Both the position numbers and the translations under genes were made by a program. Of a DNA stretch of 64,000 bases, positions 1-64,000 are shown piece after piece. A model generated the notes under the pieces. The model saw only the letters and a program-made list of their open reading frames with translations. It ran no database searches and was not told where the DNA came from. The DNA is from Cellulosilyticum lentocellum DSM 5427. GTDB taxonomy: Bacteria; Bacillota; Clostridia; Lachnospirales; Cellulosilyticaceae. Numbering within the stretch: position 1 is the stretch's first letter; each line of letters starts with the position of its first letter. The stretch is taken from positions 1,757,001-1,821,000 of the forward strand of contig NC_015275.1 of NCBI RefSeq assembly GCF_000178835.2. Reading direction: 5' to 3'.

Positions 1-402
1 AAGGATAAAAGCTTATTATTAATTGATGACTCTATTGTACGTGGTACTCAGCTGAGAGAAACAACAGAGCTACTATATGAAAGTGGCGCAAAAGAAGTAC
101 ATATTCGTCCGGCTTGTCCACCTTTATTATTTGGCTGTAAGTATTTAAATTTCTCTCGTTCTAATTCAGAGTTAGATTTAATTACAAGAAGAATCATATT
201 AGAAAGAGAAGGAGATAAAGCTGAAGAAATGCTAGAGGATTATGCTAATCCAGATAGTCAAAATTATAAAGAGATGATAGATACCATTTGTAGACAATTG
301 AAGTTTACTTCTCTTAGATTTCATAGATTAGATGATATGATTGAATCTGTAGGTATCAAACCTTGCAAGCTTTGTACTTACTGCTGGAATGGAAAAGAGT
401 AA
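1..402 (+). CDS. purF: Amidophosphoribosyltransferase, C-terminal part (5' end outside window)
   Basis: The reading frame is open from base 1 to the TAA at 400-402 and gives 133 residues. It contains LLIDDSIVRGTQ, the PRPP-binding loop of type I phosphoribosyltransferases in the form typical of PurF, which makes phosphoribosylamine from PRPP and glutamine, the first step of purine synthesis. The C-terminus ends CKLCTYCWNGKE; Cys-rich tails of this kind belong to the iron-sulfur class of PurF seen in Bacillus and clostridia. The N-terminal glutaminase half lies upstream of the window. A strong hairpin follows at 426-473. The family assignment is firm; full length and start cannot be judged. 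Confidence 0.88.
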   Translation, partial: KDKSLLLIDDSIVRGTQLRETTELLYESGAKEVHIRPACPPLLFGCKYLNFSRSNSELDLITRRIILEREGDKAEEMLEDYANPDSQNYKEMIDTICRQLKFTSLRFHRLDDMIESVGIKPCKLCTYCWNGKE

Positions 403-425
403 AATCTCCTTTCATTATAAAGAAG

Positions 426-473
426 AAAAACTAGAAGAGGTGTTGCTCATTTGTAGCATCTCTTCTAGTTTTT
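426..473. terminator. Bidirectional terminator between purF and the araC-type gene
   Basis: A long stem (arms beginning AAAAACTAGAAGAG and ending CTCTTCTAGTTTTT) ends in a T-run on + and starts with an A-run, so it can stop transcription from both sides. The minus-strand gene's TAG stop lies inside the 3' arm. Confidence 0.85.
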
Positions 474-1316
474 ATATTGTAGTAAATAGGCTTTGGGAGT
501 GGTATGAAACTCCTTCTTAAAAGCCCTAGCAAATTGACTATAGTCTGTAAAGCCACAACTTATATAAACTTCAGAAGGAGGTATACCATCTTGAAGGAGA
601 TGAGAAGCCTTAATAAGACGCTTTTTTTGTATATACTGATGTAAGCTATATCCGGTTTCTGTTTTAAAAAAATGCATTAAATAGTGTTTGCTCAGATAAA
701 AGGTAGTAGCTAATTCACTAATAGGAAGAGGTTTTTCTAAATTGATATTAATGTAGTCAATAAGTTGAGTAATACGCGGATGATAGACAATATCAGGTGA
801 AGTTACTGAATGATTTGCTTCTAAGATGTAACGATTAAGCCAGATAAGCAGCTGGGTTAAGTGAACAGTTTCTAATAACTCATGGGCGAAGAGGTTATCT
901 TTTTGAGAGGTTTCTAGCTGTTCTAATAAGTGGCGAAAGTGTTTTTGATTTTTAGTAGTAAGACGTAATAAATGTGATTGATTGCAGGATGTATAAAAAC
1001 ACTGCATACAATCTTCTGAGACTATATGTAAATGAGGATTAAGCCATAAAACAATACGTTCATAGGGTTGTTCATGGTGAATAAGTGGTTTATGTAGAGC
1101 ATTGTTAGGAACTAATAGTAAATCACCAGGGCGCAAATGATAATATTTTCCTTCTATACAATACGTGACAGAACCTTCTATAAAGAGGATGAGCTTATGA
1201 AAATCATGATAATGCATAGAGAAAGTTTGACTTTCCTGATCCCTTAAATGAAAAAATAAATAATCCTGATGCAAATAACCTTTGCGTTTATTTAAGCCAT
1301 CTTCTGTATTATTCAT
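465..1316 (-). CDS. AraC-family transcriptional regulator with cupin sensor domain
   Basis: A 283-residue cytosolic regulator. Residues about 33-75 form a cupin-like sensor (HYHDFHKLILFIEGSVTY, then RPGDLLLVP). The last ~100 residues carry the two helix-turn-helix motifs of AraC/XylS proteins, the second being CGFTDYSQFARAFKKEF. The ATG at 1316 was chosen because AAGGAGG precedes it by a few bases; the frame is open 30 codons further, but that stretch is Cys/Lys-rich without an RBS and looks like read-back into the promoter. It is divergent from murE with a 123-base gap and converges on purF. Its ligand and targets are unknown; AraC proteins with this layout often control sugar or virulence genes, but nothing nearby suggests a target. 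Confidence 0.85.
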   Translation of the reverse strand: MNNTEDGLNKRKGYLHQDYLFFHLRDQESQTFSMHYHDFHKLILFIEGSVTYCIEGKYYHLRPGDLLLVPNNALHKPLIHHEQPYERIVLWLNPHLHIVSEDCMQCFYTSCNQSHLLRLTTKNQKHFRHLLEQLETSQKDNLFAHELLETVHLTQLLIWLNRYILEANHSVTSPDIVYHPRITQLIDYININLEKPLPISELATTFYLSKHYLMHFFKTETGYSLHQYIQKKRLIKASHLLQDGIPPSEVYISCGFTDYSQFARAFKKEFHTTPKAYLLQYKN

Positions 1317-1439
1317 AATAACCTCCTTGTATAAGTTTGCTTTATTATAGCACTTTTTACATAGTAAGAAGCATTTTTTGCAGAGATAATATGAAAAAAG
1401 TAGCATACAATTAAGTAAATACTAGGGAGGTGACCTATA

Positions 1440-2903
1440 ATGATAGGGAAAAAATTAGTGGATTTATTAGCGGGTGTGGATTATAAAGTACTACAAGGAA
1501 AGATAGAGCACGAGGTAAAGCACATAGCATGGGATACAAGAACCATGGTAGAAGGCGCTTTATTTATTTGTGTTAAGAATAGAAATGTAGATCGTCATTG
1601 TTTCGCACAAGAAGCAATTAAACAAGGGGCAACTATTTTAATGATTGAACATGAGATTGATCAAGTACCTGAAAAAGTAACCATTATTCAAGTAGATGAT
1701 AGCCGTAAAGCGATGTCTATTATCGCCCAAAATTATTATGAAAAACCCGGTGAAGCTTTAAAAATGATAGGTGTAACAGGAACTAATGGAAAAACTTCGA
1801 TTACCCATTTTATTGCACAGGTTTTAAGTACTTTAGGTGAGAAAACAGGTGTTATTGGAACAATCCGTAATACGCTAGAGGGAGAAAAGCTAAAGACTAA
1901 AAAAATTAATCCCACAACACCGGATGCCATTGAACTACAGGCTAGCTTAAAAGAGATGTTAGATAAGGGAGCAACCTATGGTGTGATGGAAGTAACCTCT
2001 TCAGCTTTAGCTCAAAATAGAGTTTATGGGATGGCCTATCAAGTAGGGGTTTTTACGAATTTAACTCAGGATCATTTAGAAGAACATGGCACGATGGAAG
2101 CATACGGGGCCGCTAAGTTAAAGCTTTTTAAAAATTGCCGAATAGGTATTGTTAATCAAGATGATCTGATGGCGGAAAAAATTAAACAAGAAGGTCACTG
2201 TAAGGTAATTACCTATGGCATTGATAAAAAAGCAGATTTTAAGGCTGAGCAGATTCATCAAGGATTAACCGGTGTAGACTTTAAGCTCATCTATTTAGGA
2301 AAGCAATATTCGATTAACTTTCCAGTACCAGGACGTTTTAGTGTGTATAATGCACTAGCAACAATTGCTACTCTTGTGAGTTTGGGATATGAATTAACTA
2401 ACATTCTAGAGGCACTTCATTGGATTAATGAAGTACCTGGGCGTTTTCAAATCATTCCTAATACCAAGGGTGTTTTAGTAGTAGTAGATTATGCACATTC
2501 GCCTGATAGTTTAAAACAACTTTTACAAACGACAAAAGATTTAATTTCAGGGAAGCTTACTGTGGTCTTTGGATGTGGGGGAGATAGAGATACCAGTAAA
2601 AGAGCTGAAATGGGGACTATGGCTGGAGCTTATAGTGACTTAACCATTATCACCTCTGATAATCCAAGAAATGAAAAACCAGAGCAGATTATGGCGGACA
2701 TAGAAAAAGGTATCTTGGAAGTTAAGGGAAGATATGAAATGATTAAGAATCGTAAATTGGCTATTGTGGCGGCATTAGCAGAAGCTGAAGAAGGAGATGC
2801 AGTAGTTATTGCTGGTAAGGGACATGAAACTTATCAATTGATAGGTAATCAGAAGTGGCATCTAGATGATTGCGAAATTGTGAGTAATTATTTAAATGCT
2901 TAA
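1440..2903 (+). CDS. murE: UDP-MurNAc-tripeptide synthetase (meso-DAP-adding ligase)
   Basis: A 487-residue Mur ligase of normal length. The ATP loop GVTGTNGKTS is at residues 111-120, and the meso-diaminopimelate recognition motif DNPR is at 407-410, followed by NEKP. This predicts addition of DAP to UDP-MurNAc-L-Ala-D-Glu in the cytoplasm and hence A1-gamma-type peptidoglycan. A strong GGGAGGTGA Shine-Dalgarno precedes the ATG. The gene stands alone, apart from the usual division/cell-wall cluster, with its own terminator at 2907-2942. Confidence 0.95.
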   Translation: MIGKKLVDLLAGVDYKVLQGKIEHEVKHIAWDTRTMVEGALFICVKNRNVDRHCFAQEAIKQGATILMIEHEIDQVPEKVTIIQVDDSRKAMSIIAQNYYEKPGEALKMIGVTGTNGKTSITHFIAQVLSTLGEKTGVIGTIRNTLEGEKLKTKKINPTTPDAIELQASLKEMLDKGATYGVMEVTSSALAQNRVYGMAYQVGVFTNLTQDHLEEHGTMEAYGAAKLKLFKNCRIGIVNQDDLMAEKIKQEGHCKVITYGIDKKADFKAEQIHQGLTGVDFKLIYLGKQYSINFPVPGRFSVYNALATIATLVSLGYELTNILEALHWINEVPGRFQIIPNTKGVLVVVDYAHSPDSLKQLLQTTKDLISGKLTVVFGCGGDRDTSKRAEMGTMAGAYSDLTIITSDNPRNEKPEQIMADIEKGILEVKGRYEMIKNRKLAIVAALAEAEEGDAVVIAGKGHETYQLIGNQKWHLDDCEIVSNYLNA

Positions 2904-2906
2904 AAT

Positions 2907-2942
2907 AAAAATGGGTGCTGAAGTATTCAGTACCCATTTTTA
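2907..2942 (+). terminator. Terminator of murE
   Basis: A near-perfect hairpin (GGGTGCTGAA, loop GTA, TTCAGTACCC) is flanked by A5 and T5, directly after the murE stop. Its symmetry makes it usable also for the convergent SGNH gene. Confidence 0.85.
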
Positions 2943-2965
2943 TTATGAATGGCTTATCATCTTAG

Positions 2966-4438
2966 TTAACGATATTTTTGGATAACAGCAGCTAGTGTGT
3001 CACCCATTTGTAGTTGCCCATAGCTATTATTAGGATGAATACCATTAGAAGCTTTAATCACAGGTATTGTAGCACCATCGATGGTTTCAGTAGTTTCCTT
3101 ATAATCAAAGCCGTTAGTTGTATCTAAGGTAAGATGCATAGGGGCAATATAAATACCTTGTTGTTTGCTTTGTTCATTATCATAGGTTTTTAGTAGATAA
3201 TAGGTGGCAATTTTCATATTGCGATCGTATTTGTTATAGAAAGCTTGATGACTATCTGTAACAATTTCTGTATTTGGTGCTGGCGTAGGGGTACAAAGAA
3301 TAATCTTAATATGAGGATCATAGGCCTTAATAGAAGCGATCATTTGATTAAGCTTACGTATATACCCCTCCATATCCTCTAGAGCGTTATTATAACCAAA
3401 ATCATTGGCACCTAGAAGAATACTCACATGAGTAGGAGCACCTTCGGTATAAGCAGCTGCAAAGCGTTCCATATATTTTGAAAAGCTAAATTCAAAGGTT
3501 GTAGGCTGAATGGCCATAGATTCCCAACTAGTGCCTGTCCATTCAATCCATTCGCTTCCTTTAGGACGGCTAGGATCTACCATGACGTCACCTTTTAAAG
3601 GATACTTATAATAACCATTCATATCATAAAGGTAAGGACCTTTACTTTTCCAATCTCTAGCGATTGTTTGGAAACCAGCATAAATAGGATTTGTAGAGTC
3701 GGTGTAGCAAATATTTTTCCAATCACGGGTGTTACCTTTATAGCGAGCCCCATCAATAGTTGTAGGAAACATAAATGGACTATCTAGCTCAGAGGAATTA
3801 ATGGCAGTAAAATAACGATTTAAGGTCCAACCACCACGGCCTTCTCTGGCAGAGATACCGTCTGTTTCATAAACTCTTGTTCCCAATACTTTGACATTAG
3901 GAAGTTTCTTTTCAACTTGATTTAAATAAATACCAGCTCTAGTTAAACTGTCACCAATAGCAAGCAGTCTTACAGGGGTTGTGTTCGAGGTATCTACCAA
4001 TTCAACAGAAACATTTTGTTCTGCAAGAGTTGTATCATTACTTAGATAAAAGTTTAAATCAAAACGTTTATTTAAAGGATATTCATTTAATGAACCTGTT
4101 TTAAAAGACCAAGAGTCTTCTGAAGCTACCCCATAAGATGATACAACGCTTAAATTATAGTTAGAAAATTGAGATAAAAATGCGTTTTTATTAAAAATAG
4201 TATAGTTCTCTACAGTTGTATTGGTGCCTTCTAAAATAAAAAGCTCTTTAGGTACAAGAAGTCCTTCCACATTTAAATTCGTATAATCTAAAACCGTTGT
4301 ATCGGTTTTAAGGTTTTCACTTGTTAAAGTTTGATTTTCTATGGGATTAAAGGTTGCTCCTAAAGTAATCTGACCTGATAAAGTTGTAGATAGTAACAAA
4401 ATAGCACATTGTGTGACAAGACGTTGTCGTAATTTCAT
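2966..4438 (-). CDS. Secreted SGNH/GDSL-family hydrolase
   Basis: A 490-residue exported protein. Residues 1-28 form a signal peptide with a basic start and a hydrophobic core. The catalytic domain starts at about 155: block I GDSL with Ser164, a GGW segment at 202-204 (block II-like), GAND with Asn345 (block III) and GIHPN with His468 (block V). About 130 residues separate blocks II and III, much longer than in compact SGNH esterases, and residues 30-150 form an extra N-terminal domain with no family I recognise. Such enzymes often remove acetyl or other acyl groups from polysaccharides; the substrate is not deducible. GGAGGTG precedes the start. It is monocistronic. Confidence 0.82.
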   Translation of the reverse strand: MKLRQRLVTQCAILLLSTTLSGQITLGATFNPIENQTLTSENLKTDTTVLDYTNLNVEGLLVPKELFILEGTNTTVENYTIFNKNAFLSQFSNYNLSVVSSYGVASEDSWSFKTGSLNEYPLNKRFDLNFYLSNDTTLAEQNVSVELVDTSNTTPVRLLAIGDSLTRAGIYLNQVEKKLPNVKVLGTRVYETDGISAREGRGGWTLNRYFTAINSSELDSPFMFPTTIDGARYKGNTRDWKNICYTDSTNPIYAGFQTIARDWKSKGPYLYDMNGYYKYPLKGDVMVDPSRPKGSEWIEWTGTSWESMAIQPTTFEFSFSKYMERFAAAYTEGAPTHVSILLGANDFGYNNALEDMEGYIRKLNQMIASIKAYDPHIKIILCTPTPAPNTEIVTDSHQAFYNKYDRNMKIATYYLLKTYDNEQSKQQGIYIAPMHLTLDTTNGFDYKETTETIDGATIPVIKASNGIHPNNSYGQLQMGDTLAAVIQKYR

Positions 4439-4602
4439 AGTTGATGCGCACCTCCAAGCTATAGTTTAGCGTGAACTAGCTAGTTTTACAATATAGTCAA
4501 GTGGAAATGTTATGAAATAGAAATAAAAGAAGCCTATTTGTTATAAAAGTAAAGTTAAAAAGTAATAAATCCACTGATTTTTAGTAAAAAATCTTCTCAA
4601 TA

Positions 4603-4611
4603 TGATATAAT
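4603..4611 (+). promoter_or_regulatory. Extended -10 promoter element of the Nudix regulator gene
   Basis: TGATATAAT (an extended -10 of form TGnTATAAT) lies about 60 bases before the start codon. No good -35 is seen, as expected for extended -10 promoters. Confidence 0.45.
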
Positions 4612-4630
4612 AAGTGATAAAATAGATTGA

Positions 4631-4648
4631 TAGTATAAAATGATACTA
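4631..4648 (+). promoter_or_regulatory. Palindrome in the leader of the Nudix regulator gene
   Basis: TAGTAT-AAAATG-ATACTA is a perfect 6-bp inverted repeat about 20 bases downstream of the -10 element and just before the ribosome binding site. This position would allow autorepression by a dimeric regulator. The function is inferred. Confidence 0.35.
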
Positions 4649-4668
4649 AGTAGAAAAGTGGTGAGTGA

Positions 4669-5592
4669 ATGGAACTCCTAAGAGATAAAAATGGATTAAC
4701 GGAGCAAGAATTTTTACAAAGCTATGATTTAGCTAAATATGAGAAGCCTTCTGTAACTGTAGATATGTTGTTACTTACAGTAGGAGATAAGGAAAATACC
4801 GATATTAGGAAACTGCCAGAAAAAGAACTAAGAGTACTTCTAGTAAAAAGAGGTGAGCATCCTTTTCTAGGAAATTGGGCGCTTCCTGGTGGATTTGTAG
4901 GCATGAAAGAAGGCTTAAGGGAAGCTGCTTATCGTAAAATTAAAGATGAAACGAATGTAACAGATATTTATCTAGAACAGCTTTATACCTTAGGGGAAGA
5001 TCAAGAAGAAGTAGAAAGGGACCCTAGAACCAGAGTTATTTCTACTTCCTATATGGCATTGGTAGACGAATCAAAATTGAAACCAAGTGCACATCGTACA
5101 ACAGATGAAGTAAGCTGGTTTAGTGTTAAGAAAAAACCTACTTTTAGTGGAAAACAGGGCTATGCCTTTGTAGAAACCTATGAGCTTACTTTAGAATCAG
5201 ATGATGGCGCCATAAAGATAGGCTATCAAATTAAAGAAGTATACGAGTCAAAGACGCCTTATCCTGTAAAAACCACTAGATATGAGAAGCTAGATGGTTA
5301 TGAAGATGGTTTGGCATTTGATCACTATAAATTAATCGACAAAGGTTTAGAACGTCTTAAAAATAAAATTGAATATACACCTTTAGCATTTACACTTTTA
5401 CCTGAATACTTTACTTTAAGTGAACTTCAAAAGGTATATGAAGTTATTTTGGATAAAAAACTTTTGAAAGCTAACTTTAGAAGAAAAATTGCTCCAATGG
5501 TAAAGAAAACAGAAATCATACAAAAAAGAGGACATCGTCCAGCTAATTATTATCAGTTTAATGAAGAATGGCAACATGATTTTATGGGATAA
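4669..5592 (+). CDS. Nudix-domain regulator of NrtR type (degenerate Nudix box plus winged helix)
   Basis: A 307-residue protein in two parts. Residues about 27-130 are a Nudix fold, but the Nudix box (GGFVGMKEGLREAAYRK, then IKDETNV) departs from the consensus: RE reads RK, EE reads DE and the final Gly is Asn, so hydrolysis is probably weak or lost. The C-terminal ~70 residues (FTLSELQKVYE, LLKANFRRKI, RPANYYQF) match the winged-helix domain of NrtR-like regulators, which sense ADP-ribose or sugar-nucleotide ligands and repress NAD or sugar genes. An ~80-residue segment between the domains (about 140-220) is longer than in minimal NrtR. A de novo NAD operon lies 18 kb away in this window. 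The regulator class is fairly secure, the regulon is not. Confidence 0.75.
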   Translation: MELLRDKNGLTEQEFLQSYDLAKYEKPSVTVDMLLLTVGDKENTDIRKLPEKELRVLLVKRGEHPFLGNWALPGGFVGMKEGLREAAYRKIKDETNVTDIYLEQLYTLGEDQEEVERDPRTRVISTSYMALVDESKLKPSAHRTTDEVSWFSVKKKPTFSGKQGYAFVETYELTLESDDGAIKIGYQIKEVYESKTPYPVKTTRYEKLDGYEDGLAFDHYKLIDKGLERLKNKIEYTPLAFTLLPEYFTLSELQKVYEVILDKKLLKANFRRKIAPMVKKTEIIQKRGHRPANYYQFNEEWQHDFMG

Positions 5593-5626
5593 TCAAGTGA
5601 AAAACAGGCAATAAGTCTATACAATG

Positions 5627-5678
5627 AAAAAACACTATCTTACAGTATGTTAAATGTGCTGAAAGATAGTGTTTTTTA
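5627..5678 (+). terminator. Terminator after the Nudix regulator
   Basis: Arms AAAAAACACTATCT and AGATAGTGTTTTTT enclose a 20-odd-base loop and end in a T-run, 35 bases after the stop codon. Confidence 0.8.
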
Positions 5679-5710
5679 TTGTGATAATTCTAAATAATTT
5701 GCAAGTCATA

Positions 5711-5739
5711 TTGACAAGATATTAACAAAGTAGTAATCT
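5711..5739 (+). promoter_or_regulatory. Vegetative promoter of the hydrogenase operon
   Basis: A perfect -35 TTGACA (5711-5716), a 17-base spacer and the -10 TAATCT (5734-5739) predict a transcription start near 5746. This is the best match to a sigma-A promoter in the window. Confidence 0.7.
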
Positions 5740-5751
5740 GAATAATGATTA

Positions 5752-5769
5752 TTGTTAATAAATTAACAT
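5752..5769 (+). promoter_or_regulatory. Candidate Rex (NADH/NAD+ sensor) operator
   Basis: TTGTTAA-TAAA-TTAACAT matches the clostridial Rex consensus TTGTTAA-N4-TTAACAA at 13 of 14 fixed positions. It lies just downstream of the predicted start of transcription of the hydrogenase operon, a typical repressor position. Rex releases DNA when NADH is high, which fits control of an NADH-oxidising hydrogenase. The rex gene itself is not in this window. Confidence 0.65.
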
Positions 5770-5810
5770 AAATTTCAAGTTAAAGCACCAGTTAAAATAA
5801 GGAGGCAATT

Positions 5811-6287
5811 ATGGGAGAAGTTATTAAGTGGCATGAACTAGATCAGATACTTGAAAGAAATGGGTTAGAGCCAAGTAGTATTATTAGTATTTTACAAGAT
5901 ATTCAAGAGATTTATCGCTACATACCAGAAGAAATTTTTCCTTATTTATCAGAAAAATTAGGGATGAGTACTGCCAAAATTTATGGTGTAGCTACTTTTT
6001 ATGAAAATTTTTCATTAGAACCTAAGGGAAAGTATGTTATTAAGATATGCGATGGTACAGCCTGCCATGTTAGAAAATCAATTCCTATTTTAAATGCCTT
6101 AAGAGAAACCTTAAGTTTATCAGAAGAAAAGGTAACGACAGATGATTTATTATTTACAGTAGAAACGGTTTCTTGTTTAGGTGCTTGTGGACTTGCCCCC
6201 GTTATGACCATTAATGATAAGGTTTATGGTAGTATGACACCGGAAAAAGCAAAAGCTTTATTATCTGAGCTAAGGGAGGAAGACTAA
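5811..6287 (+). CDS. hydC: NuoE-like [2Fe-2S] subunit of NADH-dependent [FeFe] hydrogenase
   Basis: A 158-residue thioredoxin-fold ferredoxin subunit. The [2Fe-2S] ligands are visible as Cys80 and Cys85 (CDGTACH) and Cys122 and Cys126 (CLGAC). This is the first gene of a four-gene operon followed by NuoF-like and hydrogenase subunits, the arrangement of the trimeric HydABC hydrogenases that couple NADH and reduced ferredoxin oxidation to H2 formation. An AAGGAGG site precedes the ATG. The hydB start follows its stop by one base, so the two are translationally coupled. Confidence 0.9.
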   Translation: MGEVIKWHELDQILERNGLEPSSIISILQDIQEIYRYIPEEIFPYLSEKLGMSTAKIYGVATFYENFSLEPKGKYVIKICDGTACHVRKSIPILNALRETLSLSEEKVTTDDLLFTVETVSCLGACGLAPVMTINDKVYGSMTPEKAKALLSELREED

Positions 6288-6288
6288 G

Positions 6289-8163
6289 ATGCTAAAAGAT
6301 AGAGCAGATTTAGTGCAAATGAGGATAGCTTGCAAGGAAGCACTTGAGTTAGAAAAAATAAAAATCTTAGTTTGTTCAGGAACAGGTTGCATTGCAAGTG
6401 GTTCTTTAGAGATTTATGAAGAAATGCTAAGGTTAATGAAGAAAGAAGGACTTAATTGTAGTGTGAATTTAGAAGAAGAACCACATGACTCTTCAATTGG
6501 TATGAAAAAAAGTGGTTGTCATGGTTTTTGTGAAATGGGACCTCTACTTCGAATAGAGCCATGGGGTTACTTATACATAAAAGTAAAGGTAGAGGATTGT
6601 AAAGAGATTATAGAAGAAACGATTAAAAAAGGTCAGTGTATTGAACGTCTTATTTATAAAAAGGATGGTAAGGGCTATAAAACCCAAGCAGAAATTCCTT
6701 TTTATAAAAAACAGACAAGGCTTGTTTTAGAGCATTGTGGGCATATTGATGCTACATCTATAAAAGAATATTTAGCTGTAGGGGGCTATGAAGCCTTAGA
6801 AAAGGCTTTATTTGATAGGGATGATGAAGGCATCATTCATGAAATTACAGAATCCAATTTACGAGGTAGAGGTGGTGGTGGTTTTCCTGCTGGTAGAAAA
6901 TGGACACAGGTAAGACGTCAAGTAGAACCTACGAAATATGTTGTATGTAATGGAGATGAAGGAGATCCAGGTGCTTTTATGGATAGAAGTATTATGGAAG
7001 GTGACCCTCATCGTATGTTAGAAGGTATGATGATTGCAGCTAAAGCTTGTAAGGCAAGAGAAGGGTATATTTATGTGAGGGCAGAATATCCATTGGCTAT
7101 TAGTCGTTTAAGAAAAGCAATTGATGAGGCCAGGGAGTATGGTTTATTAGGTGAGCATATTTTAGGAACAGACTTTAGCTTTGATATTAAGATTAATAGA
7201 GGAGCGGGGGCTTTTGTTTGTGGTGAAGGTAGCGCGTTAACCGCTTCAATTGAAGGAAAACGTGGGATGCCTCGTGTGAAGCCACCACGAACAGTTGAAC
7301 AAGGTTTATTTGAGAAACCTACTGTACTTAATAACGTAGAAACCTTTGCTAATGTGCCACTGATTATTTTGAATGGGGTTGACTGGTATAAAGGAATAGG
7401 ACCAGAGAAGAGTCCTGGAACTAAGGCTTTTGCTTTAACAGGTAATATTGAAAATACAGGACTTATAGAAGTGCCTATGGGAACCACCTTAAGAGAAGTC
7501 ATTTTTGATATTGGTGGTGGTATGAGAGATGGTGCTAATTTTAAAGCTGTTCAAATTGGAGGGCCATCAGGAGGTTGCTTAACCAGTGATGATTTAGATT
7601 TACCACTAGATTTCGATTCTTTAAAGAAGGCTGGTGCTATGATTGGCTCAGGTGGTCTAGTAGTTATGGATGAAAATACTTGTATGGTAGAAGTGGCACG
7701 TTTCTTTATGAACTTTACTCAAAATGAATCTTGCGGCAAATGTGTACCCTGTAGAGAGGGAACTAAACGTATGCTAGAGATTCTAGAGCGTATCGTAGTA
7801 GGTGGAGGAGAAGAGAATGACTTAGACCAGCTTTTAGAATTAGCAGATACGATTTCTTCTACAGCACTTTGTGGGCTAGGAAAAACAGCTGCTTTTCCGG
7901 TGGTAAGTACGATTAAGAAGTTTAAAGGTGAATATCTAGCGCATATTGTAGATAAAAAATGTCCATCTAAAACATGTCAAAAGCTTCGTCAGATTTATAT
8001 TGATGAAGTACTTTGTAAGGGCTGTTCAAAATGTGCAAGAAGCTGTCCTGTAGGGGCGATTTCAGGACAAATTAAGAAACCATTTAAAATTGATGAAAAG
8101 AAATGTATTAAATGTGGTGCCTGCATCGGGGCTTGTGCATTTAAAGCAGTGAAGGAGGATTAA
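6289..8163 (+). CDS. hydB: NuoF-like NADH-binding flavoprotein subunit of [FeFe] hydrogenase
   Basis: A 624-residue subunit with the HydB domain order. The N-terminal thioredoxin-like [2Fe-2S] domain has Cys29, Cys34, Cys77 and Cys81. The FMN/NADH domain has the Gly-rich GRGGGGFPAGRKW near residue 193. The 51-kDa-type [4Fe-4S] site CGKCVPC has Cys482, 485 and 488. Two C-terminal ferredoxin clusters (CKGCSKCARSC and CIKCGACIGAC) complete it. It accepts electrons from NADH and passes them, with ferredoxin electrons, to the catalytic subunit. The extra N- and C-terminal clusters distinguish it from respiratory NuoF. It is two bases from hydA. Confidence 0.92.
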   Translation: MLKDRADLVQMRIACKEALELEKIKILVCSGTGCIASGSLEIYEEMLRLMKKEGLNCSVNLEEEPHDSSIGMKKSGCHGFCEMGPLLRIEPWGYLYIKVKVEDCKEIIEETIKKGQCIERLIYKKDGKGYKTQAEIPFYKKQTRLVLEHCGHIDATSIKEYLAVGGYEALEKALFDRDDEGIIHEITESNLRGRGGGGFPAGRKWTQVRRQVEPTKYVVCNGDEGDPGAFMDRSIMEGDPHRMLEGMMIAAKACKAREGYIYVRAEYPLAISRLRKAIDEAREYGLLGEHILGTDFSFDIKINRGAGAFVCGEGSALTASIEGKRGMPRVKPPRTVEQGLFEKPTVLNNVETFANVPLIILNGVDWYKGIGPEKSPGTKAFALTGNIENTGLIEVPMGTTLREVIFDIGGGMRDGANFKAVQIGGPSGGCLTSDDLDLPLDFDSLKKAGAMIGSGGLVVMDENTCMVEVARFFMNFTQNESCGKCVPCREGTKRMLEILERIVVGGGEENDLDQLLELADTISSTALCGLGKTAAFPVVSTIKKFKGEYLAHIVDKKCPSKTCQKLRQIYIDEVLCKGCSKCARSCPVGAISGQIKKPFKIDEKKCIKCGACIGACAFKAVKED

Positions 8164-8165
8164 AG

Positions 8166-9854
8166 ATGAGTGGACAGTTTATGTTAATAGATGGCATGCC
8201 TGTAGAAATTAATGGAGAGAAAAATATATTAGAATTAATTAGAAAAGCAGGAATCGAGCTGCCTACCTTCTGTTATTATTCAGAGCTTTCCGTATACGGT
8301 GCCTGCCGTTTATGTGTGATAGAGAATCAGTGGGGGGGAATAGAAGCATCCTGCTCTACACCACCTAAAGCAGGAATGGAGATTTACACAAATACACCTA
8401 GACTTAGAAAATATCGTAAAATGATATTAGAGCTTATTTTAGCCAATCATTGTAGAGACTGTACGACTTGTGAAAAGAATGGAGACTGTAAACTTCAAGA
8501 ACTTGCTATGCGATTTGGCATTAATCAAGTTCGTTTTAAAAATAGTAAAAAAGAAGTGCCATTAGATACTTCTTCTAGAGCCATTGTACGTGATGAAAGT
8601 AAGTGTATTTTATGTGGCGATTGTGTTAGAATGTGTGATGAGATGCAAAATATTGGTGCCATCGATTTTGCTCATAGAGGTACCAATATGCGTATTAGTA
8701 CAGCCTTTCATAAGCCTATTAGTGAATCTAAATGTGTGAGCTGTGGCCAATGCGCGGCAGTATGTCCAACAGGAGCTATCGTTGTGAAAAATGATACACA
8801 GGCTATTTGGAATGTAATAAGTGATCCAGAAACTAAGGTGATTGTTCAAATAGCACCAGCTGTAAGAGTGGGCATTGACCAATCTTTAGGTGAAGAAAAT
8901 GGGCATAATGTTATGGGAAAAATTATTGCTGCTTTAAGACGTATGGGCTTTGATGAAATTTTTGATACAACGACAGGAGCAGATTTGACTGTATTAGAAG
9001 AAGCCAATGAACTCTTAGAACGTATAGAAAGAAAAGATACATTGCCACTTTTTACTTCCTGTTGTCCAGCATGGGTAAAGTATGTAGAGAACAATCATCC
9101 AGAGCTCATCAGTCAAGTTTCTTCTTGTCGTTCACCTATGGAGATGTTTGGAGCTGTTTTAAAGGAACATTATAGTCATTCTAGGCGTAAGGTTATTGTT
9201 GTAGCAGTGATGCCTTGTACAGCTAAAAAGGAAGAAGCTGCAAGAGATGAACTGAAGCGTGATGGCATTCCAGATGTGGATTATGTACTTACAACTAGAG
9301 AACTTATTCAAATGGTAAAAGAATCCGGTATTGTCTTTAATGAGTTAGAGCCGGAAGCTGTAGATATGCCTTTTGGTGTAAGTAGTGGTGCAGGTGTTAT
9401 TTTCGGTGTAACAGGTGGGGTAACAGAAGCAGTTATTCGTCGTCTAGCTGATGACAAATCAACAACTAGCTTACGTAGTATTGCTTTTAACGGTGTAAGA
9501 GGCATGGCAGGTGTAAAGGAAGCAGAGATACCTTTTGGAGAGAACTATTTAAAGGTGGCCATTGTAAGTGGACTTAAAAATGCAGAAGATTTGATTATAG
9601 CTATGAAATCAGGAGAAAAGCATTATGACTTTGTAGAAGTAATGGCTTGCCCAACGGGTTGTGTGGGAGGAGCTGGTCAGCCATTTGCCAGAAATGAAGA
9701 AAAAGCTATACGTGGGAAAGGACTTTATGAAGCCGATCGTTTAAGTAGTATTAAGCGTTCTGAGGAAAATCCTCTTATTATGTCTCTTTATTCGGGCGTT
9801 TTGAAGGGAAAGGTACATCAGTTATTACATGTGGATTACATAGGAAAGGAGTAA
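8166..9854 (+). CDS. hydA: [FeFe] hydrogenase catalytic subunit
   Basis: A 562-residue cytoplasmic hydrogenase. The N-terminal [2Fe-2S] domain has Cys36, 47, 50 and 63; next come a His-containing cluster region (NHCRDCTTCEKNGDC) and two [4Fe-4S] sites (CILCGDC, CVSCGQC). The H-cluster signatures are all intact: L1 FTSCCPAW (Cys299/300), L2 MPCTAKKE (Cys351) and L3 MACPTGC (Cys495, Cys499). With hydC and hydB upstream this is the group A3 trimeric, probably electron-bifurcating type that disposes of fermentation electrons as H2. Maturases HydEFG are not in the window. Confidence 0.95.
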   Translation: MSGQFMLIDGMPVEINGEKNILELIRKAGIELPTFCYYSELSVYGACRLCVIENQWGGIEASCSTPPKAGMEIYTNTPRLRKYRKMILELILANHCRDCTTCEKNGDCKLQELAMRFGINQVRFKNSKKEVPLDTSSRAIVRDESKCILCGDCVRMCDEMQNIGAIDFAHRGTNMRISTAFHKPISESKCVSCGQCAAVCPTGAIVVKNDTQAIWNVISDPETKVIVQIAPAVRVGIDQSLGEENGHNVMGKIIAALRRMGFDEIFDTTTGADLTVLEEANELLERIERKDTLPLFTSCCPAWVKYVENNHPELISQVSSCRSPMEMFGAVLKEHYSHSRRKVIVVAVMPCTAKKEEAARDELKRDGIPDVDYVLTTRELIQMVKESGIVFNELEPEAVDMPFGVSSGAGVIFGVTGGVTEAVIRRLADDKSTTSLRSIAFNGVRGMAGVKEAEIPFGENYLKVAIVSGLKNAEDLIIAMKSGEKHYDFVEVMACPTGCVGGAGQPFARNEEKAIRGKGLYEADRLSSIKRSEENPLIMSLYSGVLKGKVHQLLHVDYIGKE

Positions 9855-9857
9855 GTT

Positions 9858-10112
9858 ATGGAACTAAAAATTTGTATAGGAAGTGCTTGCCATATTAAAG
9901 GGTCCTATAATGTGATCAGCGCTTTTCAACAACTTATAGAGGAATATCAAGTTTTTGAACAAGTGGAATTAAAAGCAGTATTTTGTTTAGGTCACTGCAC
10001 TGAGGCTGTATCAGTACAGATTGATCAGGGGGATATTTATAGTGTGTCAGGAGCTACGGCTAGAACGTTTTTTAAGGAAGAAGTGCTTACGAGATTAAAT
10101 GGGGAAAAATAG
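9858..10112 (+). CDS. Small thioredoxin-like [2Fe-2S] ferredoxin in the hydrogenase operon
   Basis: An 84-residue protein that is essentially only the C-x4-C ... C-x3-C core of a NuoE/thioredoxin-like ferredoxin: Cys6, Cys11, Cys43 and Cys47. It resembles the N-terminal domain of the upstream NuoF-like subunit and part of the first operon protein, and starts three bases after the hydA stop behind an AGGAGTAAG site. A fourth subunit or electron carrier of the hydrogenase is the natural inference; the classical trimeric enzyme does not require it. Confidence 0.8.
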   Translation: MELKICIGSACHIKGSYNVISAFQQLIEEYQVFEQVELKAVFCLGHCTEAVSVQIDQGDIYSVSGATARTFFKEEVLTRLNGEK

Positions 10113-10134
10113 ATAGTAGTTAAGGTTGAGTGAT

Positions 10135-10169
10135 AAAAAAGCATTGTCAATAATGGCAATGCTTTTTTT
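10135..10169 (+). terminator. Terminator of the hydrogenase operon
   Basis: Hairpin with arms AAAAAAGCATTG and CAATGCTTTTTT and a run of seven T, 22 bases after the last stop codon. Confidence 0.85.
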
Positions 10170-10306
10170 GTATTTGAATAAATTACCAGTAATACATAAT
10201 GTTAGTTAATCGTTAGTTAATATTTACGTAACATTTATAAGATAAAATGGCAGAGATAGCTTGATATAGCTAGAACTCAAATTAAAAGTAAGAGAAGGTG
10301 AGCAAT

Positions 10307-12094
10307 ATGCCGTCCTTTGTGGAACAGATTAAAAATAATAAAAAAGTAAATAAAATGATTATAGGTGGTGTAGTCATTACTTTGGTGGGTGGAAGCTTAC
10401 TTTGGTATAATACTAGAAAAAATGCTTATGCACTTTCTGTAAATGGTGAGGTAGTGGCTGTCGTAAAAGAAAAAGAACAAGCTACAGCAGCTTATGAAGA
10501 ACTTGTAACATCGCTTAAGAAAGATATAGGGGTAGACATAGCAGTTAATGAAACCCTTGAATTAGAGCCCATACATAGTAAGGCATCAGAAATGAATACT
10601 TATGATGAATTAGTCAAAGCTTTAAGTGAAAATATTAGCTATGGTGTAGAGGCATATGAAATACTTGTAGACGGAAACAGCTATGCGGTTATAGATAGCC
10701 AAAGTGCAGCAGAAACAATCTTAACAGAAATCGCTAAAGCTTATTTACCAGCTAAAGGACAGTTAACATTAGAAGTTGCAACTGTAGAAACTGAAACATC
10801 AGGAGAAACAGAAGTTAGTCAAGGTGAAAGAGCTGAGGAAGAAAATAGAGCAGAAGCACAAGTTACACAGTCGCCTAATACAGAATCGACTGAAGTAACA
10901 ACAACTACAAATAATCAAGAAATAGAAAAGGTAGAAGTAGCAGATGCATTGCCACAAGAAGAGGTAACTAATAAAGTATCTGTAGGAAACATTCAAGTCG
11001 AAGAAAATGCAGAAGAAACGGAAGAAACTGAAAAGCAAGAAGGTCAAAAGATTCAACGTACAATGCATGGTTTGGATTTTAATGAAGAAGTAACAGTACG
11101 CAATGTTTATGTTGATCAAAGTGAGATTTTATCAGCAGAAAAAGCAAAAGAAGTATTATTAGATAAGCGTTATGAGACCATTACTTATGAATTAAAAGAA
11201 GGCGATAATATATGGGATATTGCAGTTAAGCATGGGACAACCATGGAGAGAATTTTAGAACTTAATTCTCAAATTGTAGATGAAACGAGAATGCAAATAG
11301 GGGATGTTATTCAATTAGAAGTACCTAAACCTATTTTATCTATTTCTACAGTAGAAGAAGCTACTTTTAAAGAACTTATCCCAGGTGAAATAGAATATGT
11401 TGAGTTCTCTGACTTATATAAAGATGAGACTAAAATATATCAAGAAGGAAATGATGGACTAAAAGAACTTACAGTAGAAGTAACAAAGGTGAATGGTGTG
11501 GAAGTGAGTCGTCAAACTATTTCTGAGAAAGTATTAAAAGAACCTAAAACGAAAGTCATTGCTTATGGAACAAAAGAAAGACCAGTAGTTACTAAACCAA
11601 CTACCAATAGTGGAAGTAGTTCAAGTAATAATGGAAGTAGTTCAAGTAGTTCAAGTAATAGTTCAAGTAGTTCTAATAATTCAAGTAACAGTGGAAGCAG
11701 TAGTAAACCAAGTACTTCTTCAGGGAAATTTATTCATCCATTAAAAGGTGCAGGAAGAGTTTCATCTGGTTATGGTTCAAGATGGGGAAGCTTCCACAAA
11801 GGAATAGATTATGCAGCATCAGCAGGTACACCTATTTATGCGTCAGCAGCAGGACAAGTTATTTATTCAGGCTATAATAATGGTGGCTATGGTAAACTTA
11901 TTATTATAGATCATGGTAATGGCTATCAAACTTATTATGCACACTGTAGTAGCTTATATGTGAATGTGGGAGCTTATGTTTCACAAGGACAAAACATTGC
12001 AGGAGTAGGTTCTACAGGAGATTCTACAGGTAACCATCTTCATTTTGAGGTGAGAAAAAATGGAACACCTATTAATCCGACTAGTGTGTATTAG
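10307..12094 (+). CDS. Membrane-anchored M23 peptidoglycan endopeptidase with LysM and G5 domains
   Basis: A 595-residue envelope protein. One transmembrane segment lies near residues 16-33. A Glu/Thr-rich stretch (about 160-260) precedes a LysM peptidoglycan-binding domain (about 292-340). A G5 domain follows at about 350-425, then a Ser/Asn linker at 430-473. The C-terminal M23 (LytM) metallopeptidase has His497 and Asp501 (HKGID) and His577/His579 (HLHFE) as zinc site and catalytic residues. It should cut peptide cross-links outside the membrane. ATG 10307 was preferred because GAAGGTGAG is well spaced before it; an in-frame GTG at 10298 lies inside that site. Monocistronic. Confidence 0.9.
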   Translation: MPSFVEQIKNNKKVNKMIIGGVVITLVGGSLLWYNTRKNAYALSVNGEVVAVVKEKEQATAAYEELVTSLKKDIGVDIAVNETLELEPIHSKASEMNTYDELVKALSENISYGVEAYEILVDGNSYAVIDSQSAAETILTEIAKAYLPAKGQLTLEVATVETETSGETEVSQGERAEEENRAEAQVTQSPNTESTEVTTTTNNQEIEKVEVADALPQEEVTNKVSVGNIQVEENAEETEETEKQEGQKIQRTMHGLDFNEEVTVRNVYVDQSEILSAEKAKEVLLDKRYETITYELKEGDNIWDIAVKHGTTMERILELNSQIVDETRMQIGDVIQLEVPKPILSISTVEEATFKELIPGEIEYVEFSDLYKDETKIYQEGNDGLKELTVEVTKVNGVEVSRQTISEKVLKEPKTKVIAYGTKERPVVTKPTTNSGSSSSNNGSSSSSSSNSSSSSNNSSNSGSSSKPSTSSGKFIHPLKGAGRVSSGYGSRWGSFHKGIDYAASAGTPIYASAAGQVIYSGYNNGGYGKLIIIDHGNGYQTYYAHCSSLYVNVGAYVSQGQNIAGVGSTGDSTGNHLHFEVRKNGTPINPTSVY

Positions 12095-12165
12095 TTTAAT
12101 ACAAAAATTTTAAATCAATAAATTAAATCGATTAAAACAATTGAAAGAATGAAATTTGATAATAC

Positions 12166-12202
12166 AAAAAAGAGTTACGATAGATAAATCGTAACTCTTT
12201 TT
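12166..12202. terminator. Terminator between the M23 gene and the HD gene
   Basis: Arms AAAAAAGAGTTACGAT and ATCGTAACTCTTTTT with a six-base loop, flanked by A and T runs, sit between convergent genes and can serve both. Confidence 0.85.
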
Positions 12203-12230
12203 GTATAAATGAAACTAAGCAAGAATAATT

Positions 12231-12719
12231 TTAGTAAAATTGCAAGTTTAAAGCATGAGAAGAAGGCACTTTTTTAAGAGTTTCCATAGTAGAGCAACAT
12301 TTATCAGCTAGACATACAATATAGGTTTCTTTGTAACGAGGTGGCTTAATTGTTAAAGGCCACATGTGCTTTAGTATAATATCTTTTTCTTTGTCGTTAA
12401 GCAAAAAATACTTTTCTGCATTAGCAAGAGCAGCTTTAGGATGGGTAAAACCATGGAGACCTTTACGGTCGCCTTTGTCATGCCAGTCATAAAGGAAAAA
12501 GTCATGAAGTAAAGCACCACGAATAATACTTTTATAGTCTGTGCTTAAATGGAGACGTCGAGCAAGATAATAACTATAGTAGGCCACGAATAAGCTGTGA
12601 TCCAAACAGGAGGTATGACCATGTTGGGTATAGCTTTTCATCTGCTGAATATAAGGTAATCTAATCAATTCTTCTAAGATTGTTTTAAAGTAGATGGTTT
12701 CATCATCATTAAGTCTCAT
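12231..12719 (-). CDS. HD-domain (HDIG-type) metal phosphohydrolase
   Basis: A 162-residue soluble protein with the HD superfamily pattern: His41, the His72-Asp73 doublet (LLHDFFLYDWH), His93 and His118 (LKHMWP). HD proteins hydrolyse phosphate mono- or diesters, often of nucleotides; the substrate here is unknown. Its ATG overlaps the stop codon of the upstream membrane protein (TAATG), so the two are translationally coupled and probably work together. Confidence 0.75.
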   Translation of the reverse strand: MRLNDDETIYFKTILEELIRLPYIQQMKSYTQHGHTSCLDHSLFVAYYSYYLARRLHLSTDYKSIIRGALLHDFFLYDWHDKGDRKGLHGFTHPKAALANAEKYFLLNDKEKDIILKHMWPLTIKPPRYKETYIVCLADKCCSTMETLKKVPSSHALNLQFY

Positions 12720-13600
12720 TACAAATCCTCCTTTCTAGAGTGAGTAGATTTGCTTTTGGAATTATTTTTTTTGAGTTTAGATAAGGAGAGTCTAGGGAAT
12801 GCTTTAAGTAAACGTTTTTCGCCTAAACTATATTTGTTAATTTGCTCGGTATACTTTTTGTGTAAAGCCGAAATAGCTTGACGTAATTTTTCAGAAGATG
12901 AATCACTAGCTTCTGTTAGTTGTAGTCGAAGTTTTTCCATAATATAAGAAATTGATACATTAGATTTATAAGTTTCAGTCCATTTCCTTAATTCTTCAGC
13001 TGTGGTGTAGAGCTTGCTTTGTTCTATTATAGTAGACAGTTCATTACGTAATATAGCTAATGAAGGCATTCTAGTACTAAGTTTAAAGGCTGAATGGGTA
13101 CTAAAAATGCAGTCTATTATAAAAAGAAACGTTAAAGTATAAAGAAAAATGATTCCAGGTATTTTGGGGATTTTTCCAATGAGTATTACAAAAAAAGGCT
13201 GAATATAACAAGTAAATACAAGTGCAAGTACTCCCCAAGCAATGGAAATACGAAGACATATTTTGCCGTTGAGATTACATTTAAAATGGCTATAATCCCA
13301 CCATGAAGCATGAAAGAGTTTTTCCATAAGCATACCGGTTATATATTCAATTAAGGTAGCAACAACTAAGCCAACTATAAAAACTAAAAAAGGATTGCTA
13401 GCAAAAGGTGAGCAGAATAAATAGATGCTACACATACCTACCCCATAAATAGGACAATAAAAACCAGTTAAAAAACCACGATTAATAAATGTTTTATGCT
13501 TAATAGAATTAAGTGTTGTTTCCATAAGCCAACCTAAAGTACTATATATAAAAAAATAATAGATAAGTTCATAAAATGATGTAGAAGACAAAGAAGCCAT
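12719..13600 (-). CDS. CmpB-type putative ABC-transporter membrane protein (PF06541-like)
   Basis: A 293-residue protein with about five or six membrane segments in the first ~180 residues and a charged, helical cytoplasmic tail (about 180-293) rich in Ser/Lys. The opening FFIYSTLGWLMETTLNS and the later FLTGFYCPIYGVGM are typical of the family annotated as putative ABC-transporter type IV/CmpB. The biochemical function of this family is, to my knowledge, not established, and no ATPase gene is adjacent. It shares an operon with the HD protein. A shorter paralogue lies at 31001-31519. Confidence 0.72.
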   Translation of the reverse strand: MASLSSTSFYELIYYFFIYSTLGWLMETTLNSIKHKTFINRGFLTGFYCPIYGVGMCSIYLFCSPFASNPFLVFIVGLVVATLIEYITGMLMEKLFHASWWDYSHFKCNLNGKICLRISIAWGVLALVFTCYIQPFFVILIGKIPKIPGIIFLYTLTFLFIIDCIFSTHSAFKLSTRMPSLAILRNELSTIIEQSKLYTTAEELRKWTETYKSNVSISYIMEKLRLQLTEASDSSSEKLRQAISALHKKYTEQINKYSLGEKRLLKAFPRLSLSKLKKNNSKSKSTHSRKEDL

Positions 13601-13822
13601 AGATTCTTTCCTTTCTTATATAGATTGAGTATATGAAATAAATGATGAAGAATAAAAGTTCAGCAGTATTTTAGTTAACTAATAGTTACGTTGTCTTTCT
13701 TTATTGTTTTTAAATGTAGCTTTATAATTCATATTGTATTTAAAAATAATAAATGTTTTGTAAATATGATAATATATAAAAAGAAGATATGCAAATATTA
13801 GTTAATATAAAGGAGTAAAAAT

Positions 13823-14548
13823 ATGATTGCAGCATTTTTTGATATTGATGGGACGATTTATCGTGAAGGTCTTATAACAGAAGTATTTAAGAAGATGATT
13901 AACTATGAATACATTGATGGCAGTCAATGGTATAGTGAGGTAAGGCCAGCTTATATGAATTGGGATAAGCGAGTAGGTGACTATGATACGTATCTTTTAA
14001 AGATGGTAGATATCTATAAAGAAGCAGTAAAAGGCTTAAATGCTGAACAAATGGCTTATGTAGCAAGACGTGTTATTCAGCAAAAAGGAGAGCGTGTGTA
14101 TACTTTTTCAAGACAGCAAATTAAATGGCACCAAAAAGAAAAAAATAAGGTTATTGCCATTTCAGGTTCTCCTAGTGAACTAGTTAAGGAAATGTCTAAG
14201 AAATATGAGATGGATGATTACAGAGGAACCATTTATGAATTAGATGAAAAAGGTTATTATAATGGCTCAATTGTACCGATGTGGGATGCAGTTAGCAAAA
14301 GAAAAGCTATTTTAGAAATGGTGGAAAAGTATGATATAGACTTAAGTAAAAGCTACGCATATGGAGATACGGCAGGAGATTTAACGATGTTAAGTATGGT
14401 AGGACATCCTTATGCCATTAATCCCACAAGAGAGCTAATTAGTAAAATTAATCAGGATGAAGTACTCAGAAAAAAAATTAATATTATTGTAGAGAGGAAG
14501 GATGTTATTTATCATTTAGATATTAATAATTTAAAATTAATAGATTAG
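13823..14548 (+). CDS. HAD-superfamily subclass IB phosphatase
   Basis: A 241-residue HAD hydrolase. Motif I is FFDIDGT with Asp7 as nucleophile and Asp9. Motif II is ISGSPSE, and motif IV is YGDTAGDLTML. The helical cap between motifs I and II and the layout resemble phosphoserine-phosphatase-like (SerB/HAD-IB) enzymes. The substrate is a small phosphomonoester of unknown identity. It is preceded by AAAGGAG and stands alone; no obvious terminator follows. Confidence 0.8.
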   Translation: MIAAFFDIDGTIYREGLITEVFKKMINYEYIDGSQWYSEVRPAYMNWDKRVGDYDTYLLKMVDIYKEAVKGLNAEQMAYVARRVIQQKGERVYTFSRQQIKWHQKEKNKVIAISGSPSELVKEMSKKYEMDDYRGTIYELDEKGYYNGSIVPMWDAVSKRKAILEMVEKYDIDLSKSYAYGDTAGDLTMLSMVGHPYAINPTRELISKINQDEVLRKKINIIVERKDVIYHLDINNLKLID

Positions 14549-14580
14549 TATATTTGTTCGGATTAATTAAATATTAAAAA

Positions 14581-14597
14581 TGTTAAACAAATGTTAC
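14581..14597 (+). promoter_or_regulatory. WalR-like direct-repeat box upstream of the amidase gene
   Basis: TGTTAA-ACAAA-TGTTAC is an exact match to the WalR (YycF) recognition pattern TGTWAH-N5-TGTWAH known from Gram-positive wall-hydrolase genes. It lies about 60 bases upstream of the -35 of a wall amidase gene. The role is inferred; such A/T-rich patterns can occur by chance. Confidence 0.45.
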
Positions 14598-14656
14598 GGA
14601 TAGAAAACAAATGCATTAAAAAACGTTGAAAAACTTAACTTTTTGATGAAAAAACT

Positions 14657-14685
14657 TTGTAATATTTCTCTGCTTTTGTTATAAT
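14657..14685 (+). promoter_or_regulatory. Sigma-A promoter of the amidase gene
   Basis: TTGTAA (14657-14662), a 17-base spacer and a perfect TATAAT (14680-14685). Transcription would begin near 14692, downstream of the first in-frame ATG at 14684, which therefore cannot be the start. Confidence 0.65.
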
Positions 14686-14737
14686 GGAAGAGAATTACAG
14701 TGGCCTAAAAGTATTTTCATTAAGGAGGAGTGACATC

Positions 14738-16840
14738 ATGAGTAAAAAATTAGGTATAATGCTACTTGCAGCGACTTTATTCTGCACGAATGCAGTGCCA
14801 ACGACAGCTGCTACTATTGTATATGATGGTAGGGCACATGAATATAATTTACCAGCTATATCACTTTATGTGAATGGCAATAAAATAGCAACAACAATGG
14901 ATCCGATTCAACTAGAAGGAAGGGTGTTAGTACCAGCTAGAGAAGTATTTACACCAATGGGGGCTAAGGTAAGCTGGGATGCAAAAGCAAAACAAGTAAC
15001 AGTGGCATATAAGGATACGACCATGCTTTTAACAGTTAATCAGAAGGAAGTCTGGTTAAATGGTAAAACGGTGAGCTTAGATGTACCAGCTAAGATTATT
15101 AATGATAAAGTAATGATTCCAGTTCGTTTTATTAGTGAGCAACTAGGATTTATTGTAGATTGGAATGGCAGCAACCGTCAGGTATCTATTACAGAACCAA
15201 CATCACCGCCAACGGAAGAAGAAAAACCACCAGTGGAAGAAGAACCGCCAGTAGAAGAGGAAAAGCCAAGTATATCTAATGAAGAATACATAGGGACGTC
15301 TAACAAGCACCAAATTGAACTTCCTTCTGCATCATACAGTCAAACGAAAGTAATGGAAGTATCAGTGAATGAAAATAATGGTCAACATACGACTTTTATT
15401 AGCGCAGCTTCACCTATTTCAAATGCAAAAATAGAGTTACAAGCAGGCAAAGTGATTATTGATATAGGAAATAGTAAAAGTCAATTAAGTAACACTATTT
15501 CTCCTACTAATAATACTTATATTAAAAATATTAGAACTAGTCAATTTACAACTGATACAACGCGTGTTGTACTGGATTTAAAATCAGGCGCTTTAGTAAA
15601 GGCAGGGTTCAGTGAAGATAGAAGTAGCATTATGGTTCAGCTTAGTAATCAAAAGATTGAACAAATTAAATATATGCAAAAGAATGGGGCAGATACTTTA
15701 TATTATAAAGGCTTAAGTAAAGATCAAATTATTCTAGATTATAATGAAAAAGAAAATCTATTAAACTTTACAGTTCCGCATACAACAATAGAGACAACTA
15801 TTAATTGGACACAATTAAATGGCCGCTATATTGACAAGGTAACTATTAACGGTGAAGACAATCAAGTTAAAGGTAGTATTTGGCTTAAGGGAAAAGTGGA
15901 TTACCAGTTAACTAGCGATTATCAAGGAGCAACGCTTACTTTATCTGCTTATACAGAAGTGCCTCCAGTAGAAGAGGTTACAGACAGTTTAGTATATGTA
16001 TCAGGCGATAACCCTACCATTCAACTTTTTAACATACCTGGCTTAAATAAGAATGCTATTAAAGTTACAGATGATTATCGTAATAAGACGTTAGTATTTG
16101 ATCTTGGCAAAGATTATAGCAGTGTCCTCAAAAATAATAACATGGTTATTAATGATACAAGAATTAATAAAATACAAGTTGCTACTAATGGAACAACTAA
16201 AATCACAGTAGTAACCCAAAAGGTATATGCGTATAATTTCTATGAATCAGATGGGAAAATTTCATTACAAATGGTTAGACCAAAGGAAAAGTATAATCAA
16301 ATTGTTGTGTTAGATGCAGGTCATGGTGGCTCTGATAGTGGAGCAGTAGGTAATGGTTTAACAGAAAAAGGGATTAACTATAAGCAAGCCATGGCACTTT
16401 ATAAGTTATTAGAAGCCGATTCGCAAATTAAAGTTTATATGACAAGAGAAACAGATGTTTATCCAACACTCCAATTTAGAACAGCTTTAGCCAATGATAT
16501 CGAGGCGGATTTATTTGTAAGTATTCATAATAATTCAGCTTCAGCATCTATTAGAGGAGCAGAAACACTATACTTCCCTAGTACTACAGATACAAGAGGA
16601 AAGCAAGTGGCTCAAATTGTACAAAACGCTTTAGTTAATAAATGTGGCATGATTAATAGGGGGATTAAAGCACGTTCAGACTTATATGTTTTACGTACAA
16701 GCAATATGCCAGCAATACTGATTGAAACAGGGTTTATTAGTAACTCAGCAGAAGCAGCTTTGCTTAATAGTACGGCCTTTACAAACAAATGGGCCCAGGC
16801 TATTTATGAAAGTATTGTAGAGAGCTTTAGATTTTTGTAG
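14738..16840 (+). CDS. Secreted N-acetylmuramoyl-L-alanine amidase with CuAO-N-like and AMIN domains
   Basis: A 700-residue exported wall hydrolase. A signal peptide (1-25) is followed by a copper-amine-oxidase-N-like domain (about 28-150; LVPAREVF and VMIPVRFISEQLGF are its hallmark repeats) and a Pro/Glu linker. Two AMIN-type modules come next (about 205-310 and 425-520). The C-terminal amidase_3 domain has zinc ligands His529 (DAGHGG), Glu543 and His597 (SIHNN) and catalytic Glu663 (IETGF). It splits the MurNAc-L-Ala bond outside the cell. The start at 14738 follows AAGGAGG; the ATG 54 bases upstream lies inside the promoter. It is paralogous to the amidase at 42277. Confidence 0.92.
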   Translation: MSKKLGIMLLAATLFCTNAVPTTAATIVYDGRAHEYNLPAISLYVNGNKIATTMDPIQLEGRVLVPAREVFTPMGAKVSWDAKAKQVTVAYKDTTMLLTVNQKEVWLNGKTVSLDVPAKIINDKVMIPVRFISEQLGFIVDWNGSNRQVSITEPTSPPTEEEKPPVEEEPPVEEEKPSISNEEYIGTSNKHQIELPSASYSQTKVMEVSVNENNGQHTTFISAASPISNAKIELQAGKVIIDIGNSKSQLSNTISPTNNTYIKNIRTSQFTTDTTRVVLDLKSGALVKAGFSEDRSSIMVQLSNQKIEQIKYMQKNGADTLYYKGLSKDQIILDYNEKENLLNFTVPHTTIETTINWTQLNGRYIDKVTINGEDNQVKGSIWLKGKVDYQLTSDYQGATLTLSAYTEVPPVEEVTDSLVYVSGDNPTIQLFNIPGLNKNAIKVTDDYRNKTLVFDLGKDYSSVLKNNNMVINDTRINKIQVATNGTTKITVVTQKVYAYNFYESDGKISLQMVRPKEKYNQIVVLDAGHGGSDSGAVGNGLTEKGINYKQAMALYKLLEADSQIKVYMTRETDVYPTLQFRTALANDIEADLFVSIHNNSASASIRGAETLYFPSTTDTRGKQVAQIVQNALVNKCGMINRGIKARSDLYVLRTSNMPAILIETGFISNSAEAALLNSTAFTNKWAQAIYESIVESFRFL

Positions 16841-16870
16841 CATCCTAGTGTGTTAAATTAGATTAGTAAA

Positions 16871-16914
16871 TAAAAGAGAAAGTATTCTTTATAGAAGGAA
16901 TACTTTCTCTTTTA
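16871..16914 (+). terminator. Terminator of the amidase gene
   Basis: Arms AAAAGAGAAAGTATTC and GAATACTTTCTCTTTT with a ten-base loop, followed by a T-rich tail. Confidence 0.85.
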
Positions 16915-17080
16915 TTTTACACTTTATTTTCATGAAATTTTAATAAATCTATGGTATAAACAAACTAATTGATAAATAAAGTATGAGTCGTAAATAAAAG
17001 GGAAATACTAGAAATAAGTAAGAAAATAAGTTAGAATCAACAGGCTTATGAAAGATACATAGGGAAAGGATGAGAAAGAG

Positions 17081-17986
17081 ATGAACTGGAACTTTTTGTT
17101 AGGCCCTTTAGTAGGTGCTATTATTGGTTATATTACAAATGGTATTGCCATTAAGATGTTATTTAGACCATTAAATCCAATTACTATAGGAGGTTATACA
17201 TTACCTTTTACGCCAGGAGTTATTCCAAAAGAAAAAAAACGTCTTGCCAAAAGTATAGGAAGAGTAGTGAGTAGGGAGCTTTTAAATGAAGAAGTATTTA
17301 GAAAAGCACTATTAAAACCAGAAATATATGAGAGATTAGAAGAAAAGGTAGACTACTATATTGACACGTACCAAGCTAATGACAAAAAATTAGGAGAAAT
17401 AGGAAACGAATTTTTGGGTAAAGAAAGGGCTATTTTTTTATTATGCGAAGCCGAAGAAAATGCCACTTCTCTTATTTATACAAAGGTTGTTAATATGGAA
17501 ATAGGCAAGATCATTGTAGATAAATTAATAGGAACGTTAAAAGGTGGTGCATTAAGCCACTTATTAGGACCTATGAGTTTTCTAGTAAAAGACCAAATGT
17601 TAGATAGTCTAGGTGATAAGATTGAACCGGCTATTTCTCAAATGATTGTAGATGAGGCAGAAGGAATTATAAGACAAGCTGTAGAGGAGGAAAGTAATAA
17701 CCTGAAAGAAACCTCGGTGGGAGATTGGGTAACCAAGCTAGATCCCTATAGAGACATCATCAAAAAAGTAGTCATTAAATCTTATGAAGGTTTGGTAAGG
17801 AATGGGCTTAGTACTGCTCTTGAAAAGTTAGATTTAGCTCAGATGATAGAAGAACGCATTATGGCATTTGATACTTTAGAAATGGAAAATTTAATTCTTG
17901 AGATTATGAATAAAGAACTTAATAGGCTAGTATGGTTAGGTGCTTTACTTGGTGGTATTATGGGGTGTGTAATGAGTTTTTTCTAA
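17081..17986 (+). CDS. DUF445-family membrane protein (YheB-like)
   Basis: A 301-residue protein whose N-terminus (GPLVGAIIGYITNGIAIKML, then FRPLNP) is the signature of the DUF445 family, related to Bacillus YheB. There are hydrophobic segments at both ends (about 5-25 and 280-300) and a helical, charged middle, so a membrane-tethered topology is likely. The family's molecular function is unknown to me. A GGAAAGGATGAGAAAG stretch provides the ribosome site. Confidence 0.8.
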   Translation: MNWNFLLGPLVGAIIGYITNGIAIKMLFRPLNPITIGGYTLPFTPGVIPKEKKRLAKSIGRVVSRELLNEEVFRKALLKPEIYERLEEKVDYYIDTYQANDKKLGEIGNEFLGKERAIFLLCEAEENATSLIYTKVVNMEIGKIIVDKLIGTLKGGALSHLLGPMSFLVKDQMLDSLGDKIEPAISQMIVDEAEGIIRQAVEEESNNLKETSVGDWVTKLDPYRDIIKKVVIKSYEGLVRNGLSTALEKLDLAQMIEERIMAFDTLEMENLILEIMNKELNRLVWLGALLGGIMGCVMSFF

Positions 17987-18138
17987 GAGATAAAAAGTTA
18001 TTTATGATTAGAAAAAGTGCTGATTTTCATAGGGGATAGGCATATTGACTAGAATAGTGTTGAATAAACCTAGGATTAGTGGTAAGATTCAATAAGAGGA
18101 AGTATATAAAGTCGCAATAACAGGAAGGGAGATGGACA

Positions 18139-19131
18139 ATGAGACAGCAAAGAAAATGGGCAGTTTTTCTCATTATGAGTTTAATTGTAAGTACATTTTT
18201 AGTAGGTTGTAATGGGGAGAATGGGCCAAAGCCAACACAGGAAATTGAAAGCCCGTCACCTACCGCCACAGCAGAAACGACAGAAAGTAGCTATAATAGC
18301 GCTTTTGAAAAATATAATAATAATATTACTGAACTAGGGCTAGTTATTAATGCGCCAGATCAGGAAGCCATCAATAGCTTACCTCAAGTAGAAACCTATA
18401 AGCAGATGGATACAAAAGATAATCTAATGATTATACCCAAATATAACGGTTCAAAAATTACAATTAGCAAAGTAGAGTATACAGGTGAACGCTTTATTGC
18501 AAAAGATACCTTATATGCAAAAGAAGGAACACCAGAAGGTTATGGTCTACTTCTGTATGCTGTAAGACCAGAAGGTATTCCACAGATTATGATTACAGTG
18601 ACCTACAAAAATAAAAGTATTGACTATGTTATAGCTGAAGATGGAAAAAATGGTCATGAAGGTATTGAATATCTAAAGCTTGAAACAGATGATATGGGGA
18701 TGCCCCATTCAGGCGAAATGATTACACCTATTCAAGATGCTACATATTTAGAAGGTTTAAATCGTTTTAGTAGTTTTGATGTAGATTTTGATTTAGATGG
18801 TAGCAATGAAACCATTGAGGTCTACTGTCAAGGAGAAATAACAGATGATGGCAGTTATTTTTTAGATGATGGCCAAGTTTGGACCTTAGTTGTCAAAAAA
18901 GGTGATGATATTTATCCGTTATTTGAAAAAAGTTATATTCAATTAGGCGGCTTAGAATATTTAGTTTATATAGATTATAACGATTATGAAAGAGTACATG
19001 TATTAGTTCAGTATAAAGCTGGAGCCGGTATGATGACATTTGATTGTGTTTATGATGAAGAAACTGGTAATTTTAGGCGTGATACAGTTTATGAAGCAAG
19101 TAATATCAACATTTTGAAAGATTGGAAGTAA
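18139..19131 (+). CDS. Predicted lipoprotein of unknown function
   Basis: A 330-residue exported lipoprotein with lipobox LVGC (Cys24) after a hydrophobic signal. A Thr/Ser/Pro-rich spacer (25-55) precedes the folded region. Near residue 215 the segment DVDFDLDGSNE resembles the Asp-rich calcium-binding loops of VCBS/FG-GAP-type repeats. I recognise no family. The RBS is GGAAGGGAG and a strong terminator follows, so it is monocistronic. Confidence 0.7.
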   Translation: MRQQRKWAVFLIMSLIVSTFLVGCNGENGPKPTQEIESPSPTATAETTESSYNSAFEKYNNNITELGLVINAPDQEAINSLPQVETYKQMDTKDNLMIIPKYNGSKITISKVEYTGERFIAKDTLYAKEGTPEGYGLLLYAVRPEGIPQIMITVTYKNKSIDYVIAEDGKNGHEGIEYLKLETDDMGMPHSGEMITPIQDATYLEGLNRFSSFDVDFDLDGSNETIEVYCQGEITDDGSYFLDDGQVWTLVVKKGDDIYPLFEKSYIQLGGLEYLVYIDYNDYERVHVLVQYKAGAGMMTFDCVYDEETGNFRRDTVYEASNINILKDWK

Positions 19132-19136
19132 GATAG

Positions 19137-19178
19137 AAAACTGTGTTTAAAAGTGAGAGCTTTTAAACACAGTTTTTT
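19137..19178 (+). terminator. Terminator of the lipoprotein gene
   Basis: Perfect 17-bp stem (AAAACTGTGTTTAAAAG / CTTTTAAACACAGTTTT) with loop TGAGAG, then TT. Confidence 0.9.
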
Positions 19179-19388
19179 GATGTAATCACATGATAATAGA
19201 TAATAAAGAATTGTAAATAGATGATAAGTGATTTAGTAATAGCAGAAGGTTATGATTTTAAAAGTAAGTCTATAATGTTATGAAAATAAGTCCAAATGAA
19301 ACATGCCTATCAATCAATTGACAATGATTATGTAAACACTTATGATAGAAGAAGTTGTTTTGAGATAAGTGAGAAGGATAGGTGAAGA

Positions 19389-20042
19389 ATGTTGCTAGTT
19401 GTTGGTGGGATGATAGGTCTGGGAAAAACCAGTGTTGCAGAGCTTTTAGGAGAGCATTTTGGAACGGAAGTATTTTATGAAAGTGTAGATAATAATCCAA
19501 TTTTACCTCTTTTTTATACTTCAAGTGAAGAAGAAATAGAAAAGAAAAGATATCCCTTTTTATTACAATTACATTTTTTAGATACACGTTTTAGAAGTAT
19601 TAAAAGTGCATTGTATCATGATAATAACGTACTTGATCGTAGTATTTATGAGGATTGGTATTTTGCTAAAGTTAATAATGACCTAGGAAGAATCTCGGAT
19701 TTAGAATTTCAAATGTATGATCGTTTGTTAGATAATATGATGCAAGAGTTAAAGGAACTTCCTAAGAAAGCACCTGATTTAATGATTTATTTAAAGGGGT
19801 CATTTGAAACAGTGCTATCGCGTATTATGAAACGTGGTAGAAGCTATGAATTAGATGCACAGCTTGAAGCTTATTATAGACAACTATGGGAAGGATATGA
19901 TGAATGGGTGATGAGTCATTATCATGCCAGTGAAGTTGTAGTCATTGATATGGATCGCTATGATGTAGTAAGCCGCAGGGAAGATGCGTTAGAAGTATTA
20001 GCATTAGTAGAAAGCAAATTAAAGATGATTAGAAAAAAATAG
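19389..20042 (+). CDS. Deoxynucleoside kinase
   Basis: A 217-residue enzyme of the dCK/dGK family, which phosphorylates deoxynucleosides for salvage in the cytoplasm. The P-loop GGMIGLGKTS is at residues 6-15, the family motif DRSIYED begins at Asp83, and the Arg-rich lid region MKRGRSYE follows. The length is normal. Whether it prefers deoxyadenosine, deoxyguanosine or deoxycytidine cannot be read from sequence. It lies alone, directly upstream of the S-box leader of metNIQ, without a visible terminator of its own. Confidence 0.87.
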   Translation: MLLVVGGMIGLGKTSVAELLGEHFGTEVFYESVDNNPILPLFYTSSEEEIEKKRYPFLLQLHFLDTRFRSIKSALYHDNNVLDRSIYEDWYFAKVNNDLGRISDLEFQMYDRLLDNMMQELKELPKKAPDLMIYLKGSFETVLSRIMKRGRSYELDAQLEAYYRQLWEGYDEWVMSHYHASEVVVIDMDRYDVVSRREDALEVLALVESKLKMIRKK

Positions 20043-20052
20043 AAATTATTTC

Positions 20053-20081
20053 TTGACTTTTCAAATTAACATGATTATACT
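20053..20081 (+). promoter_or_regulatory. Promoter of the S-box/metNIQ transcript
   Basis: TTGACT (20053-20058), a 17-base spacer and TATACT (20076-20081) place the start near 20088, just before the riboswitch P1 helix. Confidence 0.75.
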
Positions 20082-20098
20082 AAGTATCAATAGAAAAG

Positions 20099-20200
20099 CT
20101 TATCTAGAGAGGTGAAGGGAACAGGCCCTATGATACCTCAGCAACCACACTTAAGTGAAAGGTGCTAATTCCTGCAGGACCTAAGGTTCTGGAAGATAAG
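20099..20200 (+). ncRNA. S-box (SAM-I) riboswitch aptamer
   Basis: The conserved core is present in order: AGAGAGGTGAAGGGA, GGCCC, TGATACCTCAGCAACC, GGTGCTAATTCC. P1 is formed by CTTATCT (20099-20105) and AGATAAG (20194-20200). It senses S-adenosylmethionine and controls the methionine transporter downstream. AGAGAGGT at 20106-20113 can pair with ACCTCTCT (20225-20232) in the 5' arm of the terminator, giving the antiterminator. Confidence 0.95.
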
Positions 20201-20216
20201 GGCGGATGAATCAAAG

Positions 20217-20276
20217 CAAAGTAAACCTCTCTTATTTTTAGTGATCATTAAAAATAAGAGAGGTTTACTTTGTTTC
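20217..20276 (+). terminator. SAM-controlled terminator/attenuator of metNIQ
   Basis: A perfect 24-bp stem (arms 20217-20240 and 20249-20272) with an eight-base loop, ending just before the metN ribosome site. The T-run after it is short (TTTC), so the very long stem may be what makes it work. Confidence 0.85.
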
Positions 20277-20291
20277 TAGAAGGAGGAAAAA

Positions 20292-21305
20292 ATGGAGAAA
20301 GTATTCAATCAGCCAATTATATCTTTACAGAATTTAAGTAAAACCTATTCAGTAGATCAAGGAACATTCACGGCATTAAAAGATGTTAATTTAGATATTT
20401 ATAAAGGAGACATTTATGGCATCATTGGTATGAGTGGCGCTGGAAAAAGTACCCTCGTAAGATGTATTAATTATCTAGAAGAGCCAACCAAAGGTAAAGT
20501 ATACTTTGATGGAAAAGATTTAGGTACATTAAGTGCGGTAGAATTTAGGAAAGCCAGACAGTCTATGAGTATGATTTTTCAACAATTTAATTTGTTAATG
20601 CAACGTACAGCAGAAGATAATGTTTGTTTTCCATTAGAAATTGCAGGTATGAAGAAAAAAGAAGCAAGAGAAAAAGCTAAAGAGTTATTAGCGGTAGTTG
20701 GGTTAAGTGATAAAGCGAAATCATATCCTTCACAGCTTTCAGGAGGGCAGAAGCAAAGAGTAGCCATTGCTAGGGCATTAGCTACTAATCCTAAGGTGCT
20801 TTTATGTGATGAAGCCACATCAGCCTTAGACCCAAGTACAACTCAATCTATTTTAGCATTGCTAAAAGAAATTAATCAGAAGTTTGGTATTACCATTGTT
20901 ATTATTACCCACGAAATGAAGGTTGTAGAGGAGATTTGTTCTCATGTTGCCATTATTGCAGATAGTCAAATTGTAGAGGTTGGAACAGTAGAAGAAGTGT
21001 TCACTCATCCTCAAAGTCAAGTAGGGCAGCAACTCGTTTATCCAAATGGCATGCCACCTAGTCAGTACATAGGCACGAAATGTGCACGCATTATTTTTGA
21101 TGGCAGTTCAGCTTATGATCCAGCTATAGCAAGTATGATTTTAGAGTGTAAAGCTCATGTCAATATTATCTATGCAGATATGAAACAGGTAGGAGATAAA
21201 GCAATGGGACAAATGGTACTTCAATTGCCAGAGGATACAAGTCAAGCAATGCGTGTCTTAGATTACTTAAGACAAAGAGAATTAATTGTAGAGGAGGTTA
21301 TGTAA
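20292..21305 (+). CDS. metN: Methionine ABC transporter ATP-binding protein
   Basis: A 337-residue ABC ATPase. Walker A is GMSGAGKST (within about 44-55), the signature is LSGGQKQR, and Walker B is VLLCDEATSALD. The C-terminal ~85 residues form the NIL domain (from GMPPSQYIG on) that binds methionine and trans-inhibits MetNI importers. AAGGAGG lies nine bases before the ATG. It is the first gene of metN-metI-metQ, one base from metI. The S-box upstream confirms methionine as the substrate. Confidence 0.95.
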   Translation: MEKVFNQPIISLQNLSKTYSVDQGTFTALKDVNLDIYKGDIYGIIGMSGAGKSTLVRCINYLEEPTKGKVYFDGKDLGTLSAVEFRKARQSMSMIFQQFNLLMQRTAEDNVCFPLEIAGMKKKEAREKAKELLAVVGLSDKAKSYPSQLSGGQKQRVAIARALATNPKVLLCDEATSALDPSTTQSILALLKEINQKFGITIVIITHEMKVVEEICSHVAIIADSQIVEVGTVEEVFTHPQSQVGQQLVYPNGMPPSQYIGTKCARIIFDGSSAYDPAIASMILECKAHVNIIYADMKQVGDKAMGQMVLQLPEDTSQAMRVLDYLRQRELIVEEVM

Positions 21306-21306
21306 A

Positions 21307-21966
21307 ATGTGGGATGTTGAAATGATTAAGACCATTACAATAGGGATATTCGAGACCTTATACATGACCTTATTTTCTACTTTATTAGCTTATATGATAG
21401 GTTTACCTTTGGGTATAGCTTTAGTTGTTACAGAAAAAGGAAATTTATTGCCTAGTAAATGGCTTAACAGCATTTTAAATGTGATAGTCAATATAACACG
21501 CTCAGTACCTTTCTTGATTCTACTTATTTTTATTCAACCTTTTACAAGATGGGTGGTGGGAACCACTATAGGGTCAACAGCAACTGTTGTACCTTTAGTT
21601 GTAGCAGCAGCCCCTTTTATCGGGCGAATGGTAGAGTCTTCTATTAAAGAATTAGATCACGGCATTATCGAAGCAGCTCTTTCTATGGGAGCTACACCTT
21701 TTCAAATTATCTGGAAAGTGATGTTACCTGAAACGAAACCTTCTTTATGGATAGGTGCTTCTATTACAGCTACAACTATTTTAGGCTATTCAGCAATGGC
21801 TGGTTTTACAAGTGGTGGTGGACTTGGAGATGTAGCAATTCGTTATGGTGTTCATCGTTATCAAACAGAAGTGATGTTAGTAACGGTAATCTTATTAATT
21901 ATTATCGTTCAATGTATTCAGGGTATAGGAATGAAAATAGCAAAAAAGCAGGATAAAAGAAAATAA
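21307..21966 (+). CDS. metI: Methionine ABC transporter permease
   Basis: A 219-residue permease with five predicted membrane segments and the EAA loop (EAALSMGATPFQIIWKVMLP) that contacts MetN. Length and sequence are typical of MetI. It lies between metN and metQ in the SAM-riboswitch operon. Confidence 0.94.
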   Translation: MWDVEMIKTITIGIFETLYMTLFSTLLAYMIGLPLGIALVVTEKGNLLPSKWLNSILNVIVNITRSVPFLILLIFIQPFTRWVVGTTIGSTATVVPLVVAAAPFIGRMVESSIKELDHGIIEAALSMGATPFQIIWKVMLPETKPSLWIGASITATTILGYSAMAGFTSGGGLGDVAIRYGVHRYQTEVMLVTVILLIIIVQCIQGIGMKIAKKQDKRK

Positions 21967-21993
21967 ATTTTAATGAAAACAGGGGGAAATATA

Positions 21994-22803
21994 ATGAAAA
22001 AATTATTAACTTTAAGTTTAGTATCTATATTATCACTTTCATTTTTTGCGGGGTGTGGTAAAGGCGAAATAAGTAATAAAATTGTTATAGGGGCAACTAC
22101 ATCACCTCATGCAGAAATTTTAGAAGTAGCTAAACCTATTTTAAAAGAAAAGGGCTATGAGCTTGAAATTAAGGAGTTCTCCGATTATTCTCAAATAAAC
22201 TTAACACTTGAAAATAAAGAATTAGATGCTAATTATTTTCAACATAAACCATATTTAGATGATTTTAATAGTAAGAATGGTGGACACCTCGTATCAGTAG
22301 CAGCTATTCATTATGAGCCATTGGGTATTTATCCAGGGAAATCATCTAGTTTAGATGATATCAAAGATGGAGCTAAAATTGCTGTGCCAAATGATACAAC
22401 TAATGAAGCTAGAGCTTTAATGCTTCTTCAAGACCAAGGTATTATTACAGTAGATGAGTCAGCAGGTTTAGCAGCAACTAAAACAGATATTACTTCAAAT
22501 CCGTATAACGTTGAAATTGTAGAGATTGACGCAGCTCAGCTTGTACGTACACTTCAAGACGTGGATTTTGCAGTTATTAATGGTAACTATGCACTTCAAG
22601 GTGGTCTTGATATAGAAGAAGATGCTTTAGCAAAAGAAGCCGCAGATTCTTTTATGGCTCAAACTTATGCTAATATTTTAGCTGTACGTGAAGGCAACGA
22701 AAATAGAGAAGATATTAAAGCACTTATTGAAGCTTTAGGAAGCAAGGAAGTAAAAGACTTTATTGCAGAGAAGTACCAAGGTTCAGTGGTAAGCTTAAAT
22801 TAA
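21994..22803 (+). CDS. metQ: Methionine-binding lipoprotein
   Basis: A 269-residue NlpA/MetQ-family substrate-binding lipoprotein. The signal peptide ends at lipobox FAGC with Cys21. The segments DYSQINLTLENKELDANYF and QHKPYLDDF are typical of MetQ. The ATG at 21994 follows AGGGGGAAA; an in-frame ATG seven codons earlier has no RBS and spoils the signal peptide. It delivers methionine to MetNI at the outer membrane face. Confidence 0.94.
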   Translation: MKKLLTLSLVSILSLSFFAGCGKGEISNKIVIGATTSPHAEILEVAKPILKEKGYELEIKEFSDYSQINLTLENKELDANYFQHKPYLDDFNSKNGGHLVSVAAIHYEPLGIYPGKSSSLDDIKDGAKIAVPNDTTNEARALMLLQDQGIITVDESAGLAATKTDITSNPYNVEIVEIDAAQLVRTLQDVDFAVINGNYALQGGLDIEEDALAKEAADSFMAQTYANILAVREGNENREDIKALIEALGSKEVKDFIAEKYQGSVVSLN

Positions 22804-22805
22804 TG

Positions 22806-22858
22806 AAAAAGAGCTGTTGTATTAGCAATTTTATTTGCTAATACAACAGCTCTTTTTT
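22806..22858 (+). terminator. Terminator of metNIQ
   Basis: A 23-bp perfect stem (AAAAAGAGCTGTTGTATTAG ...) with loop TTTTAT and a T-run. Confidence 0.9.
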
Positions 22859-22927
22859 ATTTAGTACCATGCTATGAGATTAATAACATTAAATAGGAAA
22901 AAATTTGAATTCAACAAAATGACTTAG

Positions 22928-22947
22928 TAGGTGTCTTTACACATGTA
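22928..22947 (+). promoter_or_regulatory. Imperfect palindrome abutting the nad promoter
   Basis: TAGGTGTCTTTACACATGTA has inverted half-sites GGTGT/ACAC(A) and ends exactly where the -35 begins. The half-site recalls NiaR (YrxA) operators of Firmicute NAD genes as I remember them; it needs checking against a NiaR matrix. Confidence 0.4.
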
Positions 22948-22976
22948 TTGATTATTTGAGAGGATGATGTTATATT
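22948..22976 (+). promoter_or_regulatory. Promoter of nadABC
   Basis: TTGATT (22948-22953), a 17-base spacer and TATATT (22971-22976) with an upstream TG (extended -10, TGTTATATT). Confidence 0.65.
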
Positions 22977-22990
22977 AAATAAAGTATAAC
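22969..22990 (+). promoter_or_regulatory. Palindromic candidate operator over the nad -10 and start site
   Basis: A 22-bp inverted repeat with arms GTTATATT and AGTATAAC (7 of 8 paired) around AAATAA. It covers the -10 and the predicted start of transcription, the expected place for a repressor of de novo NAD synthesis. Confidence 0.45.
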
Positions 22991-23010
22991 TTGATAAGTG
23001 AGGCGAGAAA

Positions 23011-23925
23011 ATGAATGTAGTTAATACAATAGAGCAAATTAGGTCTTTAAAAAAACAAAAAAATGCACTTATTGTAGCACATTATTATGTAGATGATGCC
23101 GTGCAAGAAATAGCAGATTACGTAGGAGATTCTTATTATTTAAGCAAAGTATGCATGGATAGACCAGAACAACTGATTATATTTTGCGGTGTTAGATTTA
23201 TGGGGGAAAGTGCTAAGATTCTTAATCCTTATAAACAGGTAGTTATGGCAGAGGAGCATGCTGATTGCCCAATGGCTCATATGATAGAAATAGAAAAGAT
23301 TAGAGAAATGCGAGCTGTTTATAAAGATTTAGCGGTGGTATGCTATATTAACTCAACCACAGAGATTAAAGCAGAAGCCGATGTGATCGTCACTTCCTCT
23401 AATGCTTTAGAGATTGTGGGTCAGCTACCCGAAAAAAATATTTTCTTTATACCAGATGAACATTTAGGTCGTTATATTGCTGAGCAATTACCAGAAAAAA
23501 ATTTCATTTTTAATGATGGTTTTTGTCATGTACATACAAGTATTACAGTAGAAAGTTTAAAGACTGCTATGGCTGCGCAACCAGAGGCCAAGGTTCTAGT
23601 TCATCCTGAGTGCCCTAAAGTCATTACAGAATTAGCAGATTATGTAGGAAGCACTTCAGGTATTATTGATTACGCTACTCATGACCCTGCTGAGAAATTT
23701 ATTATTGGGACTGAAATGGGTATTCTATATGAACTTAAAAAGAAAAATCCTCACAAGCAATTTTATGCCGTAGGTCACAGACAATTTTGTCCTAATATGA
23801 AACGCATTAGTTTAGAGGATGTCTACCATGCCCTAGATACATTAAAGCATCCTATTGAATTAGACGAAGAAATGAGAAGAAAGGCAGAAGGTGCTCTTAG
23901 TAAGATGCATCAATTGGCAAAATAA
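23011..23925 (+). CDS. nadA: Quinolinate synthase
   Basis: A 304-residue [4Fe-4S] enzyme that condenses iminoaspartate with dihydroxyacetone phosphate to quinolinate. Family blocks are visible: VAHYYVDDAVQE near the N-terminus, HADCPM, CYINSTTEIKAEADV, HPECP and FCPNMKRI. The Cys residues of DCPM, PECP and CPNM are the expected three cluster ligands. It is first in nadA-nadB-nadC, the complete aspartate route to nicotinate mononucleotide. The RBS is AGTGAGGCGAG. Confidence 0.95.
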   Translation: MNVVNTIEQIRSLKKQKNALIVAHYYVDDAVQEIADYVGDSYYLSKVCMDRPEQLIIFCGVRFMGESAKILNPYKQVVMAEEHADCPMAHMIEIEKIREMRAVYKDLAVVCYINSTTEIKAEADVIVTSSNALEIVGQLPEKNIFFIPDEHLGRYIAEQLPEKNFIFNDGFCHVHTSITVESLKTAMAAQPEAKVLVHPECPKVITELADYVGSTSGIIDYATHDPAEKFIIGTEMGILYELKKKNPHKQFYAVGHRQFCPNMKRISLEDVYHALDTLKHPIELDEEMRRKAEGALSKMHQLAK

Positions 23926-23926
23926 A

Positions 23927-25240
23927 ATGAAACAAGCATATGATGTAGTCATTGTAGGGACAGGTGTTTCAGGATTATTTTGTGCACTTCATTTACCTGA
24001 GACTGTAAACATCTTAATGATTACCAAAGGTCAATTAGAAGAAAGTAACTCTTTTTTAGCACAAGGGGGCATTTGTGTTTTAAAAGATGCAGGGGATTTT
24101 GAAAGTTATGTAGAAGATACCTTAAAAGCAGGAAAATATGAAAATGATAGAACAGCTGTAGAAACCATGATTCGAGAATCTAGAGAAATCATTAATGAGT
24201 TAATTGCTTTAGGTGTAGATTTTGACAAGGAAAAAGGTGAACTAGTTTACACAAAAGAAGCAGCACACAGCACGAATCGCATTTTACATCACAAAGATGT
24301 AACAGGAAAAGAAATTACAAGTAAACTTTTAGCTGCCGTTAAACAAAGAGCTAATATCGAGATATTAGAACAATGTACACTAGTAGATTTGATTAAAAAT
24401 AATAAAACAGCATATGGTGTAATGGTCTATTATAAAGGAAGTTACCATGCCGTTTATGCCAAGGATATTGTACTTGCTACAGGTGGTATAGGGGGTATTT
24501 TTAAAGCAAGCACCAATTTTTCACATCTAACAGGTGATGGAGTAGCTATTGCATTAAAACATCAGATACAAGTAGCAGATATTCACTACATCCAGATTCA
24601 TCCTACAACCCTCTATAGTCAAAAACAAGGGAAACGCTTTTTAATCTCTGAGGCTGTACGAGGAGAAGGCGCGTATTTGCTCAATCCTAAAGGAGAACGT
24701 TTTGTAGATGAGTTATTGCCAAGAGATATTGTATCAGCTAGAGTAAGTGAAGAAATGCTTAAATTTCAAACAGATCATGTGTACTTAAGTGTGAAGCACT
24801 TAGATGGAGAATATATTAAAAAGCGCTTTCCTAATATATATGAGGCTTGTAAAGAAGAAGGGTATGATTTAACCAAAGAGGATATTCCTGTTACACCAGC
24901 TCAACACTATTTTATGGGTGGTATTGCAGTTGACCTTAGGGGAAGAACATCACTTAAACATTTATATGCGGTTGGAGAAACAAGCCGTACAGGTGTACAT
25001 GGAGCTAATCGTCTAGCAAGTAATTCACTTTTGGAAGGTTTAGTATTTGCTAAAAAAGTTGCACTCGATATAAAAGCAAGTGATATGTTTTTGGCCAAAG
25101 GGCCTATAGGGATTCCTATCATTGAGGAATCTATAGAAGAGATAAAAGCAAATTACGAGACTCTTTTATTAGAAGCAATCAAAAGAAAGGATGAAAATTT
25201 TTATGTTAGATGGTTTCATAAACAATATAAATGTGGATGA
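23927..25240 (+). CDS. nadB: L-aspartate oxidase (short form)
   Basis: A 437-residue FAD enzyme that oxidises aspartate to iminoaspartate for NadA. The N-terminal dinucleotide fold is VVIVGTGVSGLF. Succinate-dehydrogenase-type catalytic motifs follow: SEAVRGEGAYLLN, PAQHYFMGGI, and HGANRLASNSLLEGL near the C-terminus. It lacks most of the C-terminal helical domain of the ~530-540-residue E. coli and B. subtilis enzymes, ending about 50 residues after the last FAD motif. The start ATG is one base after the nadA stop; no good RBS is seen, so translation is probably coupled. Confidence 0.92.
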   Translation: MKQAYDVVIVGTGVSGLFCALHLPETVNILMITKGQLEESNSFLAQGGICVLKDAGDFESYVEDTLKAGKYENDRTAVETMIRESREIINELIALGVDFDKEKGELVYTKEAAHSTNRILHHKDVTGKEITSKLLAAVKQRANIEILEQCTLVDLIKNNKTAYGVMVYYKGSYHAVYAKDIVLATGGIGGIFKASTNFSHLTGDGVAIALKHQIQVADIHYIQIHPTTLYSQKQGKRFLISEAVRGEGAYLLNPKGERFVDELLPRDIVSARVSEEMLKFQTDHVYLSVKHLDGEYIKKRFPNIYEACKEEGYDLTKEDIPVTPAQHYFMGGIAVDLRGRTSLKHLYAVGETSRTGVHGANRLASNSLLEGLVFAKKVALDIKASDMFLAKGPIGIPIIEESIEEIKANYETLLLEAIKRKDENFYVRWFHKQYKCG

Positions 25241-26054
25241 GCATATATTAAATGCAATCAAAGAAGATATCACCAGCGAAGATGTAACGACTATGGCAAT
25301 TATGAAAGAGAAGCAACAGGGAGAAGTGCAACTTATTTGTAAGGAGGATGGCATATTAGCAGGCCTTAGTGTTTTTAGACGTACCTTTGAATTACTAGGA
25401 AATATTGAGATGCAAACAAGTTATAAAGATGGGAATGAAGTTAAAAAAGGAGAGATTATTGCTAGTATAAGAGGTGATATTAGAGTACTACTTTCCGGAG
25501 AACGTACAGCCTTAAATTATTTACAACGTATGAGTGGTATAGCTAGCTTTACTCATGAATTGGTTGAGGAATTAAAAGGTACAAAGACGACGTTACTTGA
25601 TACGAGAAAAACGACGCCAGGTATGAGGGTATTTGAAAAGTATGCAGTTAAAGTAGGGGGAGGAACTAACCATCGCTTTAATCTAACAGATGGTGTACTT
25701 ATTAAAGATAATCATATAGGGGCAGCAGGTAGTATTACAGCTGCAGTTAGAGCTTGCAAAGCATATGCACCTTTTGTACGTAAAATAGAAGTGGAAGTGG
25801 AAAATTTAGACATGGTGAAAGAAGCTCTAGAAGCAGGAGCAGATATTATTATGCTAGATAATATGGATCTAGAAACTATGAAGCAAGCAGTGGTACTTAT
25901 AGGAGATAGAGCTCAGACAGAATGTTCTGGTAATGTCAATAAAGAGCGTTTAAAAGCTATTGCAGCTGCAGGTGTAGACTATGTCTCTTGTGGCGCATTG
26001 ACTCATTCTTCTCCAATTTTGGATTTTTCCTTAAAGCATCTTAAACATATATAA
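25203..26054 (+). CDS. nadC: Nicotinate-nucleotide pyrophosphorylase (quinolinate phosphoribosyltransferase)
   Basis: A 283-residue enzyme that converts quinolinate and PRPP to nicotinate mononucleotide. Conserved blocks are DTRKTTPGMR, KVGGGTNHRFNLTDGVLIKDNH split across positions 143-165, and VEVENLDM. The start is uncertain: ATG 25203 sits 11 bases after AAAGGA, while ATG 25191 overlaps that site. Either overlaps the end of nadB by about 40-50 bases, implying coupled translation. Confidence 0.94.
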   Translation: MLDGFINNINVDEHILNAIKEDITSEDVTTMAIMKEKQQGEVQLICKEDGILAGLSVFRRTFELLGNIEMQTSYKDGNEVKKGEIIASIRGDIRVLLSGERTALNYLQRMSGIASFTHELVEELKGTKTTLLDTRKTTPGMRVFEKYAVKVGGGTNHRFNLTDGVLIKDNHIGAAGSITAAVRACKAYAPFVRKIEVEVENLDMVKEALEAGADIIMLDNMDLETMKQAVVLIGDRAQTECSGNVNKERLKAIAAAGVDYVSCGALTHSSPILDFSLKHLKHI

Positions 26055-26066
26055 TAGAGATTCACT

Positions 26067-26128
26067 AAAAAGGCTGTTGCGTAAGGCGTATGGAGGCAGT
26101 TCCATAACCCCATGCAATAGCTTTTTTT
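26067..26128. terminator. Terminator between nadC and the convergent small ORF
   Basis: Arms AAAAAGGCTGTTGCGT and ATGCAATAGCTTTTTT (with G-U pairs) flank a 30-base region, with an A-run before and a T-run after; it is usable from both sides. Confidence 0.75.
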
Positions 26129-26130
26129 CG

Positions 26131-26604
26131 TTAATCCTTTAATATGATATGAGTACTTTTAGCTTTCATTTGATGAACTAAGTCGCTTAATTGATGAAGT
26201 TGATGATAAAATTGATCAAGTTGTTCTTTTGGAATATTATAATTTAAAAACAAAGATTCTATATCACTAGAGACATAACCTAGCGTATTAGTAATCCCTA
26301 AAAAGAGCTCAAAATTAGAACTATTACATGCAGTTTTGAATTTACGAATATCACGCTTAATAAAGTCTATAATTTCATCATGGTTTGTAAAAAGTCCCTT
26401 TGGGAGAGGATAGGGGGAAATACGCTGTAGAAAATACTTACTTTTTGCGTTAATATTATATACATAAGAGACCGTAATATTCTTTTTAAGTTTAAATTTG
26501 ATATAATAGAGGCGGCTATTAATATCTATGATATCCGTAGCACCCAGTTGTTTTAAAGGAACTAAAAGCATATCGCCCGTTGTTGCATTGACACTAAGAT
26601 CCAT
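26131..26604 (-). CDS. Hypothetical protein, 157 residues
   Basis: A soluble protein with no family I recognise. It has a beta-rich first half (alternating polar and hydrophobic residues to about 60) and an amphipathic, probably coiled-coil C-terminal third (LDQFYHQLHQLSDLVHQMKA). It has no signal peptide or Cys motif. AGAAGG precedes the ATG. It lies 39 bases downstream of the permease gene on the same strand and probably shares its transcript. Codon use looks normal, so it is likely a real gene. Confidence 0.6.
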   Translation of the reverse strand: MDLSVNATTGDMLLVPLKQLGATDIIDINSRLYYIKFKLKKNITVSYVYNINAKSKYFLQRISPYPLPKGLFTNHDEIIDFIKRDIRKFKTACNSSNFELFLGITNTLGYVSSDIESLFLNYNIPKEQLDQFYHQLHQLSDLVHQMKAKSTHIILKD

Positions 26605-26643
26605 TAGGTTGCCTTCTTTCTATAATAGTAAGTTAAAGTAAGA

Positions 26644-27912
26644 TTATACATAAAAGATTAGAAGATAGAGGGTAGAAACAACAATAGAAACAATCATTAA
26701 AGGAAATCCAATTTTCAAGTAATATTTAAAGGAAATTTTATGACCATTGCGGGCACCAATGTTGGCTAGAACCAAGTTGGCAGAAGCACCTATTAAAGTA
26801 CCATTGCCACCTAGGCATGCGCCTAGAGAAATAGCCCACCAAAGGGGCCAAGTATTAACCCCGCCTTTACCCATGGTAAGGACTAGTGGAATGAGTGTTG
26901 CTACAAAAGGAATATTGTCTAAAAAGCCAGAGACAATGGCAGAAAGCCAAAGAAGTGAAATAACGGTTAAAGTAGGATGGCCAGCAGTAATACGTAATAA
27001 GTAATTGGCTATATTTTCTATAATTCCTACAGCTTCAAGGCCACCTACAAGGACAAAAAGTCCGGCAAAGAAAGCAATAGTAGGCCATTCAATGCTGGAG
27101 AAGATTTCCTCGATATCTTGTCCACTGATGAGTAAGATAAGAGTAGCACCTGTTAGTGCTACAATACTGGAAGATATGCCAATGTTTTCATGAAAAATAA
27201 AACCAAGAAGAATAAGAAAAATAACAATAATACTTTTTACAAGTAAAGGATGGTTTGTAATGGCTTTTTTTTCATCTAATGCCATGATTTCTTCTTTTTG
27301 TTCTTTTTGGACGACTAATTGTTTACGATAAATGAAATAAAGTAAAGCTAAGGTGATTACGAGAATAACAATAATAATTGGGCCTAGATTGACTACAAAA
27401 TCTAGAAAGCCTAATCCTGCAGCGCTACCAATCATAATATTGGGAGGATCACCAATAAGCGTAGAGGTACCACCTATATTAGAAGCAATAATTTCTGTGA
27501 CAAGAAAGGGGATCGGATTAATTTTTAATATTTGAGTAATAACTAAGGTCATCGGGCCGATAAGTAAAACGGTAGTCACATTATCTAAAATAGCTGATAA
27601 AATAGCAGTAATAATAGCAAAGCCAATAAGTATTTTCCAAGCATCACCTTTAACAAGTTTAGCAGTATAGATGGCTAAGTACTCGAAAAGTCCAGAATTT
27701 TTTATAGTAGAGACAACTAGCATCATACCTATTAAGACGCCTATAGTATTAAAGTCAATTGTACTAGAGACAGCATCAGCTGGTAAAATACCTGTTAGTA
27801 CCATTGCCATAGCACCACCCATAGCAGCTAAAGTACGATTAACTTTTTCCGACATGATGCAAAGAATAACGATAATAAAAATTAGGCTTGCAATTAAAAT
27901 TGAAGCATTCAT
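26644..27912 (-). CDS. ArsB/NhaD-type ion or anion permease (SLC13/citrate-transporter superfamily)
   Basis: A 422-residue membrane protein with about 11 hydrophobic helices in two similar halves. Each half carries a DN-containing re-entrant motif (LDNVTTVLLIGPMT and LDNIPFVATLIPL). GDPPNIMIGSA and GASANLV-type loops are hallmarks of the ion-transporter superfamily that includes ArsB, NhaD and citrate/dicarboxylate carriers. The substrate is undetermined. The start at 27912 follows AAGGAGC; the open frame ten codons upstream lacks an RBS. Confidence 0.82.
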   Translation of the reverse strand: MNASILIASLIFIIVILCIMSEKVNRTLAAMGGAMAMVLTGILPADAVSSTIDFNTIGVLIGMMLVVSTIKNSGLFEYLAIYTAKLVKGDAWKILIGFAIITAILSAILDNVTTVLLIGPMTLVITQILKINPIPFLVTEIIASNIGGTSTLIGDPPNIMIGSAAGLGFLDFVVNLGPIIIVILVITLALLYFIYRKQLVVQKEQKEEIMALDEKKAITNHPLLVKSIIVIFLILLGFIFHENIGISSSIVALTGATLILLISGQDIEEIFSSIEWPTIAFFAGLFVLVGGLEAVGIIENIANYLLRITAGHPTLTVISLLWLSAIVSGFLDNIPFVATLIPLVLTMGKGGVNTWPLWWAISLGACLGGNGTLIGASANLVLANIGARNGHKISFKYYLKIGFPLMIVSIVVSTLYLLIFYV

Positions 27913-27943
27913 TGTATAAGCTCCTTTAAATAGATTAGTCATA

Positions 27944-27969
27944 GGTTGTTGTTACCGGTTGTTGTTACC
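27944..27969. repeat. Exact tandem duplication of a 13-mer
   Basis: GGTTGTTGTTACC occurs twice head to tail with no spacer, about 30 bases upstream of the permease start. It could be a two-site operator or a chance microduplication. Confidence 0.8.
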
Positions 27970-28124
27970 TATAGAATAACTTTTTTTAACAGGTTTTATA
28001 CACATGACATATTTACAACACTGTATTATAATATAGTAGTTGCTTTTGAAAACATGGAAAAGCAATAATACTTATGTTAGAATAGTAAAAAGAAAATAAT
28101 AAAAAGTTAGTGAGGCCAATAAAG

Positions 28125-29183
28125 ATGAAAATAGTAAAAAAACTAATGATGTGTGGTTTAGTAGCGATGCTTAGTGTGAGTATGGTGGCTTGTGGAGAAA
28201 AGAAAACAGAAGATACTAAGACTACAGCAGGAACAAATGAAACAGCAGGTACAGATAGTGAGGCAGCTAAAACAGTACTTGCTACTGTTAATGGTGTAGA
28301 AATTCTTCAAGGCGATTTAGATAAAGTATATAATAGTATGGTAGCTGAGTATCAATCTTATTATGGAGAAAGTGAAGAGATGTTAACTTTCTTAAAACAA
28401 CAAAAACCAGGTTTATTAACAGGGCTTATTAACAGAGAACTTCTTAAACAAAAAGCAAAAGAATTAAATATTACTTGTACAGATGAAGAAGTAGAGAAAA
28501 TTTACAGTGACCTAGTAAGTACTTATGGTGAAGAACAAGTACAAGAAGTTATTAAAGCTAATGGCTTTACAACAGAAACATATAAAGCTCAAATCAAAGA
28601 AGATGAAGCATTATCAAAAGTACAAGAGAAAATGCAAGAAGGCGAAATTAAAGTTACTGATGAAGATGTCAAAAAATATTATGATGAAAATATAGACTCT
28701 TTTACTACAGGCGCAGGTGCTAATATGGAGCACATACTTGTAAAGGTAGCAGATACAGATACAGATGATTATAAAAAGAAATGTGATGAAGCTGTTAAGA
28801 CGATTGAAAAGGAAATTACGGATGGTACAACTTTTGATGAGTTAAAAACTAAATATACAGCAGATGGTATTGACACAAATATGTATGTTGTGGAGGATTT
28901 AGGTTTTGTACAATATGAGCAACCTAATTATGATACAGCCTTTTTAGCAGGAGCAAAAGAGGTTAAAGAAGGAGAAATTTCTAAGGCAGTAAAAAGTAGC
29001 TTTGGTTATCACTTTATCAAAGTAGAAGGTATTAAAGATAAAGAGGTAAAACCATTAGAAGATGTTAAAGCACAAATTACAACAACTTTAGAAAATGAAC
29101 AAAAAAATGCTTACTATAATGCAAAACTAGAAGAGTGGACAAAAGCAGCTAAAATTGAAAAATTTGAGGACCGTATGCAATAA
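28125..29183 (+). CDS. PrsA-like peptidyl-prolyl isomerase lipoprotein
   Basis: A 352-residue exported foldase. The lipobox ends at Cys23 (MVAC). A Thr/Glu-rich spacer leads to a SurA-like helical N-domain (about 50-190). A parvulin PPIC domain follows (about 195-300), with MEHILVKV and SFGYHFIKVEGI as its first and last strands. It probably helps secreted proteins fold outside the membrane. ATG 28125 is preferred because GTGAGG lies nine bases before it; the GTG at 28110 is inside that site. Confidence 0.85.
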   Translation: MKIVKKLMMCGLVAMLSVSMVACGEKKTEDTKTTAGTNETAGTDSEAAKTVLATVNGVEILQGDLDKVYNSMVAEYQSYYGESEEMLTFLKQQKPGLLTGLINRELLKQKAKELNITCTDEEVEKIYSDLVSTYGEEQVQEVIKANGFTTETYKAQIKEDEALSKVQEKMQEGEIKVTDEDVKKYYDENIDSFTTGAGANMEHILVKVADTDTDDYKKKCDEAVKTIEKEITDGTTFDELKTKYTADGIDTNMYVVEDLGFVQYEQPNYDTAFLAGAKEVKEGEISKAVKSSFGYHFIKVEGIKDKEVKPLEDVKAQITTTLENEQKNAYYNAKLEEWTKAAKIEKFEDRMQ

Positions 29184-29200
29184 GATACAAGGAGCAGCTT

Positions 29201-29791
29201 ATGAAAACTGTAAAACTACAAAAACTGACCCAATTGGTAAAGACTTCTTTTTTAAATTTATATGATTGCCAATATGAGAATAAGTTAGGTGAAGAAAAAC
29301 ATTGGATTATTGCATCGCGTAAAGATTATGATACATTAAGTGGACAGTACTTCAAACAAGAGGAAGAACACGTTGATGCTGTTATTCTAGTAGTACATCA
29401 TGAGGAAACTAAGGAATTGGTGTTAATACGTCAGTTTAGAGTACCGCTTAATGATTATATTTATGAGTTACCAGCTGGTCTTATTGATGCAAATGAGAAA
29501 CCAATGGAAGCTGCAGTAAGAGAACTTAAAGAAGAAACAGGTCTTACACTTGCTCAGGTAGATAAAGAGAAAAGTAGAGCATGTAGCTATTTATCACCAG
29601 GAATGAGTGAAGAATCTGTAGCATTGGTTTATGGCACTTGTAGTGGACAAATTTCTAAAGATTATTTAGAAGCTGATGAGGATATCACACCTATACTTGT
29701 TTCAAAAGAAAAAGCAAAAGAACTTCTTCAAGGTAATGAAAAAATGGATATAAAGGCTTATATGATTTTACAAGAATTTATTAAAGATTAG
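29201..29791 (+). CDS. Nudix hydrolase, probable ADP-ribose pyrophosphatase
   Basis: A 196-residue protein with a perfect Nudix box (GLIDANEKPMEAAVRELKEE, then TGL): G-x5-E-x7-REL-x-EE-x-GL. The upstream QFRVPLNDYIYELPAG block is typical of NudF/ADP-ribose pyrophosphatases. It should cleave ADP-ribose to AMP and ribose 5-phosphate in the cytoplasm. It starts 17 bases after the PrsA-like gene and probably shares its transcript. Unlike the Nudix regulator at 4669 it is catalytically intact. Confidence 0.87.
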   Translation: MKTVKLQKLTQLVKTSFLNLYDCQYENKLGEEKHWIIASRKDYDTLSGQYFKQEEEHVDAVILVVHHEETKELVLIRQFRVPLNDYIYELPAGLIDANEKPMEAAVRELKEETGLTLAQVDKEKSRACSYLSPGMSEESVALVYGTCSGQISKDYLEADEDITPILVSKEKAKELLQGNEKMDIKAYMILQEFIKD

Positions 29792-29794
29792 TAT

Positions 29795-29841
29795 AAAAAG
29801 GAAGCTAATGAGCATAGAAATGCTTACTAGCTTCTTTTTTT
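29795..29841 (+). terminator. Terminator of the Nudix hydrolase gene
   Basis: Arms AAAAAGGAAGCTAATGAGCAT and ATGCTTACTAGCTTCTTTTT with loop AGAA and a T-run. Confidence 0.85.
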
Positions 29842-29919
29842 GTTAAAAAAATTACAAAAAATGGAAAAAATGTGCTATAGTATAAATGTTAAAATATGGG
29901 AAAACAAGAGGAGAAAGAC

Positions 29920-30996
29920 ATGTTAAAAAAGTTTTCAGAGACTTTATTTAAAACATTCCTAATTGGCATTTTATGTAGTATAGCTATTGTTACTTATGGA
30001 AAAGAGAAAATGGAAATGAATCAAATGAGGTTAAAAGGGGTACCGATTATTTGCCAGTATCCGCAATTACCTACAGGCTGTGAAGCCACAGCATTAACCA
30101 TGATTTTTAATCATAGTGGATTAGTTGTAAGTAAGCAGGAGGTCGCAGATGTCTTACCTAAGATATCATTGCCTCATTATAATCAAGGTAAAAAACGAGG
30201 AGGACATCCTAATGAAGGCTTTATAGGTAATCCGTATTCTCGTCATAGTTATGGTGTATATGCTGAACCGATTCTAAAGGTTATAGAAAACTATTTACCT
30301 GGAAGAAGTCAAGATTTAAGAGGAAAAAGTTTGGAACAGCTTTTAGAAGTAGTAAAAGAAGGTCGGCCTGTTATGATATGGGCTACTATTAATATGGCTA
30401 ATGTTAGTTATACGCAAAGTTGGCTTTTAGAAACAGGAGAAACTTTTTGGTGGCCTAATAATGAACATGCATTAGTAATCGTAGGCTATGATGATAAATG
30501 GATTTATATGAATGATCCATACTCAGGAAAGGAAAAGAAATTTTTAAGAACAGTAGTGAATAATAGATATAATAGCTTAGGAAAACAAGCTATAGCTATA
30601 TTACCAGAAGCAATCCCGTTAAAGCTGATTGTTAATGAACAAGAAGTGCCATTAGAAGGTGCAAAAACAGTACTTATGAAGCAAGGCGAAATTTTAGTAC
30701 CATTATGTTATCTAGATGAACTAGGAATTATAACCCAATATCATTATGTAGAAAATGCTTGTGAGTGGCAAATACCTAATGTACAAAATGTAATTCAACT
30801 AAAAGAGAAAGAGGGAATAGGCGTAGGCTACTTAGAAGATGGAACAAAAATCAAAATTTATTATGAGTTAGAAGCAGGAATAACGAGGGTTAATTTGAAA
30901 GATTTATTGATCTTTAGTTCTTTAGAATATGAAATCAATGAAGATGCATTAGAGGTGCAACTTCCGTGCACCCCATCAATCATAGAAAATACTTAG
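29920..30996 (+). CDS. Membrane-anchored C39-family cysteine peptidase
   Basis: A 358-residue protein with an N-terminal anchor or signal (about 8-27). The papain-like peptidase_C39_2 domain has Cys54 (PTGCEATA), His183 (EHALVIVGYD) and Asp199 (NDPYSG). The C-terminal ~120 residues (LIVNEQEVPL, ILVPLCYLDELG) look like a degenerate copper-amine-oxidase-N-like repeat, linking it to the other wall proteins here. ATG 29920 follows GAGGAG; an ATG eight codons upstream lies within that RBS context. Substrate unknown. It converges on the next gene with only four bases between. Confidence 0.8.
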   Translation: MLKKFSETLFKTFLIGILCSIAIVTYGKEKMEMNQMRLKGVPIICQYPQLPTGCEATALTMIFNHSGLVVSKQEVADVLPKISLPHYNQGKKRGGHPNEGFIGNPYSRHSYGVYAEPILKVIENYLPGRSQDLRGKSLEQLLEVVKEGRPVMIWATINMANVSYTQSWLLETGETFWWPNNEHALVIVGYDDKWIYMNDPYSGKEKKFLRTVVNNRYNSLGKQAIAILPEAIPLKLIVNEQEVPLEGAKTVLMKQGEILVPLCYLDELGIITQYHYVENACEWQIPNVQNVIQLKEKEGIGVGYLEDGTKIKIYYELEAGITRVNLKDLLIFSSLEYEINEDALEVQLPCTPSIIENT

Positions 30997-31000
30997 TTTG

Positions 31001-31519
31001 CTAAGAGAGCATATTCTTACAACGATGCGTGTTTTTTAATAGTGTGGTTACAAAGTCCCATAGGACTATAAGAAATATAAATGCAGCTACAAAGCCCCAG
31101 GCTTTAGCAACAAGCATATATAAAGTTAAGATATATGGCTGAACAAAGAAAATAAGAAGAAGAGAGAGAAGAAGCCAGTAACAAGAGAATTCTAAGCAAA
31201 CATATCCGTGAAACTGATAAGATTTGTGCTCATAATTCCAATACCGCAAATCAAGAAACTTATCTAGAAGATATGCAGATAGATATTCAATAAATGAAGG
31301 AATAATAAAACATAAAGGAACAAATAACCACATAGGGATAAGAGGGGCTAACATGACAAGTAAAGTAGAGGCAAAGCCATACATAGGTTTTAAAGGAAGC
31401 TTTAAGAAATTAGGTTTTGTAAATTTACCATTTTTACTGAGGTTAAATAAGCCCTCAATAATCCAACCTAAAAAGCTATAAACAATAAAATAAAAAAAGA
31501 GGATACGAAAAGTTGTCAT
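31001..31519 (-). CDS. CmpB-type membrane protein (PF06541-like), short form
   Basis: A 172-residue protein with about five membrane helices, opening FFYFIVYSFLGWIIEGLFN and closely parallel to the first 170 residues of the protein at 12719-13600 but without its cytoplasmic tail. The family's role is unestablished. It is monocistronic and convergent with the C39 gene. AGGAG lies slightly far (about 11 bases) from the ATG. Confidence 0.7.
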   Translation of the reverse strand: MTTFRILFFYFIVYSFLGWIIEGLFNLSKNGKFTKPNFLKLPLKPMYGFASTLLVMLAPLIPMWLFVPLCFIIPSFIEYLSAYLLDKFLDLRYWNYEHKSYQFHGYVCLEFSCYWLLLSLLLIFFVQPYILTLYMLVAKAWGFVAAFIFLIVLWDFVTTLLKNTHRCKNMLS

Positions 31520-31673
31520 TGTTTATCATACTCCTATTCCAATTAAAAAAGAATCAGTTTTTTAATAACATAAAAGTAGTATGCACAAAGGCCTCAAAAA
31601 AATACGTTATTCACTAAATAAAGAAGAAATAGGTGGAAAATGTCAACCCTAGCTGGCGGTTAGCTGATTATAG

Positions 31674-31682
31674 TGTTATAAT
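31674..31682 (+). promoter_or_regulatory. Extended -10 element of the YgiQ gene
   Basis: TGTTATAAT (TGnTATAAT) lies 43 bases before the start codon; no clear -35 is seen. Confidence 0.45.
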
Positions 31683-31724
31683 CAAGGGTAAACTGATAAA
31701 AATTAATCAAAAGTAGGTGAATTA

Positions 31725-33692
31725 ATGACAGAAAAAGACTTCTTACCTATTAGCAAAGAAGATATGGAAAAAAGAGGCTGGGAGCAATGCGATTTTGTAC
31801 TTGTAACAGCTGATGCTTATATAGATCATCATAGCTTTGGAACGGCAATTATTTCTAGAGTATTAGAACATGCTGGATATAAAGTAGGCATTATTGCGCA
31901 ACCTAATTGGAAGGATACAGCTGACTTTATGAAACTAGGGAAACCTAGATTAGCTTTTTTAGTAAATGGGGGCAATATGGACCCAATGGTCAATCACTAC
32001 ACAGTAAGCAAACGCCTTCGGGAAAAGGATATGTATTCACCAGGGGGTAAGATGGGATTACGACCAGACCGTTCTACTATTGTGTATTGTAATAAAATTA
32101 GGGAAGCTTATAAAGATGTGGATATTGTTATAGGTGGTATTGAAGCTAGTTTAAGACGTTTTGCACATTATGATTATTGGAGTGATAAGGTACGTAAATC
32201 GATTTTAGTAGATAGTGGGGCTGATCTTCTTGTTTATGGCATGAGTGAAAAGCAGATTGTTAAGGTGGCAGAAGCTCTTAATGATGGGTTAGCAGCAAAA
32301 TATATTCGCTATTTAGATGGAACCTGCTATATGGTAGATAGTCTAGATGAAGTTTATGATTACAAATTACTTCCTTCTTATAAAGAGGTTTGTGAAGATA
32401 AGATTAAATATGCTATGGCCTATAAAATGCAAGAAGACGAGCAAGATCATGCTAGGGGAGTAACCTTAGTACAAGAGCATAATGGGAAATATGTGGTCCA
32501 AAACAAACCAGAAAAGCCACTTGTAAGAGAAGAGTTAGATGAAGTTTATGCGTTACCTTATATGAAGAACTATCATCCTATTTATGAAAAAGAGGGTGGT
32601 GTTCCAGCCATTGAAGAAGTTAAGTTTAGCTTAGTAAGCTCAAGAGGCTGTTTTGGTAACTGTTCATTTTGTGCCATTACGCTTCATCAAGGAAGAGTTG
32701 TAACTAGTAGAAGTCAGGAATCCATTGTAGAAGAAGCAGAAGCTATTACACATATGCCAGATTTTAAAGGCTATATTCATGATGTGGGAGGACCTACAGC
32801 TAACTTTAGAGGGCCAGCTTGTTCAAAGCAATTAGAACACGGTGCCTGCAAAAATAAGCAATGTTTAACACCCGGTCCATGTAAAGCTATGCATAAGGAC
32901 CATGAAGAATATTTACAACTATTACGCAAGGTGAGAAACATTCCAGGTGTCAAAAAGGCTTTTATTCGTTCAGGTATTCGTTATGATTATGTCATGGCTG
33001 ATAAAAACAATGATAAGTTTTTCGAAGAGTTAGTGGAACATCATGTAAGTGGGCAACTTAAGGTGGCACCAGAGCATATTTCAAAAGAAGTATTAGCTTA
33101 TATGGGTAAACCTTCAGGTAAAATATTTGATGATTTTTGTGATAAGTTTTATGCCATTAATAAAAGGTTAGGCAAAAAGCAGTATATTATTCCGTATCTG
33201 ATGTCTAGCCATCCAGGTAGCCGTTTGCAAGATGCCATAGAGCTGGCTGAATATTTAAGAGATATTCATTATCAACCAGAGCAAGTTCAAGATTTTTATC
33301 CAACACCAGGAACATTATCAACAGCCATGTTTTATACAGGAATTGACCCTAGGACGCTAAAACCTGTTTATGTGCCTAAAACAAAAAGAGAAAAAGCAAT
33401 GCAACGTGCACTTTTACAATATCGTAACCCTAAAAAGTATGAGATTGTTTATGAAGCTTTAGTAGAAGCAGGTAGAGAAGACTTGATAGGGTATGGCCCA
33501 AAATGTTTGATTAGGCCTAAAGAAAGCTCGCAAGCAAAAGGAAACTTTAAGGGTTCAAAAAATAATACTAAAAATAGGCAGAATGGCAATTCAAAATCTA
33601 AAAATAATGTAGGCCAAGGAAAGAAAGGTAAGGGTAAAGAAAAAGCAATTTCGTATAAAACGAGCTCAACTAAAAGAAAAAGTAAATACTAA
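31725..33692 (+). CDS. YgiQ-family radical SAM protein
   Basis: A 655-residue enzyme. The [4Fe-4S]/SAM motif is CFGNCSFC with Cys309, Cys313 and Cys316. The N-terminal [14 protein letters not shown] and the region after the cluster ([11 protein letters not shown]) are typical of YgiQ. The reaction is not established to my knowledge. The last ~50 residues are a low-complexity Lys/Asn/Ser tail that may bind nucleic acid or be disordered. The RBS is GTAGGTG. Confidence 0.87.
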
Positions 33693-33707
33693 GTTGTGAT
33701 AGAATAG

Positions 33708-33753
33708 ACGTCATTTGAAAGGCAATAAAAAGCTTTCAAATGACGTTGTTTTA
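33708..33753 (+). terminator. Terminator of the YgiQ gene
   Basis: A 14-bp perfect stem (ACGTCATTTGAAAG / CTTTCAAATGACGT) followed by TGTTTT. Confidence 0.8.
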
Positions 33754-33782
33754 TTGGACTAGTTAGTAAATTATGGTATAAT
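33754..33782 (+). promoter_or_regulatory. Promoter of the HD-GYP gene
   Basis: TTGGAC (33754-33759), a 17-base spacer and TATAAT (33777-33782) with TG upstream (TGGTATAAT). Confidence 0.6.
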
Positions 33783-33828
33783 TTAAAGATAAATAAATGA
33801 GTAAACTAGGCAGGACTGAGGTGGACCT

Positions 33829-34875
33829 ATGAGATTGGTACCAACAAAAAGATTAAAAAATGGTGATATTATAGCAAGGGACATTATTAGCTATGATGGT
33901 GGTCTATTATTAAGAGAAGATACACATTTCAGAGAAGTTTTTAAGCAAAAGTTATTAGAACGGAATATTTTTGAAGTTTATATAGAAGATGAATTATCTA
34001 AAGGAATAGAACCTATAGAAATTATCTCCCCTCAAATTCGAAGAAAAATAGGAAAAGATATTCAGCAAGAGTTTGAAAAACTACAAGAGAATTTACAAGT
34101 GGACATTGGTTGTTTAAAGGAAGTATCTAGTTTATTAATTCAAGAAATTCAGCAAAAAGAACTTATTTGTGAGCTGCAAGATTTAAAGGTGAATGATCAG
34201 TATACGTATGAACATTGCATAGCAGTAGCTATTTTGACTACATTGGTATGCAATAAGCTTGGGATTAACCTCTATTTGAAAGAGCAGATTGTCATGGGGG
34301 CTTTAATTCATGATATTGGTAAGATGATTTTACCAAAGGATATTTTAAATAAGCCAGATAAATTAACATCAGAGGAATATAATTTAATCAAAACACATAC
34401 AGAGATTGGTTATAAAATGATCAAAGACAGAGCAGAGTTTAATGCTGTAACTAAATTAGCAGTCCTATGTCATCATGAAAGAGAAGATGGTTCTGGTTAT
34501 CCTTTAGGAAAAGGTACAGACTTACATATTGGAGCTAAAATAGTTGGCGCATGTGATTTGTATCATGCACTTATATCAGATCGTTGCTATAGACAGGGAT
34601 TACCTATTAATGAGGTATTTGCTGTAGCTCAAACAGAGCCGATTAACTCTAAGATTAGAAGTATTATTGAAGGCACTTTTGCTTATTATCCAGTAGGATC
34701 TATAGTCAAGTTAAATACAGGACAAATGGCTATTGTTGAGAAAAATTATGCTAAAGATATTAAGAGGCCGCTTGTTAGAGTGATAGAGGAAACCAATAAG
34801 CAATCTGGATACAAAATTAATTTACAGGATGAGCTAAGTATTTGTGTTACAGATCGTGCTGAACTTGAGATATAA
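33829..34875 (+). CDS. HD-GYP domain protein, probable cyclic-di-GMP phosphodiesterase
   Basis: A 348-residue cytosolic protein. The HD doublet is His161-Asp162 (LIHDIGK). The HHExxDGSGYP signature, with GYP at 223-225, marks the HD-GYP subfamily that degrades cyclic di-GMP. The N-terminal ~110 residues form a small domain of the kind often found before HD-GYP modules, with a helical linker; no receiver domain is present. No GGDEF protein is in the window. Confidence 0.85.
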   Translation: MRLVPTKRLKNGDIIARDIISYDGGLLLREDTHFREVFKQKLLERNIFEVYIEDELSKGIEPIEIISPQIRRKIGKDIQQEFEKLQENLQVDIGCLKEVSSLLIQEIQQKELICELQDLKVNDQYTYEHCIAVAILTTLVCNKLGINLYLKEQIVMGALIHDIGKMILPKDILNKPDKLTSEEYNLIKTHTEIGYKMIKDRAEFNAVTKLAVLCHHEREDGSGYPLGKGTDLHIGAKIVGACDLYHALISDRCYRQGLPINEVFAVAQTEPINSKIRSIIEGTFAYYPVGSIVKLNTGQMAIVEKNYAKDIKRPLVRVIEETNKQSGYKINLQDELSICVTDRAELEI

Positions 34876-34950
34876 GAAATAAATATTTTACAGGTAGACA
34901 ATATAAAAGTGAAAGACTAAAATAGAGAATAAAAGATAGGAGAAAATGAA

Positions 34951-35745
34951 ATGAAAATAGGGTTTATTGGAGCAGGTAATATGGCTAAAGCTATGCTAGG
35001 CGGTATTTTGGCAAATGGTATTTTTAATAAAGAAGAAATCATTGCGTCAGATGCAAGTGAAGCTTGCTTAAAAGCTATAGAAGATAGTTTAGGAATTAGC
35101 ACTACAACAGATAATAAAATTGTAGCAAAACAAGCAGACGTAATTGTTTTAGCAGTAAAACCACAGTATTATGGAAGTGTTATTGAAGAGATTAAGGATG
35201 GAGTGCAATCACATCAAATTATAGTTACTATTGCACCAGGACAAACTATAGAGCGTTTAGAGCATTTATTTGGAAAAACACTTAAGCTCGTACGTACAAT
35301 GCCTAATACACCTGCTCTGGTAGGAGAAGGTATTACAGCAGTATGCAAGAACAAAGAAGTGACAGAGGATGAATTACGTTATATTTGTAAAATACTAGAA
35401 GGCTTTGGTAAAGTAGAAGTAGTAGATGAACATTTAATGGATGTAGTGGTTTCAGTAAGTGGTAGCTCTCCAGCTTATGTATTTATGTTTATAGAGGCTA
35501 TGGCGGATGCTGCCGTTGCAGATGGTATGCCTAGAAAGCAAGCCTATGAATTTGCGGCACAAGCTGTTTTAGGAAGTGCAAAAATGGTATTAGAGACTGG
35601 AAAACACCCAGGAGAATTAAAAGATATGGTCTGTTCTCCAGGAGGAACTACAATTGAAGCTGTACGCGTATTAGAAGAAAAAGGACTGCGTAGCACTATA
35701 TTTGAAGCAATGAAGGCATGTACTAAAAAAGCTAAAGGTATGTAG
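34951..35745 (+). CDS. proC: Pyrroline-5-carboxylate reductase
   Basis: A 264-residue NADPH-dependent enzyme that makes proline from pyrroline-5-carboxylate. The Rossmann start is IGFIGAGNMAKAML; the C-terminal dimer/active-site block is SVSGSSPAYVFMFIEAMADA, and CSPGGTTIEAV follows. Length is normal. TAGGAG precedes the ATG. It stands alone, 75 bases after the HD-GYP gene. Confidence 0.95.
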   Translation: MKIGFIGAGNMAKAMLGGILANGIFNKEEIIASDASEACLKAIEDSLGISTTTDNKIVAKQADVIVLAVKPQYYGSVIEEIKDGVQSHQIIVTIAPGQTIERLEHLFGKTLKLVRTMPNTPALVGEGITAVCKNKEVTEDELRYICKILEGFGKVEVVDEHLMDVVVSVSGSSPAYVFMFIEAMADAAVADGMPRKQAYEFAAQAVLGSAKMVLETGKHPGELKDMVCSPGGTTIEAVRVLEEKGLRSTIFEAMKACTKKAKGM

Positions 35746-35757
35746 ATTATTTAAATA

Positions 35758-35791
35758 ATAAAAAACCAGCATAATGATGCTGGTTTTTTAT
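35758..35791. terminator. Bidirectional terminator between proC and the nucleoside transporter operon
   Basis: Stem AAAAAACCAGCA / TGCTGGTTTTTT with loop TAATGA, directly adjacent to the minus-strand stop codon. Confidence 0.85.
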
Positions 35792-36745
35792 TTAGCGTTT
35801 ACCAGGATCAAAAGGTTCTCCCGCTGCTTTTGGTGCTCTAGTTGTTTTAGAGAAAATAATTAGAGCAATAAGTGTGATGACATATGGGAAAATCTTAAGA
35901 AGAACAGGTGGAATAGTAGCTAGCCCAGGAATAACCTGTGATACATTGGAAACAGTACTTGCAAAACCAAAGAAAAGGGTAGCAGCAAGGACACCTAAAG
36001 GCTTCCATTGTCCGAAGATTAAAGCTGCAATAGCTAAGAAGCCTAAACCAGATACACTACCATTGAATTCTCCTGCAAAAGTAACAAGGTAAATACCACC
36101 ACCAAGACCTGCAAAAGCACCAGAAATAATAACACCTAAATAACGCATACGGCTTACATTAATACCAGCTGCATCAGCAGCATGAGGATGCTCACCACAA
36201 GCACGTAAACGTAATCCAAAAGAGGTTTTATAAAGAAGATAAGTGAAAACGGCTAAGATTAGGAGTACTAACCAAGTTGTAGAATAGCTATTGGTAAAGA
36301 AAAGAGGCCCCAGAATTGGAATACTAGAAAGTACTTTTACATTTTGTTTTGCTAAACCAACAGTTAAGACAATGTTTCCACTACCAGTTATATTTCTAGC
36401 TAAGAAAATAGTAAGACCAGCAGCAATCATATTAATAGCTGTACCACTAATGGTTTGATCTGCTTGTAAATTAATACTTGCAAAAGCATGTAGTAAAGAA
36501 AAAATAGCACCGGCTATAATAGCTACTAAAAGCCCAACATAAATAGTCCAAGTGGCTGTACCAAAACGATTTTGTAATAAAGAAATAGTTATGCCACCAG
36601 CAAAAGAGCCAATAATCATAAGTCCTTCTAGACCGATATTAACAATCCCACTACGTTCACAAAAAAGCCCACCTAAAGCAACAATTAAAAGGGGAATGGT
36701 AAAGGCAATGGCATAAGGGAAAATTTGTTCTATTATTTGCCACAT
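35792..36745 (-). CDS. Nucleoside ABC transporter permease (second subunit)
   Basis: A 317-residue permease with about eight to ten helices of the BPD_transp_2 (branched-chain/ribose-like) family. Segments FCERSGIVNIGLEG and ADAAGINVSRMRYLGV are typical of the second permease of BMP-type nucleoside importers (Bacillus NupQ/YufQ-like). It is the last gene of the minus-strand set ATPase-permease-permease, two bases from the preceding permease. Confidence 0.88.
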   Translation of the reverse strand: MWQIIEQIFPYAIAFTIPLLIVALGGLFCERSGIVNIGLEGLMIIGSFAGGITISLLQNRFGTATWTIYVGLLVAIIAGAIFSLLHAFASINLQADQTISGTAINMIAAGLTIFLARNITGSGNIVLTVGLAKQNVKVLSSIPILGPLFFTNSYSTTWLVLLILAVFTYLLYKTSFGLRLRACGEHPHAADAAGINVSRMRYLGVIISGAFAGLGGGIYLVTFAGEFNGSVSGLGFLAIAALIFGQWKPLGVLAATLFFGFASTVSNVSQVIPGLATIPPVLLKIFPYVITLIALIIFSKTTRAPKAAGEPFDPGKR

Positions 36746-36747
36746 GA

Positions 36748-37938
36748 TTATTCATCTCCTTTCTGATTAGCATTAGAATCATTAGGTGGCAAGAGACCAA
36801 TACTATCATGTCCGTTATCTGATTCTTTCACACTATCTGGAATCAAAGAATTATTCAATTTATCCTTTGTTTCAGTTTGAATATTCGAGGTGTTTTTTGA
36901 ACCTTTTTTAGGTTTTACTTTGTTTAAGAAACGCTCTACTAAAACACTTGTAGCAGCAAAGTAAATAATAGTAGCGATAATCGTATCGGCAATTTCTGGC
37001 GGCACATCTGTCATAACACTCATGAAGCCACGGCCTGCATAAAGTAAACCAAAGAATAATGCGGAGAAAAATGCACCAATAGGGGTATTGGCACCAAGGA
37101 GTGAAACAGCAATACCATCAAAACCTTGAGAAGGCATAATACCAATTTGCATATTAGTAGCTACACCTGCATATTGTGTTAATCCTGCAAGACCAGCAAG
37201 GCCACCTGCAATCATTAAAGAGTAAATAATGCTTTTGTTTACAGAAACACCTGCATATTCAGCAGCGTGTTTATTAAAGCCTACAGCTTTTAATTCATAA
37301 CCAAAGGTTGTTTTATTAAGAATTAAAGCAATAATAAGTGTAGCAGCAATAGCTACAATGATGCCTAAGTTAATATAAGAACCTCCAAATAAATCTGAAA
37401 GCCAGGTTGAACGAAGGGTTAAAGCATTTGCTAAAGGTAGTGATTCAGTAGTTTTAGAACCATTAGGGAACCAAAGCTGAACGCCATAATAAATAATCCA
37501 ATAAGCAATCCAGTTCATCATAATACATGAAACAACTTCATGTACATTAAAAATAGCTTTTAAAAGACCTGGAATAAAAGCCCATAAAGCACCACCAATA
37601 AGAGCAACTAAAATAATGACTAAGAGGTAAATCGGTCTTGGGAGATTTAAACCTGCTTGTCCAACTATGGTAGCACAAAAGCCACCAAATAGCATTTGTC
37701 CCGGAGTACCAATGTTAAATAAACCTGTTCTAAAAGCAAAGGCAACAGATAGCCCTGTCAAAACAAGTGGAGTAGCAGTGGCAATAGTATTACCAATACG
37801 CTCGATACTTTTTGTTCCCCCTTGAATAAGATATAAGAAACCTTCAAAGGCATTATGGCCAGTCGCAAACATTAAGAGAGCACCTGCTAAAAGGCCTAAG
37901 ACCATAGCAATGATTGAGATAAGCCCTTTCTTATTCAT
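36748..37938 (-). CDS. Nucleoside ABC transporter permease (first subunit)
   Basis: A 396-residue permease of the same family (Bacillus NupP/YufP-like), with FRTGLFNIGTPGQMLFGG and AEYAGVSVNKSI as conserved loops. The last ~55 residues form a hydrophilic Lys/Asn/Ser tail beyond the usual fold. It overlaps the ATPase gene by eight bases and so is translationally coupled. Confidence 0.88.
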   Translation of the reverse strand: MNKKGLISIIAMVLGLLAGALLMFATGHNAFEGFLYLIQGGTKSIERIGNTIATATPLVLTGLSVAFAFRTGLFNIGTPGQMLFGGFCATIVGQAGLNLPRPIYLLVIILVALIGGALWAFIPGLLKAIFNVHEVVSCIMMNWIAYWIIYYGVQLWFPNGSKTTESLPLANALTLRSTWLSDLFGGSYINLGIIVAIAATLIIALILNKTTFGYELKAVGFNKHAAEYAGVSVNKSIIYSLMIAGGLAGLAGLTQYAGVATNMQIGIMPSQGFDGIAVSLLGANTPIGAFFSALFFGLLYAGRGFMSVMTDVPPEIADTIIATIIYFAATSVLVERFLNKVKPKKGSKNTSNIQTETKDKLNNSLIPDSVKESDNGHDSIGLLPPNDSNANQKGDE

Positions 37939-39457
37939 GTTTATGTCCTCCTTCTACACCAGCCATCATAAGGCCTATTTCGTTTTCGTTAGTTGAAGCA
38001 GCATCAACTATACCAACTAAGTTACCGTTATTTACGATGGCAATACGATCTGATACATTCATAACTTCATCTAATTCTAATGAAACGAGAAGTACAGCAA
38101 AGCCTTTATCTCGATGTTCAATTAATCTTTTATGAATATATTCAATAGAGCCTACATCAAGTCCCCTGGTAGGTTGAACAGCAATAAGAAGCTTTGGATT
38201 ACGCTCCATTTCACGTCCAATAACAGCTTTTTGTTGATTACCACCAGAGAGAGAGCGTGCTATAGAAGCACCACCTTCACCAGAGCGTACATCGAAAGCT
38301 TTAATGATTTTTTCGGCATAATTATGAATAGCTGATCGATTTAAAAAACCACCTTTGGAGAATTCTTTTTCAAAATAAACTTGTAAGACCATATTATCTT
38401 CGATGGTATAATCTAGAACAAGACCATGTTTATGACGGTCTTCAGGAATATGGCCTATACCAGATAAAGTACGTTTACGAATTGAAAAACGTGTAATATC
38501 TGTACTTCCTATAGAGATTTGCCCATTTTCAATTTTACGAAGTCCTGTAATGGCTTCTACTAATTCCGTTTGTCCGTTTCCTTCTACACCAGCAATTCCT
38601 ACAATTTCACCAGCTTTTACTTCAAGAGAAAAGTCTTTTAAACCTAAAACTTTTTTGTTGTTAAGTACAGAAAGATGATTAATTTTTAAAATGGTTTCAG
38701 CAGGTTTACTAGGTGTTTTTTCTACTTTAAAAGTAACAGGGCGTCCTACCATCATTTTAGCCATCTCTGCTTCAGAAGTAGCTTTAACATCTACTGTTCC
38801 GATATATTTACCGCGGCGAATAACCGTACAGCGATCTGCAATGGCTTTGATTTCTTTAAGTTTGTGAGTAATTAAGATAATAGATTTACCTTGCTTAATA
38901 AGATTTTCCATAATCTTTATTAAGTCTGAGATTTCTTGTGGTGTAAGTACTGCAGTAGGTTCATCAAAGATAAGTACATCTGCATTACGATAAAGCATTT
39001 TCAAGATTTCAACACGTTGTTGCATACCAACAGAAATATCTTCAATTTTAGCGTAAGGGTCTACATTTAAGCCATAGCGCTCAGAAAGCTCTGCCACACG
39101 TGTAGCAGCAGATTTAATATCGATAGATAGTCCTTTTTTAGGTTCAATCCCTAAAATGATATTTTCTGTTGTCGTAAAATTATGAACTAATTTAAAATGC
39201 TGATGAACCATTCCTATACCAAGATCATTGGCAATGTTGGGGTTAGAAATCTTCACCTCTTTACCATTCATTTTGATTGAGCCTTTATCAGGCTGATACA
39301 TTCCGAAAAGCATACCCATCAAAGTGGATTTTCCAGCACCATTTTCACCAAGGAGGGCATGTACTTCGCCACGTTTCAGCTGAAGTGTAATATCATCATT
39401 CGCTACAATACCTGGAAATTCTTTTCTAATGCCTAACATTTCTACTACATAATCCAT
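37931..39457 (-). CDS. Nucleoside ABC transporter ATPase (two ABC domains)
   Basis: A 508-residue double ABC protein. The first domain has GENGAGKST and the signature SVGMQQRVEI. The second has GVEGNGQTE in place of a full Walker A Lys-Ser/Thr, and LSGGNQQK, the asymmetry usual for sugar/nucleoside importers of the RbsA/NupO type. GGAGG lies just before the start. It is separated from the upstream BMP lipoprotein gene by a hairpin at 39514-39541. Confidence 0.9.
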   Translation of the reverse strand: MDYVVEMLGIRKEFPGIVANDDITLQLKRGEVHALLGENGAGKSTLMGMLFGMYQPDKGSIKMNGKEVKISNPNIANDLGIGMVHQHFKLVHNFTTTENIILGIEPKKGLSIDIKSAATRVAELSERYGLNVDPYAKIEDISVGMQQRVEILKMLYRNADVLIFDEPTAVLTPQEISDLIKIMENLIKQGKSIILITHKLKEIKAIADRCTVIRRGKYIGTVDVKATSEAEMAKMMVGRPVTFKVEKTPSKPAETILKINHLSVLNNKKVLGLKDFSLEVKAGEIVGIAGVEGNGQTELVEAITGLRKIENGQISIGSTDITRFSIRKRTLSGIGHIPEDRHKHGLVLDYTIEDNMVLQVYFEKEFSKGGFLNRSAIHNYAEKIIKAFDVRSGEGGASIARSLSGGNQQKAVIGREMERNPKLLIAVQPTRGLDVGSIEYIHKRLIEHRDKGFAVLLVSLELDEVMNVSDRIAIVNNGNLVGIVDAASTNENEIGLMMAGVEGGHKHE

Positions 39458-39513
39458 ATTTTCGCCTCCTTTATTATATTATGTAACAATACCTCTGATT
39501 TATAAGGGTTTAT

Positions 39514-39541
39514 AAAAAAAAGACGGAAGCTCCGTCTTTTT
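39514..39541 (-). terminator. Terminator/attenuator between the BMP lipoprotein and the transporter genes
   Basis: On the minus strand a ten-bp stem (AAAAGACGGA / TCCGTCTTTT, loop GCT) ends in eight T. Readthrough would give excess binding protein over membrane complex. Confidence 0.75.
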
Positions 39542-39604
39542 CCTTACGTCATAGCTGTAAGTTACATGGAATCCCAATTGATTGTAAGTTGTCAGTACCT
39601 AAAA

Positions 39605-40711
39605 TTATTTAATAAGAGAGCCGTCATTTGTGTCTATGACAGTAACTTCACCTGCTTTAATTTTAGCATATACATCATTTACCGTTTTAATGGTATCTTC
39701 ACTTAAATTAGGATTTTCAGCTGGAATACCTACACCATCATTTTGAACAGAGAAAGTAAGTGTTTCACCACCTGGAAATTGACCTTCAACCTCTGCTTTA
39801 ATCATGTCATAAGTTGCTTGATCGATATATTTCATAGCTGAAGTAAGAATAACAGATGCATTGTTTGCAGTGTCATAAACACCATCTTTGTATTGGTCAC
39901 TATCTACACCAATAACGAATACAGATGTATCACCTTTTGCTGCTCTACTTTTAGCTTCAGTGATAGCACCTACACCAGTACCGCCTGCAGCAGTAAAGAT
40001 TATTTTTACACCTCGATCATACATTTGAGCAGCAATTTGTTGGCCACCTGCTTTGTCATCAAAAGAACCTTGGTAAATCACGTTTTCTTCTTTAATAGAA
40101 ATGTTTGTTCCTAAATTTTCGTTAGCGTATTTAACACCTTGTTGGAAACCCCAGTTGAATTTTTCAACCGCTGGAAGCTGCATGCCCCCAATGAAGCCGA
40201 ATTCAGATTCTTTCATTTGTACTGCAGCAGCAACACCTGCTAAGAAACCTGATTCATGTTCAGCAAAGTAGATAGCAACAGTATTATCAGCTACTACAGC
40301 ATTTCCGTCGGCATCTCTAGGAGAACCATCTAAGATAACAAATTTTGCATCTGGATATTTTTCTTGAGAAGTAGCCACAGCTCTTTCAAATTTGTAACCT
40401 GGTGTAACGATGAATTTAAAGTCACCATCATAAAGGTTAGCAATACCAGTTTCATAATCAGCATCTGTTACGCCAGCCGGTTTAAGATATTTTGAATTTT
40501 TAACGGTGTCTTTGATTCCTTCCCAAGTACCTTGGTTGAAAGAACGGTCATCAATAGTACCGGCATCAGTAACCATACCTACTTTAAGGTCAGTATCTAA
40601 CATTTGGAATTTTGATGTAGACTCAGCTGTTTGATTTGAATTTCCGCAACCAGCAAGTATGCCCATAGACATAACTGTACAAAGTGCGATAGCAAAAAAT
40701 TTCTTTTTCAT
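39605..40711 (-). CDS. BMP-family nucleoside-binding lipoprotein, copy 1
   Basis: A 368-residue lipoprotein with lipobox LAGC (Cys22). BMP/PnrA-type features are VTDAGTIDDRSFNQGTWEG, ILDGSPRD and FAAGGTG-like (FTAAGGTGVG). It should bind purine nucleosides outside the cell and feed the downstream ABC genes. It is about 92% identical by eye to the tandem copy at 40984-42090, with the first ~67 residues identical. It has its own promoter at 40791-40819. Confidence 0.92.
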   Translation of the reverse strand: MKKKFFAIALCTVMSMGILAGCGNSNQTAESTSKFQMLDTDLKVGMVTDAGTIDDRSFNQGTWEGIKDTVKNSKYLKPAGVTDADYETGIANLYDGDFKFIVTPGYKFERAVATSQEKYPDAKFVILDGSPRDADGNAVVADNTVAIYFAEHESGFLAGVAAAVQMKESEFGFIGGMQLPAVEKFNWGFQQGVKYANENLGTNISIKEENVIYQGSFDDKAGGQQIAAQMYDRGVKIIFTAAGGTGVGAITEAKSRAAKGDTSVFVIGVDSDQYKDGVYDTANNASVILTSAMKYIDQATYDMIKAEVEGQFPGGETLTFSVQNDGVGIPAENPNLSEDTIKTVNDVYAKIKAGEVTVIDTNDGSLIK

Positions 40712-40790
40712 GTTTTACACCACCAATAATTTTTTAATGTGCTCATGTATGTGCCCCAACAATGTTTACATAAATGAGTACATCCTATAT

Positions 40791-40819
40791 ATAATAGTCA
40801 ATTTGGATAGTAATTACAA
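40791..40819 (-). promoter_or_regulatory. Promoter of BMP lipoprotein copy 1
   Basis: On the minus strand TTGTAA, a 17-base spacer and TATTAT; transcription would start near 40784 in a stretch that the other copy lacks. Confidence 0.55.
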
Positions 40820-40906
40820 TGCTTGATATTTATATTGTTTTATTAAAAAAATTCATAATAAAGAACATAATTATTGGTAATACTTAGCAGAATGATATAC
40901 AAAAAG

Positions 40907-40928
40907 TTTGCAAACGAAGCTTGTCTTA
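40907..40928 (-). repeat. Upstream element shared by both BMP genes, copy 1
   Basis: A 22-base element (TTTGCAAACGAAGCTTGTCT..., read on +) recurs at 42136-42157 with one mismatch, and similarity continues about 30 bases further. The GTTTGCAAAC core here is palindromic. The 272-base gap 40712-40983 also holds a leader resembling that of copy 2. Confidence 0.75.
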
Positions 40929-40983
40929 TTCTGAAAATAAAAGTTAACATAAAAATAAATCTGTTCTGTATAAGAGCTAAAAA

Positions 40984-42090
40984 CTATTTAATAAGAGAAC
41001 CATCATTTGAGTCCATGACAGTGATTTCGCCTGTTTTAATTTTAGTGTATACATCGTTTACTGTTTTCATAGTATCTTCACTTAAATTAGGATTTTCAGT
41101 TGGAATACCTACACCATCATTTTGAACAGAGAAAGTAAGTGTTTCACCACCTGGAAATTGACCTTCAACCTCTGATTTGATGATGTCATGAGTCGCTTGG
41201 TCAATATATTTCATAGCTGAAGTAAGAATAATAGATCCATTGTTTGCAGTGTCATAAACACCATCTTTGTATTGGTCACTATCTACACCAATAACGAATA
41301 CAGATGTATCACCTTTTGTTGCCCTACTTTTAGCTTCAGTGATAACACCTACACCAGTACCACCTGCAGCAGTAAAGATTACTTTTACACCTCGATCATA
41401 CATTTGAGCAGCGATTTGTTGTCCACCTGCTTTATCATCGAAAGAACCTTGATAAATCACATTGTCTTCTTTAATAGAAATGTTTGTTCCTAAATTTTCA
41501 TTAGCGTATTTAACACCTTGTTGGAAGCCCCAGTTGAATTTTTCAACCGCTGGAGCTTGCATACCCCCAATAAAGCCGAATTCAGATTCTTTCATTTGTA
41601 CTGCAGCAGCAACACCTGCTAAGAAACCTGATTCGTGTTCAGCAAAAAGGATTGATACAGTATTATCTCCTACTACAATATTACCTTCAGCATCTCTAGG
41701 GGACCCATCTAAGATAACAAATTTTGCATCTGGATATTTTTCTTGAGAAATGGCAATAGCTCTTTCGATTTTGAAGCCTGGTGTAACGATAAATTTGAAG
41801 TCACCATCATAAAGGTTTGCAATACTAGCTTCATAATCAGCATCTGTTACACCAGCCGGTCTAAGATATTTTGAATTTTTAACGGTGTATTTGATGCCTT
41901 CCCAAGTACCTTGGTTGAAAGAACGGTCATCAATAGTACCGGCATCAGTAACCATACCTACTTTAAGGTCAGTATCTAACATTTGGAATTTTGATGTAGA
42001 CTCAGCTGTTTGATTTGAATTTCCGCAACCAGCAAGTATGCCCATAGACATAACTGTACAAAGTGCGATAGCAAAAAATTTCTTTTTCAT
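40984..42090 (-). CDS. BMP-family nucleoside-binding lipoprotein, copy 2
   Basis: A 368-residue paralogue of the copy at 39605-40711, with the same signal peptide and lipobox (Cys22) and about 30 substitutions spread after residue 67. Substitutions such as Y/F, F/I, L/A (GGMQLP versus GGMQAP) and Y/H are mostly conservative; both copies look functional. The tandem layout and shared upstream element point to a recent duplication. Different ligand preference or gene dosage are possible reasons for keeping both. Confidence 0.92.
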   Translation of the reverse strand: MKKKFFAIALCTVMSMGILAGCGNSNQTAESTSKFQMLDTDLKVGMVTDAGTIDDRSFNQGTWEGIKYTVKNSKYLRPAGVTDADYEASIANLYDGDFKFIVTPGFKIERAIAISQEKYPDAKFVILDGSPRDAEGNIVVGDNTVSILFAEHESGFLAGVAAAVQMKESEFGFIGGMQAPAVEKFNWGFQQGVKYANENLGTNISIKEDNVIYQGSFDDKAGGQQIAAQMYDRGVKVIFTAAGGTGVGVITEAKSRATKGDTSVFVIGVDSDQYKDGVYDTANNGSIILTSAMKYIDQATHDIIKSEVEGQFPGGETLTFSVQNDGVGIPTENPNLSEDTMKTVNDVYTKIKTGEITVMDSNDGSLIK

Positions 42091-42135
42091 ATTTTACACC
42101 ACCATAATTTTTTAATGTATTCACTATATAAAGCT

Positions 42136-42157
42136 TTTGCAAACTAAGCTTGTCTTA
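42136..42157 (-). repeat. Upstream element shared by both BMP genes, copy 2
   Basis: TTTGCAAACTAAGCTTGTCT... (read on +) matches 40907-40928 with one difference. It lies about 45-65 bases upstream of the copy 2 start and could be part of its regulatory region. Confidence 0.7.
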
Positions 42158-42276
42158 TCCTAAAAAATTAAAATTTAACATGAAAAATAAAATAATAGCT
42201 ATCTTTTATGGTGAAAGTGTAAATTTCTGTTATAATATAAATAATGAAAAATACAACTATGGGGGTAGAAGAAATA

Positions 42277-43725
42277 ATGAAACGTAAATGGATGACAGCG
42301 TTCTTAATAGCAATTATGATATGCTTGTCATATCAAGTAGTATATGCAGAAAAAATGCAACTTATTTATGATGGAGAAACACATTTATATGAATTAGTTC
42401 CTATTTCTCTCTATATTAATGGCGAATTAACGATTACAACAGTGATGCCTCCTATACAAATAGAAGGAAATACTTTAGTGCCAGCCAGAGAAGTATTTGC
42501 GAAGATGGGAGCAGAAGTACTTTGGAAGTCTGCAGAAAAAAGTGTTTATATTACAAAAGGTGAACAACTTATTGTTTTAACCATTGATAGTACAGAAGTT
42601 TGGGTAGATGGTGAAATTAAAGTGGCTAATATGCCAGCGAAACTTATTAATGACAAGGTAATGATCCCACTACGCTTTATTAGTGAAGCTTTAGGTTTTA
42701 AGGTACAGTGGATAGATGCAACAAAAACCATTATGATAGAAGAGCCCATAGTCGTGGCGCCACCTGTAGTTGTACCACCTGAAGAGAGTGAGATGCCAGA
42801 AGAAGGAACATCAGAAGAGTTACCAGAAGAAACACCAGAGCCAAATTTAAGTTTTAAGAATATGACTTATGATACAAGTTTAAATGCACTTATCTTAGAA
42901 AAAGCCCCAGGTTTAACAGTGGAGAGTATCACGGTGCAAGATAATTACATACAAAGACAAATTAAAATCACTTTACCAACAGCCTACATAGATTTTTATG
43001 AGGCTGGGATATGGGAAGATACGAATAGTGCAGTAAAAAAAATAGAGGTTAAACAATCAAGTAGTACTGAAATTACTTTAACAACAGCCACTATTAAAGC
43101 TTTAAATGTCTATGAATATGATAATAAAATTTACTTACAATGTGTAAAGCCAAAAGAGAAGTACGGTAAAATTGTAGTAGTAGATGCGGGACATGGAAAA
43201 GATGATCCAGGGACAACCTATGGCTCACTTCAAGAAAAGGATATTACATTACGTTTAGCTTTGCAGCTTCAAAAAGAAATTGCCAATGATTCAAGTATTA
43301 AGGTATATATGATTCGAGAGGGGGATACCTTCTTAACACCTATGGAGCGTGCAGTAGTAGCTAATGAAATTGAGCCAGATTTGTTTATAAGTATACATGT
43401 TAATTCTGTAAATAATAATGCAACCGCTAGTGGAACAGAAACTTATTATACTGCTAAAGCAGATACACGAAATAAGATATTTGCAGAAATGGTACAAAAA
43501 GCTCTGATTAATACTTTTGGTACAAGAAATCGCGGTGTTAAAGATAATACCTTTGTTGTAACAAGATATACGAATTATCCAGCTATCTTAATTGAAATAG
43601 GATTTTTAACAAATGAATCAGATAGGCAAATGATGCTATCAGCTGGTTTTGAACAAAAATATGCAACGGCAGTTTATAATTGTATCCAAAATTACTATGC
43701 TCAAGGATTAAACGAAACTTACTAA
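42277..43725 (+). CDS. Secreted N-acetylmuramoyl-L-alanine amidase with CuAO-N-like domain
   Basis: A 482-residue exported amidase. The signal peptide (1-25) is followed by a copper-amine-oxidase-N-like domain (about 28-145; NTLVPAREVF, VMIPLRFISEALGF), an acidic Pro/Glu linker and a single AMIN-like module (about 195-290). The amidase_3 domain has His306 (DAGHGK), Glu320, His374 (SIHVNS) and Glu440 (IEIGF). It is a shorter sister of the amidase at 14738, with one AMIN-like module fewer. ATG 42277 starts a clean signal peptide behind GGGGGT; a TATAAT at 42231-42236 is the likely -10. Confidence 0.9.
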   Translation: MKRKWMTAFLIAIMICLSYQVVYAEKMQLIYDGETHLYELVPISLYINGELTITTVMPPIQIEGNTLVPAREVFAKMGAEVLWKSAEKSVYITKGEQLIVLTIDSTEVWVDGEIKVANMPAKLINDKVMIPLRFISEALGFKVQWIDATKTIMIEEPIVVAPPVVVPPEESEMPEEGTSEELPEETPEPNLSFKNMTYDTSLNALILEKAPGLTVESITVQDNYIQRQIKITLPTAYIDFYEAGIWEDTNSAVKKIEVKQSSSTEITLTTATIKALNVYEYDNKIYLQCVKPKEKYGKIVVVDAGHGKDDPGTTYGSLQEKDITLRLALQLQKEIANDSSIKVYMIREGDTFLTPMERAVVANEIEPDLFISIHVNSVNNNATASGTETYYTAKADTRNKIFAEMVQKALINTFGTRNRGVKDNTFVVTRYTNYPAILIEIGFLTNESDRQMMLSAGFEQKYATAVYNCIQNYYAQGLNETY

Positions 43726-43734
43726 AATAGACAT

Positions 43735-43768
43735 AAACAGACAAGTCAAGAGGCTTGTCTGTTTTTTT
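43735..43768 (+). terminator. Terminator of the second amidase gene
   Basis: Stem AAACAGACAAG / CTTGTCTGTTT with loop TCAAGAGG and seven T. Confidence 0.88.
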
Positions 43769-43930
43769 CTATAAAAAAAGATATAAATTTTTATGAAATC
43801 ATCTTAATTATTATGCAAATATATATAATATTTTATAAAAGTTAAGTTTTATATTGTAAATACTAAAAGTGTATGATATAGTGTGTAGCAAATAAACAAA
43901 TGTTCACGAGAAGCAAACAAGGAGAATAGT

Positions 43931-44374
43931 ATGAAAGAAAAGCATCCTTTTTATGTGATTAACCGTAGTGTATTGCCAGAGGTTTTTTTGAAGGTAGTAG
44001 AAGTTAAAAACTTATTAGAGAATGATAAAATGTTAACTGTGCAAGAAGCTACTGAGCAAATAGGTATTAGCAGGAGCTCTTTCTATAAATATAAGGATGC
44101 CATTTTTCCATTTTATGACAAAGGAAAAAGTGAGGCAATTACTGTACTTATTCATTTACAAGATGAAGCAGGAAGGCTCTCAGATGTCCTCAATTATATT
44201 GCTGGTGCAGGAGGAAATGTCCTTACGATTAATCAAATGTTACCAATGAATGGTATTGCCATCATTAATCTATGTATCCAAACAGCCGGAATGAATATGA
44301 CAATTGATGATTTACTTCGTGGGTTAGGAAACCTAAATGGCGTTAAAGAGATACAAATATTAGCAAGAGAGTAG
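43931..44374 (+). CDS. pheB: ACT-domain protein PheB (UPF0735 family)
   Basis: A 147-residue protein. The N-terminal ~70 residues contain a helix-turn-helix-like segment (TVQEATEQIGISRSSFYKYK). The C-terminal ACT domain (about 73-145) begins ITVLIHLQDEAGRLSDVLN. Although named PheB, the family has no proven enzymatic role; an amino-acid-sensing regulatory function is plausible. It heads pheB-hom-apgM-lysC, 38 bases before hom, as in many Firmicutes. Confidence 0.85.
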   Translation: MKEKHPFYVINRSVLPEVFLKVVEVKNLLENDKMLTVQEATEQIGISRSSFYKYKDAIFPFYDKGKSEAITVLIHLQDEAGRLSDVLNYIAGAGGNVLTINQMLPMNGIAIINLCIQTAGMNMTIDDLLRGLGNLNGVKEIQILARE

Positions 44375-44412
44375 CTCTAGAGTAAACTAGAAAATAAATG
44401 GGAGGGAAAGCA

Positions 44413-45627
44413 ATGAAGATAGCTTTATTAGGTTATGGAACCGTAGGGAGTGGCGTTGTAGAAGTTATTAATTCTAATAAAGAGAGTATCGAAAAAAGAG
44501 CAGGAAAAGCTATCGATATCAAATATGTATTAGATTTAAGAGAATTTCCAGGAGAAGCCATTAATGAATTGATTGTTCATGATTTTAGTACAATCTTAGA
44601 AGATGATGAGATTGAGATTGTAGCAGAGGCTATGGGAGGAGTAGAACCAGCGTATACCTTTGCGAAATCCAGTCTTTTAAAAGGAAAAAGTTATGTGACT
44701 TCCAATAAAGAGTTAGTAGCGCTTCATGGGGCCGAGCTTTTAGAAATTGCTAGAAAGAATAAGGTGAATTTTTTATTTGAAGCGAGTGTAGGTGGTGGTA
44801 TTCCTATTATTAGACCCCTTAACCAAAGTTTAACAGCAGATGAGATATATGAAATTACAGGGATTTTAAATGGAACAACAAACTTTATTTTAACAAAAAT
44901 GAAGAATGAAGGTAGAAGCTTTGAATCGGTATTAAAGGAAGCCCAAGAACTTGGTTATGCAGAAAAAAATCCAGCAGCAGATGTAGAAGGATACGATGCT
45001 TGTCGTAAGATTGCTATTTTAGCATCTCTTGCCTTTGGTGAACATGTAAGCTTTGAAGATATTCCAACAGAAGGCATTACACAAATTAGTAGTGAAGATA
45101 TGATTTATGCAGAAAAAATGAACTATGTGATTAAGCTTTTGGCAACTTGTCAAAAACAAGATGGTAGTGTATTTGCAAGGGTATCGCCTATGATGATTTC
45201 GAAGGAACATCCACTTGCTATGGTGAATGATGTGTTCAATGCTATTTTTGTTAAAGGTAATGTTATTGGTGATGTGATGTTCTATGGTAAGGGAGCAGGT
45301 AAATTACCAACAGCTAGTGCGGTAGTAGCTGATATTGTAGATGCAGCAAAACATTCAGGTACCAATATTATTACTTTTTGGAGTAGAGAAAAGATTGACC
45401 TTAAAGATAAAGATGAAGTGAAAGTAAGCTATTTTATAAGAGTACAAGATGAAGATGGATTAGCTGAAAATAAAGTAAAAGAAGCATTTAAAGAGATTCA
45501 GCCAGTAGAAGCACTCTCACGGGAATATGCTTTTATAACAGAAGTAATGACTGAGGGAGAATTTGCAAAACGCCTAGGTAAACTAAGTGATTTAACCATT
45601 ATGAGTAAAGTACGCACTGAAAAATAA
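44413..45627 (+). CDS. hom: Homoserine dehydrogenase
   Basis: A 404-residue NAD(P)-dependent enzyme that reduces aspartate semialdehyde to homoserine. The Rossmann motif LLGYGTVGSGVVEV is at the N-terminus, and NKELVALHG, GGGIPIIRPL and GILNGTTNFILT follow. The last ~80 residues form an ACT domain suited to threonine feedback. ATG 44413 follows GGGAGGG; an ATG five codons upstream sits before that site. Confidence 0.95.
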   Translation: MKIALLGYGTVGSGVVEVINSNKESIEKRAGKAIDIKYVLDLREFPGEAINELIVHDFSTILEDDEIEIVAEAMGGVEPAYTFAKSSLLKGKSYVTSNKELVALHGAELLEIARKNKVNFLFEASVGGGIPIIRPLNQSLTADEIYEITGILNGTTNFILTKMKNEGRSFESVLKEAQELGYAEKNPAADVEGYDACRKIAILASLAFGEHVSFEDIPTEGITQISSEDMIYAEKMNYVIKLLATCQKQDGSVFARVSPMMISKEHPLAMVNDVFNAIFVKGNVIGDVMFYGKGAGKLPTASAVVADIVDAAKHSGTNIITFWSREKIDLKDKDEVKVSYFIRVQDEDGLAENKVKEAFKEIQPVEALSREYAFITEVMTEGEFAKRLGKLSDLTIMSKVRTEK

Positions 45628-45640
45628 GGGGATGAAAGAG

Positions 45641-46852
45641 TTGAAATACGCAGTGATCTTAATGGATGGTATGGCAGATGAGCCTATTGAAGCTTTAAAT
45701 GGACTTACACCACTCGCATATGCCAAAACACCAACGATTGATGAAATAGCAGTAAGAAGTACAATTGGAATGGTACATACTATTCCAGAAGGTTGTGCTA
45801 AAGGTAGTGACACAGCCAACTTAAGTGTATTAGGTTATAATCCACAAAAGTATTATTTTGGACGTAGTCCATTAGAAGCTTTAAGCATGGGAGTAAGCTT
45901 AAAAGAGTCAGATGTTACTTTTAGAACCAATGTGGTGACCTTGAGTGAAGAAGAAGAATATGAAAATAAAATCATTTTAGACCATAGTGCCGATGAAATT
46001 ACAACAGAAGAAGCAAGTGAACTTATAGCAGCAGTAGAAGAAGCATTAGGAAATGAAGCTTGTAAGTTCTATCCTGGTGTAAGTTATAGACATCTTTTAG
46101 TTTGGGATAAGGGGAGTAGAGAGGTTCAACTTACACCGCCACATGATATTCTAGAAAAATGTATTAGAGACTATAAGCCACAAGGTGATCATGCCGAAGA
46201 AATTTGGGACTTGATGAAAAAAAGTTATGATATCTTAAAAGATCATCCAGTGAATATAGCACGTAAAGCTAAAGGTCTTCGTCCAGCAAATAGTATTTGG
46301 ATTTGGGGAGAAGGGATTAAGCCTAGGTTACCACTTTTTGAAGAAAAATATCATGTAGAGGGGGCTGTTATTTCAGCTGTCGACCTTATTAAGGGGATTG
46401 GTATTGGTGCTGGAATGACATCTATTGATGTAGAAGGTGCTACGGGTAATGTTCATACCAACTATAAAGGTAAAGCAGATGCAGCTATTAAATGGCTTAT
46501 AGAAGATAATAAAGATTATGTTTATGTACATTTAGAGGGACCAGACGAATGTGGCCATCGTAATGAAATGGATAATAAGGTTAAAGCTATTGAACTTATT
46601 GATGAAAAAATCATAAAGCCTATTAAAGCAGCTTTAGATGCTTCAGGTGAAGCTTATAAGATCTTAGTTTTGCCAGATCATCCTACACCACTTCGTTTAA
46701 GAACACATACAGGAGATCCGGTTCCCTATATGATTTATGAAAGTGGTAATGACATAGTTAATAAAGCTAATCAGTATACCGAAGAATTTGCGGCAACGAC
46801 AGGTGCTGATATTGAAGAAGGTTATACTTTAATGGATCAATTCTTAGGATGA
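45641..46852 (+). CDS. apgM: Archaeal-type cofactor-independent phosphoglycerate mutase-like protein
   Basis: A 403-residue alkaline-phosphatase-superfamily enzyme. Metal-site motifs are ILMDGMAD near the N-terminus, GSDTANLSVLGY (catalytic Ser/Thr region), HLEGPDECGHRNE and VLPDHPTP. In amino-acid clusters such proteins have been proposed as functional analogues of homoserine kinase. Here it lies between hom and lysC, yet a true thrB follows. I chose the TTG at 45641 because AAGGGGATG is a well-spaced RBS for it and the protein then begins KYAVILMDGMAD like its relatives; the ATG at 45632 is inside that RBS. Confidence 0.82.
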   Translation: MKYAVILMDGMADEPIEALNGLTPLAYAKTPTIDEIAVRSTIGMVHTIPEGCAKGSDTANLSVLGYNPQKYYFGRSPLEALSMGVSLKESDVTFRTNVVTLSEEEEYENKIILDHSADEITTEEASELIAAVEEALGNEACKFYPGVSYRHLLVWDKGSREVQLTPPHDILEKCIRDYKPQGDHAEEIWDLMKKSYDILKDHPVNIARKAKGLRPANSIWIWGEGIKPRLPLFEEKYHVEGAVISAVDLIKGIGIGAGMTSIDVEGATGNVHTNYKGKADAAIKWLIEDNKDYVYVHLEGPDECGHRNEMDNKVKAIELIDEKIIKPIKAALDASGEAYKILVLPDHPTPLRLRTHTGDPVPYMIYESGNDIVNKANQYTEEFAATTGADIEEGYTLMDQFLG

Positions 46853-46892
46853 TTAGGCTTATTATAGAAGGATTATTAGAGGAGGAAGCATT

Positions 46893-48101
46893 GTGTTAAT
46901 CGTACAAAAATTTGGTGGTAGCTCTGTGGCTAACCCTGAAAGAGTTTTTAATGTAGCTAGAAGAATTGCAGAAACCTACAAAGCAGGCAATCAAGTCGTT
47001 GTTGTACTTTCCGCCCAAGGAGATACAACAGATGATTTAATTGCTAAAGCAAAAGAAATTAGTAAGAATCCAAGTAAGAGAGAGATGGATATGCTCCTTG
47101 CAACTGGTGAGCAGCAATCTGTAGCGCTTATGTGTATGGCTCTTGGTGAACTTGGTTATCCATGTGTGTCATTAAATGCACATCAAGTAGGAATGACAAC
47201 CACATCTATTTATAGTAATGCAAGGTTTAAGAAAATTAAGCCAGACCGTATTCAAAGAGAATTAGATCTCAAAAATATAGTTGTTGTAACAGGTTTTCAA
47301 GGTGTTAATCGTTTTGATGACATTACAACACTTGGTAGGGGTGGTTCAGATACAACAGCTGTAGCTATAGCAGCAGCACTTCATGCTGATAAATGTGAGA
47401 TTTATACAGATGTAGACGGTGTTTATACAGCTGATCCACGAGTTGTTAAAAGTGCAAGAAAATTAAATGAGATTACATATAATGAAATGCTAGAATTAGC
47501 TTCATTAGGAGCAAGAGTACTTCATAATCGTTCTGTAGAACTCGCTAAAAAATATAATGTAGAATTAGTAGTAAGATCAAGTTTAACTAAGGCAGAAGGA
47601 ACAGTAGTCAAGGAGGTATGTAAAGTGGAGAGAATGTTAATTAGTGGTGTTGCTGGTGATGATGAAATTGCACGTGTATCTTTAATTGGGATTAAAGACA
47701 CACCAGGAAAAGCTTTTGATATATTTGCTACATTAGCTAAAAAAGGAATCAATGTAGATATTATTCTACAATCTATCGGTCGTGATAAATCAAAGGATAT
47801 TTCTTTTACAATAGCAGAAACAGCCTTGGCTGATGCACAAAAAGTTATTGATGATAACAAAGAACGTTGGGGTATTGAACGTGTGGATTATAATGAAAAT
47901 GTAGCTAAAGTATCTGTTGTAGGAGCAGGTATGGCATCTAACTCAGGTGTTGCAGCTAAAATGTTTGAAGCAATGTTTAATTCTAATATTAATATCCATA
48001 TGATTTCTACATCTGAAATTAAAATATCAGTATTAATTGATAAAAAAGATATGCACAAAGCAATGAACGCTATTCACGACATCTTTAACTTAGCTGACTA
48101 A
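46893..48101 (+). CDS. lysC: Aspartate kinase
   Basis: A 402-residue enzyme that phosphorylates aspartate, the first step to lysine, threonine and methionine. The kinase motif is VQKFGGSSVANPERV; TLGRGGSDTTAVA and YTDVDGVYTADPR follow, with two C-terminal ACT domains from about residue 250. It starts with GTG at 46893, seven bases after GAGGAGG. It is last in pheB-hom-apgM-lysC. Confidence 0.95.
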   Translation: MLIVQKFGGSSVANPERVFNVARRIAETYKAGNQVVVVLSAQGDTTDDLIAKAKEISKNPSKREMDMLLATGEQQSVALMCMALGELGYPCVSLNAHQVGMTTTSIYSNARFKKIKPDRIQRELDLKNIVVVTGFQGVNRFDDITTLGRGGSDTTAVAIAAALHADKCEIYTDVDGVYTADPRVVKSARKLNEITYNEMLELASLGARVLHNRSVELAKKYNVELVVRSSLTKAEGTVVKEVCKVERMLISGVAGDDEIARVSLIGIKDTPGKAFDIFATLAKKGINVDIILQSIGRDKSKDISFTIAETALADAQKVIDDNKERWGIERVDYNENVAKVSVVGAGMASNSGVAAKMFEAMFNSNINIHMISTSEIKISVLIDKKDMHKAMNAIHDIFNLAD

Positions 48102-48142
48102 TAAGTAAATAGAAGTGATTATTTAATGATAAGGTAAAAGAG

Positions 48143-48183
48143 AAAAGGAAGGTGCTACTCAAGTGTAGTACCCTCCTTTTGTC
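48143..48183 (+). terminator. Probable terminator of the lysC operon
   Basis: Arms AAAAGGAAGGTGCTAC and GTAGTACCCTCCTTTT form a strong stem, but the T-run after it is only four bases, so some readthrough to thrB is likely. Confidence 0.6.
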
Positions 48184-48255
48184 ACATTTACATATAATAA
48201 AAGACGAACCATTGCTATACAAAAAAGATAATCAACAAGAGAAATGGGTGAGAAG

Positions 48256-49164
48256 ATGATTAAGGTAAAAGTACCGGCTACCACAGCTAATATGGGACCG
48301 GGATTTGATAGTATTGGGATGGCATTAACTATGTATAACATTGTTTATGCAGAGGAAATAAAAGAGGGTTTAGAAATTATTATTCAAGATGGTAACCCTG
48401 CCATTCCAACGAATGAAGATAATTTGATTTATAAAACAATTTGTCATTTTTACAAAAGTATTCAGAAACCAGTACCTGGACTACGCATTATTCAGCAAGA
48501 TAGTATTCCTCATACAAGAGGTTTAGGGAGTAGCGCTGCATGTATTGTAGCAGGACTACATATTGCTAATGCAGTTAGTCATAGCTTCTTTTCAAAAGAA
48601 GAACTAGTACAAATGGCAGCTCAGATAGAGGGACATCCAGATAATACAACGCCTGCTTTATTAGGTGGAATGACTATTGGTGCAATGAATGAAAAGGATA
48701 TGAAATATGTTAAGGCTAGAGTGGCAGAAAACTTACATTTTGCTGTTATGATCCCTGAGTTTACACTTTCTACAGAATTAGCTAGAGGTGTATTACCTAC
48801 CACAGTGAGTTTAAAAGATGCCGTATTTAATGCATCAAGGGCTGCTTTATTAACAGCTTCAATGTTAACAGGTGATATGGATAATCTTGATTTAGCCATG
48901 GAAGACCGTTTACATGAACCTTACCGTATGTCACTTATTCCACATATGGAAGAAATATTACAACAAGCTAAATGTTATGGAGCAAAAGGAACATTTTTAA
49001 GTGGTGCAGGGCCAACCTTAATTGCGGTAGTAAAAAATGTAGTAGATTTTAGAAGAGAAATGGTGAGCTACTTAGGGAGCTTAGAACAAAATTGGCAGGT
49101 GCAGATGTTGCAAGCAGATAATGAAGGGGCTAAAGTCTGGATTAATGAAGAATTGAAATATTAG
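48256..49164 (+). CDS. thrB: Homoserine kinase
   Basis: A 302-residue GHMP kinase that makes O-phosphohomoserine for threonine synthesis. The N-terminus VKVPATTANMGPGFDSIG and the ATP motif RGLGSSAACIVAG are diagnostic; GAKGTFLSGAGPT lies near the C-terminus. ATG 48256 was chosen over the in-frame ATG at 48244, which overlaps the GGTGAG ribosome site. Threonine synthase is not in the window. Confidence 0.94.
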   Translation: MIKVKVPATTANMGPGFDSIGMALTMYNIVYAEEIKEGLEIIIQDGNPAIPTNEDNLIYKTICHFYKSIQKPVPGLRIIQQDSIPHTRGLGSSAACIVAGLHIANAVSHSFFSKEELVQMAAQIEGHPDNTTPALLGGMTIGAMNEKDMKYVKARVAENLHFAVMIPEFTLSTELARGVLPTTVSLKDAVFNASRAALLTASMLTGDMDNLDLAMEDRLHEPYRMSLIPHMEEILQQAKCYGAKGTFLSGAGPTLIAVVKNVVDFRREMVSYLGSLEQNWQVQMLQADNEGAKVWINEELKY

Positions 49165-49167
49165 TAT

Positions 49168-49215
49168 AAAAGGTAATTGCTCAATATATACAGAGAATAG
49201 AGCAATTACCTTTTA
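49168..49215 (+). terminator. Terminator of thrB
   Basis: Stem AAAAGGTAATTGCTC / GAGCAATTACCTTTT around a 17-base loop, ending in a short T-rich tail. Confidence 0.8.
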
Positions 49216-49371
49216 TATTTTCTGTAGTGGTAGAGCCTATAGATAGATTAAAGTATATAAGAAGAAATATATAAAAATTGTAAAAAATAAAGAATAATGT
49301 TAATATATAATAAAATTACAGTTATAGAAAGAAATAAGATGTATAGTTCGAGGATAAAGAGGGGAATAGAT

Positions 49372-50952
49372 TTGAAAAAAAATCTAGAAATTATAAGTAT
49401 TATTGCTGTAGGGTTTGTTTACTTAATAGGCATTACAAAATTACAAATTTCATATGAACAAAGTGTATTACTTACTAAATATACTTGCGATTTTTTGAAA
49501 ATTATCTTTGCTACAAGTATGTTAATTGTAGCTTTGAATAATTTAGATACAGCAGAAAACTTTAGACCAAGCTATTTGGCGATTAGTTATTTTTTACTTA
49601 TTTTCGCAATGATTATTTCTTTAGATTTATATAATAATGGCGTTAACTGGCAACACAATATAAAATATTTAAAAATGAGATGGATTATTAGTTTATCTGA
49701 GATTCTATGGGTTCTTATTTGTGTATTGTTCATTACATCAAAAGTTCAAATGATCAAATGGATAAAATATGAAGTGTTATTGAGTAGCATAATGTGTATT
49801 TATTTATTTTCTGAGTATACACCAGTGGATTTTTTAGTGCGTCAATATAGCTATGAAAGTCTTAGTATTGTTGCACATGTTTTTAGTTTATTAATACTTA
49901 TATTAGGGAACATAGTTTGTATTAATAAGGTTAAATCTCATGTTCAAATATTTAAGTATTATTGGTGTGTATTTATGACCTTACAAGTGATATCTCATGG
50001 CTTATTAATTGTATTTAGTATAAACGGATCTTTAATAAGTTTTGTGGTAGGACAAATAGCTTCTGTTATATGTTATATTTGTATTCTGAATTTTATTGAG
50101 CATATCACACTGACTATAGTATGGAAAGAAATGGATCAAGGTATAGATATCAAGAAAGAACAATTAGATGAAGAGGATTTTGAAAATCAATTACTTATTA
50201 AATCTGCTAATATTATTGAGAAAGAAGTAAAGAAGATTAATGCAAAAGCTCAGCAGCTAAAGATAAAATTAGAATCAGGAACTTGCTATTCTAATATTAG
50301 ATATGTAGAAAAAATCTCAAACAACTGTAATAGATTAACAAAACTTAGTAAAAACATATTAGACTTAAATAATATTGAAAAAGGAAAGGTTAGTATTTGT
50401 CTTCAAATAACTAATCTTTCAGAGCTAGTAGAAATAATCATTGCATCCATAGAGCCTTATATGGAACGACTAGGGATTACGTTAGAATATAAAATGAATA
50501 AACATCCCATTTATTGTGATATAGACTGTGAAGCTATAGAACGTGTTGTGCTTAATCTTATATCGAATGCCATTAAGTATAATAAACAAAAAGGAAGTAT
50601 TCAAGTTTATGTAACTGAAAAAAGACAAAGAGCTTTTTTATGTGTTAAAGATACAGGGATTGGTATTCCAAAAGAAAAACTTCAAACTATTTTTAATCGC
50701 TTTGAGCGAGGAGATTCGGGGCTTGCTAGAATACAAGAGGGAAGTGGATTAGGATTAGCTATAGTCAAATCAATTATTGAGATACATAGAGGTGAGATTA
50801 AGATTCTTAGTACAGAAAATAAAGGAACTTTAGTAAGTATTAGCTTACCAATTTGTGATAGTAATAAGATAGAAGCCTATAAAGCACTTAAAGCAGATGA
50901 AAAAGTCCTACAAAAGAAAATAGAAGTAGAATTTTCCGATTTAGGTATGTAA
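49372..50952 (+). CDS. Membrane histidine-kinase-like protein with intact ATPase domain but no phosphoacceptor His
   Basis: About 526 residues: seven or so membrane helices (1-250), a helical DHp-like region (about 265-345) and a C-terminal HATPase_c domain. The catalytic domain is complete: N-box NLISNA with Asn395/Asn399, DTGIGI from Asp427, and GSGLGLA with Gly457/459/461. The phosphoacceptor helix reads SANIIEKEVKKIN where kinases have N-x-S-H-E-x-K-T-P; Glu283 occupies the His position and no His occurs anywhere in the DHp region. TTG 49372 follows GAGGGG; ATG codons at 49297 and 49339 are alternatives without good RBS. It is 18 bases upstream of a complementary kinase. Confidence 0.8.
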   Translation: MKKNLEIISIIAVGFVYLIGITKLQISYEQSVLLTKYTCDFLKIIFATSMLIVALNNLDTAENFRPSYLAISYFLLIFAMIISLDLYNNGVNWQHNIKYLKMRWIISLSEILWVLICVLFITSKVQMIKWIKYEVLLSSIMCIYLFSEYTPVDFLVRQYSYESLSIVAHVFSLLILILGNIVCINKVKSHVQIFKYYWCVFMTLQVISHGLLIVFSINGSLISFVVGQIASVICYICILNFIEHITLTIVWKEMDQGIDIKKEQLDEEDFENQLLIKSANIIEKEVKKINAKAQQLKIKLESGTCYSNIRYVEKISNNCNRLTKLSKNILDLNNIEKGKVSICLQITNLSELVEIIIASIEPYMERLGITLEYKMNKHPIYCDIDCEAIERVVLNLISNAIKYNKQKGSIQVYVTEKRQRAFLCVKDTGIGIPKEKLQTIFNRFERGDSGLARIQEGSGLGLAIVKSIIEIHRGEIKILSTENKGTLVSISLPICDSNKIEAYKALKADEKVLQKKIEVEFSDLGM

Positions 50953-50970
50953 CAATAGGGGAGTTAAAAA

Positions 50971-52482
50971 ATGAATGAAACTCATAAGGAAATGATGATT
51001 GAATGGTTGGCAGTTGCTCTACTTTATGTAGTGATAAAAGTATGTTTCAGTACGAGTAGTATATATTTTTTTCAATTCGTATTTGGCATTATAGGAACGA
51101 CTCTTAGTATGGGAGCGTATTTGATTACTAATCAACAAAAGAATAAGATTAATATATTAAAAATTATTTCTGTTACAGCTATTTATAAGAATATGGTCAT
51201 TATTTTTATATTTGTAACCCTATTATTAGAAATTAATGTTCCTTTTAATGCTATAAATTCAAGAATACAATTAAACTTACTGGATTTATGGTGTATTTGT
51301 GTTTGTTATATATGGTTATTTAAGCGTATAGGTGCAATAGGGTGTGCCATATTAATAAGTTTAGGCTTTTGTGTTATTACTTTCTCCGGTTTTATATTCC
51401 CGATTGTAGGGCAATCTACAAGCTACATAGGAGGCAAGGTGATTTTAGAAGGACTTATGATACTTATTGGTATTTTCTGCTTAATCATAGTTGTTTTATA
51501 TAAAGATAGATATAAATCTAAGAGTTATCAGGCCTTTTTTCTTTTTTTAATTTGCAAAGTAATCAACCATTTCATGATGTCCTATCAATATATAAGCCAA
51601 GATACCTTATTATTACCACCCTTTATATTGCTTGGTACTATGGAGTATTATTATATTTTAAAATGTGCTTATTTAGCTTGCTGGAAAGAGCCATGGAGAG
51701 AAAAGGTAACTAACTTAAGTAAAGCTGAGTACAGCCTTAATGACAATGCGTATTATCGTGATATGATTGTAAACTTATCCCATGAGCTAAAAACACCTAT
51801 TAATGTGATTAATAGCGCTACTGACCTATTAAGATTGGATTTCGGAAATCAAAAAGAAGTTATGGAAGATTTAAAAGAAATGAGAAGGTACTGCAATGAG
51901 ACAATGAGAATCATAAGAAATATGATAGATATTCATAAATTGCGAGGCGGTTATATCGAAGTTATTTATAACAAGTATAACCTTGTAGCACTTGTGGAAA
52001 ATGTAGTAGAGGCCTATTCTAAAGAATATGCAGATGCAAATCTTATTTTTAATCCCGAGCAAGAAGAAATTTATAATCAGGTGGATAAGCAGCTTTTTCA
52101 GCAAATAATGATGTATTTGATTTATGCTACATTTAAGACGAGAAAAGATAAGGGTGAAATTTATATAGAAATGAAGGATTTATTAGAGGATGAGATACAA
52201 ATTAAGTTATCTCATTCACAAGTGGGATCTATTGAAGAGTACATCATACATCAGGATGAAGTTGAAACGTATAATGCTGATAGTATCATGGCAGTAGAAT
52301 TATTTTACTATATACTTAAATTACATGAGAGTCATATTAAAGTTAGAAGAGAAGATGAAGCAATGGAACTTACCTTATATATAAGAAAAAGTAGGCTCAA
52401 AGAAGTAGAAGAAGTGATATTAGAAGAAAACAATATAGATGACTTAATAGGCACTATTAAGTCTCATTATGTTATAGAGTAG
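50971..52482 (+). CDS. Membrane histidine-kinase-like protein with intact H-box but degenerate ATPase domain
   Basis: 503 residues: seven or eight membrane helices (to about 225), then a canonical DHp H-box NLSHELKTPIN with His271. The C-terminal domain aligns with HATPase_c in length and hydrophobic pattern but lacks every nucleotide motif. The N-box position reads MYLIYAT (Asn replaced by Tyr382 and Ala386), and there is no DxGxG and no GLGL loop. It therefore can be phosphorylated but should not bind ATP. It is cotranscribed with the kinase at 49372, which has the opposite defect. AGGGGAG precedes the ATG. No response regulator is adjacent. Confidence 0.8.
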   Translation: MNETHKEMMIEWLAVALLYVVIKVCFSTSSIYFFQFVFGIIGTTLSMGAYLITNQQKNKINILKIISVTAIYKNMVIIFIFVTLLLEINVPFNAINSRIQLNLLDLWCICVCYIWLFKRIGAIGCAILISLGFCVITFSGFIFPIVGQSTSYIGGKVILEGLMILIGIFCLIIVVLYKDRYKSKSYQAFFLFLICKVINHFMMSYQYISQDTLLLPPFILLGTMEYYYILKCAYLACWKEPWREKVTNLSKAEYSLNDNAYYRDMIVNLSHELKTPINVINSATDLLRLDFGNQKEVMEDLKEMRRYCNETMRIIRNMIDIHKLRGGYIEVIYNKYNLVALVENVVEAYSKEYADANLIFNPEQEEIYNQVDKQLFQQIMMYLIYATFKTRKDKGEIYIEMKDLLEDEIQIKLSHSQVGSIEEYIIHQDEVETYNADSIMAVELFYYILKLHESHIKVRREDEAMELTLYIRKSRLKEVEEVILEENNIDDLIGTIKSHYVIE

Positions 52483-52550
52483 ACTATATTTTAAAATTGT
52501 TTTATGGTAGGATAAGGTAACAACAAGGAAAAGTAAGGAGAATAGTTAAA

Positions 52551-54686
52551 ATGAACATTGTACAGATTTTGCAAGATGAATTGCAAATTAAGAGAACACA
52601 AGTAGAAAATACGATTAAGCTCATTGATGAAGGAAACACAATTCCTTTTATAGCACGATATAGAAAGGAGTTAACAGGGGGACTTAATGATGAGATACTT
52701 CGTCAATTTGGAGAACGCTATACCTACTTGCAAAACCTGTTAGCACGTAAAGAGCAAGTACTTAAAAGTATAGAGGAGCAAGGAAAGCTGACAGTAGAAT
52801 TAAAACAAGCTATCGAAATGGCTACTACAGCTACAGAGGTAGAAGATTTATATTTACCTTATCGTCCGAAGAAACGTACAAGAGCAACAATTGCTAAAGA
52901 AAGAGGATTAGAACCTTTAGCAGAATTGATAAAAATGCAACAAGTATCAGATATTGAGACTATAGCAAAAGATTATATAGATGAAGAAAAAGGCGTAGGT
53001 GATGTGAAGGCGGCCTTAGAAGGTGCAAAAGACATCTTAGCTGAAGAAATATCTGATCGTGCAGACTTAAGAGGATATATTAGAAAAGCAACTTTTAGCA
53101 AAGGTCTTATAGTGACTAAAGCTAAAGATGAAAAAGAACAAACTGTTTATGATATGTACTATGACTATAATGAAAAGTTAAGTAATATGCCAGGACATCG
53201 TATCTTAGCTATTAATCGAGGAGAAAAAGAAAAGGTACTGACCGTTAAAATAGAAGCACCAGTAGAAGAAATCATGACTTATTTAGAACGTCAAGTCATT
53301 ATAAAGGAAAGTACAACGCATCTATTATTAGAAGAAATGCTTCAAGATAGTTATAAGAGACTCATTGCACCAGCAATTGAACGTGATATTAGAAATGAGC
53401 TAACAGCAAAAGCAGAAGATGGTGCATTAGAGGTATTTAAGAAAAATCTTTATCAACTTTTAATGCAAGCCCCTATTAAGGGACATCAAGTAATGGGGAT
53501 AGACCCAGCTTTTAGAACAGGATGTAAAATAGCTGTTGTAGATGAGACGGGAAAGAAACTAGATAAGACAGTTGTATTTCCTACAGCACCTCAAAATAAA
53601 ACAGAAGAAGCTAAGGTGGTATTAAAGGATTTAATTAAAAAATATAAGGTTGATCTTTTATCTATTGGTAATGGTACTGCTTCTAGAGAAACAGAAAAGT
53701 TCGTAGCTGATATGTTACAAGAAATAAATGAAACGATTCATTATGTTATTGTTAATGAAGCAGGCGCATCTGTTTATTCTGCATCAGTTTTAGCAACTGA
53801 GGAGTTTCCTAATGATGATGTAGGCGTAAGAAGTGCAGTATCTATTGCTAGAAGACTTCAAGACCCATTAGCTGAACTCGTTAAGATTGATCCTAAAGCA
53901 ATAGGTGTGGGTCAATACCAACATGATATGAATCAAAAACGTCTAGAGGAGTCCTTAGGTGGCGTAGTAGAAAGTGCAGTAAATGAAGTAGGTGTGGATA
54001 TTAATACAGCTTCAGCTTCCTTATTGCAATATGTAGCAGGCATTAAGAAAACTGTTTCACAGAATATTATTGCTTATAGAGAAGAAGTAGGAGCTTTTAA
54101 AAGCCGTAGTGAGATTAAGAAAGTAAAAGGGCTAGGTCCTAAAGTGTTTGAACAATGTGCAGGTTTCCTTCGTATTACTAATGGAAAAAACTTTTTAGAT
54201 GCTACAGGAGTTCATCCAGAATCTTATGCAGTGGCAGAGGAATTACTTAAAGTAGTTGGATATGGAAAAGATGAATTAAAAGCCAGAAATTTTAAAAATC
54301 TACATGAGAAAGTTGGTAATATTGAAATTTTAGCAGAGCAATTAGGTACAGGTGTACCTACGCTACAAGATATTATTAAAGAATTAGAAAAGCCTGGACG
54401 TGATCCTCGCGAAGATATGCCAAAACCTATTCTTCATAGTGAAATCTTAGAAATCAAGGATTTAAAGGAAGGTATGAAGTTAAAAGGAACAGTACGTAAT
54501 ATTGTAGATTTTGGTGCATTTATTGATATTGGTGTGCATCAAGATGGTTTAGTGCATATTTCTCAAATGAGTAATAAATTTATCAAACATCCTTTAGAAG
54601 TGGTTAAAGTAGGAGATATTGTCGAGGTATCTATTTTATCTGTAGACACTATTAAAAATAAAATTGCATTAAGCATGAAATCCTAA
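52551..54686 (+). CDS. tex: Tex-family RNA-binding transcription accessory protein
   Basis: A 711-residue cytoplasmic protein with the Tex layout. A helical N-domain is followed by a YqgF/RNase H-like domain around IDPAFRTGCKIAVVDETG (about 322-440) and helix-hairpin-helix motifs (EIKKVKGLGPKVFEQCAGFL). A C-terminal S1 RNA-binding domain follows (about 643-711; GMKLKGTVRNIVDFGAFIDI). The length is typical. AAGGAG precedes the ATG. It lies 68 bases after the kinase pair and directly before the FMN riboswitch. Confidence 0.94.
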   Translation: MNIVQILQDELQIKRTQVENTIKLIDEGNTIPFIARYRKELTGGLNDEILRQFGERYTYLQNLLARKEQVLKSIEEQGKLTVELKQAIEMATTATEVEDLYLPYRPKKRTRATIAKERGLEPLAELIKMQQVSDIETIAKDYIDEEKGVGDVKAALEGAKDILAEEISDRADLRGYIRKATFSKGLIVTKAKDEKEQTVYDMYYDYNEKLSNMPGHRILAINRGEKEKVLTVKIEAPVEEIMTYLERQVIIKESTTHLLLEEMLQDSYKRLIAPAIERDIRNELTAKAEDGALEVFKKNLYQLLMQAPIKGHQVMGIDPAFRTGCKIAVVDETGKKLDKTVVFPTAPQNKTEEAKVVLKDLIKKYKVDLLSIGNGTASRETEKFVADMLQEINETIHYVIVNEAGASVYSASVLATEEFPNDDVGVRSAVSIARRLQDPLAELVKIDPKAIGVGQYQHDMNQKRLEESLGGVVESAVNEVGVDINTASASLLQYVAGIKKTVSQNIIAYREEVGAFKSRSEIKKVKGLGPKVFEQCAGFLRITNGKNFLDATGVHPESYAVAEELLKVVGYGKDELKARNFKNLHEKVGNIEILAEQLGTGVPTLQDIIKELEKPGRDPREDMPKPILHSEILEIKDLKEGMKLKGTVRNIVDFGAFIDIGVHQDGLVHISQMSNKFIKHPLEVVKVGDIVEVSILSVDTIKNKIALSMKS

Positions 54687-54687
54687 C

Positions 54688-54715
54688 TTGTAAAAACAAA
54701 AAAGTATGTTAATAT
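54688..54715 (+). promoter_or_regulatory. Promoter of the FMN riboswitch/ribU transcript
   Basis: TTGTAA (54688-54693), a 16-base spacer and TAATAT (54710-54715), starting just two bases after the tex stop codon. Confidence 0.5.
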
Positions 54716-54741
54716 TTATGCAAGTAAATAAAAGGTAACAC

Positions 54742-54860
54742 AATTCTTCGGGGCAGGGTGAAATTCCCTACCGGCGGTGATAGTCCGCGACTGCATCTTA
54801 TGGTGCACTGACTTGGTGAAATTCCAAGACCGACAGTAAAGTCTGGATGGTAGAAGAGTT
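54742..54860 (+). ncRNA. FMN riboswitch (RFN element)
   Basis: The RFN core is present in order: CGGGGCAGGGTGAAATTCCC, TACCGGCGGTGATAGTCCGC, CTGACTTGGTGAAATTCC, AAGACCGACAGTAAAGTCTG, GATGG. P1 pairs AATTCTTC (54742-54749) with GAAGAGTT (54853-54860). It senses FMN and controls the riboflavin transporter downstream. Confidence 0.96.
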
Positions 54861-54903
54861 ATAAGATCTACCTATTAAAGTGTATTTTAATGGTAAGAAT
54901 TAT

Positions 54904-54936
54904 AGCAACCCAAAAGAAGAATGGGTTGCTTTTTTA
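54904..54936 (+). terminator. FMN-controlled terminator before ribU
   Basis: Stem AGCAACCCA / TGGGTTGCT with a nine-base loop and five or more T lies between the aptamer and the ribU RBS, so control is by premature termination. Confidence 0.85.
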
Positions 54937-54972
54937 TTGCTAAAACTACATAGTATTAGGAGGCATATCAAT

Positions 54973-55599
54973 ATGCAAAATGAAAAGAAACTATTTACCA
55001 CACAAAATATGATGAGGATGGCACTATTATCAGTTATAGCAGTGCTGTTAATGCAATTTGGTGCACTTAAGCTCCCTATGATTTTCCCTAGTTTTTTAGA
55101 ACTAGATTTTAGTGAAGTGCCAGCCATTATTGGGGTATTAACGATTCATCCATTAGCAGGTTTCGTTATTGTTATCTTAAAAAATATTTTGAAAGTAGTC
55201 CTTTTCCAAACTAATACGGCTTATGCAGGAGAATTAGCTAATATGGTTGTGTCTTTAGGCTACATTTTACCTCTTTCATTGATGGTTATGAAAAAAAGGG
55301 ATTTCAAGACCATTACTATAGGTATTTGTGTAGGAATCATTGGCTTGACTTTAGCAGGTGCTATAGTGAATTATTTTATTACAGTTCCTATGTATGCAAA
55401 GTTATTTATGCCAATGGATGCTATTATTGGTATGGGAAATGCTATTTATTCAGGTATAGTAGATAAAGGAACTCTTATTCTTTATTCTTTTATTCCTTTT
55501 AACTTACTAAAAGGTAGTGTTGTATCTGTTGTAAGTATTATTATTGTAAAAGGCTTACAACCTGTTATTAAGCATTTCGGTTATCATATACGCGGATAG
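54973..55599 (+). CDS. ribU: Riboflavin ECF transporter S component
   Basis: A 208-residue membrane protein with about six helices. PMIFPSFLELDFSEVPAII and the helix LAGFVIVILKNILKV, followed by GELANMVVSLGYILPLS, are typical of RibU. The upstream FMN riboswitch supports riboflavin as the substrate. The energising module EcfAA'T is elsewhere. ATG 54973 follows TAGGAGG; the frame is open 31 codons upstream but that stretch runs through the riboswitch terminator and is not coding. An IS element begins 48 bases after the stop. Confidence 0.93.
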   Translation: MQNEKKLFTTQNMMRMALLSVIAVLLMQFGALKLPMIFPSFLELDFSEVPAIIGVLTIHPLAGFVIVILKNILKVVLFQTNTAYAGELANMVVSLGYILPLSLMVMKKRDFKTITIGICVGIIGLTLAGAIVNYFITVPMYAKLFMPMDAIIGMGNAIYSGIVDKGTLILYSFIPFNLLKGSVVSVVSIIIVKGLQPVIKHFGYHIRG

Positions 55600-55677
55600 T
55601 CATTGAGTTAAAGAATACAGACATGAAAAGAAGCTACACGAAGAGATTGATGTGACCCCAAAAAGTTAGACTTTTAT

Positions 55678-55710
55678 TGCGTAACAGATTTTTGATAAGT
55701 CTGTTACGCA
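55678..55710. terminator. Hairpin at the distal end of the IS element
   Basis: Stem TGCGTAACAG / CTGTTACGCA followed by TTTTT on +, just beyond the orfB stop. It may stop outward or inward transcription through the IS. Confidence 0.7.
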
Positions 55711-55713
55711 TTT

Positions 55714-56532
55714 TTATGCTGCTAAGAGGCTAATTCTGTATTGCACAGGACTGAGCCAGTCTAGTTTTTGCTTTATTCTTTTTTCATTGTAATACTTTAT
55801 ATATCGTTCTATTGCTGATTTTAATTCCTCATAACTATAATACACAACACCATAATAGATTTCTTGTTTCAGCAAACCAAAAAAATTCTCCATTACTGAA
55901 TTATCATGACAGTTTCCTTTTCTTGACATGCTTTGAAATATTTTTTCTTCTTTCAGTCTGTTTGAATAGGCTTTCATTTGATAAGCCCACCCTTGATCTG
56001 AATGAAAAGTTCTACGATATGGACAATCAGAAGTAATCTCTATTGCTTTTTCTAAAGCCTTCATAACATTCTGAGCCGATGGTTGTCTACCCATTTCAAA
56101 GCTCATTATTTCACCACTACACATATCCATAAAGGGATCTAAATAAAGCTTATGCGTAGTCATATGACCCTTATTATCAATCTCATAATATTTAAATTCT
56201 GTTGTGTCAGTTGTTATCTTCTGATGAGGTATATTCATGTTAAAACGTCTTCTAATTCTATTTGGTGCGACAGTTCCAACTTTACCTTTGTAGGAACTGT
56301 ATTTTCGACTTTTTCTAGTAAATGATGTAACCTGAAGGTTGAACTTCTGCATAATTCTTTGAACCTTCTTCTTATTTACTATATATCCTTGATTCCGAAG
56401 TTCTCCACACATTCTTCTATATCCATAGTTCTTATTATTTTTATGTATTTCTAAAATCTTATCCTCAATTTCTTTGTTTGGATTTTCTTTATTAAAACGC
56501 TTTTGCCAATACATATATGTAGCCTTAGGCAT
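55714..56532 (-). CDS. IS3-family transposase OrfB (DDE catalytic subunit)
   Basis: 272 residues from the first ATG. Integrase-core acidic residues are visible: Asp in TTDTTEF, Asp in FHSDQGWAY and Glu in VMENFFGLLKQE. The N-terminal HTH_21 region (NYGYRRMCGELRNQGY) is also typical. The open frame continues upstream of this ATG for at least ~25 codons with sequence expected of OrfB (ARVINSLRRQFKLKDLL), in the -1 frame relative to OrfA. Translation therefore probably begins by frameshift or at an earlier codon. Confidence 0.9.
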   Translation of the reverse strand: MPKATYMYWQKRFNKENPNKEIEDKILEIHKNNKNYGYRRMCGELRNQGYIVNKKKVQRIMQKFNLQVTSFTRKSRKYSSYKGKVGTVAPNRIRRRFNMNIPHQKITTDTTEFKYYEIDNKGHMTTHKLYLDPFMDMCSGEIMSFEMGRQPSAQNVMKALEKAIEITSDCPYRRTFHSDQGWAYQMKAYSNRLKEEKIFQSMSRKGNCHDNSVMENFFGLLKQEIYYGVVYYSYEELKSAIERYIKYYNEKRIKQKLDWLSPVQYRISLLAA

Positions 56533-56555
56533 TTGACTGTACGAGAGAAGGTCTT

Positions 56556-57133
56556 TTAGTTTGAATTGTCTTCGGAGACTGTTGATGACCCTAGCAAGTC
56601 TCTCGTTTTTGCTTCGTCCTCTAAACGCAGTCTCCTCAGTTCTTTTAAAAAGGCATTCTCTATTCTAAGTTTAAGTAATTCATCTTCTAATTCTCGTACA
56701 TGTTCCATGCTCGTATCTACTGTAAAATCTTTTGTAAGTTGCGTGACATCTTTTGAGTTAGTCTTTTCCAATGTTTTTCTCCGACCTTTCTTATGAGGTC
56801 TTAGAGCATCAAGACCTGCCACTTGGAATCTATTTACCCAGTTACAAATCAATGCTGGGTTATTAATTCCTTCTTGAATAGCTAATTCTTGATACGAAAC
56901 CTCACTTGTTAAATATAATTCTACAACATGAAGTTTATAATCAAAAGAGTAATATTCTTTTTTCTTGAACGCATTAATCCTGCATCTCCGAATTCCTTGT
57001 ATGCATTAATCCATTTGCGTAATTGTGAAGTAGAGCCTAATCCATACTTTGTTGAAAGATAAGGTGTTCCACCTTCACCGTTTAGGTATTCTAAAACCAC
57101 TTTCTTTTTAAACTCAAAACTATGTTTTGTCAT
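56556..57133 (-). CDS. IS3-family OrfA, split into two frames at an A AAA AAG site
   Basis: The first frame (57133 to 56921, 70 residues) encodes the leading helix-turn-helix (KKKVVLEYLNGEGG, STSQLRKWINAYKEFG). After MRSRKK the homologous protein continues in the -1 frame (KEYYSFDYKLHVVELYL, EVSYQELAIQEG, ICNWVNRFQVAG) to a leucine-zipper-like end at 56556. The switch coincides with A AAA AAG at 56963-56957, in the phase of a -1 slippery heptamer. It could be programmed frameshifting or a one-base loss from an A7 run. The DNA-binding protein is functional only if slippage occurs. Confidence 0.7.
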
Positions 57134-57326
57134 AAAAATACCGACCTCCCAATCGTTAGATTTTTGGTCTAACTTTTGGGGGTCGGTACAGATTTAATCT
57201 TCTGGTATGGCTTCTTTTTATATTTCTCTTATCATTTATTAGTTAATATTTCTTGCTGGGTGTTGAAAGTTTAAGTAAGCCGTATTAAAATGATGAAGTG
57301 TGACACGTTGAGAGAGGAAAAAAATC

Positions 57327-57746
57327 ATGACAGTTTATGAAAGTAATAGTGAAAAACAAACCTTTGATATTGGTTATGAATTAGCAGCAGCAAGTAAAAA
57401 GGGAGCAATTTATTGTTTAATAGGAGATTTGGGTGTAGGTAAAACTGTTTTTTCAAAAGGCTTCGCAGAAGGATTAGGTATTACAGAACCCATTACAAGC
57501 CCTACTTTTACTATTGTACAAGTTTATGATGGAGAAAAACCACTCTATCATTTTGATATGTACCGTATAGAAGATCCAGATGAACTTGAAATGATAGGAT
57601 ATGAGGATTACTTCTATGGACAAGGAGTATGTTTAGTGGAATGGGCTAATAATGTATCTGATGTCATTCCTAAAGAAGCTATTTGGATTGATATAGAGAA
57701 AGACTTAGAAAAAGGTTTTGATTATAGAAAAATAACAATAAGGTAG
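57327..57746 (+). CDS. tsaE: tRNA threonylcarbamoyladenosine biosynthesis ATPase TsaE
   Basis: A 139-residue P-loop protein: GDLGVGKT at residues 33-40, then SPTFTIVQVY and the YHFDMYR box. TsaE works with TsaB and TsaD to make t6A37 on tRNAs reading ANN codons. It is first of tsaE-tsaB-rimI, seven bases before tsaB. GAGAGAGG precedes the ATG. The nearest upstream DNA is the IS element, 136 bases away. Confidence 0.94.
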   Translation: MTVYESNSEKQTFDIGYELAAASKKGAIYCLIGDLGVGKTVFSKGFAEGLGITEPITSPTFTIVQVYDGEKPLYHFDMYRIEDPDELEMIGYEDYFYGQGVCLVEWANNVSDVIPKEAIWIDIEKDLEKGFDYRKITIR

Positions 57747-57753
57747 GTGGCGT

Positions 57754-58464
57754 ATGAATTTGTTAGCAATAGATGCATCAGGCATAGCAGGAAGTGTTGC
57801 TTATATTAAAGAAGATCGTTTAGTAGGGGAGTACTATATTTGTGATAAATTGACTCATTCACAAACAATCATGCCTATGCTAGAGCATATGAGAACATTA
57901 CTTGAGATAGATTTAGAGACTTTAGATGCTGTTGCTGTAACAAGTGGCCCAGGATCATTTACCGGATTGAGAATAGGCGTGACAACTGCAAAAGCACTAG
58001 CGTTGGCTTTGGATTTACCTATTATAGGAATACCAACCCTAGATGTTATAGCACATAATATGACACATACCCAGCATCTTATCTGTCCTATTATGGATGC
58101 TAGACGAAATCAAGTTTATACAGCCTTGTATAAGTGGGAAGCAGAGGAACTTATAAAACTTACTGAGTATAAGGCTTGTGATATGGATGAACATTTAGAA
58201 GAACTGAAGCAAAAAATGGACAAAATCATTTTCTTGGGTGATGGTGTTGATACTTATGCTCAGAAAATCAAAGAAGTTCTAGGTGAAAGAGCACTTTTTG
58301 CACCTACATTTTTAAATCTACAACATGCAAGTACTCTAGCAGAAGTAGCTGGGACGTATTTTAAAAAGGGTGAAGTAGTAGATGCTTCAGAATTTGTTCC
58401 TATGTACTTACGTAAATCTCAAGCCGAAAGAGAGAAAGAAGAACGTGAAAAACGTAAATGTTAG
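57754..58464 (+). CDS. tsaB: tRNA threonylcarbamoyladenosine biosynthesis protein TsaB
   Basis: A 236-residue ASKHA-fold protein: LLAIDASGIAGSVAY at the N-terminus, then TSGPGSFTGLRIG, the hallmark of TsaB/YeaZ, and MDARRNQVYTALY. It is the inactive partner that supports TsaD. Its end overlaps rimI by about 20 bases. The C-terminal Glu/Arg-rich run is ordinary for the family. Confidence 0.94.
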   Translation: MNLLAIDASGIAGSVAYIKEDRLVGEYYICDKLTHSQTIMPMLEHMRTLLEIDLETLDAVAVTSGPGSFTGLRIGVTTAKALALALDLPIIGIPTLDVIAHNMTHTQHLICPIMDARRNQVYTALYKWEAEELIKLTEYKACDMDEHLEELKQKMDKIIFLGDGVDTYAQKIKEVLGERALFAPTFLNLQHASTLAEVAGTYFKKGEVVDASEFVPMYLRKSQAEREKEEREKRKC

Positions 58465-58888
58465 AAAGATGACTATAGAGGATGTTAAAGCTATTTACGA
58501 TTTATCAAAGGCGTGTTTTAGTATACCTTGGTCATTCGAAGCACTGACAAAAGAATTAAGTAATCCTTTAGCTGAATATCAGGTAGCAGAAATAGATGGG
58601 CAGATTATAGGTTATGGTGGTCTATGGTGTGTTATGGATGAAGGCGAAATAACTAATATTGCAGTAGATGGTGATTATCGAAGGCAAGGTATAGGGGAAG
58701 CTATTTTAGAAGCATTATTGCAAATAGCTAAGCAAAAAAGGCTGACAATAGTACATCTAGAAGCAAGGGTCAGTAATGTGGCTGCTAAAGGATTATATGA
58801 AAAGTTTGGATTTCATCAAATCGCTATAAGAAAAAATTATTATCAGCAACCTATTGAAGATGCCATTATTATGCAATATAAATTTTAA
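58445..58888 (+). CDS. rimI: Ribosomal-protein-alanine N-acetyltransferase-like GNAT enzyme
   Basis: A 147-residue GNAT. The acetyl-CoA motif is RRQGIGEAILEAL, followed by LEARVSNVAAKGLYEKFGF. RimI acetylates the N-terminal Ala of ribosomal protein S18, and in Firmicutes it commonly sits with tsaE/tsaB. The GTG at 58445 gives a start equivalent to relatives (VNVRKMTIEDV); the open frame extends further into tsaB but without homology. Confidence 0.88.
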   Translation: MKNVNVRKMTIEDVKAIYDLSKACFSIPWSFEALTKELSNPLAEYQVAEIDGQIIGYGGLWCVMDEGEITNIAVDGDYRRQGIGEAILEALLQIAKQKRLTIVHLEARVSNVAAKGLYEKFGFHQIAIRKNYYQQPIEDAIIMQYKF

Positions 58889-58942
58889 AGGGAAATATCA
58901 TTTCTTACATTAAACATCAAGGAATGATACTTCCCTTTTTAT
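58887..58942 (+). terminator. Terminator of tsaE-tsaB-rimI
   Basis: Arms AAAGGGAAATATCATTTC and GGAATGATACTTCCCTTT around a 16-base loop, with a T5 tail; the stem overlaps the rimI stop codon. Confidence 0.8.
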
Positions 58943-59016
58943 TTGTCTTTATTGTATTACAGATAGATTACAGTTTCACAACAGACAAGCATAAAAATTA
59001 AAAAGTTAATGATTTA

Positions 59017-59025
59017 TGCTATAAT
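59017..59025 (+). promoter_or_regulatory. Extended -10 promoter of the large secreted protein gene
   Basis: TGCTATAAT (TGnTATAAT) lies 76 bases before the start codon; only a weak A/T-rich -35 is present. Confidence 0.5.
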
Positions 59026-59101
59026 GAATAAAGTCCAAAATAATATGCGAAAGAAAACAAGAAGGTTACAAGATAAAAACTAGAAAATAAAGGAGTTTGC
59101 T

Positions 59102-61312
59102 ATGAAAAGAAAGTTAAATTGTTTAATAGTTGCAGTAAGCTTATTGTTAAGTAACAATGTAGTATGGGGAGCAGAAACGACTATAACAGTTCCACAAACG
59201 GTTACTGCAACTGAAAATACTAATGAAGAAAATCAGTTAGAAGTATTAACAGAACAGGAAATAACACCAGAACAAGAAGCTAGTCCACAGCCTACTGAAG
59301 AACCTAGCTTACCAAGTGAAGAACCAGAACAACCAAGTTACATTAAAGGTGATCAGATTATACTTACTTTAGATAAGAATACTGCTACTGTAAATGGCAA
59401 TCCATATACTTTAAACACCGCACCTATTGCTATAGAAGGAAGGACTTATTTGCCGCTTAGATTTATTGTAGATCAAGTACTACAAGCAGAGCTTAAATGG
59501 GAGCCGGAAAAGGGAACCATTACAGTAACCAAAGAAGGCAAAGAAATTGTGGTGACGATTGGTCAAACTACTGCTCTGGTAGATGGGGTAGCTGTTAATC
59601 TAGATGCACCACCTATCGTAAAAAATGGTTCAACTTTATTGCCACTTAGATTTATGAGTGATCATTTTAATATAAGTATTACCTATGATAAAGCCACTAA
59701 AATGATTACATTAACTGGACCAGACAAAGGGCCTAATACAAAACCTATAGCAGGCTTTACCTTTTCAAAGCCTAGCTATGTAGCAGGCCAAGTTGTAAGT
59801 GCTACAAGTACTAGTTATGATCCCGATGGGCATAAATTAGTAGATAAATTATGGAGTGTAGTAGGAGAAAAAACACTAACCAATAAAGAATTAAGTAATA
59901 TGTTTAAGACACCTAGAGCTGGTGTTTATACTATAGGCCTTCAAGTGCAAGATCAATATGGGCTTTGGAGTGATTGGACTTATCAAGAAATTACTATTTT
60001 ACCTAATGAAGCCCCAGTTATTACCTATTTAGGTACAGAAAAAAAAGAGTATGCACAAGGTGAAGATATTAGGTATCAGTTCTTTTATAACAATGAGGAT
60101 TGGGAAGCTATTACAAATCAAAAATGGACTTATCGTAAAGAAGGTGAACCTGTATCAAAAGCTATTTTAGGTAAGCCAGATGCTTTGTTTACAGAAGGAA
60201 CTTACATTATTAGTCTCCAATTAGATGATGCTTATGGTAATAGAAGTGAATTAGTAGAAACAAGTGTACATATTACAGATGAAGTAGTTAAGAAGGAATT
60301 AGCTTTTCGTTTTACAGAGGGACATGTAGGAGATATTATTGATAATTACCAAGGATTTAATTATCGTGATTATAAAGATATAGAGGTGTTAAATAAAACA
60401 ACCGTACCCGGTACCATGTTAATGAGTGACTCGCCTGAGGTCGTATCTAGAGAAGGTATTCTTTATAGAGATAGCATAAAAGGGGCAGGTAGAATATTAT
60501 TACATCATATTAATAATTTTAGTGAAATGAGTACTATGGGTGGTAATAAACGCCTTGTTATAGTGGCTGAAAATAAAACAGCTGTACCTGTTACAGTTAA
60601 TTTAAGTAATAAAACGATTAGAGGACCTGTAAATGATATTTTATATTTAGGTCAAAAGATGTTAAATGATTATTTGACAGGAAGTGGTACAGAAACAATA
60701 ACATTAGCTCCAGGCGAAAAGCAATATATTTATGATTCAGGTACAAAATGGATTAAAGGAAGTTGTATATCTGGGCTAATGGATGTTAACACAACAGGAG
60801 ATGTTACTTTTACTATTGCTTCAGTATCAGCATGGAGTACTCTTAGTAGTATGGATGGAATGGAACTTTTTTTGAAGGAAGTACATCCTAGAGGAACCTT
60901 TGACACAACTGGGATTAACTATTCGATAGTATTAGACGGAAGTATACCAGAAAAGCTGCTCATTGGGACAGGAGAAGAAGAATGGGTAAAAGGTTATGAT
61001 GCTCTATCTAATGAACCTGCTCAAAACAAGGGAAATTTTGGGGTGTCTTATTATATTACTATTACGGCTAAAGAAGATACAGGTATTATCCTTAATCCGA
61101 GAGCAGATATGTTTAGAGGCGCTATAGAGTGGCAGAATATGGGTGTCTATAATATACCAACGGTAGGTAATATCTATAGTAATACAGCAAAAGCAGTTTC
61201 GTTAGGAACAATTAAGGCAGGAGAAACTAAAACGATTGAGTATATGTTACCAAATGGTTCTTCCGCACCAGTACTTTTAGGATTTATACCAGCAAGTTAC
61301 TGGGATAACTAG
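59102..61312 (+). CDS. Large secreted protein with CuAO-N-like and PKD-like domains
   Basis: A 736-residue exported protein. The signal peptide (1-23, ending VVWGAE) is followed by a Thr/Glu/Pro-rich spacer to about 78. Copper-amine-oxidase-N-like repeats lie at about 80-205 (GRTYLPLRFIVDQVL, STLLPLRFMSDHF). Next come two Ig/PKD-like modules (about 210-300 and 300-390; KPIAGFTFSKPSY, TSYDPDGHKL). The remaining ~340 residues form a beta-rich domain I do not recognise. A surface or wall-bound role is likely. Nothing catalytic is apparent. It is monocistronic with AAAGGAG. Confidence 0.78.
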   Translation: MKRKLNCLIVAVSLLLSNNVVWGAETTITVPQTVTATENTNEENQLEVLTEQEITPEQEASPQPTEEPSLPSEEPEQPSYIKGDQIILTLDKNTATVNGNPYTLNTAPIAIEGRTYLPLRFIVDQVLQAELKWEPEKGTITVTKEGKEIVVTIGQTTALVDGVAVNLDAPPIVKNGSTLLPLRFMSDHFNISITYDKATKMITLTGPDKGPNTKPIAGFTFSKPSYVAGQVVSATSTSYDPDGHKLVDKLWSVVGEKTLTNKELSNMFKTPRAGVYTIGLQVQDQYGLWSDWTYQEITILPNEAPVITYLGTEKKEYAQGEDIRYQFFYNNEDWEAITNQKWTYRKEGEPVSKAILGKPDALFTEGTYIISLQLDDAYGNRSELVETSVHITDEVVKKELAFRFTEGHVGDIIDNYQGFNYRDYKDIEVLNKTTVPGTMLMSDSPEVVSREGILYRDSIKGAGRILLHHINNFSEMSTMGGNKRLVIVAENKTAVPVTVNLSNKTIRGPVNDILYLGQKMLNDYLTGSGTETITLAPGEKQYIYDSGTKWIKGSCISGLMDVNTTGDVTFTIASVSAWSTLSSMDGMELFLKEVHPRGTFDTTGINYSIVLDGSIPEKLLIGTGEEEWVKGYDALSNEPAQNKGNFGVSYYITITAKEDTGIILNPRADMFRGAIEWQNMGVYNIPTVGNIYSNTAKAVSLGTIKAGETKTIEYMLPNGSSAPVLLGFIPASYWDN

Positions 61313-61343
61313 TTAGAGCAAATAAATAAGCAGCTTAGAAAAT

Positions 61344-61367
61344 AGAGGGGATATCCCCTCTGTTTTT
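61344..61367 (+). terminator. Terminator of the large secreted protein gene
   Basis: Compact stem AGAGGGG / CCCCTCT with loop ATAT and a GTTTTT tail. Confidence 0.88.
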
Positions 61368-61464
61368 GGTTAATTGTCAAATTTAAAGAAAAAAAATAAA
61401 ATAATGTAATAATTGCGAAATAATATAGGCCCCAATGAATATAGTAATAGCAGGGGGGGATTAT

Positions 61465-63804
61465 ATGAACAGCAGTAAAGAGCTAAAGTGGCATGAACTA
61501 AAACGTTTATACCAACCTTCTGATTTTTCTTTTCTTACAACAGATGAAGTTAAACCTTGTGAGACGGTTATTGGTCAGGAAAATGCCCTGCAGATGATTC
61601 AAAAAGCACTTCAGATTGAAGCTAAGGGATTTAATCTTTATATTTGTGGTATAGATAGTGAGGAAAAAGAACGAGCAATTAAAGAGGAGCTTCAAAAAGT
61701 AGCTAAGCAAAAAAGTATCCCTCTTGCTATGGGGTATGTTCATAATTTTTCTAATCCAGAGGAGCCTTGTTTAATTGAACTCAAAGCTGAGGTAGCATGG
61801 CAATTAAAAGATGATATACAAGAAATGATAGCTTTTATTATCGAAGAACTACCTAAAAAGCTTAAAACTCCTGAAATTGAGAAAAAAAGAGAAATTTTAG
61901 TAGATGCATTTGAAAAGTATAAAAGTGAGCAAATGATGGCATTGAATGAACTAGCTGATAGCCATTATATGTTGGTAAAGACTACTAATGAAGGGATCTA
62001 TTTTACGCCTAAAGATGAAGAAGGAAAGGCTATTTCAAAAAGTGAGTATAGTAATTTATCGATAGAAGAAAAAGAACAAATTCAAGCTAAACTAGAAAAA
62101 CTTTATGAAGCGGCTGAATCTATCAATAAGAATATTGAAGAAGAAGAAGAAAAATATCTGCAACTTTTTAAAGATATTAATCAAGAAATTGTATTACAAG
62201 AGATAGGAAGATTAATTAAATATTTACAAGAGAGGTATGGGGATACTCCAAAGCTCATAAGTTATTTTAATGGAATTGCCGAAGACTTACTAGGACATCT
62301 GGAATTAATAAGTGGTACAGAGGAAGAAGAGAAAGATAGCCTTAAAGAAATGTTTCCTTGGCTGGGGGGGAATGGGATAGATAAATTAACAAAGAAGTAT
62401 GTGTTTAACCTAATTGTCTCTCAAGAGAATATAAATGGTGCTCCTGTAATTGTAGATGATGAGTGGCCACACCTTAACCTAACAGGACGCTTGCTATTTG
62501 ATACAGAGCTTAACACAGTTCATAGTGATTTTTCGCAAATAAGAGCAGGTCTACTTCACTATGCTAACGGAGGTTATTTAGTTTTGCATATGCAAAGGTT
62601 AGTTGAGAATCCTAACATGTGGATTAGCTTAAAAAGAGCATTAAAAACAGAGAAGATACGTGTGGAAGGAAATGAAGAGTTAAATATTGCATTATCCAAT
62701 CCTATAAGACCTGAGGCTACCTGGGCTAATGTTAAGGTTGTTTTATTAGGAAGTGAAGAACTTTATCATATGCTATATGAGGCGGATGATGATTTTAAAA
62801 AGTTGTTTAAAGTGCATGCTTATTTTGAATCAGAATTATCTAGTGATATAGAAACTATTAAAAAATTAGCAGGCGCCATTAGCTATGTATGTAGAAAAGA
62901 ACACTTACCAAAAGTAACGATTGAAGGAATACTCAAACTTGTAGAATATGGAAATAGACAGCAGGAAACTATAACTAAGTTACCAAGTGACATTGATAGT
63001 TTAGTGGATATCTTAAGAGAGGCAACCCTATATGCGCAAGAAGCTATTGATGATAAGTGTATACAAATGGCACTAAAAAGTCACAATAATTATTCTCTAA
63101 AAATACAAGAAAAAATAGATGAACAATTTAAAGATGAGTCGTATTTAATTACTACAGAAGGAGAACGAATAGGTCAAGTCAATGGTTTGGCAGTTTATCA
63201 TGTACTAAAATATAGCTTTGGGAGGCCGATCAAGATTACAGTAACCACTTATAGAGGAAAGCAAGGTATTGTAGATATAGAAAAGCAAGCTGAATTAAGT
63301 GGTGCTATTCATACCAAAGGCATTCATATTATAACAGGTTTTTTGGGGTATGAATTTGCTCAAGATATTCCCCTATCTTTAAGTTGTAATATTTGCTTTG
63401 AGCAGAGTTATGGACAGATAGATGGCGATAGTGCATCAAGTGCGGAATTATATGGTGTATTATCAAGTTTAGCAGAACTTCCTATTAAGCAAAGTTTAGC
63501 AACTACAGGTTCTATTAATCAATTTGGAGAGATACAGCCTATTGGTGGCGTTAATGAAAAAATAGAGGGATTTTTTAAGGTGTGTCAGCAAAGAGGCCTA
63601 AAGGGAAATGAGGGAGTCATTATTCCAAAACAAAATATTAAGGATTTACTATTAAAAGAAGAAATTATAGAAGCTGTTCACAAAGGAGAATTTCATATTT
63701 ATCCCATTAGCCATGTGTGGGAGGGAATGGAACTAATGACTGATAAAGAGAAGCAAGAAATTATTACTTTAGTAAAAAATAAATTAAAAAAATTTAATAA
63801 TTAA
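61465..63804 (+). CDS. Lon-like protease with degenerate ATPase motifs
   Basis: 779 residues resembling the AAA_32/Lon_C proteins (COG1067-type). The Ser-Lys dyad is intact: Ser656 in DGDSASS and Lys699 in GGVNEKIEGF, 43 residues apart as in Lon. The N-terminal ATPase domain aligns (SDFSFLTTDEV, VIGQENALQMI), but the P-loop position reads CGIDSEEKERAIKEEL from Gly62, without the Gly-rich loop or Lys-Thr. The later hydrophobic strand reads GGYLVLHMQRL without acidic residues. ATP hydrolysis is therefore doubtful. ATG 61465 follows AGGGGGGGA; an ATG ten codons earlier has no RBS. Confidence 0.85.
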   Translation: MNSSKELKWHELKRLYQPSDFSFLTTDEVKPCETVIGQENALQMIQKALQIEAKGFNLYICGIDSEEKERAIKEELQKVAKQKSIPLAMGYVHNFSNPEEPCLIELKAEVAWQLKDDIQEMIAFIIEELPKKLKTPEIEKKREILVDAFEKYKSEQMMALNELADSHYMLVKTTNEGIYFTPKDEEGKAISKSEYSNLSIEEKEQIQAKLEKLYEAAESINKNIEEEEEKYLQLFKDINQEIVLQEIGRLIKYLQERYGDTPKLISYFNGIAEDLLGHLELISGTEEEEKDSLKEMFPWLGGNGIDKLTKKYVFNLIVSQENINGAPVIVDDEWPHLNLTGRLLFDTELNTVHSDFSQIRAGLLHYANGGYLVLHMQRLVENPNMWISLKRALKTEKIRVEGNEELNIALSNPIRPEATWANVKVVLLGSEELYHMLYEADDDFKKLFKVHAYFESELSSDIETIKKLAGAISYVCRKEHLPKVTIEGILKLVEYGNRQQETITKLPSDIDSLVDILREATLYAQEAIDDKCIQMALKSHNNYSLKIQEKIDEQFKDESYLITTEGERIGQVNGLAVYHVLKYSFGRPIKITVTTYRGKQGIVDIEKQAELSGAIHTKGIHIITGFLGYEFAQDIPLSLSCNICFEQSYGQIDGDSASSAELYGVLSSLAELPIKQSLATTGSINQFGEIQPIGGVNEKIEGFFKVCQQRGLKGNEGVIIPKQNIKDLLLKEEIIEAVHKGEFHIYPISHVWEGMELMTDKEKQEIITLVKNKLKKFNN

Positions 63805-63823
63805 TAAAGATTTGATGAGTAAT

Positions 63824-63860
63824 AAAAGAGGGTTGTAAATATAACTACAACACCTCTTTT
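63824..63860 (+). terminator. Terminator of the Lon-like gene
   Basis: Arms AAAAGAGGGTTGTA and TACAACACCTCTTTT (one bulge) with a short T-rich tail. Confidence 0.75.
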
Positions 63861-63977
63861 ATTAATTGTTAAATTTTTAGTTAAAGCATTATAAAAACTA
63901 TTCCATTAATGTAAAACATGATATAATTATTTAAAATATTATAAGGGTAAAGTTGGTATTGTACAGCGAGGTGAAGT

Positions 63978-64000
63978 ATGGGGCAGACACAAGAAGTTAA
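63978..64000 (+). CDS. First codons of a gene running off the window
   Basis: GAGGTGA is followed after three bases by ATG at 63978, giving MGQTQEV before the window ends. A TATAAT at 63922-63927 could be its -10. Too little is present to identify the product. Confidence 0.4.

Follow-up and report, generated by a model that had tools for sequence, protein, structure and literature searches.

Introduction

Can two adjacent membrane sensor kinases, each lacking half of an active site, work as a single enzyme? This question is raised by K and H, two genes in a stretch of 64,000 nucleotides from Cellulosilyticum lentocellum DSM 5427 (contig NC_015275.1, positions 1,757,001 to 1,821,000; hereafter the window), for which an earlier note, made from the letters alone, had inferred an obligate heterodimer that arose by duplication and reciprocal loss. 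Here, we describe the distribution of the pair, its active-site residues and its ancestry, and then turn to its probable target and to the competing explanations. In our view, K and H are probably two different subunits of a single membrane sensor kinase, an obligate heterodimer in which phosphorylated H (H~P) would pass its phosphate to a response regulator, most likely Spo0A, the switch for sporulation; no biochemistry underlies this reading. The features discussed are the following:

49372 to 50952, + strand: K, the predicted ATPase-only membrane kinase subunit; 526 aa, HATPase_c at 5.8e-26, no HisKA, seven orthologues
50116 to 50379, + strand: DHp-like helices of K, with Asn280 at the phosphoacceptor position (codon 50209-50211; alignment and site table)
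50395 to 50853, + strand: catalytic ATPase (CA) domain of K, with Asn395, Asn399, Asp427, Gly429, Gly431 and Gly457/459/461, invariant in 7/7
50971 to 52482, + strand: H, the predicted phosphoacceptor-only membrane subunit; 503 aa, HisKA at 1.2e-8, no HATPase_c
51736 to 51951, + strand: DHp of H, with His271 (codon 51781-51783), the HELKT motif and specificity residues NVSADL
51964 to 52395, + strand: degenerate ATPase-fold domain of H, without N-box Asn399, DxGxG and GxGLG (site table, AF2, Foldseek)

Gene layout and distribution

Both reading frames are intact and lie 18 bp apart, the distance already given in the earlier note. K starts with a TTG codon preceded by AGAGGGG, and open ATG starts are also present at 49297 and 49342. 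A promoter scan found 17 matches against 23.6 expected, and a terminator scan two against 0.7 expected (a single palindrome within the end of H, counted once per strand). The gene order thrB-K-H-tex is found in six genomes, and in another (G005) K-H-tex is followed by the contig end. In three others (G015, G021, G023) thrB directly adjoins tex, without the pair; since relatives lack it, the pair is dispensable. That no response regulator gene is adjacent, as had been claimed, holds beyond the window: there is no space for one between K and tex at any of the seven loci where K and H both occur, and the same is true of the thrB-K interval at the six loci that extend to thrB.

Full-length H is present in eight genomes, with K next to it in seven, while in the eighth the contig stops before K; the side-by-side co-occurrence proposed earlier as a check is therefore met. 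H profile matches of at least 566 bits occur in 8 of 392 genomes of the order (next match, 131 bits), and the K profile reaches at least 630 bits in 6/196 (the following match has 218), all six of which carry H; the seventh K (G016) was found by reading its H locus. Among 391 genomes of the class, H at E<=1e-36 returned nothing besides the window's own copy, and among 291 K at E<=1e-66 returned two other kinases, both intact. The pair spans two genera, and a contig search yielded seven loci, five labelled Cellulosilyticum, one Clostridia bacterium and one Deltaproteobacterial stretch. In the last of these (E 2e-6), the frame contains an H-box and a G2-like motif, but the patterns used found no N- or D-box.

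The next-best matches of either profile, hundreds of bits lower, carry both the His and the ATP site in 33/33 fetched loci, some of which contain the same gene twice (motifs were checked on both strands, and five loci missing a pattern were read by eye). A lone orthologue with H-box and ATP motifs, which would have refuted the proposal, was found among neither the seven K nor the eight H, the intact next-best hits being far weaker. Identity to the window's copies is 29-35% for K and 23-26% for H, as against 78-90% for tex, lysC and thrB. All K and H frames are open; the stops listed for three K are terminal stops, with the match at or just past the end.

Complementary loss of active-site residues

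The split seen in the window recurs across the orthologues, with HATPase_c in 7/7 K and 0/8 H, and HisKA in 8/8 H and 2/7 K (best K E 7.9e-5). Only HisKA or HATPase_c-type domains were found in the Pfam scans of K and H, which gave neither the Hpt nor the CheW domain expected of a CheA-type split kinase. According to the site table, all ATP-site residues are retained in K (7/7), whereas the residue at the His position is N, R, E, Y, Q, K or E and never His; conversely, HExxTP is present in 8/8 H, in which the ATP site is missing. No chain among the seven K and eight H combines the HisKA His with the ATP site. Both proteins thus fail the definition of a canonical HisKA kinase (a single chain bearing both the His and the ATP site) and together satisfy the sequence criterion for a split kinase (an ATP site without phosphoacceptor, and the reverse), joint activity as a complex being inferred; the HE/DxxN/T phosphatase motif of bifunctional split kinases (PMC3591291) is present in the His partner as HExxT (8/8). 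Conservation is complementary as well: in K it is 48.4% in the CA domain versus 25.7% in DHp helix a1, in H 58.6% in DHp a1 versus 27.7% in the CA domain, and in the sensors 18-20%. As judged from sequence, K carries a complete ATP-binding catalytic domain without phosphoacceptor His, and H a phosphoacceptor DHp helix joined to a CA-like domain without an ATP site.

The complementary defects reported in the earlier note are thereby extended to seven K and eight H, and the positions it gave for Asn395, Asp427 and Gly457/459/461 of K and His271 of H were confirmed. Some details need correction. Glu283 of K, named as the residue replacing His, is ruled out by the alignment, which places Asn280 opposite His271. 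The lack of an N-box Asn in H is true of Asn399, gone in all eight, but two H (G017, G016) retain Asn in the Asn395 column. A Cys-Asn said to be shared survives as Cys308, invariant in the eight H, with a variable column in K. Random rather than conserved substitutions of the His had been named as a refuting sign, and the K column is indeed variable; we do not count this against the heterodimer, since a position that is never His, beside an invariant ATPase, is the expected look of an abandoned phosphoacceptor. A pseudogene or an assembly error was also considered and rejected, the same defects recurring across independent assemblies and species.

Predicted structure and origin

Single-chain structure predictions, of modest confidence (pLDDT 63 and 71), retain the alpha/beta element order in the C-terminal domain of H. 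Foldseek matches H to HK853 and RetS, with RetS giving the highest target-normalised TM-score (TMt up to 0.74) among the 50 matches listed; the closest solved relatives of the K and H profiles also include HK853. The best NCBIfam match of both window proteins is NF047874 (MASE3 sensor kinases), matched by 8/8 H and, in K, up to the model end. The scores (261 and 104 bits for K and H) are far under the cut-off of 560, and each protein differs from this family in lacking half of the active site. Spo0B has a SPOB_a type domain, and its gene lies between the ribosomal L27 and obg genes. A Spo0B identity for H is unsupported: H matches HisKA and not SPOB_a, and its locus is thrB-tex.

K and H align across 449 columns and form one clade (support 93/86), which groups with orphan kinases (96/86); the support for K+H is under the strict threshold, and H is divergent. 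The K and H subtrees are nearly congruent. These analyses support K and H being full-length paralogues within a clade of orphan kinases, in agreement with the duplication inferred before; the orphan-kinase ancestry is an addition to it. The sensor halves match at 94.8% (E 5.4e-8) in a profile-profile comparison; reversed profiles reached 0.2-0.3%, and none of 100 block-shuffles exceeded 2.6%. When a sensor profile was compared with single sequences, 77.6, 74.5 and 24.3% stand out among 15 comparisons; the other 12 gave 0.1-4.2%, similar to the 29 control kinases (best 2.3%), and sensor homology is accordingly weak at the single-sequence level. The sensors, described earlier as different, are indeed fast-evolving and diverged, but are mutually related when compared as profiles.

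Spo0A as the likely target

Like orphan sporulation kinases, the pair, flanked by thrB and tex, has no response regulator gene nearby. Specificity positions in DHp helix 1 were placed using a KinA stretch. At these six positions the eight H read NVSADL, NVSADI, NVSAEL, NVSADI, NVSVQV, NVSAEI, NVSGDI and NVSAEV, with N, V and S at the first three throughout. The mapping is supported by the regulator-linked kinases of the window's genome, which read TAGYQL or TAGYDL, like TAGFQL of KinA. This comparison comprised 20 kinases with a recognised H-box, 17 of which have a regulator within 2 kb and three of which lie in stretches that contain none; two more frames, in which no H-box was recognised, were left out (the sample consisted of 31 stretches, with 32 of the 53 HATPase_c matches, plus Spo0A). 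Asn at His+7 occurs in 0/17 regulator-linked kinases and in 3/3 orphans examined, and also in the hybrid kinase L141 and in L143/L144 (regulator 241 bp away).

In Clostridium acetobutylicum, the corresponding residues are NVSAQV in CA_C0323 and NISAQL in CA_C0903 (PMC6136694 Table 1); the six positions are our own mapping of the letters given there. H thus has specificity residues of the direct-phosphorylation type when compared with these two kinases. CA_C3319 differs: it phosphorylates Spo0A yet reads SVGLQL (PMC6136694). CA_C0323, for its part, has not been proven to act directly (PMC11210211). Spo0A is present in the window's genome and was found in 7/8 H genomes, with no match in G016, which has the pair (genome 75% complete). 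Because H resembles CA_C0323 and CA_C0903 in these residues, Spo0A is its likely target, an addition to what had been proposed.

Weighing the explanations

The heterodimer draws on the complementary motif loss and conservation, the pairing, the shared clade and the intact next-best relatives. H might instead be a phosphotransferase or phosphatase in the manner of Spo0B or RetS, acting without K on Spo0A or some other kinase; K would then be an independent modulator that binds ATP without phosphorylating anything. The RetS-like fold of H and its HExxT are compatible with this, as are RetS itself, a CA-degenerate protein that acts on GacS (PMC5992135), and PtpA/PtpB of Clostridium difficile, which seem to be mainly phosphatases and perhaps hetero-oligomers (PMC11210211). 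We nevertheless regard it as unlikely, as it leaves unexplained both the full ATP site of K (7/7) without a His (0/7) and the joint clade and adjacency of K and H wherever both places are visible.

That same adjacency and co-occurrence speak against K and H each pairing mainly with other, intact orphan kinases and tuning them, to which we give little credence even though same-clade orphans with Asn at His+7 are encoded in the genome (L112, L114, L119) and GacS/RetS provides a precedent (PMC5992135). Rapid divergence relative to tex, lysC and thrB could also signal two duplicated pseudo-kinases decaying under relaxed selection without a joint function; every frame is open, however, each protein has one half with invariant catalytic residues, and two genera share the pair, the K and H subtrees being nearly congruent, so that decay is scarcely tenable.

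In the heterodimer that we prefer, K and H, both derived from one ancestral orphan kinase and kept together, very probably function solely as a mixed pair, heterodimer formation and phosphotransfer being inferred. Their DHp hairpins would form a mixed four-helix bundle, and the catalytic domain of K would act in trans to phosphorylate His271 of H. H~P would then serve a response regulator whose gene lies at another locus; Spo0A is the likeliest, and H, through HExxT, may also dephosphorylate it. With two diverged membrane sensors, the pair could answer two inputs. As a counterpoint, HK853 autophosphorylates in cis (PMC4734776), and a cis-type kinase of this kind could not work if split. More speculatively, and with the balance of our judgement against it, the K-H dimer may be a kinase and unpaired H a Spo0A~P phosphatase, such that commitment to sporulation becomes ultrasensitive or bistable, governed by the ratio and pairing of the two sensors; models of split bifunctional kinases predict that switch-like responses are possible (PMC3591291), and these would suit such a decision.

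If the heterodimer is real, nature has made and kept an EnvZ-type trans-phosphorylation experiment, with two half-dead kinases alive only together, and the pair would be a clean system for studying DHp heterodimer specificity and how paralogues turn into obligate partners. It would also provide a specific Spo0A input that can be put to the test in cellulose-degrading relatives of Epulopiscium; the Spo0A kinases of Epulopiscium itself were still unidentified in 2012 (PMC3416734).

Comparison with known systems

A limited literature search found no natural membrane HisKA pair derived from reciprocal loss, and the available parts of two papers on clostridial orphan Spo0A kinases describe no reciprocal halves (PMC11210211, PMC6136694). 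CAC0323 and CAC0903 resemble H in DHp specificity residues and in having no adjacent regulator (PMC6136694); unlike K and H, they are tabled, with CAC0437 and CAC3319, as having both HisKA and HATPase (PMC11210211). For PtpA/PtpB, hetero-oligomers have been suggested, and the His of PtpB is dispensable (PMC11210211). RetS of Pseudomonas aeruginosa is, like H, a degenerate-ATPase kinase acting on a partner kinase, but it restrains GacS, which is competent for autophosphorylation (PMC5992135), whereas K has no His.

ATPase and phosphoacceptor His also reside on separate proteins in Synechocystis PilL-N/PilL-C (Hik36/Hik43) and in CheA3/CheA4 of Rhodobacter sphaeroides, neither of which autophosphorylates alone (PMC3591291, PMC7656254). 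Those pairs belong to the CheA class, in which P1/HPt is a domain of its own, and they lack entire domains; CheA3/CheA4 are part of a cytoplasmic cluster. K and H, both membrane kinases, descend from the HisKA type and have kept every domain, while reciprocally losing active-site residues. A precedent for the chemistry of the proposed mechanism is a mixture of an EnvZ G2-box mutant with H243A, in which autophosphorylation proceeds in trans, one subunit giving ATP and the other the His (PMC4734776); that heterodimer was engineered by mutation, whereas K and H are natural and conserved across species.

Complementary active-site loss in an adjacent kinase pair

Two genes 18 bp apart, lying between thrB (homoserine kinase) and tex on the single 4,714,237-base contig of the Cellulosilyticum lentocellum genome, encode the putative membrane subunits K and H.

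49372-50952, + strand: K, ATPase-only subunit; TTG start; HATPase_c match (5.8e-26), no HisKA match
50971-52482, + strand: H, phosphoacceptor-only subunit; HisKA match (1.2e-8), no HATPase_c match

Neither protein has both domains and no response regulator gene adjoins the pair, as the earlier note had read from the sequence. In K, the ATP-site residues Asn395, Asn399, Asp427, Gly429, Gly431, Gly457, Gly459 and Gly461 are invariant in 7/7 orthologues. Its phosphoacceptor position is occupied by Asn280 in the window's copy and by R, E, Y, Q, K and E in the other six; contrary to the earlier note, the residue that aligns with His is thus not Glu283. The expectation of conserved substitutions is met in that His never occurs and the ATP site is invariant, but not in the replacing residue, which varies. 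In H, the phosphoacceptor His is found in 8/8 orthologues, followed by E at +1, T at +4 and P at +5. The reported lack of an N-box Asn holds for the Asn399 equivalent (0/8) but not fully for that of Asn395 (kept in 2/8); of the three G2 glycine columns, the first two have Gly in 1/8 each and the third in 0/8, and in the window's H nothing aligns to the G1 glycines and aspartate, in agreement with the reported absence of DxGxG.

Mean pairwise identity in K is 48.4% for the ATPase domain versus 25.7% for DHp helix 1, and in H 58.6% for helix 1 versus 27.7% for the ATPase-like domain; each protein is therefore most constrained in exactly the half lost by its partner. Next-best matches of either profile are ordinary kinases, with both His and ATP site in 33/33 fetched loci (some of which contain one gene twice).

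Distribution and gene order

In a family-wide search, full-length H was found in 8/24 genomes: that of the window, its congeners G001-G005, and two members of a second genus, G016 and G017. Co-occurrence side by side was confirmed: K directly precedes H in 7/7 genomes with sequence there (the G001 contig stops before the K position and was not counted), tex follows H in 8/8, and thrB directly precedes K in six, the G005 contig stopping before thrB. A contig database search placed H on six contigs and K on five of these, the sixth stopping before K. Orthologues are well separated from all other matches (H, 566-656 versus at most 131 bits in 392 genomes of the order; K, 630-675 versus at most 218 bits in 196 genomes), and H is present in 6/6 genomes with a K orthologue in the 196-genome search, which evidently did not include G016. 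Stops inside three K matches are terminal stops, the matches reaching or slightly overrunning the gene end. At 1e-36, no H besides the window's own was found in 391 genomes of the class.

The pair is absent from G015, G021 and G023, where thrB lies directly beside tex, and from G019, where an unrelated small ORF separates them; in G007, G008, G011 and G020 a different gene precedes tex. Since relatives have the thrB-tex site without the pair, it was either gained at this site in the lineage or lost in several relatives. K and H are 29-35% and 23-26% identical to the window's copies and diverge far faster than their neighbours in the same loci where present (tex 78-82%, lysC 84-90%, thrB 80-86%). 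The sensor halves diverge fastest (mean pairwise identity 19.8% in K, 17.8% in H), which may reflect rapidly changing input signals.

Elsewhere in this region, a phosphoglycerate mutase-like gene (45632-46852) precedes lysC in the window, G015, G017, G019, G021 and G023, and is not at that place in G002, G003 and G004. An IS3-like transposase gene (HTH_21 + rve; 55714-56532, - strand) lies just downstream of an ECF transporter gene.

Common origin of K and H

The proposed duplication is supported by a profile alignment of K with H over 449 columns (99.7%, E 3.4e-27) and by a DHp-CA tree (phosphoacceptor hairpin plus ATPase domain), in which K (100/98), H (100/100) and K+H (93/86) form clades. 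K+H groups with ten orphan-type kinases (96/86), separate from 18 regulator-linked or hybrid kinases, and the K and H subtrees are concordant except for the position of the window and G002. Support for K+H is under the strict threshold, and the sister relation therefore leans on the sensors too. The sensors had been said to differ: both evolve fast, but a comparison of their profiles matches the two halves (94.8%, E 5.4e-8), compared with 0.2-0.3% when either profile is reversed and at most 2.6% over 100 block-shuffles. With single sequences, three of 15 comparisons stand out (77.6, 74.5 and 24.3%); the other 12 (0.1-4.2%) are close to 2.3%, the top value among the N-termini of 29 other kinases.

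Orphan-type kinases of the order (fetched stretches L112, L114, L141, L142, L143, L145 and L146) have in common a C-terminal tail that reads [IV]EFSDIY or a near variant; this tail was not found in the 17 regulator-linked kinases examined of the window's genome. A version is kept in 4/7 K (window 50917-50949), with a remnant in H; it is possibly a docking element.

Proposed mechanism and likely target

In the proposed model, K would provide ATP and H the His, with phosphorylation in trans. AF2 models, built from shallow alignments (mean pLDDT 63 and 71), predict a DHp-like hairpin and CA-like element order in both proteins. The chief risk to this split-pair reading, by analogy, is kinship with HK853, which both profiles match as one of their nearest solved relatives and which, with RetS, is among the best Foldseek matches listed for H; according to the available part of PMC4734776, HK853 autophosphorylates in cis. 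If K and H do form a kinase, trans action would be obligatory, unlike in HK853. Unpaired H could act as a Spo0A~P phosphatase, since HExxT is conserved in H.

Spo0A is the likely target of H, as judged from specificity residues without phosphotransfer data. At the six helix 1 positions mapped in this analysis (His+7, +8, +11, +12, +14 and +15), the window's H reads NVSADL, with N, V and S at the first three in 8/8. Table 1 of PMC6136694, a source available in part, gives NVSAQV for CA_C0323, NISAQL for CA_C0903, SVGLQL for CA_C3319 and TxGFQ(L/I) for KinA-E of Bacillus subtilis. The same source describes phosphorylation of Spo0A by CA_C0903 and CA_C3319, and the Asn signature is therefore unnecessary for this activity; direct action of CA_C0323 is described as uncertain in what is available of PMC11210211. 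Asn at His+7 occurs in 0/17 regulator-linked kinases examined versus 3/3 orphans, with exceptions in the hybrid kinase of stretch L141 and in the L143/L144 kinases, whose regulator is 241 bp off.

Spo0A is found in 7/8 genomes with H, without a match in G016 (75% complete), and a single Spo0A_C match is present in the window's genome. A canonical Spo0B was not seen among the four SPOB_a matches of this genome (frames of 291-446 aa), because one frame, read fully, includes an ATPase domain and HATPase_c matches lie beside two more. A 287-aa kinase near genome position 606,500 (L130:3461-4324) combines SPOB_a and ATPase domains, with a receiver-domain regulator a few genes downstream.

Comparison with known systems

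Split CheA kinases are known, as the earlier note says: CheA3/CheA4 (PMC3591291) and PilL-N/PilL-C (PMC7656254) are established, as far as the accessible portions of these papers go. According to PMC3591291, 1556 of 42417 HisKA proteins lack HATPase, and 711 of these are put forward there as candidate bifunctional split kinases, for which its available text gives no partners; its models of bifunctional split kinases allow ultrasensitive or bistable behaviour. Hetero-oligomer action has been suggested for Clostridioides difficile PtpA/PtpB (PMC11210211, in part), and the C. perfringens kinases CPR1953/CPR1954 seem, from partial sources, to function independently. Consistent with the claim that no system of this form had been described, no naturally occurring HisKA pair in which each partner has lost the active-site half kept by the other was among the matches listed from mainly open-access literature (titles and abstract openings), and the term 'heterodimeric histidine kinase' had no match there. 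An engineered parallel exists: in the available part of PMC4734776, EnvZ without its G2 box mixed with EnvZ H243A gives autophosphorylation in trans; K and H would be the natural counterpart, with ATP from K and His from H.
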